This document shows positions 1 to 64,000 of a DNA stretch of 64,000 nucleotides, piece after piece. This DNA is from Achromobacter sp. Marseille-Q4962 (GTDB taxonomy: Bacteria; Pseudomonadota; Gammaproteobacteria; Burkholderiales; Burkholderiaceae_B), in the NCBI RefSeq assembly GCF_943737005.1, contig NZ_CALSFU010000003.1, positions 124,001 through 188,000 on the forward strand, written 5' to 3'. Every line of letters begins with the position of its first letter. Position 1 is the first letter of the stretch. The position numbers were made by a program, and so were the translations under genes. The notes under the pieces are model-generated. The model had not been told where the DNA came from, did no database searches, and saw nothing but the letters and a program-made list of their open reading frames with translations.

Positions 1-640
1 CGGACTGGGCTGGGATATCCACCGTGGACACGGCGCGCAGCCGGTCCAGGTCGCCGTTGATGGCCTGCTGCAGGCTGGAGAAGCGGGGCCGGTCGGCGCG
101 CGCCAGGCGCGACTGGGCGGTTTCCAGCGCCACGATGGCGTTGGACACGTTGCCCGCCAGGCGCAGCTGCTGGTTGGCGATGGTGAGCAGACGCTCGACG
201 TCGTTGGCGAGCAGTTCGTCGCTGGCGCTGTCGTTGAAGTTCTGCCAGGCCTGCTGCAAGGCGGCGTACTGGCTTTGCGTCTCGCGGACCGTGTCTTCGA
301 GCTCGGCCACGCGTCCGGCCCGGGCCTGGGCCAGCGCCAGGGCCTCGCGCGCCTCCTTGCGCGCCTGCGCGGTTTCGTTGGCGAGGGCGTCCACGCGCGT
401 GGCCACTTCACGCCCCGCGGCCACGAACTGGACCCTCTGCTGCCACAGGGCATAGCCCAGCCCCACGGCCAGCAGGACCACAATGACGAGGGCGGCGACC
501 AGCGCGCCGTTGCCGCGCCGGGCGGCGGCGGGCTTGGCGGACGCCGATGCGGCGGAAGCGGCCGGAGCCGATGCGGGCGCGCTTGCGCCGGGAACGGCCG
601 CAGGAACGGCCGGATCGGTAGCGGGAGTCTTGTCAGTCAT
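1..640 (-). CDS. hemX: HemX-like membrane protein (partial, cut by window start)
   Basis: The N-terminal part of a protein whose 3' end lies beyond the left edge. It starts with an Ala/Pro-rich cytoplasmic segment of about 45 residues. One strong transmembrane helix follows (around residues 45-65), and then a long helical, probably coiled-coil region rich in Ala, Gln, Arg and Glu. This is the layout of HemX, the membrane protein encoded after hemC and hemD in proteobacteria. HemX is often annotated as uroporphyrinogen-III C-methyltransferase, although the catalytic fold is absent and its role is unclear. It begins 37 bases after hemD on the same strand, so it is probably co-transcribed. The ATG at 640 opens the only long frame here. 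Confidence 0.8.
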   Translation of the reverse strand, partial: MTDKTPATDPAVPAAVPGASAPASAPAASAASASAKPAAARRGNGALVAALVIVVLLAVGLGYALWQQRVQFVAAGREVATRVDALANETAQARKEAREALALAQARAGRVAELEDTVRETQSQYAALQQAWQNFNDSASDELLANDVERLLTIANQQLRLAGNVSNAIVALETAQSRLARADRPRFSSLQQAINGDLDRLRAVSTVDIPAQS

Positions 641-677
641 GACGCGATTGTATTCGGTGTCGGTCCGACGCAACGAA

Positions 678-1493
678 TCAGGCGGCAACAAAAGCCTGGA
701 AAATCGACTCGTCGTTGGGCATGCAGATTTGTACCATTGGCGCAGCCCCCGTGCCATGGCGCGGCAAGCGGCGCGCCAGCGCGGGATGCGTGGCCACGAA
801 ACCGCAGCGTTCCCACCACGCGCCCAGGCCCGCCGCGTCCAGGTTGGCGCGGATGGCGTCGATGCCCTCCCCGCTGGTGACCAGCCAGGTGACGGGCGTT
901 CCCGCCTCGGCCCAGCGCCGCAATTGAGCCACGTCGGCGGCCGCCCAGGCCGCCGGCCGGCGCTCGTAGGCGGCATGGCGATCCACCGCCACGCCCTGGG
1001 CGGCCAGGGTGTCGCCCAGCCAGTCGCGGCCTCGCGTGCCGCGCACCAGCAGAACGCGCGCGGGCAGCGGACGGCCGCGCAGCAGTTCCCAGAGCGCCTC
1101 GGAATCGTGGCTGGGCGCCTCAGCGCCCGGATGCAGCACTGTTGTATTCGCGCCAAACCAGCCCGACTCCCGCAGCGCCTCGGCGCTGGCCGGCCCCACG
1201 GTCGCGGCCGGCACGACGGACGGCCAGGCGCCCATGCCGTGGGCGCGGGCGAGCTGATCGAAGTAATGACGAGCCGCGGCGCCGCTCACGAACACCACGA
1301 GCCCGTAGTCTTGCGGGCGGGGCACGGCGGCGGACGGGGCGAGCGGCAGGATGTCGAGGGCGGGCAGCGCGCGGGCGATGAAACCCGCGGCCTGCAGCCG
1401 GTGGGCCAGCGCTTCGTTGCGGCCTTCCGGCCGCGTCAGGATGGCGACCCGCGCGGACGCCGCGGCGGCTCGGGCCATCGCGGCCGGCGCCAT
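678..1493 (-). CDS. hemD: Uroporphyrinogen-III synthase
   Basis: Cyclises hydroxymethylbilane to uroporphyrinogen III with inversion of ring D, in the cytoplasmic haem/sirohaem pathway. The 271-residue product has the weakly conserved two-domain HemD pattern: an early 'ILTRPEGRN' strand-loop, 'FVSGAAARHYF' in the first domain, and 'LVTSGEGIDAI' near the second-domain hinge. The open frame continues upstream inside hemC. I chose the ATG at 1493 because it overlaps the hemC stop as TGATG, the usual coupling of these genes. An ATG five codons later (1478) is possible. hemC lies directly upstream and hemX downstream. Confidence 0.9.
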   Translation of the reverse strand: MAPAAMARAAAASARVAILTRPEGRNEALAHRLQAAGFIARALPALDILPLAPSAAVPRPQDYGLVVFVSGAAARHYFDQLARAHGMGAWPSVVPAATVGPASAEALRESGWFGANTTVLHPGAEAPSHDSEALWELLRGRPLPARVLLVRGTRGRDWLGDTLAAQGVAVDRHAAYERRPAAWAAADVAQLRRWAEAGTPVTWLVTSGEGIDAIRANLDAAGLGAWWERCGFVATHPALARRLPRHGTGAAPMVQICMPNDESIFQAFVAA

Positions 1494-2437
1494 CAATCGG
1501 GCCGCAGCGTTTGCTGCAGCTCCCGCAGGATGGCGTCGGCCCCGGCGCGCAGCAGCTCGCCGGCCACGGCCTCGCCCAGTTCGGTCGCGTCGGCCACCGG
1601 GCCTTCGCGCTCGGCGCGGAAAATGCGCGCGCCGTCCAGCGACGCGACCAGCGCGCGCAGCGACAGCCTGCCGTCGTGGACTTCGGCGTAGGCCGCCAGC
1701 GGCACCTGGCAGGAACCGCCCAGGCGGCGAGACACGGCGCGCTCGGCCAGCACGCAGGAAGTGGTCCGCGCGCTGATGAGCGGGGCCATCCACGCGCGCA
1801 GATCGTCGCGGTCGTTGCGGATCTCGATGCCCAGCGCGCCCTGCCCGGCCGCGGGCAGGCTGTCGGCGGGGTCGAGCAGGCCGCGGATGCGGTCCTGCAG
1901 GCCGAGCCGCTGCAGGCCGGCCGCCGCCAGCACGATGGCGTCGTACTCGCCTTTGTCCAGCTTGGCCAGGCGGGTGTCGAGGTTGCCCCGCAGGGGCCTG
2001 ACCGCGAGCCCGGGGTGGCGCGCCCGGATCTGCGACTCGCGCCGCAGGCTGGACGTGCCCACCACCGCCCCCTCGGGCAGGTCCGCCAGGCTGACGTAGC
2101 GGCTGGAAACGAAGGCGTCGCGCGGGTCGGCCCGTTCGAGCACGGCGCACAGCTCGAAAGGCGCCTGCAGATCGACGGGCACGTCTTTCAGGGAATGCAC
2201 CGCGATGTCGGCACGCCCGTCCAGCAGGGCGTTTTCGAGCTCCTTGACGAACAGGCCCTTGCCGCCCACTTTGGAAAGCGTGCGGTCGAGGATCTGGTCG
2301 CCCCGGGTCGTCAGCGTGAGAAGCTCAACCGCGCACGCCGGATACAGCGTGCGCAGCCTGTCGCGCACGTGCTCGGCCTGCCACAGGGCAAGCCGGCTGG
2401 CGCGGGTCGCGATGACCAGGCGTTGAGGATGGGACAC
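1493..2437 (-). CDS. hemC: Porphobilinogen deaminase (hydroxymethylbilane synthase)
   Basis: Polymerises four porphobilinogen units into hydroxymethylbilane, using a covalently bound dipyrromethane cofactor. The 314-residue length is normal. Visible signatures are the N-terminal '[12 protein letters not shown]', '[11 protein letters not shown]', the 'HSLKDVP' segment with the catalytic Asp, 'VGTSSLRR', 'RGNLDTR', and '[13 protein letters not shown]', whose Cys carries the cofactor. It is the first hem gene of a hemC-hemD-hemX string. A small membrane ORF and a terC gene lie just upstream on the same strand, with only 9 bases between the small ORF stop and this ATG, so transcription may enter from terC. 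Confidence 0.97.
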
Positions 2438-2446
2438 GAGCGGCCA

Positions 2447-2569
2447 TCAAGCGAAATTGGCGAGGACGACCGTGGCAACGGCGCCCAGAATGGCCAGGAT
2501 GGCCAGCCCCTGCAAGAGGCTGAGGCCCGACTCCGATTGCTGCGGATCTACGGTTTTACGCAGACTCAT
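2447..2569 (-). CDS. Small single-span membrane protein, coupled to terC
   Basis: A 40-residue ORF too short for ordinary gene calling. The first 15 or so residues are polar and charged ('MSLRKTVDPQQ'). One hydrophobic helix of about 22 residues follows, rich in Leu, Ile, Ala and Val, and the protein ends 'ANFA'. The ATG lies inside the last codons of the upstream terC gene (14-base overlap). It is preceded by AAGGA with 8 bases of spacing, a good ribosome binding site inside the terC coding sequence. The stop is 9 bases before hemC. I do not recognise a family. The site, spacing and clean membrane helix argue for translation; a partner role for TerC is only inferred from position. Confidence 0.55.
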   Translation of the reverse strand: MSLRKTVDPQQSESGLSLLQGLAILAILGAVATVVLANFA

Positions 2570-3275
2570 GTGCGGATTCCTTGTTCACGGATTTGCGGCT
2601 TGCCAGCCAACGTCCGAGAACAATGACCAGCAGCGCGCCGATGATTTCAGCCGCGATTTTAACCGCTTGCGGCTGTTCGCCGAATTGACGAACCACAAAC
2701 ACGTCGGTGATCAGCATGCCGCCCGCGATCCAGCCCAGCAGGCCCGCGCCCAGGGTGACGACCAGGGGATAGCGGTCGATCAGCTTGAGCACCAGCGTGC
2801 TGCCCCAGATGATGATGGGCACGCTGACGATGAGGCCGAACACCACCAGGCCGATCTGGTGATCGGCGTGCGCGTTCTGCGCCGCGCCGGCAATGGCGAT
2901 GACGTTGTCCAGGCTCATCACGAAATCGGCGATGATGATGGTCTTGACCGCCGCCAGGATGGAGGTGCCGCCCTTGATGTTGCCGTGGGCGTCTTCTTCC
3001 GGGATGAGGAGCTTGATGCCGATCCAGAGCAGGAGCACGCCGCCGACCACCTTCAGGAACGGCACGTTCAACAGCGACAGGGCGAAGGCGATGAGCACCA
3101 CGCGCAGGATGATGGCGCCCGCGGTGCCCCACAGGATGCCTTGCATGCGCTGCTTGGGCGCCAGGTTTCGACACGCCAGCGCGATGACCACCGCGTTGTC
3201 ACCGCCGAGCAGGATGTCGATAAGAATGATCTGGAAAACCGCTGCCCAACTCAGCGTCTGGAAAAACTCAAGCAC
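2556..3275 (-). CDS. TerC-family integral membrane protein (copy 1)
   Basis: A 239-residue polytopic protein of the TerC/YjbE family, a group linked to metal ion (notably manganese) export and tellurium resistance. About seven hydrophobic helices are visible. The conserved acidic membrane motif appears twice: 'DILLGGDNAVVIALACRNL' near residues 20-40 and 'DFVMSLDNVIAIAGAA' near the middle. The start is GTG at 3275 with a G-rich stretch upstream; no ATG fits. The gene follows a second terC copy separated by a terminator hairpin, so it probably has its own promoter. Its 3' end overlaps a small membrane ORF. Confidence 0.9.
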   Translation of the reverse strand: MLEFFQTLSWAAVFQIILIDILLGGDNAVVIALACRNLAPKQRMQGILWGTAGAIILRVVLIAFALSLLNVPFLKVVGGVLLLWIGIKLLIPEEDAHGNIKGGTSILAAVKTIIIADFVMSLDNVIAIAGAAQNAHADHQIGLVVFGLIVSVPIIIWGSTLVLKLIDRYPLVVTLGAGLLGWIAGGMLITDVFVVRQFGEQPQAVKIAAEIIGALLVIVLGRWLASRKSVNKESAHESA

Positions 3276-3300
3276 GTCGAACCCCCGAAGGTATTTATGA

Positions 3301-3327
3301 AAAGAAAGGCCGGTCCCGCACCGGCCG
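3301..3327 (-). terminator. Rho-independent terminator between the two terC genes
   Basis: Read on the minus strand, a 7-bp stem GGCCGGT/ACCGGCC with a 5-base loop is followed at once by TTTCTTTT. It lies after the stop of the upstream terC copy and before the GTG of the next. A second GC-rich hairpin sits just upstream at about 3329-3352. Confidence 0.75.
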
Positions 3328-3387
3328 CCCGCCGCTTTCGAGGGCGGCGGGGTAATTCAGAAACCATTATTGTAATTCAGCTTTCAG

Positions 3388-4095
3388 TCAGGCTTCGGAT
3401 GCGGCTTTCTGGCGGCCAAGCATGATCTTGCCCAGCGCCAGCACCAGCACCGCGCCCAGCGCTCCCGCGATCAGCGCGAAGTCGTGCTGCGTCACGCCCA
3501 GCGCCGCGTCGATGCGCGCCACGGGCTCCTGCAGCGCCGGATCGCCCACCAGCAGTTCGCCTGCGATGAAACCCAGCAGGGCCGCGCCCACCCACACGAT
3601 GATGGGAAAGCGTTCGATGACCTTGAGCAGCAGCGTGCTGCCGAAGATGACCAGCGGAATACTGATGGCCAGGCCCAGCACCAGCAGCGTGGTGTCGCCC
3701 ATGGCCGCGGCGGCCACCGCCACCACATTGTCCAGGCTCATGACCAGGTCGGCGATCATGATGGTGCGGATCGCGACGAGCAGGCTGCCATGCTCCTTGC
3801 CACCCCCTTCGTCTTCGCCTTCCGGCAGCAGCAGCGAAACGCCGATGTACACGAGCAGCAGCGCGCCGATGAGTTTCAGCCAAGGCAGCAGCAGAAGCTT
3901 TGCCGCAACCAGGGTCAGCACGATACGCATGATGATCGCCGCGGCCGAGCCGATGACAATCGCTTTTTTCTGTTGCGCCGGAGGCAGCGAACGCGCCGCC
4001 AGCGCGATGACCACGGCGTTGTCGCCTGATAGCAGGATGTTGACCCAAATGATCTGAAGCAACGCTATCCAGAATGCCGCTGAACTGAGTTCCAT
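3388..4095 (-). CDS. TerC-family integral membrane protein (copy 2)
   Basis: A 235-residue TerC/YjbE-family protein, paralogous to the gene that follows it. It carries both hallmark motifs, 'NILLSGDNAVVIALAARSL' near the N-terminus and 'DLVMSLDNVVAVAAAAM' after the acidic cytoplasmic loop 'PEGEDEGGGKEHG'. About seven transmembrane helices are apparent. The ATG at 4095 is preceded by GAGAGGG. It has a leader of about 130 bases with an exact TATAAT element upstream. The family is associated with divalent metal export; the substrate here cannot be read from sequence. Confidence 0.9.
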   Translation of the reverse strand: MELSSAAFWIALLQIIWVNILLSGDNAVVIALAARSLPPAQQKKAIVIGSAAAIIMRIVLTLVAAKLLLLPWLKLIGALLLVYIGVSLLLPEGEDEGGGKEHGSLLVAIRTIMIADLVMSLDNVVAVAAAAMGDTTLLVLGLAISIPLVIFGSTLLLKVIERFPIIVWVGAALLGFIAGELLVGDPALQEPVARIDAALGVTQHDFALIAGALGAVLVLALGKIMLGRQKAASEA

Positions 4096-4240
4096 ACCCT
4101 CTCTTTCCTAGATGTGATCCCCCTAGGACGAAAAACCAAATGAATGGATGAAAAAGACAAGGACACGCTGACCGCCTTGGTGCGAGCCCGGCGGCATTCT
4201 GACTTGCTGGCGCGTGTCGGTTTTGCTTTCATTATAGTTT
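4096..4240 (-). promoter_or_regulatory. Structured 5' leader and -10 element of terC copy 2
   Basis: An exact TATAAT on the minus strand (4236-4231) predicts a start near 4225 and a leader of about 130 bases. No good -35 is visible. In the leader, GACACGC (4218-4212) can pair with GCGTGTC (4168-4162). Inside this lies a second stem of GGCGG-type bases (4194-4190 with 4176-4172). The stack is followed by CTTGTCTTTTT, which resembles an intrinsic terminator. A further hairpin CCTAG/CTAGG (loop GGGGATCACAT) sits just before the ribosome binding site. This suggests attenuation or a riboswitch-like control. The rest of the gap to 4401 shows no gene. Confidence 0.45.
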
Positions 4241-4401
4241 CGTTCAGCTTTCCGTATGGTTGGCCGACCGCGATGTGGACGAGGGTTTCCCCTAGGAAAT
4301 GGAAAGCAGCGGGGAAAAACCCTCGGGAAAGCCGCGGCCGGTCTGCGGGCGGAACCCGCGCGGGCAGGGCCGCATGCGCCATTGCGCCGGCAGCGCGCGC
4401 G

Positions 4402-4436
4402 AAAAAAAACCCGCCATCGCGGATGGCGGGTTTTTC
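4402..4436 (-). terminator. sucCD operon terminator
   Basis: A 9-bp stem CCCGCCATC/GATGGCGGG with a 3-base loop. Read on the minus strand it is followed by eight T residues, just after the sucD stop. A T-run on the other side makes it potentially bidirectional. Confidence 0.85.
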
Positions 4437-4453
4437 GTGTGCGACGCTGCGCG

Positions 4454-5335
<882 letters not shown>

Positions 5336-5356
5336 TTGTGAATCCTTGGCAATTTT

Positions 5357-6517
5357 TTACTTGACGGCGGCTACGACGCGGGTGGCGGCTTCGGCCATCG
5401 TGTCGGCGCTGATGATCGGCAGGCCCGAGTCAGCCAGCATCTTCTTGCCGAGTTCTTCGTTGGTGCCCTTCATGCGCACGACCAGGGGCACGTTCAGGTT
5501 GACGGCCTTGCAAGCCGCGATCACGCCTTCGGCGATGACGTCGCAGCGCATGATGCCGCCGAAGATGTTGACCAGGATGGCCTTCACGCCCTTGTTCTTG
5601 AGCATGATCTTGAAAGCTTCAGTGACCTTCTCGGCCGTGGCGCCGCCGCCGACGTCCAGGAAGTTGGCGGGCTCGCCGCCGAACAGCTTGATGGTGTCCA
5701 TGGTGGCCATGGCCAGGCCGGCGCCGTTCACCAGGCAGCCGATGTTGCCGTCGAGCTGGATGTAGGCCAGGTCGAACTTGCTGGCTTCGATTTCGGCGGG
5801 GTCTTCTTCGTCGAGGTCGCGGTAGGCGACGATTTCAGGATGGCGGAAGAGCGCGTTGGAGTCGAAGTTGAACTTGGCGTCCAGGGCGATGATGTTGCCC
5901 TTGCTGTCGCGGTTCAGCGGGTTGATCTCGACCAGCGAGGCGTCGGTTTCCATGTAGCACTTGTAGAGCTTCTGGAACACGTCGACGGCCTGCGCGGTGG
6001 ACTCGGCGGGCATGCCGATCGCGTCGGCGATCTTCCTGGCCTGCTCGGCGGTCAGGCCGGCCAGCGGGTCGATGTACTCGGTGACGATCTTCTCGGGGTG
6101 GGAGTGGGCCACTTCCTCGATGTCCATGCCGCCTTCGCTGGAGGCGATGAAGGCGACCTTCTGCGTGGCGCGGTCGGTGACCACGGACACGTAGTATTCC
6201 TTCTGGATGTCGGCGCCTTCTTCGATGTAGAGGCGGCGGACCTTCTGGCCCTCGGGGCCGGTCTGGTGCGTGACCAGCTGCATGCCGAGGATTTCGCCGG
6301 CCAGCTTGCGGACTTCGTCCAGCGAGCGGGCGAGCTTCACGCCGCCGCCCTTGCCGCGGCCGCCCGCATGGATTTGCGCCTTGACGACCCACACCGGTCC
6401 ACCCAGCTTTTCAGCGGCAGCCACGGCCTCGTCGACGGAAAAAGCGGGGATCCCGCGCGGCACGGGGACGCCAAATTGCTTCAGCAGTTCCTTGCCTTGA
6501 TACTCGTGGATTTTCAT
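5357..6517 (-). CDS. sucC: Succinyl-CoA synthetase beta subunit (ADP-forming)
   Basis: The nucleotide-binding partner of SucD. The 386-residue product starts '[22 protein letters not shown]', has the ATP-grasp region with '[19 protein letters not shown]', and has the C-terminal '[15 protein letters not shown]' that contacts the phosphohistidine subunit. It follows a DUF2889 gene by 10 bases and precedes sucD by 21 bases, so the three genes look like one transcript. Confidence 0.97.
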
Positions 6518-6527
6518 GTGTTACCTG

Positions 6528-7130
6528 TCAGGACGAATGAGAAAGAGAAGGTGAATCGGAGGACGAATCGGCCGATGCCTCAGCGCTGTCCCCTGTGTAC
6601 CACCTGGGATAGTGCTCAGCCACGACCGGCCCGTCGGTCCGCAAGGCATGACAGCCGTCGAGCTGGAAAGGCCGGCGGTCCGGCTCGGCCTGCTGCCGGC
6701 GCCGGTTTGCCATGGTTTGTACCGCCGCCGTGGGCAGCACCTGCGACAGCTCGGTCATATGCGTACAGCCCGCGACGTGGCCGAAGCGCTCCTTGACCTG
6801 GCGCCGGAATCCCTTGAGGAGGTTCATGCCGACCAGGTCAGTGTAAGCCGGTTCGATGGCCATGCAATGACCGCCATAGGGCGCGGCGTCGTACGCGGCG
6901 CGGGCGGCCACGATGGTGAAATCGCCATCGATGGTGATGCGCAGGTGCATGTGGTGGATGGGCCGCCCGGCCTTGAAGACCTCGCCGTTCTGCTTGGGGA
7001 AATCGTACGCCTTGACGTCGATGAGCTCGGCTTCGAGATCCCAGAGGCCGTCGTCGCGCGCGTAGGACTGCACGCGTATGGAACGCGTGTGCAGCGGCTG
7101 GCGAGGACAATCCGGCGGTGGCAAGGGCAT
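6528..7130 (-). CDS. DUF2889 family protein of unknown function
   Basis: A 200-residue soluble protein matching the DUF2889 pattern. It opens 'PLHTRSIRVQSYARDDGLWDLEAELIDVKAYDF', with 'IHHMHLRITID' and a central 'GHCMAIEPAYTDLVG' that contains Cys and His. The last 30 or so residues are Ser/Asp-rich and probably disordered. The function of the family is not known to me. Its stop is 10 bases before sucC, so it is probably transcribed with sucCD. The ATG at 7130 fits where the family begins, although no clear Shine-Dalgarno is visible. Confidence 0.75.
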   Translation of the reverse strand: MPLPPPDCPRQPLHTRSIRVQSYARDDGLWDLEAELIDVKAYDFPKQNGEVFKAGRPIHHMHLRITIDGDFTIVAARAAYDAAPYGGHCMAIEPAYTDLVGMNLLKGFRRQVKERFGHVAGCTHMTELSQVLPTAAVQTMANRRRQQAEPDRRPFQLDGCHALRTDGPVVAEHYPRWYTGDSAEASADSSSDSPSLSHSS

Positions 7131-7607
7131 GCTAGTGGCCTGCGGTGCGGGCGTTGAACGACTGGCCTGTCATGGCTTAGCGGTATGGGCTTAGCGGTAA
7201 AACGGCATGTAACAGGGCCCGCCGGACGACCCGCGGGGTGGCGGCCCGCGCATGGTGCGCGGCAACAAAACCTTGGAAGTATAGCGCACGGCCGTACCGG
7301 CGGCGGGAGCCCCTGCCCGAGGACGGGTTGCCGGCCGGCCGCCCGCATCCTGCGCCGCCGGGAGGACCGGCGCAAACGGCAACGTTGACAACAACAATAA
7401 GGACAAACGCGATGAGCAGTGACGGCGCGCGGCAGCGCGACGGGCCTCCGGCTGGCACCGGGAGGCCCGTTTATCGAAGAATGCAGTGCGCCGCAGGTGG
7501 CAAGCGGCGCGCGGCCAGCGGCGCGCGGCAAGCGGCGCGGCACGCCGCCGGCCGCATGCGCAGCAAGACAGGGACGCATCCCGCGCCCGCCCTGCCCAGG
7601 CCGGCGC
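7131..7607. other. Intergenic region between metE and the DUF2889-sucCD operon
   Basis: No convincing gene. Two overlapping minus-strand frames (about 71 and 93 codons) have hydrophobic starts but conflict with each other and look like chance GC-rich ORFs. A hairpin with arms CGGGCCTCC/GGAGGCCCG lies at 7441-7469, with TTTAT after it on the plus strand. A TATACT sequence on the minus strand (7283-7278) could be the -10 of the sucCD transcript, but no -35 is evident. Confidence 0.5.
7501..7543. repeat. Three near-identical 14-15 bp GC-rich tandem units
   Basis: Three consecutive units close to CAGCGGCGCGCGGC lie just downstream of metE (7501-7515, 7516-7529, 7530-7543). They differ by one or two bases. 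They may be a slipped-strand expansion in noncoding DNA. Confidence 0.6.
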
Positions 7608-9905
7608 CTACGCGGCTTCGCGCAGCGCCCGCGCGGCTTGCACCATACCCACCAGGGCCGCCTCGGTTTCGGGCCAGGCGCGGGTCTTCAGGCCGCAGTC
7701 GGGATTCACCCAGAGGCGTTCCCTGGGCAGGCGGGCGGCGGCCTTCTGCATGAGTCCGACCATCCAGTCCACTTCCGGCACGTTGGGCGAGTGGATGTCG
7801 TACACGCCGGGGCCGATGTCGTTCGGATAGCGGAAATCCTCGAACGCCTTGAGCAGCTCCATGTTGGAGCGCGACGTCTCGATGGTGATGACGTCCGCGT
7901 CCATGGCCGCGATGGATTCGATGATGTCGTTGAACTCCGAATAGCACATGTGGGTGTGGATCTGCGTCTCGTCGCGCACCCCCGCCGTGGACAGGCGGAA
8001 GCAGTCCACCGCCCAGTCCAGGTAGGCCTGCCAGTCGGCGCGGCGCAGCGGCAGCCCTTCGCGGATGGCGGGCTCGTCGATCTGGATGACGCGGATGCCG
8101 GCGGCCTCCAGGTCCACCACTTCGTCGCGCAGCGCCAGGGCGAGCTGGCGGCAGGTCTGTTCGCGCGGCTGGTCGTCGCGCACGAAAGACCATTGCAGGA
8201 TCGTGACCGGGCCGGTGAGCATGCCCTTGACCGGCTTGTCCGTCAGCGACTGCGCGTAGGACGACCAGCCCACTGTCATGGGTGCGGGGCGGGCCACGTC
8301 GCCGAAGATGATGGGCGGCTTCACGCAGCGCGAACCGTAGCTCTGCACCCAGCCGTTCTTGGTGAAGGCGAAGCCGGCCAGCAGCTCGCCGAAGTACTCC
8401 ACCATGTCGTTGCGCTCGGGCTCGCCATGCACCAGCACGTCCAGGCCGACTTTCTCCTGGAAGCGGATCACTTCCTCGATTTCCTTGCGGATGGCCGCCT
8501 CGTAGGCCGAGTCGGTCAGGACGCCGGCCTTCCAGTCGCGGCGCAGCGCCCGGATCTCGGGCGTCTGCGGGAAAGAGCCGATAGTCGTGGTGGGAAACGC
8601 GGGCAGGCCCAGTCCGGCCTGCTGGCGGGCGATGCGCTCGGCAAACGGCGCGCGGTCGCGCGGCACGGCGGCGGACTCCGCCATGCGGCGGGCGACGGCC
8701 GGATTGTGGATGCGGGCCGAGGCGCGGCGCGCGGCCAGGGCGGCGCGCTGCGCGGCCAGCCCCTGCTGCACCTCGGCGTCCTGCGAGCCGTCCAGCGCGC
8801 GGCCCAGCAGGCTCAGTTCTTCCAGCTTCTGGGCTGCGAAGGAAAGCCAGCTCTTGAGTTCGCCGTCGAGCTCGGTTTCGTTGGCCAGGTCCACCGGCAC
8901 GTGCAGCAGCGAGCACGAAGGCGCGAGCCACAGGCGTTCGCCCAGTTGCCGCTTCACGGGGGCCAGGGTCTGCAGCGCCGCGTCGAGATCGGTGCGCCAG
9001 ATGTTGCGGCCGTTGATGACGCCGGCCGACAGCACCTTGCCCTCGCCCAGGCCCGCGGCCACGTCGGCCAGCTGGCCGGGCGCGCGCACCAGGTCCACAT
9101 GCAAGCCGGCCACCGGCAGCGCCAGCGCCGTGGCGAGGTTGTCGCCCAGCGCGTCGAAGTAGGTGGCCAGCAGCAGCTTGAGCGGACTGTCGGCCAGCCT
9201 GGCATAGGCCCGGGCGTAGGCGTCGCGCCAGGCCTGGGGCAGGTCCAGCGCCAGGATGGGCTCGTCGATCTGCACCCACTCCACGCCGAGCTTCGCGAAA
9301 CGCGCCAGCACTTCCTGGTATACGGGCAGCAGCGCGGCCAGCAGATCGAGCTTGGCCGGATCGGCAGCGCCCTGGGCGTAGGCGTCGCCCTTGCCCAGGT
9401 ACAGCCAGGTCAGCGGCCCGGGAATGACGGGCTTGACGGCATGGCCCAGCGCCTGCGCCTCGCGGACCTGGTCGAACAGCGATTCGCGGGCGATGCGGAA
9501 CGCCTGGCCAGGCACCAGTTCGGGCACGATGTAGTGGTAGTTGGTGTCGAACCACTTCGTCATTTCGCAGGCCGCCGCGGGCTTGCCCGACGGAGCGCGG
9601 CCGCGGCCCATGCGGAACAGCGTGTCCAGCGAGACCGGCTCGCCGTCTTTCTGGCCGAAGCGGGCGGGCACGGCGCCCAGCAGCGTGGTCCATTCCAGGA
9701 TCTGGTCGTACCAGGCGAAATCGCCCACCGGCACGAAGCGCAGGCCCGCGGCGGCCTGCAGCTTCCAGTGTGCGGCGCGCAGTTCGCGGCCCGTCTGTTC
9801 CAGTTGCTCGGCGCTTTGCTTGCCGGCCCAGTAGGCCTCGACGGCGCGCTTCAGTTCGCGGTGCGCGCCAATGCGGGGAAACCCCAAATTATGAATGATT
9901 GTCAT
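7608..9905 (-). CDS. metE: Cobalamin-independent methionine synthase
   Basis: Transfers the methyl group of methyltetrahydrofolate (polyglutamate) to homocysteine, the last step of methionine synthesis. The 765-residue product begins '[13 protein letters not shown]', typical of MetE. The catalytic C-terminal half has '[10 protein letters not shown]', '[13 protein letters not shown]', the zinc-ligand segment '[11 protein letters not shown]', and the late Cys in '[10 protein letters not shown]'. A TTG seven codons upstream (9926) extends the frame, but the ATG at 9905 matches the family start. It diverges from metR across a 190-base AT-rich region, which predicts MetR activation with homocysteine as co-inducer. 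Confidence 0.96.
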
Positions 9906-10095
9906 ATTGAAATCGCTCTTGCACAAGTTTTATTCAAGCAGCGCTCATTCTGCCGGGAAATCTACTTGAGACAAAATCAATCTCTACATTCATAAGATGA
10001 GAGAATCTCATAAAATATAAACTTATGACGCGCAACGGGGATCCGCGCCCCCGCCGTGCCTCCCCTGCTCCCTCACCCCCATCCGCCGGGCCGCC
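9906..10095. promoter_or_regulatory. metE-metR divergent control region with operator-like inverted repeat
   Basis: An AT-rich gap between divergent metE and metR. It contains the inverted repeat ATGAGA-GAA-TCTCAT at 9997-10011, close to the metR side. Its size and position fit a binding site for the LysR-type regulator MetR, although it is not the enteric TGAA-N5-TTCA form. TATAAA-like elements flank it. Confidence 0.5.
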
Positions 10096-11019
10096 ATGCT
10101 GGAAATCCGTCACCTCGAAACGCTCACCGCCATCCGCGAGGGTGGCAGCCTGCAGGAAGCCGCCGAACGGCTGCACCTGACGCAATCCGCGCTGTCGCAC
10201 CAATTGCGCGACCTGGAAACCCGCCTGGGCACGCCCCTGCTCAATCGCCGGACCCGGCCGGCACGGCTGACCACCGCCGGATTGCGCGTGCTGGCGCTGG
10301 CCGACGAGGTGCTGCCCCGCATCCGCGCCACCGAACGCGAGCTGCAGCGGCTGGCCGCCGGGCGCACCGGCAGGCTGCACCTTGCCATCGACTGCCATTC
10401 CTGCTTTCAGTGGCTGATGCCCGCGCTGGACGCGTTCCGCGCGCAATGGCCCGACGTGGCGCTGGACCTCTCGGCCGCGTTTTCCTTCGCCCCCCTGCCC
10501 GCGCTGGTGCGCGGCGACCTGGACCTGGTCATTACCTCGGACCCCCAGCCCCTGGACGCGGTGGAGTTCCTGCCGCTGTTCAAGTACGAGCTGGTGCTGG
10601 CCGTGTCCGACTCCAACCCGCTGGCCGGCAGCAAATTCGTCATGCCGGAGCAATTGGCGGACCAGACGCTCATTACCTACCCGGTCGACCGGCAGCGGCT
10701 GGACATATTCACGGTGTTTCTCGATCCTGCCGACGTGGAACCGGCCGCCGTGCGCAAGGCGGAGCTCACCCCCATCATCGCCCAGCTCGTGGCCAGCAAC
10801 CGCGGGGTGGCGGCCCTGCCCAACTGGGCGCTCACCGAGTACATGAACCAGGGCTGGCTGCGGCTGTGCCGCCTGGGGCCGCAGGGCGTATGGCGCACGC
10901 TGTATGCGGCGGTGCGCAGCGAAGACACGCAAGCCTCGTATCTGGACCAGTTCCTGACGATTACCCGCGACGTGTGCTTCAAGACGCTGAGCGGGATCAA
11001 GTCGGCCAAGCAGGCGTAG
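10096..11019 (+). CDS. metR: LysR-type regulator of methionine synthesis (MetR)
   Basis: A 307-residue LysR-family protein. The N-terminal winged helix-turn-helix reads 'LETLTAIREGGSLQEAAERLHLTQSALSHQLRDLE', the characteristic MetR form with Ser-Ala-Leu-Ser-His in the recognition helix. A periplasmic-binding-protein-like effector domain follows ('CHSCFQWLMPALDAFRAQWPDV'). MetR senses homocysteine and activates metE and related genes; here it is encoded divergently from metE. It is convergent with recX across a hairpin. Confidence 0.93.
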   Translation: MLEIRHLETLTAIREGGSLQEAAERLHLTQSALSHQLRDLETRLGTPLLNRRTRPARLTTAGLRVLALADEVLPRIRATERELQRLAAGRTGRLHLAIDCHSCFQWLMPALDAFRAQWPDVALDLSAAFSFAPLPALVRGDLDLVITSDPQPLDAVEFLPLFKYELVLAVSDSNPLAGSKFVMPEQLADQTLITYPVDRQRLDIFTVFLDPADVEPAAVRKAELTPIIAQLVASNRGVAALPNWALTEYMNQGWLRLCRLGPQGVWRTLYAAVRSEDTQASYLDQFLTITRDVCFKTLSGIKSAKQA

Positions 11020-11045
11020 CCTGCGCCCGCGCCGGCCGGCGCAGG
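11020..11045. terminator. U-less hairpin between convergent metR and recX
   Basis: Perfect 8-bp arms CCTGCGCC/GGCGCAGG around a 10-base loop, right at the metR stop and 5 bases from the recX stop. No T-run follows on either strand, so it may stabilise 3' ends rather than terminate by itself. Confidence 0.45.
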
Positions 11046-11049
11046 GTTC

Positions 11050-11808
11050 TCAGGCGTCGTCCTCGCCTTCGCCCAGGATGCGGCGGATGACGTCGTGGGC
11101 GAATCCCCGGCTGGCGAGAAAACGCGCCTGCCGCGCGTAGGCGTTGCGGTCTTGCGGCGCTTCGCCGAAACGCTTGCGCCAGACTTCGCGGGCGCGTTCG
11201 TACTCGGTGGCGCGCAACTGCTCTCGCAGGCCGGCGACCTGGTTTTCGTCCACGCCATGCTGGCGCAGCTCCTGCGCGATGCGCGCGGCGCCCTGGCGGG
11301 ACGCGCGGCGGTGCACCAGGCTTTGCGCAAACCGCTCGGTGGAAAGCCAACCTTCTTTTTCCAGGGCATCGAGCACGGCCTCGACTTCGGCCGGGTCTTC
11401 GGCATACGGGGCGAGCTTGCGGGCGAGTTCGCCGCGCGCGTGCTCGCGCCGCGAGAGATAGCCCACGGCGCGCATTTTCAGCGTGGGCTGGCGGGCGCCG
11501 CCCGCGCGCTTCGCGGCGCCGGAACCGGGATCGCCATCGGAGCCGCCGCCGGGAACATCGGTCTTGCCGGACGACAAGCCGCCCCGATCGCCGGCGCGGC
11601 GCCGATCTTGCGCCAAGCGCCGCTCGGACGAGCGCTGCCACGCGCCGCCGTCGGCCCCGGCGCCTGGCGGAGCATCCGGGCGCGCGCCCCGGCGCGCCGT
11701 ATCGGAACTGCGCGTCAGTCCCTGGGGCCTGGCCACGGTTTCGAATTCGTCGTCAAGCCGGGCGCGCAGCCGCTCGGCGGCGGAAGAAGTAGTCGGCTTG
11801 CGGATCAT
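11050..11808 (-). CDS. recX: Regulatory protein RecX with long N-terminal extension
   Basis: RecX caps and disassembles RecA filaments. The C-terminal 150 residues have the tandem helical RecX pattern: '[19 protein letters not shown]', '[24 protein letters not shown]', '[10 protein letters not shown]' and '[17 protein letters not shown]'. About 100 residues before this are low-complexity, rich in Arg, Gly, Ala and Ser, which makes the protein 252 residues against about 150-160 for most RecX. I chose ATG 11808 ('MIRKPTTSS'). An internal start would remove the extension and cannot be excluded. The gene follows recA after 158 bases. Confidence 0.88.
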
Positions 11809-11966
11809 GGCGGAAACGAAAAGAAAACCAGCCCGGGACAGGCCGCGCGGCCGGGCAGGCCCGGCGCCGCGGGACCGCCTTCGACAGACCGGCCCTGGAC
11901 GGACGGGTTCCGGACCGCCGTCAGCGGAGCAGCCGTCCCGGGGCCGGCCCGTCCGCGGCCCGGCGC

Positions 11967-13031
<1,065 letters not shown>

Positions 13032-13134
13032 GTAGTGTCCTGTCTGTGGCTGTCAGTAGCGTATCAGTCGCGTTCAGTCGCGTAGGGGAGTGCGGAGAAA
13101 AAGCGCGGGCGCGGGTGCGCGCGGCGCAACGCAG

Positions 13135-13180
13135 GTGCAGATTATGGCATCGGATTGTACTGTACAAAAAACCAGTGTGC
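13135..13180 (-). promoter_or_regulatory. recA promoter with LexA (SOS) box
   Basis: On the minus strand the sequence CTGG-N8-ACAG (13175-13160) differs by one base from the LexA consensus CTGT-N8-ACAG. It overlaps a -35-like TTGTAC, with a CATAAT/TAATCT -10 region about 16 bases further (around 13147-13142). This arrangement, with the operator over the -35 about 130 bases before recA, fits SOS repression. Confidence 0.7.
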
Positions 13181-13271
13181 CAGGATTTTCCACGTATACC
13201 CTGAGTGGCAAGGCGCCTGCCATATGCCAGAATCCCCGGGAGATTCCGGCGTTTCGCCCCTTTTTTCTCCC

Positions 13272-13961
13272 ATGCGTATCCTCATCGCTGAAGACGACAG
13301 CATCCTGGCCGACGGCCTGTCGCGGTCGCTGCGCCACAACGGCTATGCCGTGGACGCGGTGCGCGACGGGCTGGCGGCCGATTCGGCGCTGGCCGCGCAG
13401 GCTTTCGACCTGCTCATCCTCGACCTCGGGCTGCCCCAGCTCGCCGGGCTGGAAGTGCTGCGCCGGCTGCGCGCCCGCAATTCCGCCCTGCCCGTCCTCA
13501 TCCTGACGGCCGCCGACAGCGTCGAGCAGCGGGTCAAGGGCCTGGACCTGGGAGCGGACGACTACATGGCCAAGCCATTCGCGCTGTCCGAGCTGGAAGC
13601 GCGCGTGCGCGCGCTCACCCGCCGCGGCGCGGGCGGCGGCGGCACGGTGATCAAGCATGGCCGGCTGGTGTTCGACCAGACAGGCCGGGTGGCCATGGTG
13701 GACGACCAGACGCTGGACCTCTCCGCGCGCGAAGTCAGCCTGCTCGAGATCCTCCTGACGCGCAGCGGCCGCATGGTCAGCAAGAACCAGCTCGTGGACC
13801 ACCTGTGCGAATGGGGCGAGGAAGTCAGCACCAACGCCATCGAAGTCTACGTGCACCGCCTGCGCAAGAAGCTGGAGCCCAGCGGCGTGAAGATCATCAC
13901 GGTGCGCGGGCTGGGATACTGTCTTGAGCGCGACCAGGGTGCCGCCTACCTCGCGAACTGA
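13272..13961 (+). CDS. OmpR/PhoB-family response regulator, TctD-like
   Basis: A 229-residue two-domain regulator. The receiver has the acidic pocket 'IAEDD' and phosphoacceptor Asp51 ('LLILDLGLP'), then 'LTAAD' and the Lys in 'DDYMAKPF'. The C-terminal winged helix is clear ('[13 protein letters not shown]', '[14 protein letters not shown]', '[11 protein letters not shown]'). The frame extends 39 codons upstream, but 'MRILIAEDD' at 13272 is the normal family start. The histidine kinase gene overlaps its 3' end. Together with the kinase type this resembles the TctD/TctE pair that controls tricarboxylate uptake. Confidence 0.92.
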
Positions 13962-15453
13962 AGCGCAGCCGCCCGAAGCCCTGAACCAGGAGGCGCTGGA
14001 CGTCATGCGGGCCGGCGCCAAGGGGCCCAGCTTCGCCCCGCCGCAACGCTCGCTGCTGGGCGAGATCCTCGACTGGATGCTGGCGCCGCTCTTCCTGCTG
14101 TGGCCCATGAGCGTGGCCATTACCTATGTGGTGGCGCAGAACATCGCCAACGTGCCCTACGACCGGGCGCTGGCCAACAACCTGCACGTGCTGACGCGGC
14201 AGGTGCACGCCCAGGACGGACGCGCCGTGCTGCGCATGACGGACGCGGCGCGCGACGTGCTGCGCGCGGACGAGACCGACAGCGTGTTCTGGCTGGTGCT
14301 GGGCAGCCGGGGCGAATACCTGGGCGGCGACCGCGCCCTGCCGCTGCCCGCCAGTGTCGGCCAGCCCCGTCCGGACGAGGTCCAGTACGAAGACGACACC
14401 CTGCGCGGCTTCGGCGTCCGGCTGGCTTACACGTGGGTGGACCTCAACCTGCCCCACACGCAACCCGCGCTGGTGATCGTGGCCGAGACGGTGGAGAAGC
14501 GCACCCAGCTCGCCAACGACATCATCAAGGGCGTCATCATTCCGCAGTTCGTGGTGCTGCCCATCGCGGTGCTGCTGGTGTGGTTCGGCCTGTCGCGCGG
14601 CGTGGCGCCGCTCAATGCGCTGCAGCAGCGCCTGCGGGCGCGCCGCCCCGACGACCTCTCGCCCATCGACGAGCGCGCCGCGCCCTCGGAGATCGCGCCG
14701 CTGGTCAGCGCCATGAACGAACTGCTCGACCGGCTGTCGGCCAACGTGCAGGCCCAGCGGCGCTTCGTCGCCGACGCGGCGCATCAGCTGAAGACGCCGC
14801 TGGCCGGGCTGCGCACCCAGGCGGAACTGGCCCTGCGCGACGCCAGCCCCGAGGAAATGCAGTCCAGCCTGCGCCAGCTCGTCACCGGCTCGGAACGCGC
14901 CACCCGCCTGGTCAACCAGCTCCTGCTGCTGGCGCGCGCCGAAAACCCCAGCGCCATCGGCATGACCGAAACCGACCTCAACGCGGTCGCGTCCGAACAG
15001 ACTTCGCACTGGGTGCCCATGGCCCTGTCGCTCAATACCGACCTCGGCTTCGAGGGATCGGACACGCCCGTGCTCATCAACGGCAATCCGCTGCTGCTGG
15101 CCGAGCTGCTGAACAATCTGGTGGACAACGCGCTGCGCTACACGCCGCGCGGCGGCCACATCACCGTCCGGGCGGCGCTGGTGGACGGACGCGGCGTGCT
15201 GGACGTGGAAGATTCGGGCCCGGGCATCCCGCCCGAAGAACGCGAGCGCGTGTTCGACCGCTTCTACCGCGTGCTGGGCACGCAATCCGACGGCAGCGGC
15301 CTGGGACTCGCCATCGTGCGCGAGATCGCGCAGAAGCACCAGGCCAGCGTGCAGATCAGCGCGCACCCGACCTCGCACTCCGACCTGCCGGGCACGCGCA
15401 TCCGCGTCACCTTCCCGCCCTACCGGCCCGCTTCCGGCGCCTGGGACGCATAG
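13924..15453 (+). CDS. Sensor histidine kinase, TctE-like
   Basis: A membrane sensor kinase of about 509 residues. It has a first transmembrane helix near residues 50-70 and a periplasmic domain of about 120 residues of the two-component sensor N-terminal type seen in TctE. A second helix ('[16 protein letters not shown]') and a HAMP-like linker follow. The phosphoacceptor is His287 in '[13 protein letters not shown]', and the ATPase motifs are '[10 protein letters not shown]', 'DSGPGIP' and '[13 protein letters not shown]'. The start is uncertain: TTG 13924 overlaps the regulator by 38 bases, and ATG 14005 is preceded by AGGAGG. It forms an operon with the response regulator. The MHS transporter downstream is a plausible target. 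Confidence 0.9.
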
Positions 15454-15698
15454 ACTGCAACGCCGGGGCGCGTACGCGCCGGACCCGCCGCCCGGGCCGG
15501 CAGCCTCGCGCGGCCCTAAGGATTATCCCTAGCTTCTCCCGCTGTTATAACATTTTGTTTCAAATTTAAGATTCAGGTAAGTCTCTCGTCAGAACCTCGT
15601 CAGCCTCGTTCCCTACCTTGCCGTTAGCTCGATGTCGGTCCAGCCGGCGGAGGGTAGAGCACGGCGCACGAGCGCCGGCCATAAAACGAGGAGACATC

Positions 15699-17375
15699 AT
15701 GAGCACAGCAACCATGACAGACCGCGGTCCATCCGCGGGTCCGCGCCCCATGACCAAGGATGAACGCCGCGTCATTTTTGCGTCGTCGCTGGGCACGGTG
15801 TTCGAGTGGTACGACTTCTACCTGTACGGCTCGCTCGCGGCCATCATCGCCCAGCACTTCTTCTCGGGCGTGAACCCCACGGCGGCCTTCATCTTCGCCC
15901 TGCTCGCCTTTGCCGCCGGCTTCGCCGTGCGCCCCTTCGGCGCACTGGTGTTCGGCCGCCTGGGCGACCTGGTCGGGCGCAAATACACGTTCCTGGTCAC
16001 CATCGTCATCATGGGCCTGTCCACCTTCCTGGTGGGCGTGCTGCCCAGCTACGCCAGCATCGGCATCACCGCGCCGGCGGTGCTGATCATCCTGCGCCTG
16101 CTGCAAGGCCTGGCGCTGGGCGGCGAATACGGCGGGGCCGCCACTTACGTGGCCGAGCATGCGCCGCATGGCCGCCGCGGTTTCTATACGAGCTGGATCC
16201 AGACCACCGCGACGCTGGGCCTGTTCCTGTCGCTGCTGGTGATCCTGGGCGTGCGCTCGTTCATGGGCGAAGACGACTTCAAGGCCTGGGGCTGGCGCGT
16301 GCCGTTCCTGATCTCCGTGGTGCTGCTGGGCATCTCGGTGTGGATCCGCATGCAGCTCAACGAGTCGCCCACCTTCAAGCGCATGAAGGAAGAAGGCAAG
16401 GGCTCCAAGGCGCCCATCGCCGAGTCCTTCGGCCAGTGGCGCAACCTGAAGGTCGTGCTGCTCGCGCTGCTCGGCCTGACCGCCGGCCAGGCCGTGGTCT
16501 GGTACACCGGCCAGTTCTACGCGTTGTTCTTCCTGACGCAGACGCTGAAGATCGATGCCAACACCGCCAACATCATGATCGCGGTGGCGCTGCTGATCGG
16601 CACGCCGTTCTTCGTGATCTTCGGCGCGCTGTCCGACAAGATAGGCCGCAAGCCCATCATCATGGCGGGCTGCCTGATCGCCGCGGTGACGTACTTCCCG
16701 ATTTTCCAGGGCCTGACGCACTTCGCCAACCCCGCGCTGGAAAAGGCCCAGGCCTCGGCGCCGGTCACGGTGATCGCCGATCCGGCGACCTGCTCCTTCC
16801 AGTTCAACCCGGTGGGCACGGCCTCCTTCACCAGCTCCTGCGACGTGGTCAAGTCCTTCATGGCCCGCAACTCGGTGAACTACAAGAACGAGGCCGCGCC
16901 GGCCGGCGCGATGGCCAAGGTGAAGATCGGCAATGACGAGTTCGCCTCCTTCGACGGCAAGAGCCTGCCGCCTGCCGAGTTCAAGGCCAAGGCCGCCGAG
17001 CTCGACAAGGCCCTGACGGCCGCCATCCGCAGCCACGGCTATCCGGCCAAGGCCGATCCCGCCCAGACCAACCAGGTCATGGTGGTGGTGCTGCTGACCA
17101 TCCTGGTCATCTACGTGACCATGGTGTACGGCCCCATCGCCGCGATGCTCGTCGAAATGTTCCCGACCCGCATCCGCTACACCTCGATGAGCCTGCCCTA
17201 TCACATCGGCAACGGCTGGTTCGGCGGCTTCCTGCCCCCGGTCGCCTTCGCCGTGGTGGCCGCCACCGGCAATATCTACGACGGCCTGTGGTATCCGATC
17301 ATCATCGCGGTCATGACCCTGGTCATCGGCACGCTCTTCCTGCGCGAAACCAAGGACAACGACATCAACGCCTGA
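15699..17375 (+). CDS. MHS-family major facilitator transporter
   Basis: A 558-residue inner-membrane transporter of the metabolite:H+ symporter branch (relatives ShiA, KgtP, ProP). Signatures are 'GTVFEWYDFYLYG' at the first helix, 'GRLGDLVGRKYTFL', 'RLLQGLALGGEYGGAATYVAEHAP', and 'DKIGRKP'. About 110 residues of soluble sequence with two Cys interrupt the second half, between helices near 'FPIFQGLTHF' and 'VMVVVLLTILVIYV'. This makes the protein longer than the usual 430-450. The ATG at 15699 has GAGGAG at a good distance. The substrate is probably a carboxylate, but that is inferred. A strong terminator follows. Confidence 0.9.
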   Translation: MSTATMTDRGPSAGPRPMTKDERRVIFASSLGTVFEWYDFYLYGSLAAIIAQHFFSGVNPTAAFIFALLAFAAGFAVRPFGALVFGRLGDLVGRKYTFLVTIVIMGLSTFLVGVLPSYASIGITAPAVLIILRLLQGLALGGEYGGAATYVAEHAPHGRRGFYTSWIQTTATLGLFLSLLVILGVRSFMGEDDFKAWGWRVPFLISVVLLGISVWIRMQLNESPTFKRMKEEGKGSKAPIAESFGQWRNLKVVLLALLGLTAGQAVVWYTGQFYALFFLTQTLKIDANTANIMIAVALLIGTPFFVIFGALSDKIGRKPIIMAGCLIAAVTYFPIFQGLTHFANPALEKAQASAPVTVIADPATCSFQFNPVGTASFTSSCDVVKSFMARNSVNYKNEAAPAGAMAKVKIGNDEFASFDGKSLPPAEFKAKAAELDKALTAAIRSHGYPAKADPAQTNQVMVVVLLTILVIYVTMVYGPIAAMLVEMFPTRIRYTSMSLPYHIGNGWFGGFLPPVAFAVVAATGNIYDGLWYPIIIAVMTLVIGTLFLRETKDNDINA

Positions 17376-17423
17376 CAGGCCATCCCCCGCCGGGCGGGAC
17401 TGCTGCGCCCGCCCGGCCTTTCC

Positions 17424-17448
17424 AAAGCTCCGCGAGGAGCTTTTTTTT
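17424..17448 (+). terminator. Rho-independent terminator of the MHS transporter gene
   Basis: Stem AAGCTCC/GGAGCTT with a short loop and eight T residues, 50 bases after the stop codon. A GC-rich hairpin precedes it. Confidence 0.88.
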
Positions 17449-17589
17449 GCCCTCCGGAGCATGGCGGCCGGCCCGGGGCAAGACGCAACGCCCGCCCCGT
17501 TTTTCATGACGCCGGATTCAGGACGATGTCAGACCCCCAGGGCTAGACTGGCAGCTCAGATTACGGCCTTGCGCCATATCGACCGGCTA

Positions 17590-17721
17590 CTGATCCCCCT
17601 GCCGGACGATTGCAGGGCTGGTCCTCTGACACCGATACCGCGTTCCCCGCGAGCCTTTTATGACGCGGTATTGCGTGCTCCCGTAGCGGCCCGGCCCCAA
17701 CAGCCGGGCCGTCTTTTTTTT
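17590..17721 (+). ncRNA. Candidate structured small RNA with its own terminator
   Basis: No reading frame is apparent on the plus strand, yet three hairpins occur in series: CCCTGC/GCAGGG (17597-17617), ATACCGCG/CGCGGTAT (17635-17671), and CGGCCCGGC/GCCGGGCCG (17687-17711). The last is followed by TCTTTTTTTT, a textbook terminator. The nearest upstream gene already has its own terminator at 17448, so this second one has no gene to serve. The 5' end is unknown; a TAGACT element near 17542 could be a -10. The remainder of the 17376-17825 gap holds nothing else recognisable. Confidence 0.45.
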
Positions 17722-17825
17722 GCCGCCCGGCCGCGGCGCAAAAAAGCCTCCCTCGGGAGGCGGCGAAGCGCGGCGCACGGCCCCGGAGCCCGGAACCGAC
17801 GCCAGCGGAAAACCTCCGGCCCGTT

Positions 17826-18044
17826 TCAGCGGCGCATGCCCAGGCCGATCACCAGCACGCCGGCCACGATGGCCGCCACGCCGGCCCAGCCCGGAATCGC
17901 CACCGATTTCTCGGTTTCGGCCGTGGCCTTCACCGAGCCGATCTGCAGCACCGTTTCCTCGGATTTGTAGTTAAAGCCCTTGTACGCCAGCGCGGCGACG
18001 CCCAGCGCGATCAGCACGGCGCCGATCAGGGTCGAGATTTTCAT
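17826..18044 (-). CDS. Small two-helix membrane protein
   Basis: A 72-residue protein with a helix at residues 4-20, a polar middle segment of about 25 residues ('KGFNYKSEETVLQIGSVKAT'), and a second helix near the C-terminus, ending 'GLGMRR'. It resembles a widespread group of short conserved membrane proteins with no assigned role; DUF3185 is one such family but I cannot confirm membership. The ATG has no same-strand neighbour upstream and faces away from rdgC, so it is probably monocistronic. Confidence 0.75.
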   Translation of the reverse strand: MKISTLIGAVLIALGVAALAYKGFNYKSEETVLQIGSVKATAETEKSVAIPGWAGVAAIVAGVLVIGLGMRR

Positions 18045-18195
18045 TGTTGGCTCCTACTCCGTGACAGGTGCGGCGGACGTTACCCTATTCGGGCCGCGCC
18101 TGTCAGTGACAGAACGTGTCGTGTCGCGCCCGCGCGCCAGGCCGCTGCGGCCCGGCGCCGCATCGTTATAGAATCTCTCCTTTTGGCCGACGCCC

Positions 18196-19095
18196 ATGTG
18201 GTTCAAGAATCTCAAGATCTACCGCCTTTCCTCGCCGTGGACGCTTACCGGCGAGCAGCTTGAAGACACGCTTGCCCGGCACGCCTACCAGGCCGGCAAC
18301 AACCTCGAAATGCAGAGCCTGGGCTGGGTGCCGCCGCGCGAAAATGGCGGCCTGGCGCACGTGGTCGGCGGCCAGATCCTGCTTACGCTGCGCGCGGAAA
18401 AGAAGCTGCTGCCCGCCACGGTGGTGAACCAGGTCGCCAAGGCCCGCGCCCAGGAAATCGAGGAGCAGCAGGGCTACAAGCCCGGCCGCAAGCAGATGAA
18501 GGAAATCAAGGAGCGCGTCACCGACGAGCTGCTGCCGCGCGCCTTCAGCGTGTATCGCGACACCCGCGTCTGGATCGATCCGCAGAATCACTGGCTGGTC
18601 ATCGACGCCGCCGCCTCGGCCAAGGCCGACGAAGTGATCGGCCTGCTGGCCAAGTGCGTGGATCCGTTCCCGCTCGAGAATCTCTACGTCGCCCAGTCTC
18701 CCGCCTCGGCCATGACCGGCTGGCTGGCCGAAGACGAAGCCCCGGCCAACTTCAGCATCGACCAGGACACCGAGCTGCGCGCCTCGGGCGAAAGCCGCGC
18801 CGCGATCCGCTACGTGAAGCACGCGCTGGATCCGGACGACGTGCGCCGCCACATCCAGTCAGGCAAGCAGTGCACCCGCCTGGCCATGACCTGGGCCGAC
18901 CGCATCTCGTTCGTGCTGACCGAAGGGCTGGACATCAAGCGCGTGGCGCCGCTGGACGTGCTGAAGGAAGGCAACGACACGGTCACGCAGAACGACGACG
19001 AGAAGTTCGATTCCGACATGATGCTCATGACCGGCGAGCTGGCCAAGATGATGGCCGAGCTGGTCGAAGCCCTGGGCGGGGAAAAACGCGTCTGA
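18196..19095 (+). CDS. rdgC: Recombination-associated protein RdgC
   Basis: A ring-shaped DNA-binding protein that limits RecA access to DNA. The 299-residue product begins '[11 protein letters not shown]', the conserved opening of RdgC. It contains 'LGWVPPRE', '[17 protein letters not shown]', '[17 protein letters not shown]' and '[11 protein letters not shown]', all family features. Length is standard. It is monocistronic, with GC-rich repeats of GGCCGCCC just after the stop (19120-19180) that can fold as a 3' hairpin. Confidence 0.96.
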
Positions 19096-19188
19096 CGCCG
19101 CTCCCGGCCCGGACCGCCTGCCCGGCAAGGCCGCCCTGGTCGCGGGCCGCCCTTCTCGCGGGGCGGCCTTCCCGCGGGGCGGCCTTTC

Positions 19189-20610
19189 TCATGCCGCCTC
19201 GGCGCGGTTGCGGCCGGCGCGCTTGGCGCGGTAGAGCGCCCTGTCGGCGCGCTCGATAAGATAGGCGTAGTCGGGGTGGCCGTCGAACGACGCGACGCCG
19301 ATGCTGGTCGTGACGCGCAGTTCGCCCGCTTCGGCAACGCGGAAGACGTGGCGGCGTATCTCGGCGCGGAGCTTTTCCGCCGCCACCATGGCCGCCTGCG
19401 CGTCCGTGTCCACCAGCACCACCAGGAACTCCTCGCCGCCGTAGCGGAACACGAAATCGCTGGACCGGCACGACTGATGCACCACCTCGGCGAATTGCCG
19501 CAGCACCTGGTCGCCGCCCCCATGGCCGTGCGCGTCGTTGATCGCCTTGAAATGATCGACGTCCAGCAGCAGCACCGAGAACGGACGGCGCTCGCGGGTG
19601 GCGATCATGATCTCCCGCCCCATCACCGAGGGCAGGAAGCGGCGGTTGAGCACGTGGGTGAGCGGATCGCTGCCGCTTTCCAGCTCGGCCACCAAGTCGA
19701 ACAGCCCGTTGAGCAGATGCTTGATGCGGCCGACCAGCTCCTGGAATTCGCGCATGTGCGCGGGCAGCGTGTCCAGCCCCTCGCGCGCGCTGCGCATGAG
19801 CTGCGGCAGCACCGCACCGTCCAGTTGCGCCACCGCGTCCGCGATCTGGCCCAGCGCCGGCGCGCCCTCGAACAGCACGGCGCCCTTGTGCTGCAGCCAC
19901 AACCCGAACTCCGAGCCGGACAACCGCGGCAGCACCTGGTCCGGCTCCCGGTAGTGCAGCCCGATCAGCACGGCCTGGCTCCATTCCAGCAGGGCCGCGC
20001 GCTGGCGTTCCCGCTCGGTCGCGATATTCTGGCCCAGCGCGAACAGGCGGTAGGCCTCGTCATTGCGGGCGCCGCGGTTGACATCGCGCATGAAGGCGCG
20101 GCTCATCTGCTCCAGGGCCAGGTCGAACAGGTTGCAGACGTATTGCGTGGCGCGCGACGCGGACGCGCCATCCAGGCCGCTGTCGCGCAGCCGCGCCGCG
20201 ATCTCGTTCTTGAGGATGCGGGCGCCGGCCATGACCAGATGGATGGGTATGTGCACCCGCGCATGCACTTCGCCCACTTTCTTCTGCGTGACCAGCAGGG
20301 CTTCGATGTCGCCCTGCTCGCGCACGCACAGCAGACTCTTGAGCCAGCCCTGCATGGCGCCGTGCAGCCGGGTGGCGACGATGTCGTGGGACAGGCGCGG
20401 ACCGGCCTCGGGATCGGCAAGCAAGGTGGAGTAGAACGCGCTGACGAGATCGCCGGCGCTGTCGGCCACCACCGCGGCCACCTGCCCGCGCGTGCAGGCA
20501 TCCACGGACTGGTAGACGGCAACCCATGCCTGCGCCCGCGAGGCGCTTTCGTAGCAGGCCGGCGCAGACGGGCGAAAAGAAGAATCGGAGCTGGAGCAGC
20601 TGGAGGACAT
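19189..20610 (-). CDS. Globin-coupled haem sensor diguanylate cyclase
   Basis: Makes cyclic di-GMP from two GTP under oxygen control. Residues from about 30 to 180 form a sensor-globin domain. The likely proximal haem ligand is His116 in 'VGEVHARVHIP'. A helical middle domain and a GGDEF domain follow. The catalytic motif is 'RYGGEEF', preceded by the RxxD inhibitory site 'RSSD' five residues upstream, so product inhibition is expected. At 473 residues it matches the architecture and length of Bordetella BpeGReg and E. coli DosC. The Ser-rich N-terminus leaves the exact start slightly open. The gene stands alone, convergent with rdgC. Confidence 0.93.
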   Translation of the reverse strand: MSSSCSSSDSSFRPSAPACYESASRAQAWVAVYQSVDACTRGQVAAVVADSAGDLVSAFYSTLLADPEAGPRLSHDIVATRLHGAMQGWLKSLLCVREQGDIEALLVTQKKVGEVHARVHIPIHLVMAGARILKNEIAARLRDSGLDGASASRATQYVCNLFDLALEQMSRAFMRDVNRGARNDEAYRLFALGQNIATERERQRAALLEWSQAVLIGLHYREPDQVLPRLSGSEFGLWLQHKGAVLFEGAPALGQIADAVAQLDGAVLPQLMRSAREGLDTLPAHMREFQELVGRIKHLLNGLFDLVAELESGSDPLTHVLNRRFLPSVMGREIMIATRERRPFSVLLLDVDHFKAINDAHGHGGGDQVLRQFAEVVHQSCRSSDFVFRYGGEEFLVVLVDTDAQAAMVAAEKLRAEIRRHVFRVAEAGELRVTTSIGVASFDGHPDYAYLIERADRALYRAKRAGRNRAEAA

Positions 20611-20740
20611 GGAAGCGGCGCGGTCACGGCGCGCTCCGCGTAGAGGCGCGCCGCATCCCGAAACTCTGAAGTTGGCCGATTATCCCTGAATTCGCGAAGC
20701 ATGCGCCCGCCGCTGGGCCGGCGCATGCCGGCGGATACGC

Positions 20741-22033
20741 TTACTCCAGGCCGTGGAACGCCGAATCGTCCGGGCCGATGTGGGAGGGGTGGCGCCACGT
20801 GACGTCGCGCATCGAGTGCTGCACCAGTCCTTCCACGCCGAGCAGCACGGCGAAGATCGCCATGCGAATGGGAATGCCGTTGTCGGTCTGGCGGAAGATC
20901 GCCAGGCGCGGATCGTGGTTCAGGTCCACGCTCAGGTCGTTCGCGCCCGGCCGGCTGTCGCGCGGCAGCGGGTGCATGACGATGGTGTCGGGGCCGCAGT
21001 AGGCGTCGATGATGGCGCGGTTGATCTGGAAATCGGGCGTGTAGCCCTCGCTTTCCTCGTTGGCGAAGCGCTCTTTCTGCACGCGCGTCGCGTAGATCAC
21101 GTCGGCGCCCGACAGGCCCTCGGCCAGCGAGCTCTTCTGCTCGATGATGTTGCCGTTGCGGCTGGCCTGCTCGATGATGTAGGCGGGCATTTCCAGGCCC
21201 TTGGGCGACACCAGCGTGAACTTCACGTTCTTGTAGAGCGCCAGCAGCTTGATGAGCGAATGCACGGTGCGGCCGTACTTGAGGTCGCCCACCATGGCGA
21301 TGTGCGCACCGTCGAGCAGCTTGCCCAGGCGCGAGAACTCGGTGAGGATGGTGTACAGGTCCAGCAGGGCCTGGCTGGGGTGCTCGCCGGGACCGTCGCC
21401 GCCATTGACCACGGGGATGTTGGTCGCGCGCGCGAATTCCGCCACCGAGCCCTGCTCGGGATGGCGGATCACCATGGCGTCCACGTAGCCGCTCATGACG
21501 CGGCTGGTGTCATAGATGGACTCGCCCTTGGCCATGGACGAGAAGGTGAAGCCCGTGGTGTCGCAGACCGAACCACCCAGCCGGCAGAAGGCCGCGCCGA
21601 AACTCACGCGGGTGCGGGTGCTGGCCTCGAAGAACAGGTTGCCGAGCACCGCGCCTTCGAGCACGCGCGAGACTTTCTGGCGGCGGGCGATGGGCTGCAT
21701 CATGTCGGCGACGCGGAACAGGTCCTCGACCGATTCGCGGGTGAACTGGTCCACCGAGAGGAGCTGCGGCTTGCCCTCGACCGAGATGCGGTCGCGCAAC
21801 GGGCCTTCCTTGACGCTCTGCGTGTACTTCTCCAGCAGCACCCCGTTCTGCACGATTTCGCTCACGAAGCGCTGCACCACTTCGGGCATGGCCCGGAACT
21901 CCTGCGACCCCTCGGGCAGCAGCCAGGTATCCAGGGCCCGGCGCTTCACGCCGATGCGGGAGGCGAACACGTCGCGGGTGAGATTCAGGCGGCGCATCGC
22001 GTCGCGCAGGAAGGCTTGCTGGGAGATGGTCAT
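20741..22033 (-). CDS. pyrB: Aspartate carbamoyltransferase with N-terminal HTH-like extension
   Basis: Catalyses carbamoyl phosphate plus aspartate to carbamoyl aspartate in pyrimidine synthesis. Core motifs are 'FFEASTRTRVSFG' (carbamoyl phosphate), 'VVNGGDGPGEHPSQALLDLYT', and 'IVMHPLPRDSRPG'. The usual catalytic chain is about 310 residues; this one is 430. About 85 extra residues lie at the N-terminus, and residues 1-60 read like a Cro/C1-type helix-turn-helix ('LTRDVFASRIGVKRRALDTWL'). There is also a short C-terminal tail. No pyrI or pyrC-like partner is adjacent. A candidate promoter lies about 40-70 bases upstream. Confidence 0.93.
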   Translation of the reverse strand: MTISQQAFLRDAMRRLNLTRDVFASRIGVKRRALDTWLLPEGSQEFRAMPEVVQRFVSEIVQNGVLLEKYTQSVKEGPLRDRISVEGKPQLLSVDQFTRESVEDLFRVADMMQPIARRQKVSRVLEGAVLGNLFFEASTRTRVSFGAAFCRLGGSVCDTTGFTFSSMAKGESIYDTSRVMSGYVDAMVIRHPEQGSVAEFARATNIPVVNGGDGPGEHPSQALLDLYTILTEFSRLGKLLDGAHIAMVGDLKYGRTVHSLIKLLALYKNVKFTLVSPKGLEMPAYIIEQASRNGNIIEQKSSLAEGLSGADVIYATRVQKERFANEESEGYTPDFQINRAIIDAYCGPDTIVMHPLPRDSRPGANDLSVDLNHDPRLAIFRQTDNGIPIRMAIFAVLLGVEGLVQHSMRDVTWRHPSHIGPDDSAFHGLE

Positions 22034-22072
22034 GGCGGACCCCGAAAGGAGTAGTTTATATACGCACTGCGC

Positions 22073-22102
22073 ATATTATTCCCAACGCAAGTGCAAGTCC
22101 AA
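22073..22102 (-). promoter_or_regulatory. Candidate pyrB promoter
   Basis: On the minus strand TTGGAC (22102-22097) and TAATAT (22078-22073) are separated by 18 bases. The start would fall about 30 bases before the pyrB ATG. Confidence 0.55.
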
Positions 22103-22145
22103 CACTTTTGCGTACAGGGGTTTACCCCCGATTCGTATTCCCGGC

Positions 22146-22538
22146 TTAGGACAGCGCGATCGCGCTCATCTGGGGGCCGTCCACCGCCGCCGCGCTGGCC
22201 GCCAGCCAGCATCCCGCGGCGAAACCGCCCGCCGAAGCCAGGAGGCACAGCATGGCCATGAGATGCGCGGGCCAGTGGCGGCGCGAGATGGCGTCTCCCG
22301 TGCGCGACATCACCAGCCCGGCCACGGCGCCGAAGACCAGGCCCATGCAGGCAGCGGCCAGGCCCGCGAGGCACATGATCACCGGCAGCAGCAGGTCGGG
22401 CGCGGCCACGTCGCCGCCCACGATGCCCAGCGAGAAGCTCACCAGCAACAGGGCCGCGCCGGCATTCAGCCAGGCCGCCATGCGCAGCCCGCTGCCCAGG
22501 AGCAGCAGCGGCGCGTCGCTCATGCGCTGCGGCCGCAC
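22146..22538 (-). CDS. Hypothetical four-helix membrane protein
   Basis: A protein of about 130 residues with hydrophobic segments suggesting three or four membrane helices ('LNAGAALLLVSFSLGIVGG', 'LLPVIMCLAGLAAACMGLVFG', 'LMAMLCLLASAGGFAAGCWL'). I do not recognise a family. The GTG at 22538 lies one base after the stop of the upstream lipoprotein gene, so the two are likely co-translated; an ATG five codons later (22523) is an alternative start. Its 3' end is about 110 bases from pyrB. Confidence 0.6.
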   Translation of the reverse strand: MRPQRMSDAPLLLLGSGLRMAAWLNAGAALLLVSFSLGIVGGDVAAPDLLLPVIMCLAGLAAACMGLVFGAVAGLVMSRTGDAISRRHWPAHLMAMLCLLASAGGFAAGCWLAASAAAVDGPQMSAIALS

Positions 22539-22539
22539 G

Positions 22540-22965
22540 TCAGGACCCGCGGCAGACCGGCGTCGCGGTCTGGATGGAACGGCGCGCGGCTTCGATCTCG
22601 GCCGCGTCCCACCGCCCTTCGTTCAGCACGGTGACCGTCACCTTGGACGTCGCCGGGCCGTCGGCTTCGGTCGCGATCAGTTCCAGCACCTTGGCCGGCT
22701 CGCCCACCTTGTAGACCTGTATCTCGTTGGGCGCGCCTTCCTTGCCCTCGCTGTGGCGCCAGGCGTAAGCCGCCCCGTAGGGATGCTGCACGTTCTGGTG
22801 GCAGGCGCGCACGTACTCGCCCGCCCGGCGGAACGCGGCCTCGTAGTTGGTGGCCACATTGAAGGATTGTTTCAACACCGAATCGGATTCGTAGACCCCG
22901 GTGCTGGCGCAGCCGGCCAGCAGCACCGCCGCCGCCATGCCCGCCCATACAGACTTGCGCATCAT
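22540..22965 (-). CDS. Putative outer-membrane lipoprotein
   Basis: A 141-residue protein with a clear lipoprotein signal: a basic start 'MMRKSVW', a hydrophobic stretch, and the lipobox 'LLAGC' with the modified Cys at residue 19. The mature part contains two further Cys ('RACHQNV', 'TPVCRGS') that could pair. No domain is recognised. It is followed at once by a membrane protein gene. Either of two adjacent ATG codons may be used. Confidence 0.75.
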   Translation of the reverse strand: MMRKSVWAGMAAAVLLAGCASTGVYESDSVLKQSFNVATNYEAAFRRAGEYVRACHQNVQHPYGAAYAWRHSEGKEGAPNEIQVYKVGEPAKVLELIATEADGPATSKVTVTVLNEGRWDAAEIEAARRSIQTATPVCRGS

Positions 22966-23055
22966 TTACCCGCATCGAACATTCGAAACCCCGGCATTAT
23001 GCCAGCCAGAGCAGCGGAGGAAGGAAAGCGATCCCGGCCCGCGGCGGCCCGGAAC

Positions 23056-23100
23056 AAAAAGGCCATGCGCGGAATGCGGCCGCATTCCGCGCATGGCCTT
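23056..23100 (-). terminator. Perfect 42-bp palindrome downstream of the entericidin-like gene
   Basis: Positions 23059-23100 form a perfect inverted repeat with 21-base arms (AAGGCCATGCGCGGAATGCGG and its complement). On the minus strand it is followed by TTTTTG, so it can terminate the small lipoprotein transcript. Confidence 0.75.
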
Positions 23101-23128
23101 GCAAAGACGCCTGAGCCAAAGCGCGACG

Positions 23129-23260
23129 CTATTTGGTCGCGGCGCCCTCGATCTTTTCACCGCCCCGCTGGATGTCCTTGCCGGCGCCGGCCACCGTGTT
23201 GCACCCCGCCGAAAGCGCGGCAATCGAAAGCAGCATGACGAGAAAGACTTTGTTCTTCAT
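23129..23260 (-). CDS. Entericidin A/B-like small lipoprotein
   Basis: A 43-residue protein below normal gene-calling size. It starts 'MKNKVFLVMLL', has the lipobox 'LSAGC' (Cys20), and continues 'NTVAGAGKDIQRGGEKIEGA', the conserved mature sequence of the entericidin (EcnA/EcnB) family. These are small envelope lipoproteins linked to stress and toxin-antitoxin-like lysis in enterics. AAAGGAG lies 6 bases before the ATG. Only one copy is present here, followed by a perfect palindromic terminator. Confidence 0.85.
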   Translation of the reverse strand: MKNKVFLVMLLSIAALSAGCNTVAGAGKDIQRGGEKIEGAATK

Positions 23261-23389
23261 GACCATCTCCTTTCAGGGCTGGGAAACCAGGGCCAGCATA
23301 GCGCAAAGTAGGCGCCCGCGTAACACCGCCGCGGCGCCTCCGTCTTTCCGGCTGTCGCGTATTTGGCGGCAATGCTTTAGCATGCGCAA

Positions 23390-23749
23390 ATGACCAAGAA
23401 ACCCGCTATGACAGCCGGCGCCGCCGCGCCCGCGCCCTGGGGCTGGGAACAGCCGCAGTGCCGCGGCCGCAACGCGCTCGCGCTGTTCGTCGACGACCTG
23501 CACCGCATCCTGGAATCGCACGCCGCCGGCCGCCTGGCCAACGCCGGCTCGCTGGACCAGGCGCAGCGCCAGGTGGACGAACTGCTGGCGCGCTACAACG
23601 GCATCGGCGCGGCGCCGGAAGCCTTCCAGGGAGCGTCCATCGAACTCCGGGAAGCCGTGGACCGCAGCGGCGCGTCGCACACCGTGCCCATTTTTTCGCC
23701 CCGGTTGAAAAAATCGCTGATGTCCATGCTGGGCCCCAAAAGCAACTGA
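23390..23749 (+). CDS. Hypothetical protein, 119 residues
   Basis: An unrecognised soluble protein. It has an Ala/Pro-rich N-terminus, a helical middle ('ALFVDDLHRILESHAAGRLA', 'QAQRQVDELLARYNGI') and a basic C-terminal 'RLKKSLMSMLG'. The ribosome site is poor. The frame is free of conflict and ends 55 bases before the next plus-strand gene, so the two may be co-transcribed. Confidence 0.55.
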   Translation: MTKKPAMTAGAAAPAPWGWEQPQCRGRNALALFVDDLHRILESHAAGRLANAGSLDQAQRQVDELLARYNGIGAAPEAFQGASIELREAVDRSGASHTVPIFSPRLKKSLMSMLGPKSN

Positions 23750-23804
23750 TCCGGCGCGCGCGCCAGGATCCGAATCGGGCGGCCACCAAAGGAGGAATCG
23801 CCGT

Positions 23805-24203
23805 ATGAACACAGACAACGTCGTGGAGTTTCTGCGCCTGCTGTCGCTGGATGTGACGCTGGGCGCCGCCGCCCAGCACGCGGCCAGCCAGCCCGACGCG
23901 CCGTCCGCCCTCGCCCGTCTGGCGACGGAGCACGGCCTGCCATGCAGCGCTTCGGACTGGTCCCTGTTCGCTCGTAGCTGTCTGTCGCCCGCGGGGCGCG
24001 CCGACGAGCTGGCCGAAGCGCCCATCTGGCAATTGGTGGAAGATCCCGCGCACGGCACGGACGTCCCCGCCAGCGCCGTCACCCGCGTCATCGGCATCGT
24101 CACGCAGCCCGAAGGCGGCGCGCCCGTGGTCGGGCACGTGGTGAACGACCTGGCTCCGCGCGCGCCGCGGCCCGCCGCGCCCCTGCTGCAATCGCGCTCC
24201 TGA
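23805..24203 (+). CDS. Hypothetical protein with Nif11-like N-terminal pattern
   Basis: A 132-residue protein preceded by a strong AAAGGAGGA. Residues 4-55 ('VVEFLRLLSLDVTLG', then 'APSALARLATEHGLPC') have the spacing of the Nif11 domain, in which a short helix, a Leu/Ala helix and a Gly turn lead into 'SASDW'. The remainder is Pro/Ala-rich. Nif11 domains also occur as leaders of ribosomally made peptides, but no maturation enzyme lies nearby. The family link is my reading and is weak. It ends 10 bases from the convergent flavoprotein gene. Confidence 0.5.
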   Translation: MNTDNVVEFLRLLSLDVTLGAAAQHAASQPDAPSALARLATEHGLPCSASDWSLFARSCLSPAGRADELAEAPIWQLVEDPAHGTDVPASAVTRVIGIVTQPEGGAPVVGHVVNDLAPRAPRPAAPLLQSRS

Positions 24204-24213
24204 AGCCGGGCCT

Positions 24214-25449
24214 TCAGGGCCGGCCGCCCAGGTAGGCCAGCACGCCGCGCGCCGCGGCGCGGCCGCTGGCCAGGCAGGCGGTAAGCAGATAGCCGCCGGT
24301 GGGCGCCTCCCAATCCAACATTTCGCCCGCGCAGAATACGCCCGGGGCCTGGCGCAGCATCTGCCCCTCGTCCAGCGCCTCGAACCTCACGCCCCCCGCC
24401 GTGCTGATGGCCTCGTCCATGGGCCGGGGCCGCAGCAGGCGCAAGGGCAGCGCCTTGATGCGCAGCGCCAGCCGCGCCGGATCGCGGAAGTCCTCCGCCG
24501 GGACGCACTCGCGCAACAGTCCCGCCTTCACCCCCGCGATGCCGAGACGGCTCTGCAAATGGCTGGACATGGAGCGCGCGCCGCGCGGATGCGTCAACGC
24601 CGCGGTCACCCTTTCCTGGCTCCAATCGGGAGCCAGGTCCAGCCATGCGATGGCGCTGCCCCGCGCCTCGATCTCGTCGCGCAGCGCCGCGGCGCACGTA
24701 TAGACCAGGCTGCCTTCCACCCCCGCTTCGGTCACGACGAATTCGCCCTGGCGGGCCGGGCCGGAACCGCAGGCCAGCGCCACGGTCTTCACCGGCTGGC
24801 CCGCATGCCGCTGGCGGAAATGCGCCGACCAGTCCGCGTCGAAGCCGCAATTGGCAGCCCGCAGCGGCGCGACGTCGATGCCCCTGTCCCGCAGCTCAGG
24901 CACCCAGGCCCCGTCCGACCCCAGGCGCGCCCAGCTTCCGCCACCCAGCGCCAGCACTACCGCGTCGGCCTGCACGGCGCGCTCGCCCTGCGGGCCGGCG
25001 AAGCGCAGTCCGGCCGGCCCGGCGGCCGCGCGCCAGCCCAGCCAGCGATGCCTCATGTGGAACACCGCCCCGCTTGCACGCAGGCGCGCCAGCCATGCCC
25101 GCAGCAGCGGAGCCGCTTTCATTTCGCGCGGAAACACGCGGCCGGACGAACCCACGAAAGTGTCGATGCCCAGGCCGTGGGACCACGCGCGCACGTCGGC
25201 CGCGCCGAAGGCTTCGAGCCAGGGCGCGATCCGGGGCGCGCGGTTTCCGTACCGCGAGAGAAAGGGCGCGGCCGGCTCGCTGTGCGTCAGGTTCAGGCCT
25301 CCCCGCCCGGCCAGGAGAAATTTGCGCCCCGCCGACGGCATGGCGTCGTAGACCTCGACCCGCAAGCCCTGTTCCAGCAGGGTTTGCGCGGCCATCAGGC
25401 CGGCGGGGCCCGCCCCCACGACCGCCACGCGGCGGCCGGCCGGGCTCAT
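24214..25449 (-). CDS. FAD-dependent flavoprotein, HI0933/PP_4765 type
   Basis: A 411-residue flavoprotein. It has the FAD-binding 'VAVVGAGPAGLMAAQTLLEQG', then 'GRKFLLAGRGGLNLTHSE', 'VLALGGGSWARLGSDG', and the C-terminal FAD segment 'GVFCAGEMLDWEAPTGGYLL'. These define the YhiN/HI0933-like group, and the length and motifs suit the subgroup named for P. putida PP_4765. The reaction is unknown. It is monocistronic, with a 230-base region upstream that has two inverted repeats. Confidence 0.88.
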   Translation of the reverse strand: MSPAGRRVAVVGAGPAGLMAAQTLLEQGLRVEVYDAMPSAGRKFLLAGRGGLNLTHSEPAAPFLSRYGNRAPRIAPWLEAFGAADVRAWSHGLGIDTFVGSSGRVFPREMKAAPLLRAWLARLRASGAVFHMRHRWLGWRAAAGPAGLRFAGPQGERAVQADAVVLALGGGSWARLGSDGAWVPELRDRGIDVAPLRAANCGFDADWSAHFRQRHAGQPVKTVALACGSGPARQGEFVVTEAGVEGSLVYTCAAALRDEIEARGSAIAWLDLAPDWSQERVTAALTHPRGARSMSSHLQSRLGIAGVKAGLLRECVPAEDFRDPARLALRIKALPLRLLRPRPMDEAISTAGGVRFEALDEGQMLRQAPGVFCAGEMLDWEAPTGGYLLTACLASGRAAARGVLAYLGGRP

Positions 25450-25612
25450 GGGTGGCCCGCCGGCGGCGGGACGACGAAAGAAGGCATGGAGCGTAGACTC
25501 GATAAGAAACGAAGGCGGCCGTCCGCGGGCACGGGCCGGCGGGGCCGCATTGTCTCACAGGCCGCGCGGCGCCCCCTGGGCAATCCCTGAGCAGCGCCCA
25601 CAAGTCATTGTT

Positions 25613-25677
25613 TCAAAACAGGGTTTTGAGTATGCGCAACGGCTGTCCCAAGGTTTGTCCACAGCTGCTGTGGGCAA
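25613..25677. repeat. Two inverted repeats, one resembling paired DnaA boxes
   Basis: TCAAAAC-AGG-GTTTTGA lies at 25613-25629. TTGTCCACA (25655-25663) faces TGTGGGCAA (25669-25677) five bases apart, each within one or two bases of the DnaA box TTATCCACA. They sit upstream of the flavoprotein gene and downstream of a small unknown gene. Confidence 0.4.
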
Positions 25678-25682
25678 CCGGG

Positions 25683-26027
25683 TCAACGCCGGTCGGCCGC
25701 CTGCATCGGGCCCTGCCAGGGCTCGGCATCGAGCTGCAGGCGCAATTCCTGGTAAGCGCCATCCACGGCGACGGAGCCCAGCAGCCCGCCCTGCAGCGCC
25801 TGGCCCAGCGCGCGCCGGCACAGCGTTTCGGGGTCGTCGGCCAGGGACTGGAACACGCCGTCGGGCACGCGCAGGCGCAGCAGCGCGTGCGGATCGCCGT
25901 GCTCGGCCGGGCGGCCGATATGGACATGGGCCGGATAGCCATGGGGGCACCAGAGCGCCACGTGGTAGCGGCCCTGCGCGCCGGTATCGGCGACGTAGCC
26001 GGGATGATCGTATTTCGCGGTACCCAT
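25683..26027 (-). CDS. Hypothetical protein, 114 residues
   Basis: A compact soluble protein with no recognised family. The sequence contains 'YHVALWCPHGYPAHVHIGRP' with Cys and three His, then 'LLRLRVPDGVFQSLADDPETL'. AGAGGAG precedes the ATG, which is why I chose 26027 over upstream codons in the same frame. It stands alone between the flavoprotein and tRNA-fMet. Confidence 0.65.
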   Translation of the reverse strand: MGTAKYDHPGYVADTGAQGRYHVALWCPHGYPAHVHIGRPAEHGDPHALLRLRVPDGVFQSLADDPETLCRRALGQALQGGLLGSVAVDGAYQELRLQLDAEPWQGPMQAADRR

Positions 26028-26214
26028 GGACTCTCCTCTCAGACGGCCAGCGCGAGCCGCGGGCCGAGCCTCATGGTAGCGCAGGCGCAGCGGATCAGCG
26101 ATCCCCGCCGGCCCGCCGGAAGACTCCGCCGGAGCGGCCATGAAGAGATGCCGGGGCCGGGCCCGCGGGCGTCGCGGGATCCCGGGCGCGCCAATCCGGG
26201 GCAGGCAGGAGAAC

Positions 26215-26345
26215 AGGCCGTCCGGGGCGCCGCCGAACAGCGGGATCGAGCCCGCGCCGGCCGCGGCCAGGGCGAAGAAGCCCCCGCCATGGTCACGTTC
26301 TTCAGCAATTCGGTGACATTGCCCCGATGGGCGTCGCAGCCCGCG
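26215..26345 (-). pseudogene. Possible DoxX-family remnant with frameshift
   Basis: Joining two minus-strand frames at the G-run near 26282-26286 gives a peptide of the form 'NVTELLKNVTMAGG' then 'FFALAAAGAGSIP'. This resembles the last helix of DoxX-like quinone-reductase membrane proteins. No complete gene surrounds it. The rest of the 26028-26609 gap has no convincing ORF; a 185-codon minus frame there is very Arg/Pro/Ala-rich and looks like chance. Confidence 0.3.
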
Positions 26346-26569
26346 ACGAGGCACCATAGCCCCGGCAGGACGCTTGCCGTGCCGGCCGCTGGCCATGTCC
26401 GCGATAGAGTAGCCGGCAACCCCGCCGCGCGATATCGCACGGCGCGGCGCCCCCGGAACGCCGAAGGCGCAGCGGCTATGAGGCAATGCTGGGAATGGCC
26501 GGCGATGGCCGGATGCCATTGGGGAGAATCCGGCCGACGCCGGCGATGCGCAAACCGGCGTGGTGCTTT

Positions 26570-26603
26570 GGGAAGAGAAGAAGGCGCCGTGGACACGGCG
26601 CCT
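26570..26603 (-). terminator. Terminator of the tRNA-fMet transcript
   Basis: Perfect 10-bp stem AGGCGCCGTG/CACGGCGCCT with a 2-base centre, followed on the minus strand by TCTTCTCTTCC. It lies 6 bases after the tRNA 3' end. Confidence 0.7.
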
Positions 26604-26609
26604 GGAAGA

Positions 26610-26686
<77 letters not shown>

Positions 26687-26706
26687 TCTGATGTGTGAAT
26701 CATACA

Positions 26707-27084
26707 TCATTTTGAAATCTTGTGCATTGCACCGAACCGTTCGCGCCATGCCTGCGCCGCACGGCGGCGCAGGAAATCGCGTAGCCGGACGCCGAGGCGG
26801 ACCAGCGGCGCGCCGGGCACGACGCAGACCAGTTCGGCCCGCGTCAGCGCGGTTACGGCGGCCAGGCCGCCATATGCCAGCACGTGGGATTCGCCGGCGT
26901 TCAGGCGCACGGCCCAGGCATATCCGGGATACGCGGGCGATTCGCGCGCGTGCGCGGGCTCCGAGACGTCTACGCTGCCCTCCAGGCAGACCACGCAGGC
27001 GCCCGGCCCCAGCAGGAGTTGCAGGCTGGCGCCCCGCGGGATTTCGAAAGGCCGCCCAGCGGCGGCCCGGGATATGGTCGGCAT
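26707..27084 (-). CDS. Hypothetical protein, possible DUF2917-like cupin fold
   Basis: A 125-residue protein with a beta-rich core: 'LQLLLGPGACVVCLEGSVDVS', then 'AVRLNAGESHVLAYGGLAAV', and a basic C-terminal helix ('FLRRRAAQAWRERFG'). This is reminiscent of DUF2917 proteins, but the resemblance is slight. It is divergent from a MocR-type regulator gene across 170 bases, a common arrangement for a regulator and its target. Confidence 0.55.
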   Translation of the reverse strand: MPTISRAAAGRPFEIPRGASLQLLLGPGACVVCLEGSVDVSEPAHARESPAYPGYAWAVRLNAGESHVLAYGGLAAVTALTRAELVCVVPGAPLVRLGVRLRDFLRRRAAQAWRERFGAMHKISK

Positions 27085-27253
27085 GGCCTGCTCCTTGGTT
27101 CAGGACTCCAGGCTACGCACTTGCTGTCATGCGCAACAGCCACACAATCCCGGTTTCTGTACCGTATCAGGCACTATCCGCATATCCTGTTATGGTGTAC
27201 TTTCCGCCGAACTGTGTCTGGCCCCTCTTCCCCCAGGAACGCATGATCGACAC

Positions 27254-28690
27254 ATGGACCCGCAACCGCTCTACCTACGCCTGGCCAATCACTACCGTCG
27301 CGCCATCCAGAGCGGCGTACTGGCGCCCCAGCAGCGCATGCCTTCGGTGCGGGCGCTGGTGCGCACCCATCGGGTCAGCCTGTCGACGGCGCTGCAGGCC
27401 TGCCGCCAGCTCGAAGACGACGGGCTGATCGAAGCCCGGCCCCGCTCCGGTTATTTCGTGCTGCCGGCGCGCAAGCGCAGCATGCCGCCGGTGCCCGAAC
27501 CCGACATCCGCCAGACGCTGGGCGCCGCCCAGTACGTGGGCATCCATGACCGCGTGTCGGATTTCGTGGCCAAGTGCGAAGCGCATCCGGTCAGCGCGAA
27601 TTTCGCGCTGGCCGCGGCTACGCCCGACGCCTATCCGGCCGAGGCGCTGCGGCAGGCCATGAGCCGCGCGCTGCGCCGGGAGCCCGAAGTGCTCGTGAGC
27701 CGCGTGCCGGCCCAGGGCCACCCGGCGCTGCGCGCCGTCCTGGCGCGGCGCGCACTGGAAAACGGCATCAACGCGGTGCCGGACGACGTCATCGTCACTC
27801 ACGGCTGTATCGAGGCGCTGAACCTGGCGCTGCGCGCCGTGGCCCGGCCGGGAGACACCATCGCGGTCGAGTCGCCCACCTACTTCGGCCTGCTGCAGAT
27901 CCTGGAAAGCCTGGGCATGCGCGCCCTGGAAATTCCCACCAGCCCCCAGCACGGCCTGTCCATCGAGGCGCTGGACCTGGCTTTCCAGACGCACGGCAAC
28001 ATCCGCGCCGTGGTCACGGTGCCCAACTTCCAGAATCCGCTGGGTTGCGTCATGCCGGACGCCGAAAAGGCCCGGCTGGTGGCGCTGTGCGAGCGGCAGC
28101 AGGTGCCGCTCATCGAGGACGACACCTACGGCGCGCTGACCGACGACGATGTGCCGCTGGCGGCGGCCAAATCCTGGGACCGCACGGGCAACGTCATCTA
28201 CTGCGCCTCCATGCACAAGACGCTGGCGCCCGGCATGCGGCTGGGCTGGCTGCTGGGCGGGCGCTGGAAGGCGCGCATCGCCATGCTGAAGTTCGCGCAG
28301 AGCCGGCCCAACGAGCCTCTGGCGCAGATCGCCGTGGCCGACTTCATGGGTACGCGCGCCTACGACCGGCACCTGGCTCGCCTGCGCCGGACGCTGAAAG
28401 CGCAGCGCGAACAGACCGCCGAGGCCATCGCGGCGCATTTCCCCGCCGGCACGCGCCTGAGTCTGCCGCGCGGCGGCATGCTGCTGTGGGTCGAGCTGCC
28501 TCACGGCCGCGACGGCGCCGACGTGTTCGAAGCAGCGTTGCGCCAGGGCATCCGGGTCGCGCCGGGGGCCATGTTCTCCAACGGCCCGCGCTACGACCAC
28601 TTCCTGCGCATCAGCTGCGGCGAACGCCACACCCCCGAGGCCGCGCTCGCCCTGAAGACGCTCGGCCGCATCGTGGAAGGCCGGCCATGA
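27254..28690 (+). CDS. MocR-family regulator (GntR HTH plus aminotransferase domain)
   Basis: A 478-residue PLP-dependent transcription factor. Residues 1-75 form a GntR winged helix ('LYLRLANHYRRAIQSGVL', 'MPSVRALVRTHRVSLSTALQACRQLE'). A class I aminotransferase fold follows, with 'VTHGCIEALNLALRAV', 'VVTVPNFQNPLGCVM', 'LIEDDTYGAL', and the PLP lysine in 'SMHKTLAPGMRLGW'. The frame runs 178 codons further upstream, but ATG 27254 gives the normal family start. A DedA gene overlaps its stop by 4 bases (ATGA). The divergent 26707-27084 gene may be regulated. Confidence 0.92.
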   Translation: MDPQPLYLRLANHYRRAIQSGVLAPQQRMPSVRALVRTHRVSLSTALQACRQLEDDGLIEARPRSGYFVLPARKRSMPPVPEPDIRQTLGAAQYVGIHDRVSDFVAKCEAHPVSANFALAAATPDAYPAEALRQAMSRALRREPEVLVSRVPAQGHPALRAVLARRALENGINAVPDDVIVTHGCIEALNLALRAVARPGDTIAVESPTYFGLLQILESLGMRALEIPTSPQHGLSIEALDLAFQTHGNIRAVVTVPNFQNPLGCVMPDAEKARLVALCERQQVPLIEDDTYGALTDDDVPLAAAKSWDRTGNVIYCASMHKTLAPGMRLGWLLGGRWKARIAMLKFAQSRPNEPLAQIAVADFMGTRAYDRHLARLRRTLKAQREQTAEAIAAHFPAGTRLSLPRGGMLLWVELPHGRDGADVFEAALRQGIRVAPGAMFSNGPRYDHFLRISCGERHTPEAALALKTLGRIVEGRP

Positions 28691-29250
28691 ACGCCCCGCT
28701 TGACCGGTTCATCGATGCCTACGGTCTCTGGGCCGTCTTCGGCGGCACCCTGCTCGAAGGCGAAAGCGTGGTGGTCTTCTCGGGCTTCCTGGCGCACCAG
28801 GGCCTGCTGCGCCTGCCCTATGTGATGCTGTGTGCGTTCGCCGGTTCTTTCCTGGCCGACCAGGCGCTCTTTCACCTGGGCCGCCGCTGGCGGAACCACC
28901 GCTACGTGCGGCGCGCCCGCGAAAAACCGGCTTTCGGACGCGCGCTCGCGCTGATCGACCGCTATCCGCACGGCTTCATCCTGTCGCTGCGGTTCCTGTA
29001 TGGGCTGCGCACCGTGGGACCGATCGCGCTGGGAGTCTCGCGGGTGCCGGCCGGGCGCTACCTGGCGCTCAATGCGCTGGCCGCCGCGATCTGGGCCGTG
29101 TGCTTCAGCCTGCTGGGCTACGCCTTCGGACAGACCATAGAAACCCTGCTCGGCCGCCTGCACGGCGTGGAAACCAAGCTCGCCGTGGCCGCCGGGCTGG
29201 GCGGGGCGATCTGGCTCGGATACTGGCTGTTTGCGCGGCGCCGCCGCTGA
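28687..29250 (+). CDS. DedA-family membrane protein
   Basis: A 187-residue inner-membrane protein of the DedA/SNARE-associated family, whose members act in undecaprenyl-phosphate or phospholipid translocation. Typical features are 'GLWAVFGGTLLEGESVVVFSG' (acidic residue in the first re-entrant segment), 'FAGSFLADQALFHLGRR', 'RFLYGLRTVGPIALGVSRVP', and a final helix before the Arg-rich tail. The ATG overlaps the MocR stop, so the two are translationally coupled. Confidence 0.9.
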   Translation: MNAPLDRFIDAYGLWAVFGGTLLEGESVVVFSGFLAHQGLLRLPYVMLCAFAGSFLADQALFHLGRRWRNHRYVRRAREKPAFGRALALIDRYPHGFILSLRFLYGLRTVGPIALGVSRVPAGRYLALNALAAAIWAVCFSLLGYAFGQTIETLLGRLHGVETKLAVAAGLGGAIWLGYWLFARRRR

Positions 29251-29262
29251 GGAACCGGCGGG

Positions 29263-29532
29263 TCAGACCACCAGCCTGCCGCTGGCCCGCAGCACGTGGC
29301 GGCGCCGGGCATTGCGGTACCAGCGCCCCAGCAGGGGCAGAAAAGCCAGCCGGCGCAAGACCGGATGGCGCTGGTCGAAATCGTGCCAGGCCTTGAACCC
29401 GTGGCCCAGGCGATCCCAGCTTTCGCGCGCCTCCGGCGTCAGCTTGCCCGGATCGAACGACGCCAGCTTCGCCGCTTCCGACACGCGCCGCCCCGGCCCG
29501 ACGCCCCTTTCCGATCGATACTGATTCCGCAT
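29263..29532 (-). CDS. Hypothetical basic protein, 89 residues
   Basis: An unrecognised small protein rich in Arg, Leu and Trp ('AWHDFDQRHPVLRRLAFLPLLGRWYRNARRRHVL'-type region near the C-terminus). A short hydrophobic stretch could associate with membrane. The ribosome site is not obvious. It is convergent with the DedA gene, 12 bases apart. Confidence 0.5.
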   Translation of the reverse strand: MRNQYRSERGVGPGRRVSEAAKLASFDPGKLTPEARESWDRLGHGFKAWHDFDQRHPVLRRLAFLPLLGRWYRNARRRHVLRASGRLVV

Positions 29533-29587
29533 AGGGGGCGCATATTAACGCGCAACGCGCGCCCCGTGGCGCTTCGCGCCCGGCGCC

Positions 29588-29833
29588 TTATTTGAGCGCG
29601 GCCAGCACGAGATCGCGCACGCTTTCGAAGCCCGCCACGTACTGCGGGTTTTCCGAACGGGCAAGCAGGTCGGAGTAGTTCTGCTCGAGCTGGGCCTCGA
29701 TGGCCTCGCGCAGGCCCGGCGAGTTGCGGGCCACGCGCAGCATGGACGACAAGACCGCGTTAAGCGCATCGATGCGTCCGCCCTGGTGAGAAATGGTGTG
29801 CACGATAACGGCAATCTGTTCCTGGGTATCCAT
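29588..29833 (-). CDS. Hypothetical helical protein, 81 residues
   Basis: A small acidic, wholly helical-looking protein ('IAVIVHTISHQGGRIDALN', 'LREAIEAQLEQNYSDLLA'). AGGAGG is placed well before the ATG, which supports real translation. No family is recognised, and no operon partner is evident; the preceding gene on this strand is far away. Confidence 0.6.
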   Translation of the reverse strand: MDTQEQIAVIVHTISHQGGRIDALNAVLSSMLRVARNSPGLREAIEAQLEQNYSDLLARSENPQYVAGFESVRDLVLAALK

Positions 29834-29975
29834 AAGAGCCTCCTGGCAATCTCATCGCCGCGCATCCTAGCATGGCGCATTTCCGGGTTGGCAGGGTCCG
29901 CCGGGCGCGCTAGCATGGAATCGCCGTGCGCGGAAACGGCGCCGCCGGATTGCCGCCACCCACCGGAGAGCGTCC

Positions 29976-30584
29976 ATGAAAACCCTCCGCAATTATGTTC
30001 CGCCCGACGCCCGCGCGCTGCAAAGCCTGCAGGCGCGCCTGGGCTACAGCGATGCGCGCATGGGCGAGCTGGCCGGCCTCGACGAGGCCACGCCCTGGCC
30101 CAGCTACACGGGCGGCCCCGAACCGCGCGCGCTGGGGCGCCAGCGCCTCTTCTATCTGGCCGCGCGGCTTTCGCTCGACGAAACCCAATGGCAGCGCGTG
30201 CTGCAGGCCATGCGCGACATCGGCGCCCGCTTCGACTATGACGACCCCGGCCAGGCCGCCGCCGACGCGCCGGCTCCCGCCCCCACGCCCGACGAAGACC
30301 GCCAGTTCGGCATCCTGCTGGTCAGCCGCAACGGCGCGTTCCACGAAATGGAGCAATTGCGCGAGTTCGCCCACTGGGCGCACGAATTCGGGGTGGACCG
30401 GCACGTGCACAGCGCCTTCTACGACAGCGACATCGACCTCTGCCGCTTCGTGCTGGCCGACGCGCCCGGGCTGGACGAAGCCAGCCGGGACCGGGTCTTC
30501 GACGCGGCCTTCAAGACCATCACGCGCTTCGAATTCGACGGCCGCATCTACCGGGGCGGCATCCCGCCGGAATCCGACGGGTAG
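29976..30584 (+). CDS. Hypothetical protein, 202 residues
   Basis: An N-terminal part of about 75 residues resembles a helix-turn-helix ('LQARLGYSDARMGELAGLDEA'). A Pro/Ala linker leads to an alpha/beta C-terminal domain ('QFGILLVSRNGAFHEMEQLREFAHWA', 'CRFVLADAPGLDEASRDRVFDAAF'). GGAGAG lies before the ATG. I do not know the family. It is monocistronic between unrelated genes. Confidence 0.6.
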   Translation: MKTLRNYVPPDARALQSLQARLGYSDARMGELAGLDEATPWPSYTGGPEPRALGRQRLFYLAARLSLDETQWQRVLQAMRDIGARFDYDDPGQAAADAPAPAPTPDEDRQFGILLVSRNGAFHEMEQLREFAHWAHEFGVDRHVHSAFYDSDIDLCRFVLADAPGLDEASRDRVFDAAFKTITRFEFDGRIYRGGIPPESDG

Positions 30585-30703
30585 GGGCCCTGCCCCTTGC
30601 CCGCTGCCCGCCGCGCGAGCCTCCTCGAAGGGGCGGCGCGCATTGACGCGGGCGGGCGCGGCCTGTACCTTCGGCCATCGGCACGGACAGGCCCATATCG
30701 CCC

Positions 30704-31162
30704 ATGAACGAAAGACTGGACGCCATCGACCGCAAGCTCCTGAGCCTGCTGCAGGCCAATGCCCGCGAGCCGGCGGCCATCCTGGCGCGCAAGCTGGGAC
30801 TGGCGCGCAGCACGGTGGTGGCGCGCATCGCCCGGCTGGAGCGCGAGCACGTGGTGGCGGGCTATGGCGTGCGCCTGGGCCGCCGCCTCGAGGACGCGGC
30901 CGTCCGCGCGTACTGTTTCATCAGCGTGCTGCCCAAGATGCCCGCGGCGGTCATCCGGGAGCTGGAGAAGATGCCCGAGGTGGAAGAAGTGTCGTCGGTG
31001 AGCGGCCCATACGACTACCTGATCTTCCTGCGCTGCGAAACGCACGAACAGCTGGATGCGCTGCTGGACCGCATCGGCCTGATCGACGGCGTCAAGCAGA
31101 CGCAGACCTCCATCGTGCTGAGCCGCAAGATCGATCGCCGCGGCGCCGTGAACGCCGCTTAG
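30704..31162 (+). CDS. Lrp/AsnC-family transcriptional regulator
   Basis: A 152-residue regulator. It has the N-terminal HTH ('LDAIDRKLLSLLQANAREPAAILARKLGLARSTVVARIARLE') and a C-terminal RAM effector domain ('CFISVLPKMPAAVIRELEKMPEVEEVSSVSGPYDYLIFLR'). These normally bind an amino acid and assemble into octamers. No amino-acid enzyme is adjacent, so the ligand cannot be inferred. Confidence 0.92.
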   Translation: MNERLDAIDRKLLSLLQANAREPAAILARKLGLARSTVVARIARLEREHVVAGYGVRLGRRLEDAAVRAYCFISVLPKMPAAVIRELEKMPEVEEVSSVSGPYDYLIFLRCETHEQLDALLDRIGLIDGVKQTQTSIVLSRKIDRRGAVNAA

Positions 31163-31249
31163 GGGGCGCCGACGCGGCTTGGGATCCGGCGTTTTGCGGC
31201 GGGCCGGCAGCGTGTTGTAATTCTGCCCGTGAACGTTTCTGGATTTCCC

Positions 31250-31555
31250 ATGATCGCCCGACTCGCCCCCGTTTTCGTCGTCTTTGCGCTGGCCGGCTGC
31301 GCCAGCATGAGCAGCGTCACCGCCGTGAACAAGGACCGTTATCAGGTCACGCACAGCTCGGGCGCGGAGTGGATGACCTGGGTCGAACTCAAGAACCAGG
31401 CCCTGAAACGCGCCGAGCAGTACTGCCAGGAAGACGGCCGCAAGCTGGTCAAGCCCGAGATCACCTCCAATCACGCCACCGGCCTCACGCCCAAGCGCGC
31501 CACCGTCACGTTCCAGTGCGAAGCGGTGCAGCCGCCCAAGCAGCCGGCATCCTGA
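31250..31555 (+). CDS. Small lipoprotein of unknown function
   Basis: About 101 residues from the ATG at 31250. The signal 'MIARLAPVFVVFALAGC' ends in a good lipobox (Cys17). A GTG seven codons upstream (31229) would also keep the frame but gives a poorer signal start. The mature part carries two Cys ('AEQYCQEDGRK', 'TFQCEAV') and is a compact domain that I do not recognise. A strong terminator follows. Confidence 0.75.
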   Translation: MIARLAPVFVVFALAGCASMSSVTAVNKDRYQVTHSSGAEWMTWVELKNQALKRAEQYCQEDGRKLVKPEITSNHATGLTPKRATVTFQCEAVQPPKQPAS

Positions 31556-31585
31556 CCGCCGCGCGGTGTAGCATAGCCCTGTCCG

Positions 31586-31612
31586 CCCGGCGCGATGGCG
31601 CGCCGGGTTTTT
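31586..31612 (+). terminator. Rho-independent terminator after the lipoprotein gene
   Basis: Perfect 9-bp stem CCCGGCGCG/CGCGCCGGG, loop ATGG, then TTTTT, 30 bases after the stop. Confidence 0.85.
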
Positions 31613-31707
31613 CCGGCCGCGGGCCGCGCCCGGGCGCCAGCCCTCCCCTCGGGGCGGCGGCCGGCGGCGCGGCGCGGCGGGCTTTCTCTCTGTAGCCGTC
31701 CCGTATC

Positions 31708-32691
31708 GTGACCTCTTCCCTGCCTGTGGGCATCACCATGGGCGATGCCGCCGGCATCGGCCCCGAAATCGTCGTCAAGGCCTACGCCCAGGGCCTGCAA
31801 GCCCCGTGCGTAGTGTATGGAGACGCGGGCGCGCTGCGCCGCGCCGCCGAAACCCTGGGCGCACGGCTGGAAATCGCCGAAATCGCCAACGTGGGCCAGG
31901 CCCGCTGCCGGGCCGGCAGCCTCGAGGTGATCGCCTGCGGGCCGGCGCTGCCGGCCGACCTGCCCATGGGAAGAATCAGCGCGGCCGCGGGCCGGGGCGC
32001 CTACGACTACGTCTGCGCCGCCATCGACGACGCCGCCGCGGGACGGATCCGGGCCATCGTGACCGCGCCGCTCAACAAGAAATCCATGCACGAGGCGGGC
32101 GTCGACTACCCCGGGCACACCGAAATCCTGGCCGACCGCACCGGCACACGCGATTTCGCGATGATGCTGGCCAACGACGAGCTGCGCGTGCTGCTGGTGA
32201 CCATCCACGTGGCGCTGGCCGACGTCATGGCGCGCATCACCCCCGAGGCCGAACTGACGGCCATGCGCCTGGCCGACCGCGCCTGTCGGCAGATGGGCAT
32301 CGTGCGGCCGCGCGTGGCGGTGGCGGGCCTGAATCCGCATGCGGGCGAAGGCGGCAAGTTCGGCCGCGAAGACATGGACATCATCGCCCCGGCCGTCGCG
32401 CGCGCGCGCGCAGAGGGGCTGGACGCCAGCGGCCCGTGGCCGGGCGACACGGTGTTCATGCGCGCCCGCCGCGGCGAATTCGACATCGTGGTTGCGCAGT
32501 ACCACGACCAGGGCCTCATCCCGGTCAAGTACCTGGGCCTGGACCACGGCGTGAACGTCACCGTCGGCCTGCCCTTCGTGCGCACCAGCGTGGACCACGG
32601 CACCGCCTTCGACATCGCGGGCAAGGGCGTGGCCGACCCGGCCTCGCTCATCGCCGCCTTCGATCTCGCGCTGGCCATGACGCCCGCCTAG
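31708..32691 (+). CDS. pdxA: PdxA-family 4-phosphate dehydrogenase
   Basis: An NAD-dependent dehydrogenase acting either on 4-hydroxythreonine-4-phosphate (pyridoxal phosphate synthesis) or, for the PdxA2 subgroup, on threonate-4-phosphate-type sugar acids. The 327-residue product has 'GITMGDAAGIGPEIVVKA', 'IVTAPLNKKSMHEAGVDYPGHTEIL' (metal-site His), 'VAVAGLNPHAGEGGKFG' and 'VAQYHDQGLIPVKYLG'. It is not next to surA or ksgA, the classical pdxA neighbours, so PdxA2 is a fair alternative. The start is GTG 31708; ATG 31738 is possible. Confidence 0.88.
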   Translation: MTSSLPVGITMGDAAGIGPEIVVKAYAQGLQAPCVVYGDAGALRRAAETLGARLEIAEIANVGQARCRAGSLEVIACGPALPADLPMGRISAAAGRGAYDYVCAAIDDAAAGRIRAIVTAPLNKKSMHEAGVDYPGHTEILADRTGTRDFAMMLANDELRVLLVTIHVALADVMARITPEAELTAMRLADRACRQMGIVRPRVAVAGLNPHAGEGGKFGREDMDIIAPAVARARAEGLDASGPWPGDTVFMRARRGEFDIVVAQYHDQGLIPVKYLGLDHGVNVTVGLPFVRTSVDHGTAFDIAGKGVADPASLIAAFDLALAMTPA

Positions 32692-32800
32692 AGCCGGGGG
32701 ACAAGGCGGGGCGGGCCCGGAGCCGCAGCGACTACAATACGCCCCGGTTTCCGGCGCGCCGTGCCGCGGCGCGCCTTTTCATTTCGCCCTTCTCCTTTCC

Positions 32801-33778
32801 ATGCAACGCCTCGCCCGCCTCCTGCCCGACCGCTTCACGCTCTATCTCGTCTGCACCGTCATCATCGCCAGCATCCTGCCTGCCCACGGACAGGGCGTGC
32901 GGGTGTTCAGCTGGATCACCAACGTCGCGGTGGGGCTGCTGTTCTTCCTGCACGGCGCGCGCCTGTCGCGCGAGGCCGTTATCGCGGGTCTGACGCACTG
33001 GCGGCTGCACCTGACGATTTTCTCGGCCACCTTTCTCATGTTCCCGGCGCTGGGGCTGGCGCTCAAGCCGGTGCTCGAACCGCTGGTCACGCCCGGGCTG
33101 TACCTGGGCGTCCTGTTCCTGTGCTGCCTGCCGGCGACGGTGCAATCGGCGATCGCCTTCACGTCGATGGCGCGCGGCAACGTCCCGGCGGCGGTGTGCA
33201 GCGCCTCGGCGTCGAGCCTGCTCGGCATTTTCGTCACGCCGCTGCTGGTGGGCACGGTGGTGGCCAATGCCGGCAGCGCGCCGATTTCCTTCGACGCGGT
33301 GGGCAAGATCATGCTGCAGCTGCTGCTGCCCTTCGTGCTGGGCCAGTTCATGCGCCGCTGGATCGGCGCCTGGGTGCACCGGCGCAAGGCCATGCTCAAG
33401 ATCGTCGACCAGGGCTCCATCCTGCTGGTGGTGTACACGGCATTCTCGGAAGCCATCAACGAAGGCTTGTGGCACAACACGCCGATTCCCGCCCTGGCCG
33501 GCCTGGTGGCCTGCTGCATCGTGATCCTCGCCCTGGCGCTGGGACTGTCGGCGCTGGCGGGCAAGGTACTGGGGTTCAACGTGGAAGACCGCATCACCCT
33601 GCTCTTCTGCGGTTCCAAGAAGAGCCTGGCCAGCGGCATACCCATGGCGCAGGTGCTGTTCGCGGGCCATGCGGTGGGCGCCATCGTGCTGCCGCTGATG
33701 CTGTTCCACCAGATCCAGCTCATGGTCTGCGGCGTGCTGGCCGGGCGCTTCGCGCAGCGCCCGGAGCACGCGCACTGA
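32801..33778 (+). CDS. Bile acid:sodium symporter-like membrane protein
   Basis: A 325-residue polytopic protein of the BASS superfamily, closest to the SLC10A7-like (YfeH) branch. About ten helices are visible, with 'ITNVAVGLLFFLHGARLSRE', 'CCLPATVQSAIAFTSMARGN' (the conserved crossover region) and 'CGSKKSLASGIPMAQVLFAG'. It is probably an ion-coupled transporter of an organic anion; the substrate is unknown. It lies about 110 bases after pdxA on the same strand and is convergent with dnaB. Confidence 0.88.
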   Translation: MQRLARLLPDRFTLYLVCTVIIASILPAHGQGVRVFSWITNVAVGLLFFLHGARLSREAVIAGLTHWRLHLTIFSATFLMFPALGLALKPVLEPLVTPGLYLGVLFLCCLPATVQSAIAFTSMARGNVPAAVCSASASSLLGIFVTPLLVGTVVANAGSAPISFDAVGKIMLQLLLPFVLGQFMRRWIGAWVHRRKAMLKIVDQGSILLVVYTAFSEAINEGLWHNTPIPALAGLVACCIVILALALGLSALAGKVLGFNVEDRITLLFCGSKKSLASGIPMAQVLFAGHAVGAIVLPLMLFHQIQLMVCGVLAGRFAQRPEHAH

Positions 33779-33788
33779 CGCGGCGCGC

Positions 33789-33808
33789 GCGGCCCCGCCC
33801 GGGGCCGC
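33789..33808. terminator. U-less hairpin between convergent BASS gene and dnaB
   Basis: Perfect 8-bp stem GCGGCCCC/GGGGCCGC with loop GCCC, 10 bases from each stop codon and no T-run on either strand. Confidence 0.45.
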
Positions 33809-33817
33809 CCGGCGGGC

Positions 33818-35191
33818 TCAGTACTGCGGCGCGGCGGTGAAGTTCAGGAAGCGGGTGCTGGAGCCCTGGAAGGTCAGGCGCACCGTGCCGATGGGGCCGT
33901 TGCGCTGCTTGCCGATGATGATCTCGGCGGTGCCCTTGTCCGGCGAATCGGGGTTGTACACCTCGTCGCGGTAGATGAACAGGATCACGTCGGCATCCTG
34001 CTCAATGGCGCCCGATTCGCGCAGGTCGCTCATCACGGGCCGCTTGTTGGGGCGCTGTTCCAGGCTGCGGTTGAGCTGCGAAAGCGCGATCAGGGGGCAG
34101 TTCAGTTCCTTGGCGAGACCCTTGAGCGAGCGGCTGATCTCCGACACTTCGGTGGCGCGGTTCTCGCCCGAACCGTTGCCCGACATGAGCTGCAGGTAGT
34201 CGATGATGATGAGCCCGAGCTGGCCGCACTGGCGCGCCAGGCGCCGGGCGCGGGCGCGCACTTCCATGGGGCTGAGCGCGGGCGTTTCGTCGATGTAGAC
34301 CTGCGCGTCCTGCATGAGCTGCACGGCGTGCGTCACGCGCGGCCAGTCTTCGGCGATCAGCTTGCCGGTGCGCATGCGGTGCTGGTCGAGCAGGCCGACC
34401 GAACCCAGCATGCGCATGGCGAGTTGCACCGCCCCCATTTCCATGGAAAAAACCGCCACGGGCAGGCCCTGCTCGATGGCCACGTGCTCGCCAATGTTCA
34501 TGGAGAACGAGGTCTTGCCCATGGAGGGACGGCCCGCCACGATGATGAGGTCGCCGCCCTGCAGGCCCGAGGTCATCTTGTCGAGGTCGGTGAAGCCCGT
34601 GGGCACGCCGGTCACGTCGGAATTGCCTTCGCGGTGGTAAAGCTCGTCGATGCGCTCCACCACCTGGGTGAGCAGGGGCTGGATCTCCTGGAAGCCGGCC
34701 GAGCCGCGCGCGCCCTCCTGGGCGATCTGGAACACCTTGGATTCGGCTTCGTCCAGCAGCTGGCGGGCTTCCTTGCCCTGCGGATTCATGGCCGCGGCGG
34801 AGATCTCGTCGGCGATGGACACCAGCTTGCGCAGCATGGCGCGCTCGCGCACGATCTCGCCATAGCGGCGGATGTTGGCGGCCGAGGGCGTGTTGTGCGC
34901 CAGCGCATTCAGATAGGCCAGGCCGCCGGCCTCTTCGGCCTTGCCGGCGCTGACCAGCGATTCATTGACGGTAATGACGTCGGCGGGCCGCGCCAGCCCG
35001 ATCAGGCGGGCGATGTGGTGCCAGATCAGGCGGTGGTCGTGCCGGTAGAAGTCTTCTTCGACCAGCACGTCGGCGATACGGTCCCAGGCGGCGTTGTCGA
35101 GCAGCAGTCCACCGAGGACCGACTGTTCCGCTTCGATCGAATGAGGAGGAACGCGCAGGTATTCGAGCTGGGGATCGGCAGGAGTGGTCAT
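33818..35191 (-). CDS. dnaB: Replicative DNA helicase
   Basis: A hexameric 5'-3' helicase of the replication fork. The 457-residue product has the N-terminal collar domain ('PHSIEAEQSVLGGLLLDNAAWDRIADVL') and the RecA-like motor with Walker A 'GRPSMGKTS'. Walker B is 'LIIIDYLQLMSG', followed by 'SRSLKGLAKELNCPLIALSQLNRSLE' and 'RESGAIEQDADVILFIYRDE'. The ATG overlaps the stop of an upstream kinase-like gene as ATGA, an unusual coupling for dnaB. Confidence 0.97.
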   Translation of the reverse strand: MTTPADPQLEYLRVPPHSIEAEQSVLGGLLLDNAAWDRIADVLVEEDFYRHDHRLIWHHIARLIGLARPADVITVNESLVSAGKAEEAGGLAYLNALAHNTPSAANIRRYGEIVRERAMLRKLVSIADEISAAAMNPQGKEARQLLDEAESKVFQIAQEGARGSAGFQEIQPLLTQVVERIDELYHREGNSDVTGVPTGFTDLDKMTSGLQGGDLIIVAGRPSMGKTSFSMNIGEHVAIEQGLPVAVFSMEMGAVQLAMRMLGSVGLLDQHRMRTGKLIAEDWPRVTHAVQLMQDAQVYIDETPALSPMEVRARARRLARQCGQLGLIIIDYLQLMSGNGSGENRATEVSEISRSLKGLAKELNCPLIALSQLNRSLEQRPNKRPVMSDLRESGAIEQDADVILFIYRDEVYNPDSPDKGTAEIIIGKQRNGPIGTVRLTFQGSSTRFLNFTAAPQY

Positions 35192-36024
35192 GGCTTCGTC
35201 AATAAGGGCCGCAGGATGTCCGCGAGCCGGAAAAAACCCTGGATATCGCGAGAACGCACGCGGCCCACGACGGGCCGCAGCGCCGACGCCGCGACAGCGA
35301 CCAGGCGCGCCATGCGTCTGAGACGGCTGCGCAACGCCGGATCGGGATTGTGTTCGAAATAGACTTCAAGCGCCAGTTTACCCAGGGCGCGCGCGCTGTC
35401 GTCGGGCAGGGCCCGCAGGGACGCCAGCGAGGCCAGCAGCTGGAACAGGTCGTATGCCTGGGCCAGCGGCCGCGACAGCGCCGATCCGATGTTTTCCTCG
35501 AAATCGATGCGCCACAGCTCGCCGTCGCGCAGGGTGACGTTGCGGATCTGCGCGCCGCCGTGCCACAGCCCGCGCAGGTGGAAGGCGGCGAGGTCGGCGG
35601 CCGCCGCGCGGGCCAGGGCCTCGCGCTCGGCCTCCTCGCCGTTGCGGATGAGATCGGCCAGGTCGTCGCCCACGAATTCGAGCACCAGCAGGTTGCGCTG
35701 CTGCCACCACACTTCCGGGACGCGGCAGCCGGCCTCCAGCAGCCGGGCCAGCCGCTCGGCCTCGTGCGCCAGGCCGTTGCGCAGCAGCACGCCCGGGCGC
35801 GGGAATTCGCCCAGCGCGAGCTTGCAGCCCACGCCCAGCGCCAGCGCGCGCAGGTAGCGCAGCACATAGCCCGCGCCGCGCGCCAGGCTGGGGCGGCGGC
35901 GTTTGACGATGCACCGCACGCCGTCGATCTTCACATCCCGCACCGAAGGCTCACGCGCGGAATCCTGCTGGTCGAGCCAGGCTCGCAATCCTGGCGGCGC
36001 GTTGCGATGTGCGGGCGGGGTCAA
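35188..36024 (-). CDS. Kinase-like protein (BUD32/LPS-kinase type) coupled to dnaB
   Basis: A 278-residue protein with a small-kinase fold: 'RDVKIDGVRCIVKRRRPS' (glycine-loop and Lys region), 'NLLVLEFVGDDLADLI' (hinge), 'LRGLWHGGAQIRNVTLRDGELWRIDFEENI' (catalytic loop and metal Asp). The usual HGD of BUD32/Kdo-kinase relatives is HGG here, so the catalytic Asp is missing while Asn and the DFE motif remain. I chose TTG 36024 because AGAGGA precedes it; the frame extends to 36126 but that would start at the rplI terminator. dnaB overlaps its end by 4 bases. Confidence 0.75.
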   Translation of the reverse strand: MTPPAHRNAPPGLRAWLDQQDSAREPSVRDVKIDGVRCIVKRRRPSLARGAGYVLRYLRALALGVGCKLALGEFPRPGVLLRNGLAHEAERLARLLEAGCRVPEVWWQQRNLLVLEFVGDDLADLIRNGEEAEREALARAAAADLAAFHLRGLWHGGAQIRNVTLRDGELWRIDFEENIGSALSRPLAQAYDLFQLLASLASLRALPDDSARALGKLALEVYFEHNPDPALRSRLRRMARLVAVAASALRPVVGRVRSRDIQGFFRLADILRPLLTKP

Positions 36025-36125
36025 GAAGTTCCTCTGTGTGCGTAACGGCGTTTGAAAGAAATCCGCAAAGACTATTACCGTCCCGCGAAAAACGCAAAGC
36101 GCGCGCCCGGGCGATCCGCCGGGCA

Positions 36126-36154
36126 AAGAAAAAAAGCCGGCGCAAGGCCGGCTT
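36126..36154 (-). terminator. Terminator of the rpsF-priB-rpsR-rplI operon
   Basis: 8-bp stem AAGCCGGC/GCCGGCTT with a 5-base loop. On the minus strand it is followed by TTTTTCTTTG. It lies 20 bases after the rplI stop. Confidence 0.85.
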
Positions 36155-36173
36155 CTTCAGCGTGAAGCGCCGA

Positions 36174-36629
36174 TCAGGCCAGGTCGCCTTCGACCACGAC
36201 GGTGATGTCGGAAACGACGTCAGCGTGCAGGGCGACTTGGACCGGGTACTCGCCGATGGCCTTGAGGTGGCCGGCCGGCAGGCGGACCTGGGCCTTCTCG
36301 ACGGTTTCGAAACCGGCCTTGCGCAGGGCTTCGGCGATGTCGGCATTGGTGACCGAGCCGAACAGGCGGCCGTCCACGCCTGCCTTCTGGACGATCTTGA
36401 CCTGCTGGCCGTTCAGGCGCTCGCCCACCGCTTGGGCGGCGGCCAGCTTCTCGGCCTGGATCTTTTCCAGTTCGGCGCGGCGGGCTTCGAATTCCTTCAG
36501 GGCGGCGTCGGTCGCGCGACGGGCCTTTTTCTGAGGAATCAGGAAGTTGCGGGCATAGCCATCGCGCACGCGCACGACTTCGCCCAGGTTGCCCAGGTTG
36601 ACGACTTTTTCGAGCAGAATAACTTGCAT
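36174..36629 (-). CDS. rplI: 50S ribosomal protein L9
   Basis: A 151-residue protein starting '[32 protein letters not shown]', the rRNA-binding N-domain of L9. The long connecting helix and the C-domain ('[17 protein letters not shown]') follow. It is the last gene of the ribosomal block, 14 bases after rpsR, with a terminator behind it. Confidence 0.98.
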
Positions 36630-36643
36630 TTCAGTGCCCCGGA

Positions 36644-36916
36644 TCAGTTGTGGTTATCGGTGTAAGGCAACAGGGCCAGGAAGCGCGCGCGCTTGATGGC
36701 GGTGTCCAGCTGGCGCTGGTAGATAGCCTTGGTGCCGGTCAGGCGAGCCGGGATGATCTTGCCGTTTTCTTGCACGAAGTCGCGCAGGGTGTCCAGATCC
36801 TTGTAGTCGATCTCTTCGACGCCGGCGGCGGTGAAGCGGCAGAACTTGCGGCGCTTGAAGAGCGGGTTCTGCTGCGTGAATTTGCGTTTTTCCTTGCGTT
36901 TTCCGAAGAAAGCCAT
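36644..36916 (-). CDS. rpsR: 30S ribosomal protein S18
   Basis: A 90-residue basic protein with the S18 pattern: '[26 protein letters not shown]', then '[18 protein letters not shown]' and '[12 protein letters not shown]'. It binds S6 in the small-subunit platform. It lies between priB and rplI in the usual order. Confidence 0.98.
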
Positions 36917-37022
36917 GATATGTGCCTCTTTGTTTGAGAGGAGCCGTTCTACCCTTTGCAGGGGCCAGACTCCGTAACCTATCCGTTTTCAGAAGGCGCC
37001 TTCGCGCCCGTGCCTGTTCCGT

Positions 37023-37346
37023 TCATGCCACCAGCGGGTCGCCGCCTGCGCTGCCTCCGGTCTTGCGCACCCGCTGCATGTGCAGCTTGAGCTTGACCGA
37101 GTCCTTGCGGACGGGAGCCAGAAAGCCTTCGACCTGCAGCTCGGTGCCCAGCGCCGTGTTGGCCAGCATCCGCGCCAAATCGCCCAGGGCCACTGCGCCT
37201 ATGGTCAGCTCGACGCGGCGCGGCAGGCCCGCCTCGACGATTTCCGACTCATGCGCCAGCACCATTTCGAGGGCCGGCAGGCCGGCCGGCGTATGGCGCA
37301 AAGGCTCGCATTCGAGGACGCGGGCGCTGAGCTCCAGCTTGTTCAT
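37023..37346 (-). CDS. priB: Primosomal replication protein N (PriB)
   Basis: A single-domain OB-fold protein of 107 residues that helps PriA reload DnaB at stalled forks. The pattern is '[29 protein letters not shown]', '[21 protein letters not shown]' and '[12 protein letters not shown]'-like C-terminal strand (here '[11 protein letters not shown]'). Its place between rpsF and rpsR is diagnostic in proteobacteria. Confidence 0.92.
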
Positions 37347-37393
37347 CGTGCCTGGCGCCGCGGAGACGTGACGGAACGGGCTCTTGCGAGCGC

Positions 37394-37771
37394 TTACTCG
37401 GCGGCCTGGGCCGTGGCGGCTTCCGCCGAAGCCTTGCGGGCTTCTTCACGCTCGACCGACTTCATCATGATCGAGGGAGCGGTGGGCGCCTTCTTGGTCT
37501 TGATGACCAGGTGGCGCAGCACGGCGTCGTTGTAGCGGAACGAATGCTCGAGCTCATCGAGGGTGGCCTGGCCGCACTCGATGTTCATGCACACGTAGTG
37601 CGCCTTGACGAGCTTCTGGATCGGGTAGGCCAGTTGACGGCGGCCCCAGTCTTCCAGGCGGTGCACCGAGCCGCCCTGGCCGGTGACGAGCGCCTGGTAA
37701 CGCTCGACCATGGCGGGCACTTGCTCGCTCTGGTCGGGGTGAACGATAAACACTACTTCGTAGTGACGCAT
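37394..37771 (-). CDS. rpsF: 30S ribosomal protein S6
   Basis: A 125-residue protein starting '[18 protein letters not shown]', with '[23 protein letters not shown]' and '[15 protein letters not shown]', all S6 features, and an Ala/Glu-rich tail. The frame is open 49 codons upstream; ATG 37771 with AAGGAG before it is the true start. It is first in the rpsF-priB-rpsR-rplI operon, behind a good promoter and a leader of about 150 bases. Confidence 0.97.
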
Positions 37772-37929
37772 GCGTAAAACTCCTTGTGGATGTCTTGCAG
37801 GCCGCACGCGCCGCCCGGACATCCGGGCCCGACATGCGCCGCAAGGGGCAGCCCGTCGCTCGAAAAAGGCGGCCCGATTCCGTAGATGGATGGGCGCAAT
37901 TCTCGGGCGATCGAGCAAGAAAGCTCTCG

Positions 37930-37958
37930 ATTATCGCCGAACGCGCGCTTGGGCGCAA
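37930..37958 (-). promoter_or_regulatory. rpsF operon promoter
   Basis: On the minus strand TTGCGC (37958-37953) and GATAAT (37935-37930) are exactly 17 bases apart. Transcription would start near 37923, giving a leader of about 150 bases before rpsF. The leader contains a GCCCGG/CCGGGC hairpin (37828-37813). This is room for S6:S18 autoregulation, which is known for this operon in other bacteria. Confidence 0.75.
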
Positions 37959-38038
37959 GTCGCCGCCCTCCCCGATGAAATGGGGACGTGGCGCCTGGCT
38001 CCCGGAGCCAGGCCGCGCGGGGATACGCCCTGCCCCGC

Positions 38039-38836
38039 CTAGCCTTCGACGACGGCGTAGGCCGAGTGGTTGTGGATGGACTCGAAATTCTCGGCCTCGA
38101 CGCGGTAGCGCGCCACGCCGGGATGCGCATTCAGGCGGGCCGCGACGTCGCGCACCAGGTCTTCGACGAACTTGGGGTTGTCGTAGGCGCGCTCGGTGAC
38201 GAACTTCTCGTCGGGCCGCTTGAGCAGGCCCCAGAGCTCGCAGGAGCCCTCGTCCTCGATGAGGCGGATGAGGCTGTCCATGCCGACCTCGTCGCCCAGC
38301 ACCGCCGACACCGTGACGTGCGAGCGCTGGTTGTGCGCGCCGTACTCGGAAATGGCCTTGGAACACGGGCAGAGGCTGGTGACGGGCACCTGCACCACCA
38401 TTTCGAACTCCACGTGCCCGGCCTGGGCGCGGGCGATCCATTGCACTTCGTAGTCCATCAGGCTCTGCACGCCGGAAATCGGCGCGGACTTGTTGATGAA
38501 GTACGGGAAGGCGGCGGTGATGTCGCCGCGCTCGGCGTGCAGCAGCGGCAGCATGTCGGCGGCCATGGCGCGGAACAGCGCCGGCGTCATGGGCGTACTG
38601 CGGTATTTTTCGAGCAGCGCCACGAAACGCGACATGTGGGTGCCCTTTTCTTCGGGGGGCAGCGCCACGGTGAGGGTCCAGTTGGCCACCGTGGCCTGCG
38701 CCGCGCCATCGGCGGCCTCGACCAGCATGGGGTGGCGCACGCCACGGATGCCCACGCGCTGGATCGGGATGTGCCGCGTGTCCGCCGAGCTCTGGACGTC
38801 GGGCATCACGATGGCGGGATCGATCGGAGAATTCAT
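38039..38836 (-). CDS. folE2: GTP cyclohydrolase FolE2 (type IB)
   Basis: Makes dihydroneopterin triphosphate from GTP, the first step of folate synthesis; the IB type uses various divalent metals. The 265-residue product has '[12 protein letters not shown]', '[13 protein letters not shown]', the metal-ligand Cys in '[21 protein letters not shown]', and the C-terminal '[14 protein letters not shown]'. In many bacteria FolE2 replaces FolE under zinc limitation, but I see no clear Zur box upstream. It follows dxs on the same strand after 200 bases. Confidence 0.95.
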
Positions 38837-39035
38837 TTCGGCTTACCTGTCTCGGCGCGGCGGCGGGAGGATGCGCCCCGCGCCAGCCCAGTTGACACAA
38901 TATGGAAGGGCGTCATTATCGCCCATCCTGCTTTTTCCGCCCGGGAAAACCCTTTCATCCGTAGGCCAGCCCGGGAGAACAGAGCGTTTCACGGACGTTG
39001 CCAATGCGTGCCAATGCCGCCCGGCCCCGCCGGCA

Positions 39036-40898
39036 TCAGCCCAGCAGCGCGCCGTAGCGGGCGCGTATGGACTTCTCGATGCCGGCCGCGTCCAGGCCCA
39101 GCCCCGCCAGCAGCGCCGACTGCTCGCCGTGGTCGATGAACTCGTCCGGATAGCCCAGTTGCAGCACGGGAACCTGCACGCCGGCCGCGCTCAGGACTTC
39201 GAGCACGGCGCTGCCCGCCCCGCCCATGATGGCGGCGTCTTCCAGGGTGACCAGGGCGTCGTGGCGGCCGGCAAGGTCCAGGATGAGTTCGCGGTCGATG
39301 GGCTTGACGAAACGCATGTCGGCCACCGTGGCGCCCAGCGCCTCGGCGGCCTGCAGGGCGGGCTGCAGCAGCGTGCCGAAGGCCAGCACGGCGATTTTCG
39401 CGCCTTCGCGGCGCACCACTCCCCGGCCCAGCGGCGCCGTCTCCAGGCCGTCCGACTCCGGCGCGCCGCGGCCCGCGCCGCGCGGATAGCGCACCGATGC
39501 CGGGCCGGGATGCTCGTAACAGGTGGAAAGCAGCAGGCGGGTTTCGTTCTCGTCGGAAGGCGTGGCCACCACCATGTTGGGCACGCAGCGCAGGAAGGCG
39601 ATGTCGTAGTTGCCCGCGTGCGTGGCGCCGTCGGCGCCCACGATGCCGGCGCGGTCCAGGGCGAAGGTCACGTCGAGGTTCTGCAGCGCCACGTCGTGAA
39701 TGAACTGGTCGTAGCCGCGCTGCAGGAAGGTGGAATAGATGGCCACCACCGGCTTCTGCGCCTCGCAGGCCAGCCCGGCGGCGAAGGTGACGGCGTGCTG
39801 CTCGGCGATGCCCACGTCGAAGTAGCGCATCGGAAACCGCTGCTCGAACTCGACCAGGCCGCTGCCCTCGCGCATGGCGGGCGTGATGGCCACCAGGCGC
39901 GGGTCTTTCTCGGCCATGTCGCACACCCACTTGCCGAAGACCTGCGTGAAGGTGCGCTTGCCCGGCACCTTGGCCTGCTGGATGCCCACGGCGGGATCGA
40001 ACTTGCCCGGGCCGTGATAGAGCACGGGGTCGGCCTCGGCCAGCTTGTAGCCCTGCCCCTTGCGCGTCACCACGTGCAGAAACTGCAGCCCTTGCAGGGC
40101 CTTGAGGTTCTGCAGCGTGGGCACCAGCGCGTCGAGATCGTGGCCGTCGATGGGACCCACGTAGTTGAAGCCGAATTCCTCGAACAGCGTGGCCGGCGTG
40201 ACCATGCCCTTGGCGTGCTCCTCGAAGCGGCGGGCCAGCTCCAGCACGGGCGGCACGTGCTGCAGCACGGCGCGGCCCACGTTCTTGGCGGCCGCGTAAA
40301 AGCGCCCGGACATGAGCCGCGCGAGATAGCGGTTGAGCGCGCCCACCGGCGGCGAGATCGACATGTCGTTGTCGTTCAGGATCACCAGCAGGTTGATGCC
40401 CGGCGTGACGCCCGCGTTGTTCATGGCCTCGAACGCCATGCCGGCCGACATGGCGCCGTCGCCGATGACGGCAATGTGCTGGCGCTGCACGCCGGCATTG
40501 CGCGAGGCCACGGCCATGCCCAGCGCCGCCGAGATCGAGGTGGACGAATGCGCCGTGCCGAAGGCGTCGTACTCGGACTCGCTGCGCTTGGGAAAGCCCG
40601 AGATGCCGCCCTGCTGGCGCAGCCGGGCCATGCCGGCGCGGCGGCCGGTGAGGATCTTGTGCGGATAGGACTGGTGGCCCACGTCCCAGACCAGCCGGTC
40701 GTGCGGCGTGTCGAAAACGTGGTGCAGCGCCAGCGTGAGCTCCACCGTACCCAGGTTGGACGACAGATGCCCGCCGGTCCTGGACACGGACTCCAGCACG
40801 AAGCCGCGCAGCTCGTCGGCGAGTTTCTTCAGCTCGCGACGGTCCAGTCCCTTGAGGTCGGCCGGGGATTGAATGCGGTCCAGTAGGTCTGTCGTCAT
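39036..40898 (-). CDS. dxs: 1-deoxy-D-xylulose-5-phosphate synthase
   Basis: A thiamine-diphosphate enzyme joining pyruvate and glyceraldehyde-3-phosphate at the start of the MEP isoprenoid pathway. It has 620 residues as usual. Motifs include '[20 protein letters not shown]', '[15 protein letters not shown]', the ThDP-binding '[18 protein letters not shown]', 'PIDGHD', and '[18 protein letters not shown]' with the catalytic Glu. The frame is open upstream through ispA; ATG 40898 ('MTTDLLDRI') is the family start. It is third in the xseB-ispA-dxs operon. Confidence 0.97.
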
Positions 40899-40954
40899 GC
40901 TAACTATGGTTTTCGTTGGCCCGTCGCCGCCGCGGCGGCCGGGCGGGTCGCGGT

Positions 40955-41873
<919 letters not shown>

Positions 41874-41884
<11 letters not shown>

Positions 41885-42140
41885 CCAGCGCCGACGGGTC
41901 GAGCGGGCGCAGCAAATCGCCTTCCAGCACCTTCACCTGCTGCTCGGCCTGCGCCAGGCGCTCCTGGCAGATACGGGTCAGCTCCACGCCGCGCCGGTAG
42001 GCGGCCAGCGACTGCTCCAGCGGCAGCGAGCCGTCTTCCATGGCCGCCACCAGCGCTTCGAGCTCGGCCAGCGCCGTTTCGAAATCCTGGGGCAAGGGGC
42101 GGTCGCCGTGCTGCGTGTCGGCTTGCGGGGATTGGGCCAA
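41874..42140 (-). CDS. xseB: Exodeoxyribonuclease VII small subunit
   Basis: An 88-residue protein with the XseB core 'DFETALAELEALVAAMEDGSLPLEQSLAAYRRGVELTRICQERLAQAE', a helical hairpin that binds XseA. The N- and C-terminal tails are polar. It is the first gene of the xseB-ispA-dxs operon, the standard proteobacterial order. Confidence 0.95.
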
Positions 42141-42221
42141 GCGGATCTCCAGGAGCTAGAGGGTGGATCAATCCGTGAATTGTACGAGATCGGCAACCCG
42201 GCCCGCGATGCGCCTTGCGCA

Positions 42222-43082
42222 TTATGCGCGGCGGGCATCCAGGCGGGCCACGGCCTCGCGCAGCGACCGCGCCACGCGCGAACGCAGCTCGGCCTCGGGC
42301 AACAGGCTCTCGGGGCCGCCGCAGCTCATCACGAACACGCCCTCTCCCGTCAGGGACACGAACGGGACGGCTGCCGCATTGATGCCCGGCTGCCACTGGC
42401 CGATGGCGAAGCAGCAGCCCTGGGCGGCCAGCTCGGCGCGGGCGCGCTCCATGGCCTGCGGGGCGGGCGCGCCCTGCGGCGCGCGCGCCAGGACGGCGTC
42501 GCACGCGTGCCGGGGCAGGCTGGCGAGATAGGCCAGCCCCATGGCGCTGTCCAGGCTGGCGCGATACCCCACCGGCAGCCGCAGGTACAGCGCCGAGGAG
42601 CCGTGGACCGCTTCCACGTAGGTCATGGCGTCGCCGTCGAAGGCCCCCAGCGCCACCGCGGCCCCGGTGGCCGCGGCCAGTTCGTTCATGGACGATTTCG
42701 CCAGCTCGCGCACCTCCAGGCCCGCCAGCAGGCCATAACCCAGCGCCAGCACGCCGTAGCCCGGCGAATATTTGCCCGTGTCGCCGTGATAGCGCAGATA
42801 ACCCAGCTCCGTAAGCGTGTAGGTAATGCGGCTGATGGTGGGCTTGGGCAGGCCGGTAAGACGGGCCAGGTCCAGATTGCCCAGCGCGCCCGCGCCATGC
42901 CGGAAGCAGCGCAGCACGTCCAGCCCGCGCGCGAGCGCCGTAATGAAATCGGGCGACTGCGCGGGCGGCTGCGTGGCGGGCCCCGTCTTGCGCTTGCGGC
43001 GCGCGGGCTGGCTGGGCTCGGGCTGCTGGTCGGGCTTGAGCGCCGGAAGGCGGCCGGGCTTGCCGGCAGAAAAAGATTGCAT
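42222..43082 (-). CDS. IclR-family transcriptional regulator
   Basis: A 286-residue regulator. After a basic, Pro-rich leader of about 45 residues comes the IclR winged helix ('ALARGLDVLRCFRHGAGALGNLDLARLTGLPKPTISRITYTL'). The effector domain follows ('VYLRLPVGYRASLDSAMGLAYLA'-type region, then 'INAAAVPFV'). It is divergent from a Bug-type binding protein across a 150-base AT-rich gap with inverted repeats, so it probably controls both itself and that gene. Confidence 0.9.
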   Translation of the reverse strand: MQSFSAGKPGRLPALKPDQQPEPSQPARRKRKTGPATQPPAQSPDFITALARGLDVLRCFRHGAGALGNLDLARLTGLPKPTISRITYTLTELGYLRYHGDTGKYSPGYGVLALGYGLLAGLEVRELAKSSMNELAAATGAAVALGAFDGDAMTYVEAVHGSSALYLRLPVGYRASLDSAMGLAYLASLPRHACDAVLARAPQGAPAPQAMERARAELAAQGCCFAIGQWQPGINAAAVPFVSLTGEGVFVMSCGGPESLLPEAELRSRVARSLREAVARLDARRA

Positions 43083-43108
43083 TTCGGCTCGCTTCGTTTT
43101 TATATTTT

Positions 43109-43147
43109 ATTCCGAATAACAAAATTAAATTCCATACATCGGAATTT
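43109..43147. promoter_or_regulatory. Operator-like inverted repeats between iclR-type gene and bug gene
   Basis: ATTCCGAAT (43109-43117) is itself dyadic, and AAATTCC-N7-GGAATTT spans 43127-43147. Both share the TTCC/GGAA half-site and lie in an AT-rich promoter region between divergent genes, as expected for an IclR-family operator. Confidence 0.55.
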
Positions 43148-43233
43148 AAACCAGGCTCGGCCAGGCTGGCAAGCCGGGAAAAGGCAGCCTGCCCGGAAAA
43201 CCCACCCACTCCACGCGATTCCAAGGGGAAAAC

Positions 43234-44202
43234 ATGATTCGCACCGGACTCAAACTGCTCGCCACCCTGATGCTCAGCGCTGCCGCGCTCGGCGCCCAGG
43301 CCGACACCTACCCGTCGCGCCCCATCAAGGTGGTTTCGCCCTTTCCCGCCGGGGGCGCCACCGACGTGCTGACCCGCCTGCTGGCCGAGCGCATGGCCAA
43401 GAGCCTGGGCCAGGCCATGATCGTGGAAAACAAGGCCGGCGCGGGCACGTCCATCGGCGCGTCCTTCGTGTCGCGCGAGAAGCCCGACGGCTACACCATT
43501 CTCATGGCCACCAACTCCACCCTGGTCACCAACCGCTACCTGTACAAGGAACTGCCCTACGACCCGGACGGCTTCGCGCCCATCGGCATGGTGGGCATCG
43601 GCCCGCTGGTGCTGCTGTCCAGCCCCAAGCGGCCCTTCAACAGCACGCAGGAGCTGGTGGCGTATGCCAGGCAGCATCCGGGCAAGCTGACGTTCGCCAC
43701 CTTCGGGCCCGGCACCTCGTCCCACCTGGCGGGCGAGCTCTTCAAGAAGCAGGCCGGCATCGACATCCTGCACGTGCCGTTCAAGGGCGCCACGCAGGCC
43801 CTGCCCGCCCTTATCAGCGGAGACGTGGACCTGTTCTTCGACATGGTGGCCACCGGCATGCCCCAGGCCGACGCGGGCAAGGTCAAGGTGTTCGGCATCA
43901 CCAGCCCCACGCGGCTGCCCAGCGAGCCCAAGGTGGCGACGCTGGCCGAACAAGGCTACCCCGCTTTCGACATGACGGCCTGGTTCAGCTTCGTGGCGCC
44001 CCAGGGCACGCCCGCCTCCGTGCTGGCCAGGTTGCAGGGCGCCCTGGCCGACACGCTGCGCGACCCGGAGGTGGCCAAACGCATGCTCGACATGGGCATC
44101 GCCCCCAAGTCCGGTACGGCCGCGGAGCTGGAACAGCAGATCCGGAACGAAAAGCCGGTGGTGGAACAGCTTGTGAGGCAGGCTCATATCGTCCTGCAAT
44201 AG
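43234..44202 (+). CDS. Bug-family tripartite tricarboxylate-type solute-binding protein
   Basis: A periplasmic binding protein of the Bug/TctC family, greatly expanded in Bordetella. The 322-residue product has a signal peptide (residues 1-23, cleavage after 'GAQA'), then 'YPSRPIKVVSPFPAGGATDVLTRLLAERM'. 'VENKAGAGTSIGASFV', 'LPYDPDGFAPIGMVG' and 'FVAPQGTPASVLARLQGAL' are all family hallmarks. No TctA/TctB membrane partners lie next to it, which is common for orphan Bug proteins. The ligand is unknown. Confidence 0.94.
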   Translation: MIRTGLKLLATLMLSAAALGAQADTYPSRPIKVVSPFPAGGATDVLTRLLAERMAKSLGQAMIVENKAGAGTSIGASFVSREKPDGYTILMATNSTLVTNRYLYKELPYDPDGFAPIGMVGIGPLVLLSSPKRPFNSTQELVAYARQHPGKLTFATFGPGTSSHLAGELFKKQAGIDILHVPFKGATQALPALISGDVDLFFDMVATGMPQADAGKVKVFGITSPTRLPSEPKVATLAEQGYPAFDMTAWFSFVAPQGTPASVLARLQGALADTLRDPEVAKRMLDMGIAPKSGTAAELEQQIRNEKPVVEQLVRQAHIVLQ

Positions 44203-44228
44203 GCCGGCCGCCCTGGTGACAAAACGTA

Positions 44229-44265
44229 GGCCGCCGCAGGCCGAACGCGGCGGCCTGCGGCGGCC
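44229..44265 (+). terminator. U-less perfect hairpin after the bug gene
   Basis: 15-bp perfect arms (44229-44243 and 44251-44265, GGCCGCCGCAGGCCG and complement) with a 7-base loop, 27 bases after the stop. A short T-poor sequence follows. Confidence 0.5.
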
Positions 44266-44384
44266 GGTGATCGGGGTTAACCAGTATTAACGCCTCGATA
44301 CAGCGTCCCCGCGCTCCCCGCTGATAAGGTGAAGACATGGCAGAACGCCCCAGGACGGGCGTTTTGCGCCACACGCGAGGAGCC

Positions 44385-45395
44385 ATGCCGCAGGACACTG
44401 ACCGCTACGACCGACTCGACGCCGCCCGCTGGCTGGCGGCCCTGGCCGTGGTGCTGCTGCACAGCGCCGCCCTCATCGTGAGCGAGCCGGCCGCCTACGG
44501 GCAAGGCGCATGGCTGGCCGCCAATCTCTATGACTCGGCCGCGCGCTGGTGCGTGCCGGTATTCGTGATGGTCAGCGGCGCCCTGCTGCTGGATCCGGCC
44601 AGGCCGCTGGATCCTCGCCGCTTCTACGCCCGCCGGGTGGCCCGCATCTGCGCCCCGCTGGTCTTCTGGTCCCTTTTCTATCTGGGCTGGCGCACGGCGC
44701 TGGACTGGTGGGACGACGGCGTCATCGACATCTCGTTCTGGCCCCGCAAGGTGGCGCAGGGCGAACCGTACTACCACCTCTGGTACCTGTACATGATCGT
44801 GGGGCTGTACCTGTTCGCCCCGCTGGTGCGGGCGCTCTATGCCCGCAGCGCGCCCCCGGCGCGCGCGCTGTGGGTGGTGGGCATCCTGGGCCTCGCCATC
44901 CTGGACGCCCTCTACCGGCAGGCCCTGCACGCGCCGGCGGGATTTTTCCTGACCTGGTTCCTGCCCTATCTGGGCTACTTCGTGGCGGGGCGTCTGATTT
45001 TCGATGGAGAGATGCGCATTCCGCGCCCCGGGCTGGTGCTGGCGCTGTCGGTGGCGGCCACCGCGCTGGGCGTGCACCTGCTGTCGAGCGCCCGGGGCCT
45101 CAATACGTACTTCTATGATTATTTCAGCGTCACCGTGCCGTTCATGTCGCTGGCGGCATTCCAATGCATCGTGTCCTCGCCCCGCCTGCCGCGGCTGCCG
45201 GCGCTCGCGCCCCTGACCTTCGGCGTCTATCTCATCCACCCCTTGTTTCTCGACGTGGCGAAGCGGGCCGGCGCCATGCAGGGCAAGCCGGGCGGCGCGT
45301 GGACCGTGCCCCTGGTGGCGGCGGCCGTGTTCGCGCTGTCCGCGCTCATTAGCTGGCTGCTGCGCCGGCATCCCGCGACGCGCCGGCTGGTGTAG
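44385..45395 (+). CDS. Acyltransferase-3 family membrane protein
   Basis: A polytopic O-acyltransferase of the WecH/OatA type, which moves acetyl or other acyl groups onto envelope sugars. It begins 'RYDRLDAARWLAALAVVLLHSAAL' with the conserved His of the first helix. It has 'CVPVFVMVSGALLLDP', 'RRVARICAPLVFWSLFY', 'YYHLWYLYMIVGLYLFAPLVR' and 'LAPLTFGVYLIHPLFLD'. About ten helices. I prefer ATG 44385, which suits the family; ATG 44337 also has a good ribosome site and adds 16 residues but would translate across a GC hairpin (44344-44360). Confidence 0.88.
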   Translation: MPQDTDRYDRLDAARWLAALAVVLLHSAALIVSEPAAYGQGAWLAANLYDSAARWCVPVFVMVSGALLLDPARPLDPRRFYARRVARICAPLVFWSLFYLGWRTALDWWDDGVIDISFWPRKVAQGEPYYHLWYLYMIVGLYLFAPLVRALYARSAPPARALWVVGILGLAILDALYRQALHAPAGFFLTWFLPYLGYFVAGRLIFDGEMRIPRPGLVLALSVAATALGVHLLSSARGLNTYFYDYFSVTVPFMSLAAFQCIVSSPRLPRLPALAPLTFGVYLIHPLFLDVAKRAGAMQGKPGGAWTVPLVAAAVFALSALISWLLRRHPATRRLV

Positions 45396-45630
45396 CAAGC
45401 ACGGCCGCGCAACGCGTTTTTTCCGGCGCATTTGCGCCAGCGCAATCCGCCGTCCGGCCGGTGACGCATGAGCGGGACAGGCCGCGGGCGCGGGTTGCAG
45501 GGTTGGGGTACAATCCCAGCCTTGTTTGATCGGCCAGACCGATTTTTCTTCGCGCCAGAACGGAACCGCCCGGCAGAAAGCATGCCGGCAGCTCAGCCGT
45601 CCTGGCTTTTTTATCCGAGCGGAGGGAATC

Positions 45631-46776
45631 ATGACCGACATTGGTCGGATGGCACACGTCGTGCCAGCTCGCACCCAGCTCCCCGTCAGCGCCTATTTTG
45701 ACGAAGCCCTCTTTGCCCGCGAGCAAGAACTCATTTTCAAGCAATCCTCGCTATACGTCGGCCACCAGAAGCTGGTGCCCGAAATCGGGGATTGGCGTAC
45801 CTTGGTCCAGGAAAACGGAGGGCGTGTGCTGGTTCGCAACCAGCAAGGCGTCGAACTCATCTCAAATGTCTGCCGCCACCGCCAGGCGCTCATGCTCGGC
45901 GGCGAAACCGGCAACGTGGGCGGCAACTGCAACACGCACGGCACGCTGAAGGCCACCGGCGGCAACATCGTATGCCCGCTGCACCGCTGGACGTACAACG
46001 CCCAGGGCGAGCTGCTGGGCGCGCCCCAATTCGAAAGCACGCCCTGCATGAACCTGCAGCGCTACCGCCTGCGCGATTGCCACGGCCTGCTGTTCGAGGG
46101 CCCGCGCGACCCGGCGGCCGACATGGCGCCGCTGTTCTCGCGGCCGGAATTCGATTTCGGCGATTACGTGCTCGATCACGTGGAGGTGCACCAGTGCAAC
46201 TACAACTGGAAGACCTTCATCGAGGTCTACCTCGAGGACTACCATGTGGGGCCCTTCCATCCGGGCCTGGGGCGCTTCGTCACCTGCGACGACCTGAGCT
46301 GGGAGTTCAACGATTGGTACAGCCTGCAGCGCGTGGGCGTGCACAACGCGCTGGCCCAGCCCGGATCGGACGTGTACAAGCAGTGGCATGACCGCCTGCT
46401 GGCCTTCCGCGAAGGCGAGACGCCGGACTTCGGCGCAGTGTGGGTCACGTACTTCCCCACCCACATGATCGAGCTGTATCCGCACGTCCTGGTGCTGTCC
46501 ACGCTGTATCCGAAGAGCCCCCAGGAAACCGTGAACGTGGTGGAGTTCTACTACCCCGAGGAAATCGTGGCCTTCGAGCGCGAGTTCGTCGAGGCGCAGC
46601 GCGCCGCCTACATGGAAACGGCCATCGAGGACGACGAGATCGCCGAGCGCATGGATGCCGGCCGCAAGGCCCTGATGCAGCGCGGCGTAAACGAAACCGG
46701 CCCGTACCAGTCGCCCATGGAAGACGGCATGCAGCACTTTCACGAGTGGTACCGCCGCATCATGGGGGACGTATAG
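45631..46776 (+). CDS. Rieske non-haem iron oxygenase, alpha-subunit type
   Basis: A 381-residue ring-hydroxylating-type oxygenase. The Rieske centre ligands are CRH ('NVCRHRQALML') and CPLH ('NIVCPLHRWTYN'), but they are separated by about 31 residues instead of the usual 15-17. The mononuclear iron site is seen in 'IEVYLEDYHVGPFHPGL'. GGAGGG precedes the ATG. A TACAAT -10-like element lies at 45509. It has no beta subunit or reductase beside it. It ends convergently with the FAD oxidoreductase of the phosphonate cluster; a functional link is possible but unproven. Confidence 0.88.
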   Translation: MTDIGRMAHVVPARTQLPVSAYFDEALFAREQELIFKQSSLYVGHQKLVPEIGDWRTLVQENGGRVLVRNQQGVELISNVCRHRQALMLGGETGNVGGNCNTHGTLKATGGNIVCPLHRWTYNAQGELLGAPQFESTPCMNLQRYRLRDCHGLLFEGPRDPAADMAPLFSRPEFDFGDYVLDHVEVHQCNYNWKTFIEVYLEDYHVGPFHPGLGRFVTCDDLSWEFNDWYSLQRVGVHNALAQPGSDVYKQWHDRLLAFREGETPDFGAVWVTYFPTHMIELYPHVLVLSTLYPKSPQETVNVVEFYYPEEIVAFEREFVEAQRAAYMETAIEDDEIAERMDAGRKALMQRGVNETGPYQSPMEDGMQHFHEWYRRIMGDV

Positions 46777-46826
46777 CCCGCCCGTCGTCCCGGCGCCCCG
46801 GACAGCCCCCCCGTCGGGGCCCATGC

Positions 46827-46869
46827 GAAACCCGCCCCCTGCTCGCGCAGGCTGGCGGGTTTCTTTTTT
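46827..46869 (+). terminator. Rho-independent terminator of the Rieske oxygenase gene
   Basis: 10-bp stem GAAACCCGCC/GGCGGGTTTC followed by six T residues, 50 bases after the stop. Confidence 0.88.
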
Positions 46870-46887
46870 GCGGCGCGGCGGCCGCGA

Positions 46888-48018
46888 TCAGCGCCCGGCT
46901 GCTTCGGCGACGGCGCGCTCGCCGATGGCCAGGCCGACCGTCATCCCGACGCCGCTGTGCATCACCGCCACCGTGGTGCGCTCGTCGGCCCGCAACACCG
47001 AGAAAGGCGCGGGGCCGTGCGCCCCGTACACGCCCTGCCAGCGCTCCACCACGCGCAGACGGGCGCCCAGGGTCTGCGAGGCCAGGTCGAGCAGCGCGTC
47101 GTCCACCGCTTCGTCGTTGAACGGCAGCGCGTCCTGCCCGTAATGGTGCGAGTCCCCGATGATGAGTTCGCCGTAGGGCGTGGGGCTGATAAGCAGGTGG
47201 ATGCCGTTCTCGAGCAGCATGGGCGTGCGGGCCTGGATCACCTCGCGCAGCGCGCGCGCCGAGGACAGGTCGGAAAACGCGCCGTAGTGCACGCAGGACA
47301 GGCCCGTGAGCAGCGGCCGGTCCAACGCCACCGGGCGCGTTTCGAACGCCGCGCGCAGCATCTGCAGCCGGGCCACTTCCAGGCTCAGCGGCGCGAAAAG
47401 CCCGGGCAGCACGGTCAGGTAATCGTGGCCGGGGCACACGAACACGTGCGAGCCCTGGAACTCCCCGGCGCTGGTTTCCACCCGGCCCTGCGCCGCCGCG
47501 CGCGCCAGCGTGCCGGTGACGAACCGCACGCCCAGCGACTCGGCCAGGTAGCGCGTGATGGCCGGCAGCGCCTCGCGGGAATAGATCTGCAGGTCGTCCT
47601 GGCCGCGCAGGGCCGCGCAATGGTGCGCGAGCCGGCCGTCATACAGCCCCCCCAGCTCGCGGGCAGACAGCAGCTCGGCGCGGTAGCCTTCCTGCCGCAG
47701 GCGCGTTTCGGCGAACTCCGCCAGCACGTCGGCCTCCTCCGCGCAGCGCGCCAGCACCAGACTGCCGTTGGCGCGCACGTGGAACCCCGCGTCTTTGGCG
47801 AGTTCCAGCCACAGCTCGCGGGTCTGCTGCGCATGCGAAAGCATGAGGCCCGGCGCCTGGCCCGTCACGATCACCTGGCCGAAATTGCGGATCGTGGCGC
47901 CATGCGCCTGCCGGCTGCGCTCGATCACGGCAACCGAAAGGCCACGGCGCGCCGCCGCCCAGGCGTGCGCGATGCCCAGCATGCCTGCGCCCACCACGAT
48001 TACGTCAAAAGTCTTCAT
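46888..48018 (-). CDS. FAD-dependent amine oxidoreductase of phosphonate clusters
   Basis: A 376-residue DAO-family flavoenzyme. It has 'FDVIVVGAGMLGIAHAWAAARRGLSVAVIER' (FAD dinucleotide fold) and 'GATIRNFGQVIVTGQ'. The C-terminal FAD part is 'GVYGAHGPAPFSVLRADERTTVAVMHSGVGMTVGLAIGE'. It matches the clade known as TIGR03364, which recurs beside phosphonatase genes and is proposed to oxidise an aminophosphonate. Here it closes an AEP uptake and cleavage operon that lacks a PhnW transaminase, so it may produce phosphonoacetaldehyde for PhnX. Start ATG 48018; another in-frame ATG lies at 48030. Confidence 0.88.
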   Translation of the reverse strand: MKTFDVIVVGAGMLGIAHAWAAARRGLSVAVIERSRQAHGATIRNFGQVIVTGQAPGLMLSHAQQTRELWLELAKDAGFHVRANGSLVLARCAEEADVLAEFAETRLRQEGYRAELLSARELGGLYDGRLAHHCAALRGQDDLQIYSREALPAITRYLAESLGVRFVTGTLARAAAQGRVETSAGEFQGSHVFVCPGHDYLTVLPGLFAPLSLEVARLQMLRAAFETRPVALDRPLLTGLSCVHYGAFSDLSSARALREVIQARTPMLLENGIHLLISPTPYGELIIGDSHHYGQDALPFNDEAVDDALLDLASQTLGARLRVVERWQGVYGAHGPAPFSVLRADERTTVAVMHSGVGMTVGLAIGERAVAEAAGR

Positions 48019-48077
48019 TTCGCACTTCATCGATACGCACGGAAAATCCCGGCCGCCGGGGGCGGCCGGGGCGGACA

Positions 48078-49100
48078 TCACTTCTTCTTCGGCTCGGACT
48101 TGCCGTCGTAGCGGCGCGTCCATTCGGCGATGATGCGGTCGCGGTTGGCGGCGGCCCAGGCGAAATCGTTGTCGATCATGCGCTTCTCCAGGTCGGCCGG
48201 CAGGTTCGGGTTGGCCGTGGCCACCGAGGGAATCGCCAGCACCGCGAAGTTGGTCTTGTAGAGCTCGTTGGCTGCGCGGCTGGCGGAAAAGTCGGCCAGC
48301 TTGCGCGCCGCGTCGAGATGCCTGGTGCCCTTGACGATGGCGGTCGCCTCCACTTCCCAGCCCAGGCCCTCGGACGGAAACACGGCTTCCACCGGCGCGC
48401 CGTCGGCCTTGAGTTTGGCGGCGCGGTAATCGAACGAGACGCCGATCGGGAACTCCCCGGCCGCCGCCATGTTGCAGGGCTTGGAGCCCGAATGCGTGTA
48501 GGCGCCGATGTTCTTGTGCAGCGCGTCCATGTAGGCCCAGCCCTTGTCCTCGCCGAACAGCTGCAGCCAGGCGCTGACGTCCAGGAAGCCGGTGCCCGAC
48601 GATGCCGGATTCGGCATCACGATCTTGCCCGCGTACACCGGCTTGGCCAGGTCTTCCCAGGAAGCGGGCCTGGGCAGCTTCTGCTTTTCCGCCTCGACCG
48701 TGTTGAAGCAGATGGCCGCGGCAAAAGCGTCCATGCCGACCCAGGCCGGCTCGGCCTTGGCGTCGCGCATCTTGGGCGAAATCTGCTCCAGCCCCTTGGG
48801 CGCGTAAGGCAGCAGCATGCCCTCCTTTTCCATCAGGCCGAGCGAGGTGCCCGCCAGCCCCCAGATCACGTCGGCCTTGGGGTTGTTCTTTTCCGCCAGC
48901 AGCTTGGCGGTGATGATGCCGGTGGAGTCGCGCACCCACTGGATCTTGATGTCGGGATGGGCCTTCTCGAACGCGGCCTGGTAGGCCTTGATCTGGTCCG
49001 CCTCCAGGGCGGTGTAGACCGTCAGCGTGGTGGCGGCGGCAGCGGTGTTCGTCAGGCCGGCCAGCGCGGCGGCCAGGGCAAGCAGCTTGTAGCGTTTCAT
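48078..49100 (-). CDS. 2-aminoethylphosphonate ABC transporter, binding protein (PhnS2-like)
   Basis: A 340-residue periplasmic protein with a signal peptide (cleavage near 'TAAAATT', residue 22). The mature sequence 'LTVYTALEADQIKAYQAAFEKAHPDIKIQWVRDSTGIITAKLLAEKNNP' is typical of the iron/AEP-type binding proteins. 'NPASSGTGFLDVSAWLQ' and 'FAVLAIPSV' follow. The context makes AEP or an N-substituted relative the likely ligand. It follows phnX on the same strand; the 123-base gap holds two short hairpins. Confidence 0.9.
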   Translation of the reverse strand: MKRYKLLALAAALAGLTNTAAAATTLTVYTALEADQIKAYQAAFEKAHPDIKIQWVRDSTGIITAKLLAEKNNPKADVIWGLAGTSLGLMEKEGMLLPYAPKGLEQISPKMRDAKAEPAWVGMDAFAAAICFNTVEAEKQKLPRPASWEDLAKPVYAGKIVMPNPASSGTGFLDVSAWLQLFGEDKGWAYMDALHKNIGAYTHSGSKPCNMAAAGEFPIGVSFDYRAAKLKADGAPVEAVFPSEGLGWEVEATAIVKGTRHLDAARKLADFSASRAANELYKTNFAVLAIPSVATANPNLPADLEKRMIDNDFAWAAANRDRIIAEWTRRYDGKSEPKKK

Positions 49101-49223
49101 GGATGAAAACTCCGTGGGTGAGCGGAAAACGGGACGCAGGAAACCGCCGGAACCGGCGGCGCGGGTTCCAGGAGATCGTGCGAAAACGGGTTGAGGGCTA
49201 TCTTTCGATAGGCGATGCGGAAA

Positions 49224-50045
49224 TCAGGGGCGCTTGCCCGCCGCGAGGCGTGCCTGCACGTCGGCAAGGGCAGCCGGCAGATCGGCCACCGTGTCGATCA
49301 GGTAATGCGGCCCCGCCGGAGACAGTTCGCGGCGCGCGCGCTCGCGGGCCTGCTGGCGGCCCGCCTCGTCCAGCTTCAGGTACTCGTCGAGCGCCAGCCC
49401 GGCGGCGTTGCCCGACAGCAGCAGGCCCACGGTCCACATGCCGGCGCGCCGCCCTTCCTCGATGCCGGGCGCGGTGTCGTCGACCTTGACGCAGCCGGCC
49501 ACGTCCGAGATGCCCAGCTCGACGACATTCTTCAAGGCCATGGCCGGGGCCGGACGGGCGCGCGGCACGTCGTCGCTGGCGACGATGCAGTCCGGCTCCA
49601 GCCCTTCGGCCGCGGCGCGCTCGACCACACGGCGCATCACGCTGGACGGGTAGCCGGAGCACGAGCCTATCTTCAGGCCCTGCCGGCGCAGCGCGCGCAG
49701 CAGCTCCGCCGCGCCGGGAATGGCCGCCGAATACTGGGCCACTTTCTCGAGCTGCATGGGCAGAAAGCGCTCGTAGATGGCGGTCACGTCGTCGTCCGTG
49801 GGCAGGCGGCCGAAGCGGGCCTCGTACTGGTTCGCGATGGCGGGCTCGTCGCACAGGGCGCGGATGTGGTCCCACTTGCCCACGCCCATGGGGCCGCGGG
49901 CCTGTTCGAGACTCACCTCCATGCCGAACTGGGCGAAAGCGTCCACGAACACGCGGGTGGGCGCGAAAGAGCCGAAATCGACCAGGGTGCCGGCCCAGTC
50001 GAAAATCACCGCCTCCAGCTCGGCGGGCAATGGGGTAGCAGTCAT
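49224..50045 (-). CDS. phnX: Phosphonoacetaldehyde hydrolase (phosphonatase)
   Basis: Splits the C-P bond of phosphonoacetaldehyde to acetaldehyde and phosphate. The HAD-superfamily 273-residue product has the nucleophile in '[18 protein letters not shown]' (Asp16) and the Schiff-base lysine in '[14 protein letters not shown]' (Lys57), the diagnostic PhnX pair. '[11 protein letters not shown]' and '[23 protein letters not shown]' complete it. ATG 50045 fits the AAGGAT ribosome site better than 50054. It sits between permease and binding-protein genes. Confidence 0.95.
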
Positions 50046-50069
50046 GGATATCATCCTTGCGTAAAGAGT

Positions 50070-51851
50070 TCAGGCGGCCGGACGGCGCCACGCCTGCGTG
50101 CGCGCCACCAGGGCCCGGCTGGCCAGGTGCAGCAGCAGCGCCGCCGCCGCGGAGCTGGCCATGATTACGGTGCACATGGCGGCCGCGGGTCCGATGAAGC
50201 CCGCGTCGTCCATGTTGAGCACCGCCACGGCCGCCAGCACGGTGGGTGGGCTGTACAGGAACACCACGGCCGACACGGTGGTCATGGCGGAAACGAACAG
50301 ATAGCGTGCGACATCCAGCGCCGCGGGCAGGCACATGGGCAGCGTGACGCGGAAGAACGTGACGAGCCGCGGCACCTTGAGCGAGGCCGAGGCCGCCTCG
50401 AACTCCGGATCCAGCGCATTGAGCGCGGTCGTGGCCGTGAGGTGGGCGCTGGTGTAGAAATGCACCACCGTGCAGAGCACCAGCAGCGGCATGGTGCCGT
50501 ACAGCGCGTTGAGCGGATTGGACGGGCTGTTGAAGAAAAAGATATAACCCAGCCCCAGCACCAGGCCCGGCACCGCCATGGGCATCAGCGCCAGCATGCC
50601 GGCCAGCCCGCGCAACCCGCGCGCCGCCACGCCGCGCGCCGGCACTTTCTCCATCATCCATGCGCCCAGGAAAACGGTCAGCGTGCCCAGGGCGGCGGTC
50701 CAGCCCGCGAGCCGCAGGCTGTTGCGCCATGCCAGCCATCCGCCGCCGTCCATGTTGTCGAAATCGTACGAGCGCAGCGACAGGGACAGGTTGTAGGGCC
50801 ACATCCTGATGAAAGACGCCCACACGGCCACGCCGATGATGAGCAGGAGGAAGGCGGCCACCAGGCCGGACAGGCCGAGAAAGGCGGCGTCGCGGCCGCG
50901 GTTGGGACCGGCGGCGTAGGGCTGGGCGCGGCCGGTGAGCTGTGCGCCCTGGCGCGCCCGCAGCCGGCGGTCGAGCGCGAAGGTCAGGACCGCGGGCAGC
51001 AGCAGCAAAATGCCGATGGTCGCGCCCTTGGGAAAGTCCTGCTGTCCCACGACTGCCTTGTAGGCTTCCATGGCCAGCACGTTGTAGTCGCCGCCCACGA
51101 CCTTGGGAACGCCGAAGTCCGTCACGGTCAGGGTGAACACCACGCAGCACGCGGAGAACACGGCGTAGCGGGTGCCCGGCAGCGTCACCGTGGCGAACGT
51201 GCGCAGCGGCCCCGCCCCCATGGCGCGCGCCGCGTCGTAGAGGCGTCCGTCGGCCAGCGCCAGGCCGGTGAGCAGGATCATCAGCGCATGCGGGAAGGTG
51301 TAGAACGCCTCGCCCGCCACGATGCCCCAGAACCCATAGATGGTGGCGCCGCCCGTCAGGCTTTTCAGCAGGCCCTGGTTGCCCAGCAGGTACACGAGCG
51401 CAATACCGGGCAGCAGCGATGGCGCGAGCAACGGCAGCAGCGCCGCCGTGCGCAGCGCCGATTTGCCGGGCAGGCGGGTGCGGGTCAGGCCATACGCGAA
51501 GGCATAGGCCGCGGGCACCACCAGCAGCGTCGTCACCCCGCCCACGGCGAAACTGCGCCCCACCATGGCGAGGAAGCCGTCGCCGGCGACGATGCCCGCC
51601 AGCACCGACAGTCCGGCCCAGCCGGCATCGTTCGTCACCGACTTCAGCAGTATGGCCGCCAGCGGCAGTCCCAGGAACACGGCCAGTCCCAGCGCCAGCC
51701 CGCCCAGGCCCAGCCCAAGGCCGAGCCGGCCGGCCCAGGCGGGCAGCGCCCGGCGGCCCAGGGCCGGCCTGGCGGCGCCCTGCGCCGCGTCGCCGCGCAT
51801 GGCTTCGCGCTCGCGCAGGGCGGCGTCGTCAAGCGTAGGCGCGTATCGCAT
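50070..51851 (-). CDS. 2-aminoethylphosphonate ABC transporter, two-domain permease (PhnU2-like)
   Basis: A 593-residue permease formed of two binding-protein-dependent inner-membrane domains in one chain. EAA-like loops are seen in 'YDAARAMGAGPLRTFATVTLP' in the first half and 'EFEAASASLKVPRLVTFFRVTLP' in the second. About twelve helices. Fused permeases of this kind are typical of the PhnU2 type of AEP importer. Its ATG lies 23 bases inside the 3' end of the ATPase gene, so translation is coupled; phnX follows after 24 bases. Confidence 0.92.
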   Translation of the reverse strand: MRYAPTLDDAALREREAMRGDAAQGAARPALGRRALPAWAGRLGLGLGLGGLALGLAVFLGLPLAAILLKSVTNDAGWAGLSVLAGIVAGDGFLAMVGRSFAVGGVTTLLVVPAAYAFAYGLTRTRLPGKSALRTAALLPLLAPSLLPGIALVYLLGNQGLLKSLTGGATIYGFWGIVAGEAFYTFPHALMILLTGLALADGRLYDAARAMGAGPLRTFATVTLPGTRYAVFSACCVVFTLTVTDFGVPKVVGGDYNVLAMEAYKAVVGQQDFPKGATIGILLLLPAVLTFALDRRLRARQGAQLTGRAQPYAAGPNRGRDAAFLGLSGLVAAFLLLIIGVAVWASFIRMWPYNLSLSLRSYDFDNMDGGGWLAWRNSLRLAGWTAALGTLTVFLGAWMMEKVPARGVAARGLRGLAGMLALMPMAVPGLVLGLGYIFFFNSPSNPLNALYGTMPLLVLCTVVHFYTSAHLTATTALNALDPEFEAASASLKVPRLVTFFRVTLPMCLPAALDVARYLFVSAMTTVSAVVFLYSPPTVLAAVAVLNMDDAGFIGPAAAMCTVIMASSAAAALLLHLASRALVARTQAWRRPAA

Positions 51852-52959
51852 GGCGCGGCAACTCCACCCAGCAGCGGCTGGCGGCGTGAGGGCCCAGCAG
51901 GGCGTCTCCGGTTTCGGGGGATACGATGGAATGCACGGTCGCGCCGGGCACTCCCTCCAGGCGCAGCGCGAGACGGTAGCCGCGGCCCAGGAACACGCCG
52001 TCCAGCACGTCGGCCAGCATCGCGTTGACCCGGTCGCCGGCCGGCGCCGCGCTGACGCGCACGGCTTCCGGACGCACGAACAGCTTGCCCGTGCCGGTCT
52101 GCAGCGCGGCGTCCACCGCCAGCTCGTGGCGGCCGACGCGGGCGCGATGGCTGTCGATGCGCTCGAACGGCAGCCAGTTGGCCTCGCCCACGAAATCGGC
52201 AATGAAGGCCGACCCCGGCTGCCGGTAGAGTTCGCGCGGCGTGCCGAATTGCTCGATGACGCCGCCGTTCATGACGGCGATGCGGTCGGCCATGACCATG
52301 GCCTCTTCCTGGTCGTGCGTCACCATGAGCGTGGTGATGGAAAGGCGCTTCTGGAGCGCGCGCAGCTCGATGCGCAGGTGTTCGCGCACCCGCGCGTCCA
52401 GCGCCGACATGGGCTCGTCCAGCAGCAGGAGCGAAGGCGAGGGGGCCAGCGCCCGCGCCAGGGCCACCCGCTGCTGCTGGCCGCCGGAGATCTGGCCCGG
52501 ATACTTATCCGCCGAGCCGGCCAGCCCCACCAGGGTCAGCATCTCCTCGACGCGCGCCTGCACGTGGCGGCGGTGCGCGCGTTTGCCGCTCAGGCCATAG
52601 GCCACGTTCTGCGCCAGCGTGAGGTTGGGAAACAGCGCGTAGGACTGGAACAGGATGCCGTAGTCGCGCTCCTGGGGCGGCGCATGCGAAATGTCGCGCC
52701 CGCACAGCACGATGGCGCCGGCGTCCTGCCGCTCCAGCCCCGCGATAGCGCGCAGCAGCGTGGTCTTGCCGCAGCCCGACGGCCCCAGCAGGCAGACCAG
52801 TTCGCCCGCCCGGATGTCCAGCGAAATGTCGGCCAGCGCGGTATGGCTGCCGTAGCGCTTGACCAGGTTGCGCACGGACAGAAAACCATCCGAGGGCTGC
52901 CGGGATTTGTCGCCGCCGGCGGCCTGCCGGGCGGAATACCTGTTGTCGCGTTGGAGCAT
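51829..52959 (-). CDS. 2-aminoethylphosphonate ABC transporter, ATPase (PhnT-like)
   Basis: A 376-residue ABC ATPase. It has Walker A 'GPSGCGKTTLLRAIAG', Q-loop 'ILFQSYALFPNLTLAQNVAYGL', signature 'ISGGQQQRVALARALA', Walker B 'LLLLDEPMSALD' and the switch His in 'MVTHDQEEAM'. A C-terminal TOBE-like regulatory domain ('KLFVRPEAVRVSAAP') follows. It is the first gene of the minus-strand phosphonate operon and is divergent from the LysR regulator. Confidence 0.93.
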   Translation of the reverse strand: MLQRDNRYSARQAAGGDKSRQPSDGFLSVRNLVKRYGSHTALADISLDIRAGELVCLLGPSGCGKTTLLRAIAGLERQDAGAIVLCGRDISHAPPQERDYGILFQSYALFPNLTLAQNVAYGLSGKRAHRRHVQARVEEMLTLVGLAGSADKYPGQISGGQQQRVALARALAPSPSLLLLDEPMSALDARVREHLRIELRALQKRLSITTLMVTHDQEEAMVMADRIAVMNGGVIEQFGTPRELYRQPGSAFIADFVGEANWLPFERIDSHRARVGRHELAVDAALQTGTGKLFVRPEAVRVSAAPAGDRVNAMLADVLDGVFLGRGYRLALRLEGVPGATVHSIVSPETGDALLGPHAASRCWVELPRHAIRAYA

Positions 52960-53101
52960 TTCGCCTCCCGCTTTGGAACAGGTGCAGTATGTGTGCGCCG
53001 TATTGAGCGTTTATGACACTACGCGCAAATGCAGTAATAAAAACATCAAGATTCTTTGGTGTACTGGCGGTCCTGCCCACCGCGTCCATCGCCGCCACCC
53101 C

Positions 53102-53965
53102 GTGCTCGTCGCCGAACTCAAGTCATTCTATGCCGTCGCCCGCTGCGGCACCGTCACCAAGGCGGCCGCCCAGCTCGGCGTGAGCCAGCCCACCGTCACC
53201 GGCCAGCTTCGCCAGCTGGAGTCGCGCTACGGCGTGGAGCTCTTTCACCGCCAGGGACGCGGCATGCGGCTGTCGGACGCGGGGCAGCGGCTGATGCCCA
53301 TGGTGGAAAAGCTGGTGCAGCAGGAAACCGAGATCGATTTCCGGCTGCGCGACGCGAGCGAGCTGCGCGAGGGCAGCCTGCGGGTGGGGGCCACCGGCCC
53401 CTACTACATCATGGACACCGTGCGGCGCTATAACCAGCGCTATCCGGGCATCGAGCTCACGGTGGCGATCGGAAATTCGCAGGGCATGCTGCAGGCGCTG
53501 CACGACTACCGCATCGAGATCGCCACCTCGTCCTTCTTCGTGGACGACCGGCATCTGTACCGGAAGACGATCGCGGCCGACCCGATCCGCATCGTGACAC
53601 ACCGCGACCATCCGCTGGCGCGCCGTGGCCGGGCCTCCCTGGCCGAGCTGTCGGACCACGCCCTGCTACTGCGCGAGCCGGGTTCCATGACCCGACAGCT
53701 CACCGAAGAAGCACTGGCCTCGGCCGGCGTGCGGGTGCGCCGGACGCTGGAGATCGGCAGCCGCGAATCCATCCGGCAGGCCATTTTGTGCCAGCTGGGC
53801 GTCAGCCTCATTCCCTCGCGGGAGATCCCCACCCACCCCGAGCTGGCCACGCTGGACATCGCGGACGCGGACATCGTGATGCACGAATACCTGTATTGCC
53901 TGCGCGAGCGCCAGCCGGCGCAACTGATCGCGCGGTTCCTGGAGATGGCGCCGGCCGCCGGCTGA
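53102..53965 (+). CDS. LysR-type regulator of aminoethylphosphonate catabolism
   Basis: A LysR-family regulator of about 287 residues. The HTH is 'LKSFYAVARCGTVTKAAAQLGVSQPTVTGQLRQLESRYG'; the effector domain includes 'GATGPYYIMDTVRRYNQRYPGIELTVAIGNSQGM'. The sequence and setting fit the LysR group that accompanies AEP operons. The frame is open back to 52859, but homology begins at GTG 53102 ('VLVAELKSF'); no better start is visible. It is divergent from the transporter operon and upstream of the HD oxygenase gene, and probably controls both. Confidence 0.88.
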   Translation: MLVAELKSFYAVARCGTVTKAAAQLGVSQPTVTGQLRQLESRYGVELFHRQGRGMRLSDAGQRLMPMVEKLVQQETEIDFRLRDASELREGSLRVGATGPYYIMDTVRRYNQRYPGIELTVAIGNSQGMLQALHDYRIEIATSSFFVDDRHLYRKTIAADPIRIVTHRDHPLARRGRASLAELSDHALLLREPGSMTRQLTEEALASAGVRVRRTLEIGSRESIRQAILCQLGVSLIPSREIPTHPELATLDIADADIVMHEYLYCLRERQPAQLIARFLEMAPAAG

Positions 53966-54023
53966 CCGCCGCGGCGCGGTCACGGCCCGCCCTCTTCCCC
54001 TTGCGGCCAATCAGGAGACAACC

Positions 54024-54593
54024 ATGGCCTTGACCCTGAACGACATCGAAAACCTGTTCCTGGAGCGCGGACACCGCTCCTATCATGGCGAATCCGTGAG
54101 CCACCTCCGCCACGCGCTGCAGACGGCCTGGCTGGCGGAAAAGAACGGCGCCGGGCCCCATCTCATCACCGCTTGCCTGCTGCACGACCTGGGCCATCTC
54201 ATTGCCGACCATCCCGGCACGCCCACGCTGCGCGGCATCGACGACAAGCACCAGTATTTCGTGCTGCCCTTCCTGCGCGGGCTGTTCGGACCGGCGGTGC
54301 TGGACCCCATCCGCCTGCACGTGGAGGCCAAGCGCTATCTTTGCTACGTGGAGCCCCACTATGAAGCGTCGCTCTCGGCGGATTCGCGGCGCAGCCTGGC
54401 GCTGCAGGGGGGCAGTTTCGATGCGGGCCAGGCGGTGGATTTCGCGAGCATGCCGGGCGCGCCGGACGCGATACGGCTGAGGCGCTGGGACGACATGGCC
54501 AAGGTGCCGGGGCTGGCCACGCCGCCCCTGGATCATTTCCTGGAAATCGCCGAAAGCGTCTCGGGGCGCGTCAAACTCGCCGCCGTGTGGTAG
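54024..54593 (+). CDS. PhnZ-like HD-domain oxygenase of phosphonate clusters
   Basis: A 189-residue HD-domain protein of the phosphonate-associated HDIG family. Metal ligands are His30, His54/Asp55 ('CLLHDLGH'), His58, His76, His99 and Asp157, close to the spacing in the mixed-valence di-iron oxygenase PhnZ. The substrate-gating pair Tyr-x-x-Glu of PhnZ/TmpB is present as Tyr20 and Glu23 ('SYHGES'). PhnZ cleaves 1-hydroxy-2-aminoethylphosphonate to glycine and phosphate, but its usual hydroxylase PhnY is absent from this window. AGGAG precedes the ATG. It is 58 bases after the LysR gene, probably the same operon. Confidence 0.88.
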   Translation: MALTLNDIENLFLERGHRSYHGESVSHLRHALQTAWLAEKNGAGPHLITACLLHDLGHLIADHPGTPTLRGIDDKHQYFVLPFLRGLFGPAVLDPIRLHVEAKRYLCYVEPHYEASLSADSRRSLALQGGSFDAGQAVDFASMPGAPDAIRLRRWDDMAKVPGLATPPLDHFLEIAESVSGRVKLAAVW

Positions 54594-54609
54594 GCGGCGC
54601 GCCGGCCCG

Positions 54610-55461
54610 TCAGGCTCCCTTGGCCACCGGACGCGACGGATCGCTGCACCATTCGCTCCAGGATCCGGGGTAGAGCCGCGATCCGCCCAGGCCGGCGATT
54701 TCCATGGACAGCAGGTTGTGGCAGGCGGTGATGCCGGAGCCGCACTGGTGCACGATGGCGGCCGGGTCGCGGCCGTCCAGCAGCGCCAGGAACTCGGCAC
54801 GCAGGGTCTCGGCCGGCTTGAAGCGGCCGTCCTGCCGGAGATTCTCGCCATTGGGGCGGTTGAGCGCGCCCGGGATGTGACCGGCCACCGGGTCCATGGG
54901 CTCGACCTCGCCGCGGTAGCGGTTGGCCGCGCGGGCGTCGATCACGGTAAAGGATGGGCGGGAAATGTTGGCCAGCACCGCGTCGGCATCGACCGTGTCC
55001 GCCAGCGACGGGCCGGGCTCCGCCGGCTTGCCCGGCTCGACGGCCGGGGCCGGCTCGGCGCTGACGGGCAGGCCCGCGGCCTGCCAGGCCTGCCAGCCGC
55101 CGTCCAGCACGGCCACGCGCTCGTGGCCCATCCAGCGCAGCATCCACCACAGGTGGGCGGCATACATGCCGCCGCTGGCGTCATAGGCGGCCACCAGGGT
55201 CCGCGGGGTTACGCCGTGGGCGGCCATGAGTGCGGCGAACTCGCCGCGCGCGGGCAGCGGATGGCGGCCGTTCCGGCCGGTGCGCGGCGCCGCGAGCTCG
55301 GTTTCGTGGTCGAGGTAGCGCGCGCCGGGGATGTGCCCCGCCTCGTAGGCCCGGCGGCCCGCCGCGTGATCGGCCAGGTCGTGGCGCACGTCGAACACCA
55401 GCACGTCGGGGCCGCCAAGGCGGGCGGCCAGGTCGGCGGCGGTAATCAGCGTCATCGTCAT
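54610..55461 (-). CDS. Sulfurtransferase (rhodanese/3-mercaptopyruvate type)
   Basis: A 283-residue protein with two rhodanese domains. The catalytic Cys is in the second, 'IVHQCGSGITACHNLL'. Its six-residue loop CGSGIT is the 3-mercaptopyruvate sulfurtransferase (SseA) form. 'VFDVRHDL', 'AGHIPGARYLDHETEL' and 'DARAANRYRGEVEPMDPVAGHIPGALN' are typical. AAGGAG lies before ATG 55461. The frame is open upstream but overlaps the EamA gene, so the later start is preferred. It is convergent with the HD oxygenase gene, 16 bases apart. Confidence 0.92.
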   Translation of the reverse strand: MTMTLITAADLAARLGGPDVLVFDVRHDLADHAAGRRAYEAGHIPGARYLDHETELAAPRTGRNGRHPLPARGEFAALMAAHGVTPRTLVAAYDASGGMYAAHLWWMLRWMGHERVAVLDGGWQAWQAAGLPVSAEPAPAVEPGKPAEPGPSLADTVDADAVLANISRPSFTVIDARAANRYRGEVEPMDPVAGHIPGALNRPNGENLRQDGRFKPAETLRAEFLALLDGRDPAAIVHQCGSGITACHNLLSMEIAGLGGSRLYPGSWSEWCSDPSRPVAKGA

Positions 55462-55505
55462 TCGGTGTGCTCCTTTGCGGATGGAAATCGCGGCAGCCCC
55501 CCGGC

Positions 55506-56366
55506 TCAGGCCGGCTTGGCGCGGGACTCGCGCATGGTGCGCCAGACCGACAGCAGGCCGGCGGAAATGATCAGGGCCACGCCGGCCCAGGCCAGGCCGT
55601 CCAGGCGGTCGCCCCAGAAGCCCATGCCGATCAGGGCCGCGAAAATAATGGTGGAATACTGCAGCGCGGCCGTCAGCAGGGCCGAACCCAGGCCGAAGGC
55701 GCGGGTCATGGCGAGCTGGCCGAAGAGGCCGGCCACGCCCACGCCCAGCAGCGAACCGTATCCCGTCCAGTCGGACGTGCCCCAGCCCTCGAAGCCCAGG
55801 CCGACGCCGCTGGACACGCAGACGGCCACGGAGAAAAACAGCACGGTGCGCCATTCGGGTTCGCCGATACGGCCGAGCTGGCGGATCTGCATCATGGCGA
55901 TGGCGGACATGGCCCCCGCCCCCAGGCCGAGCAGGGCGGCCAGCCACTGGTCGCCGTTGATGCTGGGCCGCAGCACCGCGATCACCCCCAGGAACCCCAT
56001 GGCCACCGCGGCGATGCGCACCGGATCGCGCTGCGAGCCGCCCCAGCCGAGCATCCAGCAGGCGATGAAGAGCGGCGCGGTGTAGTTCAGGCTGGTGGCG
56101 GTGGCCAGCGGCAGGTGCGACAGCGCGAAGAACCCCAGCCACATGGACGTGACGCCCGACACGTTGCGCCAGATGTGCAGCCTCCAGCTCGTGGGCACGA
56201 TGGACTGGCGCGCCGCCCGCGCCCAGATCAGCAGCAGCACCACCGAGGGCAGCCCCCGGAACAGCACGACCTGGGGAAGCGAGGCGCCGTGCTCGGTGCC
56301 CAGCTTCACGAACGAGCCCATGATGGCGAACATGGCGGACGCCAGCAACATCCAGAGAGCCTGCAT
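55506..56366 (-). CDS. EamA-family (DMT) transporter
   Basis: A 286-residue inner-membrane protein with ten helices arranged as two EamA repeats: 'MLLASAMFAIMGSFVKLG', 'HLPLATATSLNYTAPLFIACW' (repeat 1), then 'AMSAIAMMQIRQLGRIGEPEWRTV' and 'ALLTAALQYSTIIFAALIGMGFWGD' (repeat 2). These usually export metabolites or amino acids. It precedes the sulfurtransferase gene on the same strand by 45 bases. The substrate is unknown. Confidence 0.9.
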   Translation of the reverse strand: MQALWMLLASAMFAIMGSFVKLGTEHGASLPQVVLFRGLPSVVLLLIWARAARQSIVPTSWRLHIWRNVSGVTSMWLGFFALSHLPLATATSLNYTAPLFIACWMLGWGGSQRDPVRIAAVAMGFLGVIAVLRPSINGDQWLAALLGLGAGAMSAIAMMQIRQLGRIGEPEWRTVLFFSVAVCVSSGVGLGFEGWGTSDWTGYGSLLGVGVAGLFGQLAMTRAFGLGSALLTAALQYSTIIFAALIGMGFWGDRLDGLAWAGVALIISAGLLSVWRTMRESRAKPA

Positions 56367-56560
56367 GGGATCTACGCTAGGGAGAAATGGGGGAAGGGAA
56401 ATCAGGGAAAGCGATACTATACTCTGCTCGCGCAGGGCGGCGCCGGCGGGCGGCAGGGGAACCGCGCAGCCGCCCTCCGGTCTCTAGCATCAGGCCCGGC
56501 CGCAGGCTCCGCGGGGCCGGGCCCGCCGGGACGAATCAGCTCGCAAAGGAACACAACTAC

Positions 56561-57442
56561 ATGAAACGCATCTTTCTCTTCATCATCACCAACCTCGCGG
56601 TCGTGCTGGTGCTGTCGGCCACGCTGCGCATCCTGGGGGTGGATCGCTACCTCACCGCCAACGGCCTGAACCTCCAGGCGCTGCTGGTGTTCTCGGCCGT
56701 GGTGGGCTTCACCGGCGCCATCATCTCGCTGCTCGTCAGCAAGCCCATGGCCAAATGGAGCACCGGCGCGCAGGTCATCGACCCGAACGCGCCGCGCAAC
56801 CAGCGCGAGGCCTGGCTGCTGGACACCGTGCACCAGCTGGCCGACAGGGCCGGCATCGGCCGCCCCGAGGTCGCCATCTACGAGGGCGCGCCCAACGCCT
56901 TCGCCACCGGCGCCTTCAAGAACGATGCGCTGGTGGCCGTGTCCACCGGGCTGCTCGAAAGCATGACCGAGGAAGAAGTGGCGGCCGTGCTGGGGCACGA
57001 AGTGGCGCACGTGGCCAATGGCGACATGGTCACCCTCACCCTCATCCAGGGCGTGGTCAACACCTTCGTGGTGTTCCTGGCCCGCGTGGTCGGCTACTTC
57101 ATCGACCGCGCCATCTTCAAGAACGAGCGCGGCGTGGGCCCCGGCTACTACGTCACCGTGCTGGTCTGTGAAATCATCTTCGGCATCCTGGCGTCCATCA
57201 TCGTGGCGTGGTTCTCGCGCCAGCGCGAGTACCGCGCCGACGCCGGCTCGGCCCACCTGATGGGCGCGCGCGAGCCCATGATGCGCGCGCTGGCCCGCCT
57301 GGGGGGCCTGGAGCCGGGCGACCTGCCCAAGTCTTTCGAGGCTTCCGGCATCACCGGCCGGGGCGGCATCGCCGCGCTGTTCGCCTCGCACCCGCCCATC
57401 CCCGCGCGCATCGCCGCGCTGCAGCACACCCGCATCGCCTGA
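56561..57442 (+). CDS. htpX: Membrane zinc protease HtpX
   Basis: A stress-induced metalloprotease that clears damaged membrane proteins. The 293-residue product has two N-terminal helices, the cytosolic catalytic motif '[12 protein letters not shown]' (HExxH), two further helices and a downstream Glu region '[15 protein letters not shown]'. The C-terminus '[15 protein letters not shown]' is also conserved. The frame is open upstream to 56387, but ATG 56561 ('[14 protein letters not shown]') with AAAGGA is correct. A TATACT sequence at 56418 may be its -10. A 16-bp U-less hairpin follows the stop. Confidence 0.96.
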
Positions 57443-57458
57443 CGCGGCGCGCCGCGGG

Positions 57459-57494
57459 CAATGCAGAACGCCCCGCAAGGGGCGTTCTGCATTG
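57459..57494. terminator. U-less perfect hairpin between convergent htpX and sdaA
   Basis: A perfect 16-bp stem (57459-57474 with 57479-57494, CAATGCAGAACGCCCC and complement) and GCAA tetraloop, 17 bases after htpX and 27 from sdaA. No T-run follows on either strand. Confidence 0.55.
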
Positions 57495-57520
57495 AAGGAG
57501 TCGAGGCGGCCGCGGCCGCC

Positions 57521-58912
57521 TCAGCACTCCACGATGTTCACCGCCAGCCCGCCGCGGGCGGTTTCCTTGTACTTGGTTTTCATGTCGGCCCCGGTTTCGC
57601 GCATGGTCTTGATGACGGAATCGAGCGACACGTAGTGCTGGCCGTCGCCGCGCAGCGCCATGCGCGCGGCGTTCACCGCCTTGATCGAGGCCATGGCGTT
57701 GCGCTCGATACAGGGGATCTGCACCAGCCCGCCCACCGGGTCGCAGGTCAGGCCGAGGTTGTGCTCCATGCCGATCTCCGCCGCGTTCTCGACCTGCTCC
57801 ACGCTGGCGCCGAGCACGGCCGCCAGCCCGCCGGCGGCCATGGAACAGGCCACGCCCACCTCGCCCTGGCAGCCAACCTCCGCGCCGGAGATCGAGGCGT
57901 TGTACTTGTACAGCAGGCCGATGGCCGCGGCCGTCAGCAGGAACTCCCTCACGCCCGCCAAGCTGGCGCCCGGCACGAAACGGTCGTAGTAGTGCAGCAC
58001 GGCGGGGATGATGCCCGCCGCCCCGTTGGTGGGCGCCGTGACCACCCTGCCTCCGGCCGCGTTCTCTTCATTGACGGCGATGGCGTAGAGGTTCACCCAG
58101 TCCATGACCGACAGCGGATCCGACAGCGTGCGCTCGGCCCGCTGGGTCAGGTTGCGGTACAGCTCCGGAGCGCGGCGGCGCACCCGCAACGGCCCGGGCA
58201 GCTCGCCGTCGGCCTCGGGGTGGCCGATGCCGCAGCCGCGCGCCACGCAGTCCTGCATGACCCGCCAGATCCGGTCCAGGCCCTCGTTCACCTCCGCTTC
58301 GGTGCGCCAGGTCAGTTCGTTGCGCAGCATGAGCCGGGCCACGGACAGGCCGCTCTCGCGGCACATGGCGAGCAGCTCGCGGCCCGTGCGAAACGGATAG
58401 GGCAACTGGTCGTGCGCCGCGATGACCTGGGCATTGGCCGCGCCCGCCGTGACCACGAAGCCGCCGCCCACCGACAGGTAGCGCGATTCGCGCAGCGGCG
58501 CGCCGTCCGCATCGAAGGCGTGGAATTTCATGCCGTTGGGATGCTCGGCCAGCGCCTCGCGGCGGTAGAACAGCAGATGTTCCTTTTCCACGAAAAGCAC
58601 CGGGTGGCGGCCCAGCAGCGGCAACTGCCGGCTGGCCCGCACCGAGGCCAGCATGCCGGCGATGGCGGAAGGATCGACGGTGTCGGGCGCCTCGCCCATC
58701 AGGCCGAGCAGCACGCCCTTGTCGGTGCCATGGCCCTTGCCGGTGGCGCCCAGCGAGCCGTACAGCTCGGCGCGCACGGAGGCCACGCGCGGCATCAGGC
58801 CGTCGCGCTCCAGGCCCTGGGCGAACAGCAGGGCCGCCCGCATCGGCCCCACGGTATGGGAACTGGACGGACCGATGCCTATTTTGAACAGATCGAATAC
58901 GGATACAGCCAC
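57521..58912 (-). CDS. sdaA: L-serine ammonia-lyase (iron-sulfur)
   Basis: Deaminates L-serine to pyruvate and ammonia. The 463-residue product starts '[24 protein letters not shown]', the conserved beta-domain opening. The alpha domain carries the 4Fe-4S Cys in '[18 protein letters not shown]' and '[19 protein letters not shown]', plus '[18 protein letters not shown]'. The start is GTG 58912, with GGAGCG a few bases before it. Upstream codons in the same frame to 59077 are Pro/Arg-rich and unlikely. It is monocistronic and divergent from the cotransporter gene. Confidence 0.95.
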
Positions 58913-59129
58913 TTGGCGCTCCAGGAACAAGGCCAATTTACACCCGTCCGAGCAGCGGACGGCAGACGCGGCAATGATACGCGCAACGCCGGCCGGGCCG
59001 CGACGGGGCGCCCCGGGCCGGCGTATGCTTGCCGGAGGCGGTCCGCCGGGACCGGTTTCCCAGCCCCGCTCAAGCATGCGATCATTACAGAATTATTTCT
59101 TGTCATAAAAAGAACGGAAAAGCCACCGG

Positions 59130-60791
59130 ATGTCTGGACTCATCACCCTGCTGGATTTCGCCGGCTACGTCGCCCTCCTGCTCTGGGGCGTGCATATGGT
59201 GCAGACCGGCGTACAGCGGGCCTTCGGCGCCGCCCTGGGCGCCGCGCTGGGCCGCGCCCTGGGCACGCGCCTGCGGGCCTTCGCCGCCGGCCTCGGCATC
59301 ACCGCCGCGCTGCAGAGCAGCACCGCTACCGGCCTCATGATCACCGGCTTCGCCGCGGGCGGCGTGGTGGGCCTGGTGCCCGCCCTGGCCGCCATGCTGG
59401 GCGCCAACGTGGGCACGACCCTCATCGTGCAGCTCCTGTCCTTCGATCTGACGGCCCTGGCGCCCATCCTCATCCTGGTGGGCGTGTGGATGTTCCGCCG
59501 CTACCCGCCGGGCCGCACGCGCGACCTGGGCCGGGTATTCATCGGGCTGGGCCTGCTGCTGCTGTCGCTGCACCAGCTCGTGGGCCTCTTCGAACCGTTC
59601 CAGAACGCCCCCATGCTGGCCATGATGCTGGACGCCCTGGCGACCCAGCCGGTGGCGGCGGTGCTGCTCTCGGCGGCGTTCACCTGGGCCGCGCATTCGA
59701 GCGTGGCCGTGGTGGTGCTGGTGATGTCGCTGGCCTCGCACCACATGGTGGCGCCGCACGTGGCCTTCGCGCTGGTGCTGGGCGCCAACCTGGGAACCGC
59801 CATCAACCCCATGATCGAAGGCGTCACGGGCGACGACCCGGCCGCCCGCCGGCTGCCGCTGGGCAACCTGCTGACCCGCATCGTCGGCGTGCTGGCCGGC
59901 CTGCTCGTGCTGCCCTGGCTGCAGCCCATGATGAGCGAGCTGACCAGCGAGCCGGCGCGGGCCGTGGCCAATTTCCACACGCTGTTCAACGCCCTCATCG
60001 CACTGGTGTTCCTGCCGCTGCTCACGCCCTACGCGGCCTTGCTGACGCGCTGGCTGCCCAAGCGCGCCGATCCCAACGACCCGTCGCGTCCGCAGTACCT
60101 GGACGAATGGGCGCACGACGTGCCGGCGGTGGCGCTGGGCAACGCCGCGCGCGAGGCCCTGCGCATGGCCGACATGCTGCAGACGCTGCTGCTCTATGCG
60201 CGCGCCGGTTTCAAGCGCGACAACCGGCACCGCATGGTGCAGGCCCGCCAGCTCGACGCGGCGCTGGACAAGCTGGAAAACGCCATCACGACCTACCTGG
60301 CCACCCTGGACCAGGAAAACATGACCCGCGAAGACCAGCAGCGCCTGGACGACATCCTGGCCTTTGCGAGCAACATCGGCCATGCCGGCGACATCGCGCA
60401 CCATGGTCTGCTCAGCCATATCGCCAAGCTGCGCAAGCAGGGCTGGGTGCTCTCGCCCGAACAGCGCGCCAGCCTGGACGAGACGCTGGGCGAGCTCATC
60501 GCCAACCAGCGCCAGGCCGCCGCCCTCTTCGTGAACGACGACCTGCGCCAGGCGCGCGCGCTGGCCGGCGAGAAGTCGCGCTTCCGGGCCATCGAGAGCC
60601 AGGCGGCCGAAGCGCACCTGCAAAAGATCAAGTCCGGGCAGGTGGACGCGGCCGAGGTCGGCGCGCTGTACCTGGACATCCTGCGCGACATGAAGGGCAT
60701 CAATTCGCACCTCGTGGGGGCATCGGCCTACCCCCTGCTCGCCCGCCACGGCGAACTGCTGCCGAGCCGCCTGCGCGAAGCGGACAACTGA
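59130..60791 (+). CDS. Na/Pi-cotransporter family protein with PhoU-like domain
   Basis: A 553-residue protein with two Na/Pi-cotransporter repeats. Each has the QSST motif or its variant: 'GLGITAALQSSTATGLMITGFAAGG' in the first and 'AFTWAAHSSVAVVVLVMSLAS' in the second. 'LGANVGTTLIVQLLS' and 'LGANLGTAINPMIEG' follow these. The last 200 residues are helical and PhoU-like ('MADMLQTLLLYARAGFK', 'LDKLENAITTYLATLDQENM'). It is probably a sodium-coupled phosphate transporter. The start at 59130 has only a weak purine-rich site. Confidence 0.92.
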   Translation: MSGLITLLDFAGYVALLLWGVHMVQTGVQRAFGAALGAALGRALGTRLRAFAAGLGITAALQSSTATGLMITGFAAGGVVGLVPALAAMLGANVGTTLIVQLLSFDLTALAPILILVGVWMFRRYPPGRTRDLGRVFIGLGLLLLSLHQLVGLFEPFQNAPMLAMMLDALATQPVAAVLLSAAFTWAAHSSVAVVVLVMSLASHHMVAPHVAFALVLGANLGTAINPMIEGVTGDDPAARRLPLGNLLTRIVGVLAGLLVLPWLQPMMSELTSEPARAVANFHTLFNALIALVFLPLLTPYAALLTRWLPKRADPNDPSRPQYLDEWAHDVPAVALGNAAREALRMADMLQTLLLYARAGFKRDNRHRMVQARQLDAALDKLENAITTYLATLDQENMTREDQQRLDDILAFASNIGHAGDIAHHGLLSHIAKLRKQGWVLSPEQRASLDETLGELIANQRQAAALFVNDDLRQARALAGEKSRFRAIESQAAEAHLQKIKSGQVDAAEVGALYLDILRDMKGINSHLVGASAYPLLARHGELLPSRLREADN

Positions 60792-60818
60792 TCGCCGGCG
60801 CGGCGCCGGCCCTCCCGG

Positions 60819-61607
60819 CTACAGGTAGCGCTTGAACCAGGCCAGCATCCGGCTCCAGCCGTCCTCGGCCGCCTCGCGCCGGTAGCTGGCGCGGTAGTCG
60901 GCCAGGAAGGCGTGGTCGGCCTCGGGATACACGATGATCTCCGACTGCCGGGCGGCCTCGTTGCCCTGCGCGAGCTTGCGCTTCATGGTTTCGACGTCGG
61001 CCAGCGGAATGCTCGCGTCCTTGCCGCCGTACAGGCCCAGGACCGGGCCGTGCAGCTCGTCGACCACGTCCAGCGCGAAACGCTTGATGAGCGGCCCGTG
61101 GCCGACGGCCAGCTTGCCATACCAGGCCACGCCCGCCTTCACGGCCGGATTGTGGGCGGCGTACATCCAGGTGATGCGGCCGCCCCAACAGAAGCCCGTG
61201 ACGCCCACGCGCCGCGCGTCTCCGCCGTGCCCGGCCGCCCAGGCCACGCAGGCGTCGAGATCCGAAAACACCTGTTCGTCCGGCACCTTGCTGACCAGTT
61301 CGGCGATGAGCCTGGGAATGTCGGTATAGGCCGAGGCATCGCCCTGGCGCTCGTACAGGTTGGCCGACACGGCCAGGTAGCCCGCCTTGGCCACGCGCCG
61401 GCACAGATCCTTGATGTGCTCGTGCACGCCGAAGATTTCCTGCACCACCAGCACGATGGGCAGTTCGCTCTGCCCCTGCGGCGCGGCATAGTAGGCCGAA
61501 ATGGCGCCGTCGGCGACGGGGAGCGCGAAGTCTCCGTGCGCCAGCCCTTCGGCATCCGTGTGTATGGCAGTGGGCGCGACCTGGCCCGCGGCGGCGGAAA
61601 AACTCAT
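60819..61607 (-). CDS. Dienelactone hydrolase family protein
   Basis: A 262-residue alpha/beta hydrolase. The nucleophile Cys is in 'VGVTGFCWGGRITW'; the catalytic Asp lies near 'GLYGGKDASIPL' and the His in 'YPEADHAFLADYR'. The N-terminal 'PIVLVVQEIFGVHEHIKDLCRRVAKAGY' is characteristic of carboxymethylenebutenolidase relatives. AGGAG precedes ATG 61607; an upstream codon at 61652 is less likely. No aromatic-degradation genes are adjacent, so the substrate is open. Confidence 0.92.
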   Translation of the reverse strand: MSFSAAAGQVAPTAIHTDAEGLAHGDFALPVADGAISAYYAAPQGQSELPIVLVVQEIFGVHEHIKDLCRRVAKAGYLAVSANLYERQGDASAYTDIPRLIAELVSKVPDEQVFSDLDACVAWAAGHGGDARRVGVTGFCWGGRITWMYAAHNPAVKAGVAWYGKLAVGHGPLIKRFALDVVDELHGPVLGLYGGKDASIPLADVETMKRKLAQGNEAARQSEIIVYPEADHAFLADYRASYRREAAEDGWSRMLAWFKRYL

Positions 61608-61718
61608 GGCGTACTCCTGTAGGAATGACACTGGCGCCGGCCGCCCGCGCATGCCGCCTTGGCGGCCGCGCGGGCGGTGCGGCGAAACGCCCGGGACGCT
61701 TTCCGAACCGCCGCCGGT

Positions 61719-62555
61719 TCAGTGCATGTGCACGTGGCCGGCCGGCTCGTCCGCATGCACGGCCTCGCCGTGGGCGTGGCCATGGTGCATCAGCGTGGTG
61801 ACGCTGTAGATCAGCGCCACGCCCACGCCCACGAGCAGCAGTTGCGGAATGGCGTCCGCGAGGGATATGCGTTCGTGCATCTGCGGGATCAGGTCGGCCA
61901 CCGAGATGTACAGGAAGCTGCTGGCGGCAACCACCAGCACGTACGGCACCCATCCCTGCGCCTGCTGCAGCACGAAGACTCCTATTATGCCTCCCACGGC
62001 TGAACACAGGCTGGAGAAGAGGATGAGCGAGAAAGCGCGCCGGCGCGCCAGCCCGGCGTTGATGAGCACCACGAAGTCGCCCAGCTTGTGCGGCACTTCG
62101 TGGACGATGATGGACGCCGCCGTCAGCACGCCCAGCACGGGATCGGTCAGGAAAGCCGCCGCGACCAGCACGCCGTCGCACAGGTTGTGCAGCGAACTGC
62201 CGATGAGGATGAGCACGCCGCCGCGCCCCGCTTCGTGGCGGTCGTGGCCCTTGTGGTGATGGTGCCCGTCGCCTTCATGGTGATGGCTGTGGCGCAGCAG
62301 CGCGATCTTCTCCAACACGAAAAAGCCGATGAGCGACGCCAGCATCAGTCCGAAGAAGACGTGCGCGTCGGCGGCGTCGGACTCGAAAGCCTCGGGCAGC
62401 AGGTGCAGCAGGGCCACCGACAGCAGCACGCCGACGGACAGGCTCACCATGTGGTGCAGATACTTGGCGAACACCTTGTAGGCCAGCCAGTGGGCGACGA
62501 GCACGGCGATGAGGCCGCCGGCGACGGTGGCAAGTAGGACCCAGATGAGGAGCAT
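61719..62555 (-). CDS. ZIP-family metal transporter
   Basis: A 278-residue transporter of the ZIP family, moving zinc or related ions into the cytoplasm. Eight helices are visible, with a His-rich cytoplasmic loop near residues 88-110 ('HSHHHEGDGHHHH') and the metal-site helices 'GSSLHNLCDGVLVAAAF' and 'SIIVHEVPHKLGDFVVLINAG'. A His-rich C-terminus ('MHHGHAHGEAVHADEPAGH') is also present. A dyad resembling a Zur box overlaps its TATAAT element about 45 bases upstream. Confidence 0.94.
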   Translation of the reverse strand: MLLIWVLLATVAGGLIAVLVAHWLAYKVFAKYLHHMVSLSVGVLLSVALLHLLPEAFESDAADAHVFFGLMLASLIGFFVLEKIALLRHSHHHEGDGHHHHKGHDRHEAGRGGVLILIGSSLHNLCDGVLVAAAFLTDPVLGVLTAASIIVHEVPHKLGDFVVLINAGLARRRAFSLILFSSLCSAVGGIIGVFVLQQAQGWVPYVLVVAASSFLYISVADLIPQMHERISLADAIPQLLLVGVGVALIYSVTTLMHHGHAHGEAVHADEPAGHVHMH

Positions 62556-62594
62556 GGAGAAAAGCCCGGAAAAAAGGCGCAGGAGGCGGAAAGC

Positions 62595-62612
62595 GCAACA
62601 TTATATTGTTGC
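62595..62612 (-). promoter_or_regulatory. Zur-like operator over the ZIP gene promoter
   Basis: GCAACA-TTATAT-TGTTGC is a perfect six-base dyad around an AT centre. Read on the minus strand the centre supplies an exact TATAAT -10 for the ZIP gene. This is the form and placement expected for a Fur-superfamily (Zur) repressor site on a zinc uptake gene. Confidence 0.6.
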
Positions 62613-62637
62613 AGCCCCCAAAAGCGGAAATGGCCGG

Positions 62638-62680
62638 GCGCCGGGGCCGTTCCTCCGCCCCGGAGGAACGGCCCCGGCGC
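62638..62680 (-). terminator. Perfect 19-bp hairpin at the polA 3' end
   Basis: Arms at 62638-62656 and 62662-62680 (GCGCCGGGGCCGTTCCTCC and complement), 5-base loop, starting 5 bases after the polA stop. No T-run follows on the minus strand. Confidence 0.6.
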
Positions 62681-62684
62681 CCGC

Positions 62685-64000
62685 TCAGTGGGCCTGCTCC
62701 CAGTTCTTGCCGGCTCCCACCTCGGCCACCAGCGGCACCCGCAGCGTGGCCACGCCGCACATGAGGCGCGGCAGGGCTTCGCGCACCAGGGTCAGCTCTT
62801 CGTCGGGCGTCTCCAGCACGAGTTCGTCGTGCACCTGCATGATCATGCGCGTCTGCAGCCGCTCGGCCTCGATCCAGTCCTGCACGGCCACCATGGCCAT
62901 CTTGATGAGATCGGCCGCGGTTCCCTGCATGGGCGCATTGATGGCGGCGCGCTCGGCTGCCTGGCGGCGGGGGCCGGAAGCGCCGCGGATCTCCGGCAAT
63001 TGCAGCCGGCGGCCGAACACGGTTTCCACGTAGCCCTGTTCGCGGGCCAGGCGCCGGGTATTTTCCATGTACATGGCCACGCCCGGATAGCGGGCGAAGT
63101 AGCGGTCGATGTACTGCTGCGCCGCATCGCGGGTGATGCCCAGGTTCGACGCCAGCCCGAACACGCCCATGCCGTAGATCAGGCCGAAGTTGATGGCCTT
63201 GGCGGCGCGGCGCTGCTCGGCGGTCACCTGGGCCAGCGGAATGCCGAACACCTCCGAGGCGGTGGCGCGGTGGATGTCTTCGCCGGCCGCGAAGGCCCGC
63301 TGCAGGTTCTGGTCGTCGGAAACATGCGCCATGATGCGCAGCTCGATCTGCGAATAGTCGGCCGACAGCAGCAGTCCGCGCTCGGCGATGAAAGCCTCGC
63401 GCACGCGCCTGCCGGCCTCGGTGCGCACGGGAATGTTCTGCAGGTTCGGGTCGGACGAGGCGAGCCGCCCGGTGATGACGGCCGCCTGCGAATAATGCGT
63501 GTGCACCCTGCCCGTGGCCGGGTTGATCATGCGCGGCAGCTTGTCGGTATAGGTGGACTTGAGCTTGGACAGCCCGCGGTAGTCGAGCAGCACCTGCGGC
63601 AGGGGGTAGTCCTGCGCCAGCTTGCTCAACACCTCTTCGTCGGTGGACGGCGCACCGCCGGCGGTCTTGCGCACCACCGGCAGCTGCATGCGGCCGAACA
63701 GGATCTCGCCCAGTTGCTTGGGCGAATTCAGGTTGAAGGGCTGCCCGGCGAGTTCGTAGGCCTTCTGCTCGAGCTGCAGCATTTCCTGGCCCAGCTTGTG
63801 GCTCTGGCGCGCCAGCTCTTCGGCGTCCACCTTGACGCCGTTGCGCTCCATCGTGGTCAGCACCGCGGAAACCTGCATCTCCAGCCGGTAGATGCGGTCC
63901 AGACCGGCATCGGCCGCCACCTGCGGGCGCAGCGCCTGGTGCAGCTGGAGCGTGAAATCGGCGTCCTCGGCCGCATAGTGCCCGGCTTTTTCCACCGCCA
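62685..64000 (-). CDS. polA: DNA polymerase I (partial, cut by window end)
   Basis: The C-terminal 438 or so residues of Pol I; the 5' part lies beyond the window. The segment begins in the last motif of the 3'-5' exonuclease domain ('YAAEDADFTLQLHQAL'). The whole polymerase domain follows: motif A 'LLSADYSQIELRIMAHVS', motif B 'RRAAKAINFGLIYGMGVFGLA' and motif C 'IMQVHDELVLETPDEEL'. The thumb and palm sequence 'TGRLASSDPNLQNIPVRTEAGR' is also clear. A perfect hairpin follows the stop. Confidence 0.97.
   Translation of the reverse strand, partial: AVEKAGHYAAEDADFTLQLHQALRPQVAADAGLDRIYRLEMQVSAVLTTMERNGVKVDAEELARQSHKLGQEMLQLEQKAYELAGQPFNLNSPKQLGEILFGRMQLPVVRKTAGGAPSTDEEVLSKLAQDYPLPQVLLDYRGLSKLKSTYTDKLPRMINPATGRVHTHYSQAAVITGRLASSDPNLQNIPVRTEAGRRVREAFIAERGLLLSADYSQIELRIMAHVSDDQNLQRAFAAGEDIHRATASEVFGIPLAQVTAEQRRAAKAINFGLIYGMGVFGLASNLGITRDAAQQYIDRYFARYPGVAMYMENTRRLAREQGYVETVFGRRLQLPEIRGASGPRRQAAERAAINAPMQGTAADLIKMAMVAVQDWIEAERLQTRMIMQVHDELVLETPDEELTLVREALPRLMCGVATLRVPLVAEVGAGKNWEQAH

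Follow-up and report, generated by a model that had tools for sequence, protein, structure and literature searches.

The window, a stretch of 64,000 nucleotides from the 4.9-Mb draft genome of Achromobacter sp. Marseille-Q4962, contains, in this order, recA (11967-13031, minus strand), a response regulator gene (13272-13961, plus strand), a histidine kinase gene (13924-15453, plus strand), a gene for an MHS-family metabolite/H+ symporter (15699-17375, plus strand), the terminator of the MHS gene, a candidate small RNA (17556-17721, plus strand), a gene for a protein of 72 aa (17826-18044, minus strand) and rdgC (18196-19095, plus strand). The response regulator demonstrated Response_reg and Trans_reg_C domains (Pfam) and was TctD/PmrA/QseB-like, with best NCBIfam scores of 251.8 (TctD), 220.5 (PmrA) and 201.8 bits (QseB), all below the equivalog cut-offs; it was 74%-97% identical in relatives. 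Its partner histidine kinase contained 2CSK_N, HisKA and HATPase_c domains. The MHS symporter scored 370 bits against NCBIfam TIGR00883, under the cut-off of 443, and contained an additional long stretch between its two halves, at about residues 345-455, beyond the coverage of the family models. This gene had been described as having a terminator of its own, in agreement with a gene end at 17375 and a terminator-like hairpin at 17424-17443. The 72-aa protein appeared membrane-protein-like and yielded no matches in Pfam or NCBIfam at 1e-5; its gene is convergent with the small RNA and adjoins rdgC in most relatives.

An alignment of 80 relatives revealed a conserved block from 17517 to 17721, sharp at both edges and with unconserved flanks. 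The block consists of a promoter block (17517-17549) and an RNA of about 166 nt, whose 5′ end (about 17556) was placed by the position of the −10 element and the start of the closing helix. The earlier note had put its candidate at 17530-17721; the end at 17721 agreed, while the start moved to 17517 for the conserved block and to about 17556 for the RNA itself. The RNA matched a covariance model derived from alignment A1, which comprises 44 diverse sequences, over positions 1-167 with 163.8 bits.

The predicted fold of the 166-nt RNA had an energy of −77.2 kcal/mol versus −53.3 ± 4.3 for shuffled sequences (z −5.57), whereas the opposite strand reached only z −2.73. The minimum-energy and centroid structures coincided, and both corresponded to the consensus. 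RNAalifold, applied to the 44 sequences of alignment A1, yielded a consensus of 39 pairs, 26 of them with two-sided changes. When 65 relatives were aligned to the model, two-sided changes were found at 33 of the 39 pairs and 92.7% of cells were paired; this alignment leans partly to the model by construction, and the MAFFT alignment A1 yielded the same helices. None of 500 shuffles reached the observed value on any measure in the 65 relatives, and sliding of the helix partners reduced pairing to 35%-44%. Covariation thus establishes the structure.

The structure comprises a 5′ hairpin domain, a central hairpin and a terminator. The 5′ domain (17556-17629) is formed by three helices (17556-17560/17625-17629, 17565-17571/17613-17619, and 17579-17584/17604-17609), and all 18 of their pairs demonstrated two-sided changes. 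Its C-rich apical loop, CTGATCCCCCTG, occupies 17590-17601, and the C-rich segment of this first loop, GATCCCCCTG, was among the most conserved unpaired stretches. In the central hairpin (17630-17677), 13 of 15 pairs covaried and 94.7% of cells were paired; its loop motif CCCCGCGAGC (17645-17654) was invariant in the 44-sequence alignment. A conserved, mostly single-stranded linker, TGCTCCCGTA (17676-17685, from alignment A1 and the conservation profile), leads to the intrinsic terminator (17686-17721), composed of a stem (17686-17695/17703-17712) and T8 (17714-17721). The terminator helix was paired in 95.9% of cells in the 65 relatives, and the strong terminator reported previously is real. 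Terminator-like sites numbered 8 in the region versus 1.8 expected.

Compensatory changes had been proposed as a check on three stems, and two of these were borne out, namely the terminator and ATACCGCG/CGCGGTAT (17635-17642/17664-17671), which is part of the strongly covarying central helix. The third stem, CCCTGC/GCAGGG (17597-17602/17612-17617), was rejected; its letters are present, with 69.8% of cells paired in the 65 relatives, no better than shuffles and without covariation. GCAGGGC pairs with GGCCTTG (17565-17571) instead of CCCTGC.

BLAST of the intergenic region detected the RNA as a single copy in 42 of 43 Achromobacter genomes, with matches of about 200 bases at 82%-88% identity. 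The remaining genome, 57% complete, yielded only a short terminator-like match. With the covariance model, about 115 of the 250 genomes from the wider family were found to carry the RNA, nearly always as one copy each; the model count of 116 was taken as 115 since an overlapping weak pair in genome G090 looks spurious. All strong matches (≥100 bits) among 300 genomes of the order fell within the same family, and named relatives bearing the RNA were mainly Achromobacter and Bordetella; exact-pattern matches among named genomes came from Achromobacter, Bordetella, Candidimonas and Allopusillimonas species. Outside the family, the best match in these 300 genomes was 27.9 bits and nothing was convincing; the CCCCGCGAG loop was absent from all fetched out-of-family match loci, and relatives beyond the family were rejected on both grounds. 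Loss of the stems in relatives, which the earlier note had named as evidence against a small RNA, did not occur. What had been proposed as an orphan terminator marking a candidate small RNA was found to be a single-copy, strongly covarying, family-wide element with a promoter block and a terminator of its own. The sequence evidence that 17556-17721 represents a real small RNA family, uncatalogued in Rfam, is now strong.

The promoter block begins with a box (17517-17532) of two half-sites, TTCAG (17517-17521) and GTCAG (17528-17532), 11 bp apart, in the layout of sites for the OmpR/PhoB family. The −10 element TAGACT (17544-17549; TAGAAT in many relatives) lies 11 bp past the box and is conserved at a fixed spacing. 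No canonical −35 or sigma-70 promoter was found at the RNA by a sigma-70 scan. OmpR/PhoB-family activators typically use tandem sites with an 11-bp period that lie about 10 bp upstream of a −10 element and take the place of the −35, and the RNA promoter has this arrangement. A TCAG-type tandem box preceded the RNA in all 65 relatives at near-constant spacing, with a −10 of the form TA-N-(A/C)-(A/C)-T, and the pattern TTCAG-N6-GTCAG-N10/11-TAGA(C/A)T was found in essentially all of them. The distance from the box to the −10 was 10-11 bp, and that from the −10 to the 5′ end of the RNA 6-7 bp, in 60 of the 65.

The exact box and −10 pattern was found 34 times in 13 Achromobacter genomes and not once with a reversed control. 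The matches fell into recurring classes, including the RNA, an FtrA/P19-like operon and an EntS-like exporter. The operon, in which a gene for an FtrA/P19-like periplasmic iron protein is followed by one for an EfeU/Ftr1-like permease (Pfam Iron_transport and FTR1), carried the box in all 13 genomes sampled (in this genome, L270:8405-9039 and onward). The EntS-like MFS exporter gene (L240:1501-2778) carried it in 7 of 13. Upstream of the MHS gene, a box of the same kind, GTCAG-N6-GTCAG-N10-TACCTT (15588-15619, plus strand; box at 15588-15603, −10 TACCTT), was retained in 58 of the 60 distinct upstream regions, compared with 0.05% of shuffles and none on the reverse strand. The regulator gene itself was not preceded by any box conserved in relatives. 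The box at the FtrA/P19-like operon suggests a common iron-related regulon. A SorA-type sulfite dehydrogenase gene (L271:6959-8191; NCBIfam above cut-off) was preceded by TTTAG-N6-GTCAG-N11-TAGGCT, a case confined to this genome within the sample.

The RNA was compared with known families and with small RNAs described elsewhere. Rfam 15 yielded no match in the RNA region at the gathering threshold, and the best sub-threshold match was 16.1 bits against a gathering threshold of 35. Matches to Betaproteobacteria_toxic_sRNA (RF02278, 14.8 bits against 50), ncS54 (RF02871, 12.5 against 43) and suhB (RF00519, 15.4 against 41) were at chance level and covered the central hairpin and terminator. A tRNA/tmRNA search of the region found nothing. 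The earlier note had not recognized the RNA as 6S, tmRNA, SRP or RNase P RNA. Known RNA families were rejected, with Rfam empty at both gathering and relaxed thresholds. Xanthomonas sX13 is a highly structured small RNA that acts through its C-rich loops to repress mRNAs bearing G-rich motifs close to the start codon (PMC3771888). The present RNA is likewise highly structured with C-rich loops, but differs in lineage, length and loop sequence and carries a response-regulator-type promoter box. S17 (CT_433) of B. pertussis is located between BP3151 and coq7 (BP3152), is driven by a sigma-A promoter that includes a −35, and undergoes processing to a length of 67 nt (PMC11722255, PMC12235514). 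It shares with the present RNA a C/U-rich conserved segment, a strong terminator and the same bacterial family, and S17L is about 190 nt; the present RNA, however, lies beside DUF/rdgC, with the MHS and rdgC clusters as neighbors, has no canonical −35 and shows conservation along its entire length. The bpr RNAs of B. pertussis are also intergenic Bordetella small RNAs, verified by Northern blot (PMC3110155), but no bpr locus fits: in the relative L062 the RNA lies between two convergent genes, one CoA transferase-like and the other the small protein gene by rdgC, whereas the only convergent bpr locus is that of bprN, beside BP3748 (rpoH). Identity with bprA-N, S17/CT_433, CT_521 or CT_532 was rejected, since their locations do not fit. 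No earlier description of the RNA was found in the literature searched, although supplementary or unpublished RNA-seq transcript lists could contain it.

We consider it fairly probable that the RNA is a stand-alone, trans-acting small RNA that is activated by a response regulator and targets G-rich ribosome-binding sites with its C-rich loops. It has several features of a trans-acting small RNA, namely its own promoter, an intrinsic terminator, an intergenic position, the lack of coding capacity and compensatory changes. An OmpR/PhoB-family regulator, most likely the product of 13272-13961, would use the tandem TTCAG-N6-GTCAG box as a binding site that substitutes for a −35 and would activate transcription from the TAGACT −10; we infer binding by this adjacent regulator because of its proximity. 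The transcript would then fold into the forked 5′ hairpin domain, the central hairpin and the terminator, and would serve as a repressing arm for the regulator, beside transporters that the regulator would activate. The enterobacterial small RNAs OmrA/B and MgrR are activated by the response regulators OmpR and PhoP, respectively. The proposed circuit follows the same logic, in which an OmpR-family regulator activates a small RNA as its repressing arm; there is no relation to OmrA/B or MgrR in sequence or in Rfam, and the activator of the present RNA is a presumed one. The most conserved unpaired segments of the RNA were C-rich (CCCCC, CCCCGCGAGC and GCTCCC); their likeliest partners are mRNAs with a G-rich region around the start of translation, which such pairing would repress. 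By analogy with the C-rich loops of sX13, the RNA would be expected to inhibit translation by annealing to ribosome-binding sites, possibly with the involvement of Hfq.

The RNA lies downstream of the MHS gene and on the same strand, here and in most relatives, as a back-up terminator or a 3′ UTR fragment of that gene would. Such an origin is very improbable, however, as the MHS gene has its own terminator, the orientation of the RNA was inverted relative to MHS in four loci (L068, L074, L076 and L077), the RNA was found beside unrelated genes in five others (L081, L084, L086, L089 and L092), and its promoter block was retained everywhere, traveling with the RNA in every rearranged locus. Because it is inverted or relocated relative to MHS and the promoter block moves along, the RNA constitutes, from an evolutionary viewpoint, a separate transcription unit, and an MHS 3′ UTR or back-up terminator, the latter foreseen as an objection in the earlier note, was rejected. 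Nor is it credible, beyond a trace of a chance, that the region is a short coding gene or a dual-function RNA with a small peptide. The region had been described as free of any ORF; a mechanical ORF of 169 aa (17461-17970, plus strand) does span it, and short TTG-started ORFs recur in close relatives, but no ORF was shared among relatives. The best-ORF search gave 36 different outcomes among 65 sequences, and in 43 of 64 relatives the net length difference from the window sequence was not divisible by 3. A coding gene was rejected, since most length changes break any frame and there is no common ORF.

Less readily dismissed is the alternative that another OmpR/PhoB-family regulator, a paralog encoded elsewhere, drives the small RNA and that the adjacent two-component system is a mere neighbor. 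This is possible because the regulator gene has no conserved box and 12 small RNA-bearing genomes have no close kinase homolog at the cut-off; the box is also found at distant loci (the FtrA-like operon, the EntS-like exporter and, in this genome, the SorA-type gene), and 11-bp tandem sites are used by many PhoB-family regulators. Against it, the MHS gene directly 3′ of the kinase has the same kind of box, and even in rearranged lineages the distance between kinase and RNA remains in the range of tens of kb (about 12 kb in genome G131 and about 35 kb in G084). A close kinase homolog was present in 103 of 115 small RNA-bearing genomes versus 63 of the remaining 135 in the family, a difference confounded by phylogeny. 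On balance, we regard a paralogous activator as rather unlikely. RisA was rejected as the activator, since its ChIP motif, GTTACA (PMC11019879), differs from the box. There is a small chance that the RNA acts by protein binding, as a 6S-like RNA or a CsrA sponge, and not by base pairing. Its high degree of structure and the invariance of CCCCGCGAGC across 44 diverse sequences could also be explained by a protein site. In addition, when the sequences immediately before ATG codons in 13 genomes were searched for 10-11-nt stretches perfectly complementary to the three C-rich segments, no base-pairing target recurred except between two closely related genomes, and two of the complement matches were the RNA's own locus on the other strand. 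This outcome also counts against the base-pairing reading. Protein binding is disfavored, however, by the lack of an Rfam match to 6S or CsrA-binding families, the lack of a conserved GGA motif in the loops, and a three-domain shape that contrasts with the single long hairpin of 6S.

With activation by the adjacent response regulator as the favored reading, the boxes may tentatively be grouped into a hitherto unnamed regulon under two-component control in the Achromobacter/Bordetella family, in which a TctD/PmrA-like regulator would act through one shared TTCAG-N6-GTCAG box on the MHS symporter, the ferrous-iron operon, the EntS-like exporter and the small RNA. If so, metal or organic-acid uptake would be coupled to post-transcriptional repression. 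Few small RNAs in the Achromobacter/Bordetella group, which includes important opportunists and pathogens, have known regulators, and this work adds to the group a well-supported family that Rfam 15 does not contain. The shared promoter box ties the RNA to specific genes and a specific candidate regulator, and the circuit is directly testable because of this link.

Two further observations were made around the two-component system. In the relative L062, the RNA and the kinase gene were about 12 kb apart, and the MHS gene was missing beside the RNA. In this genome, the recA/regulator intergenic region (13032-13271) contained repeats of GTCAG, ATCAG and TTCAG, which were not conserved in relatives. 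This gap of about 240 bp resembles, in size and gene orientation, the gap between BP2546 and BP2547 of B. pertussis, which yields bprE (PMC3110155).
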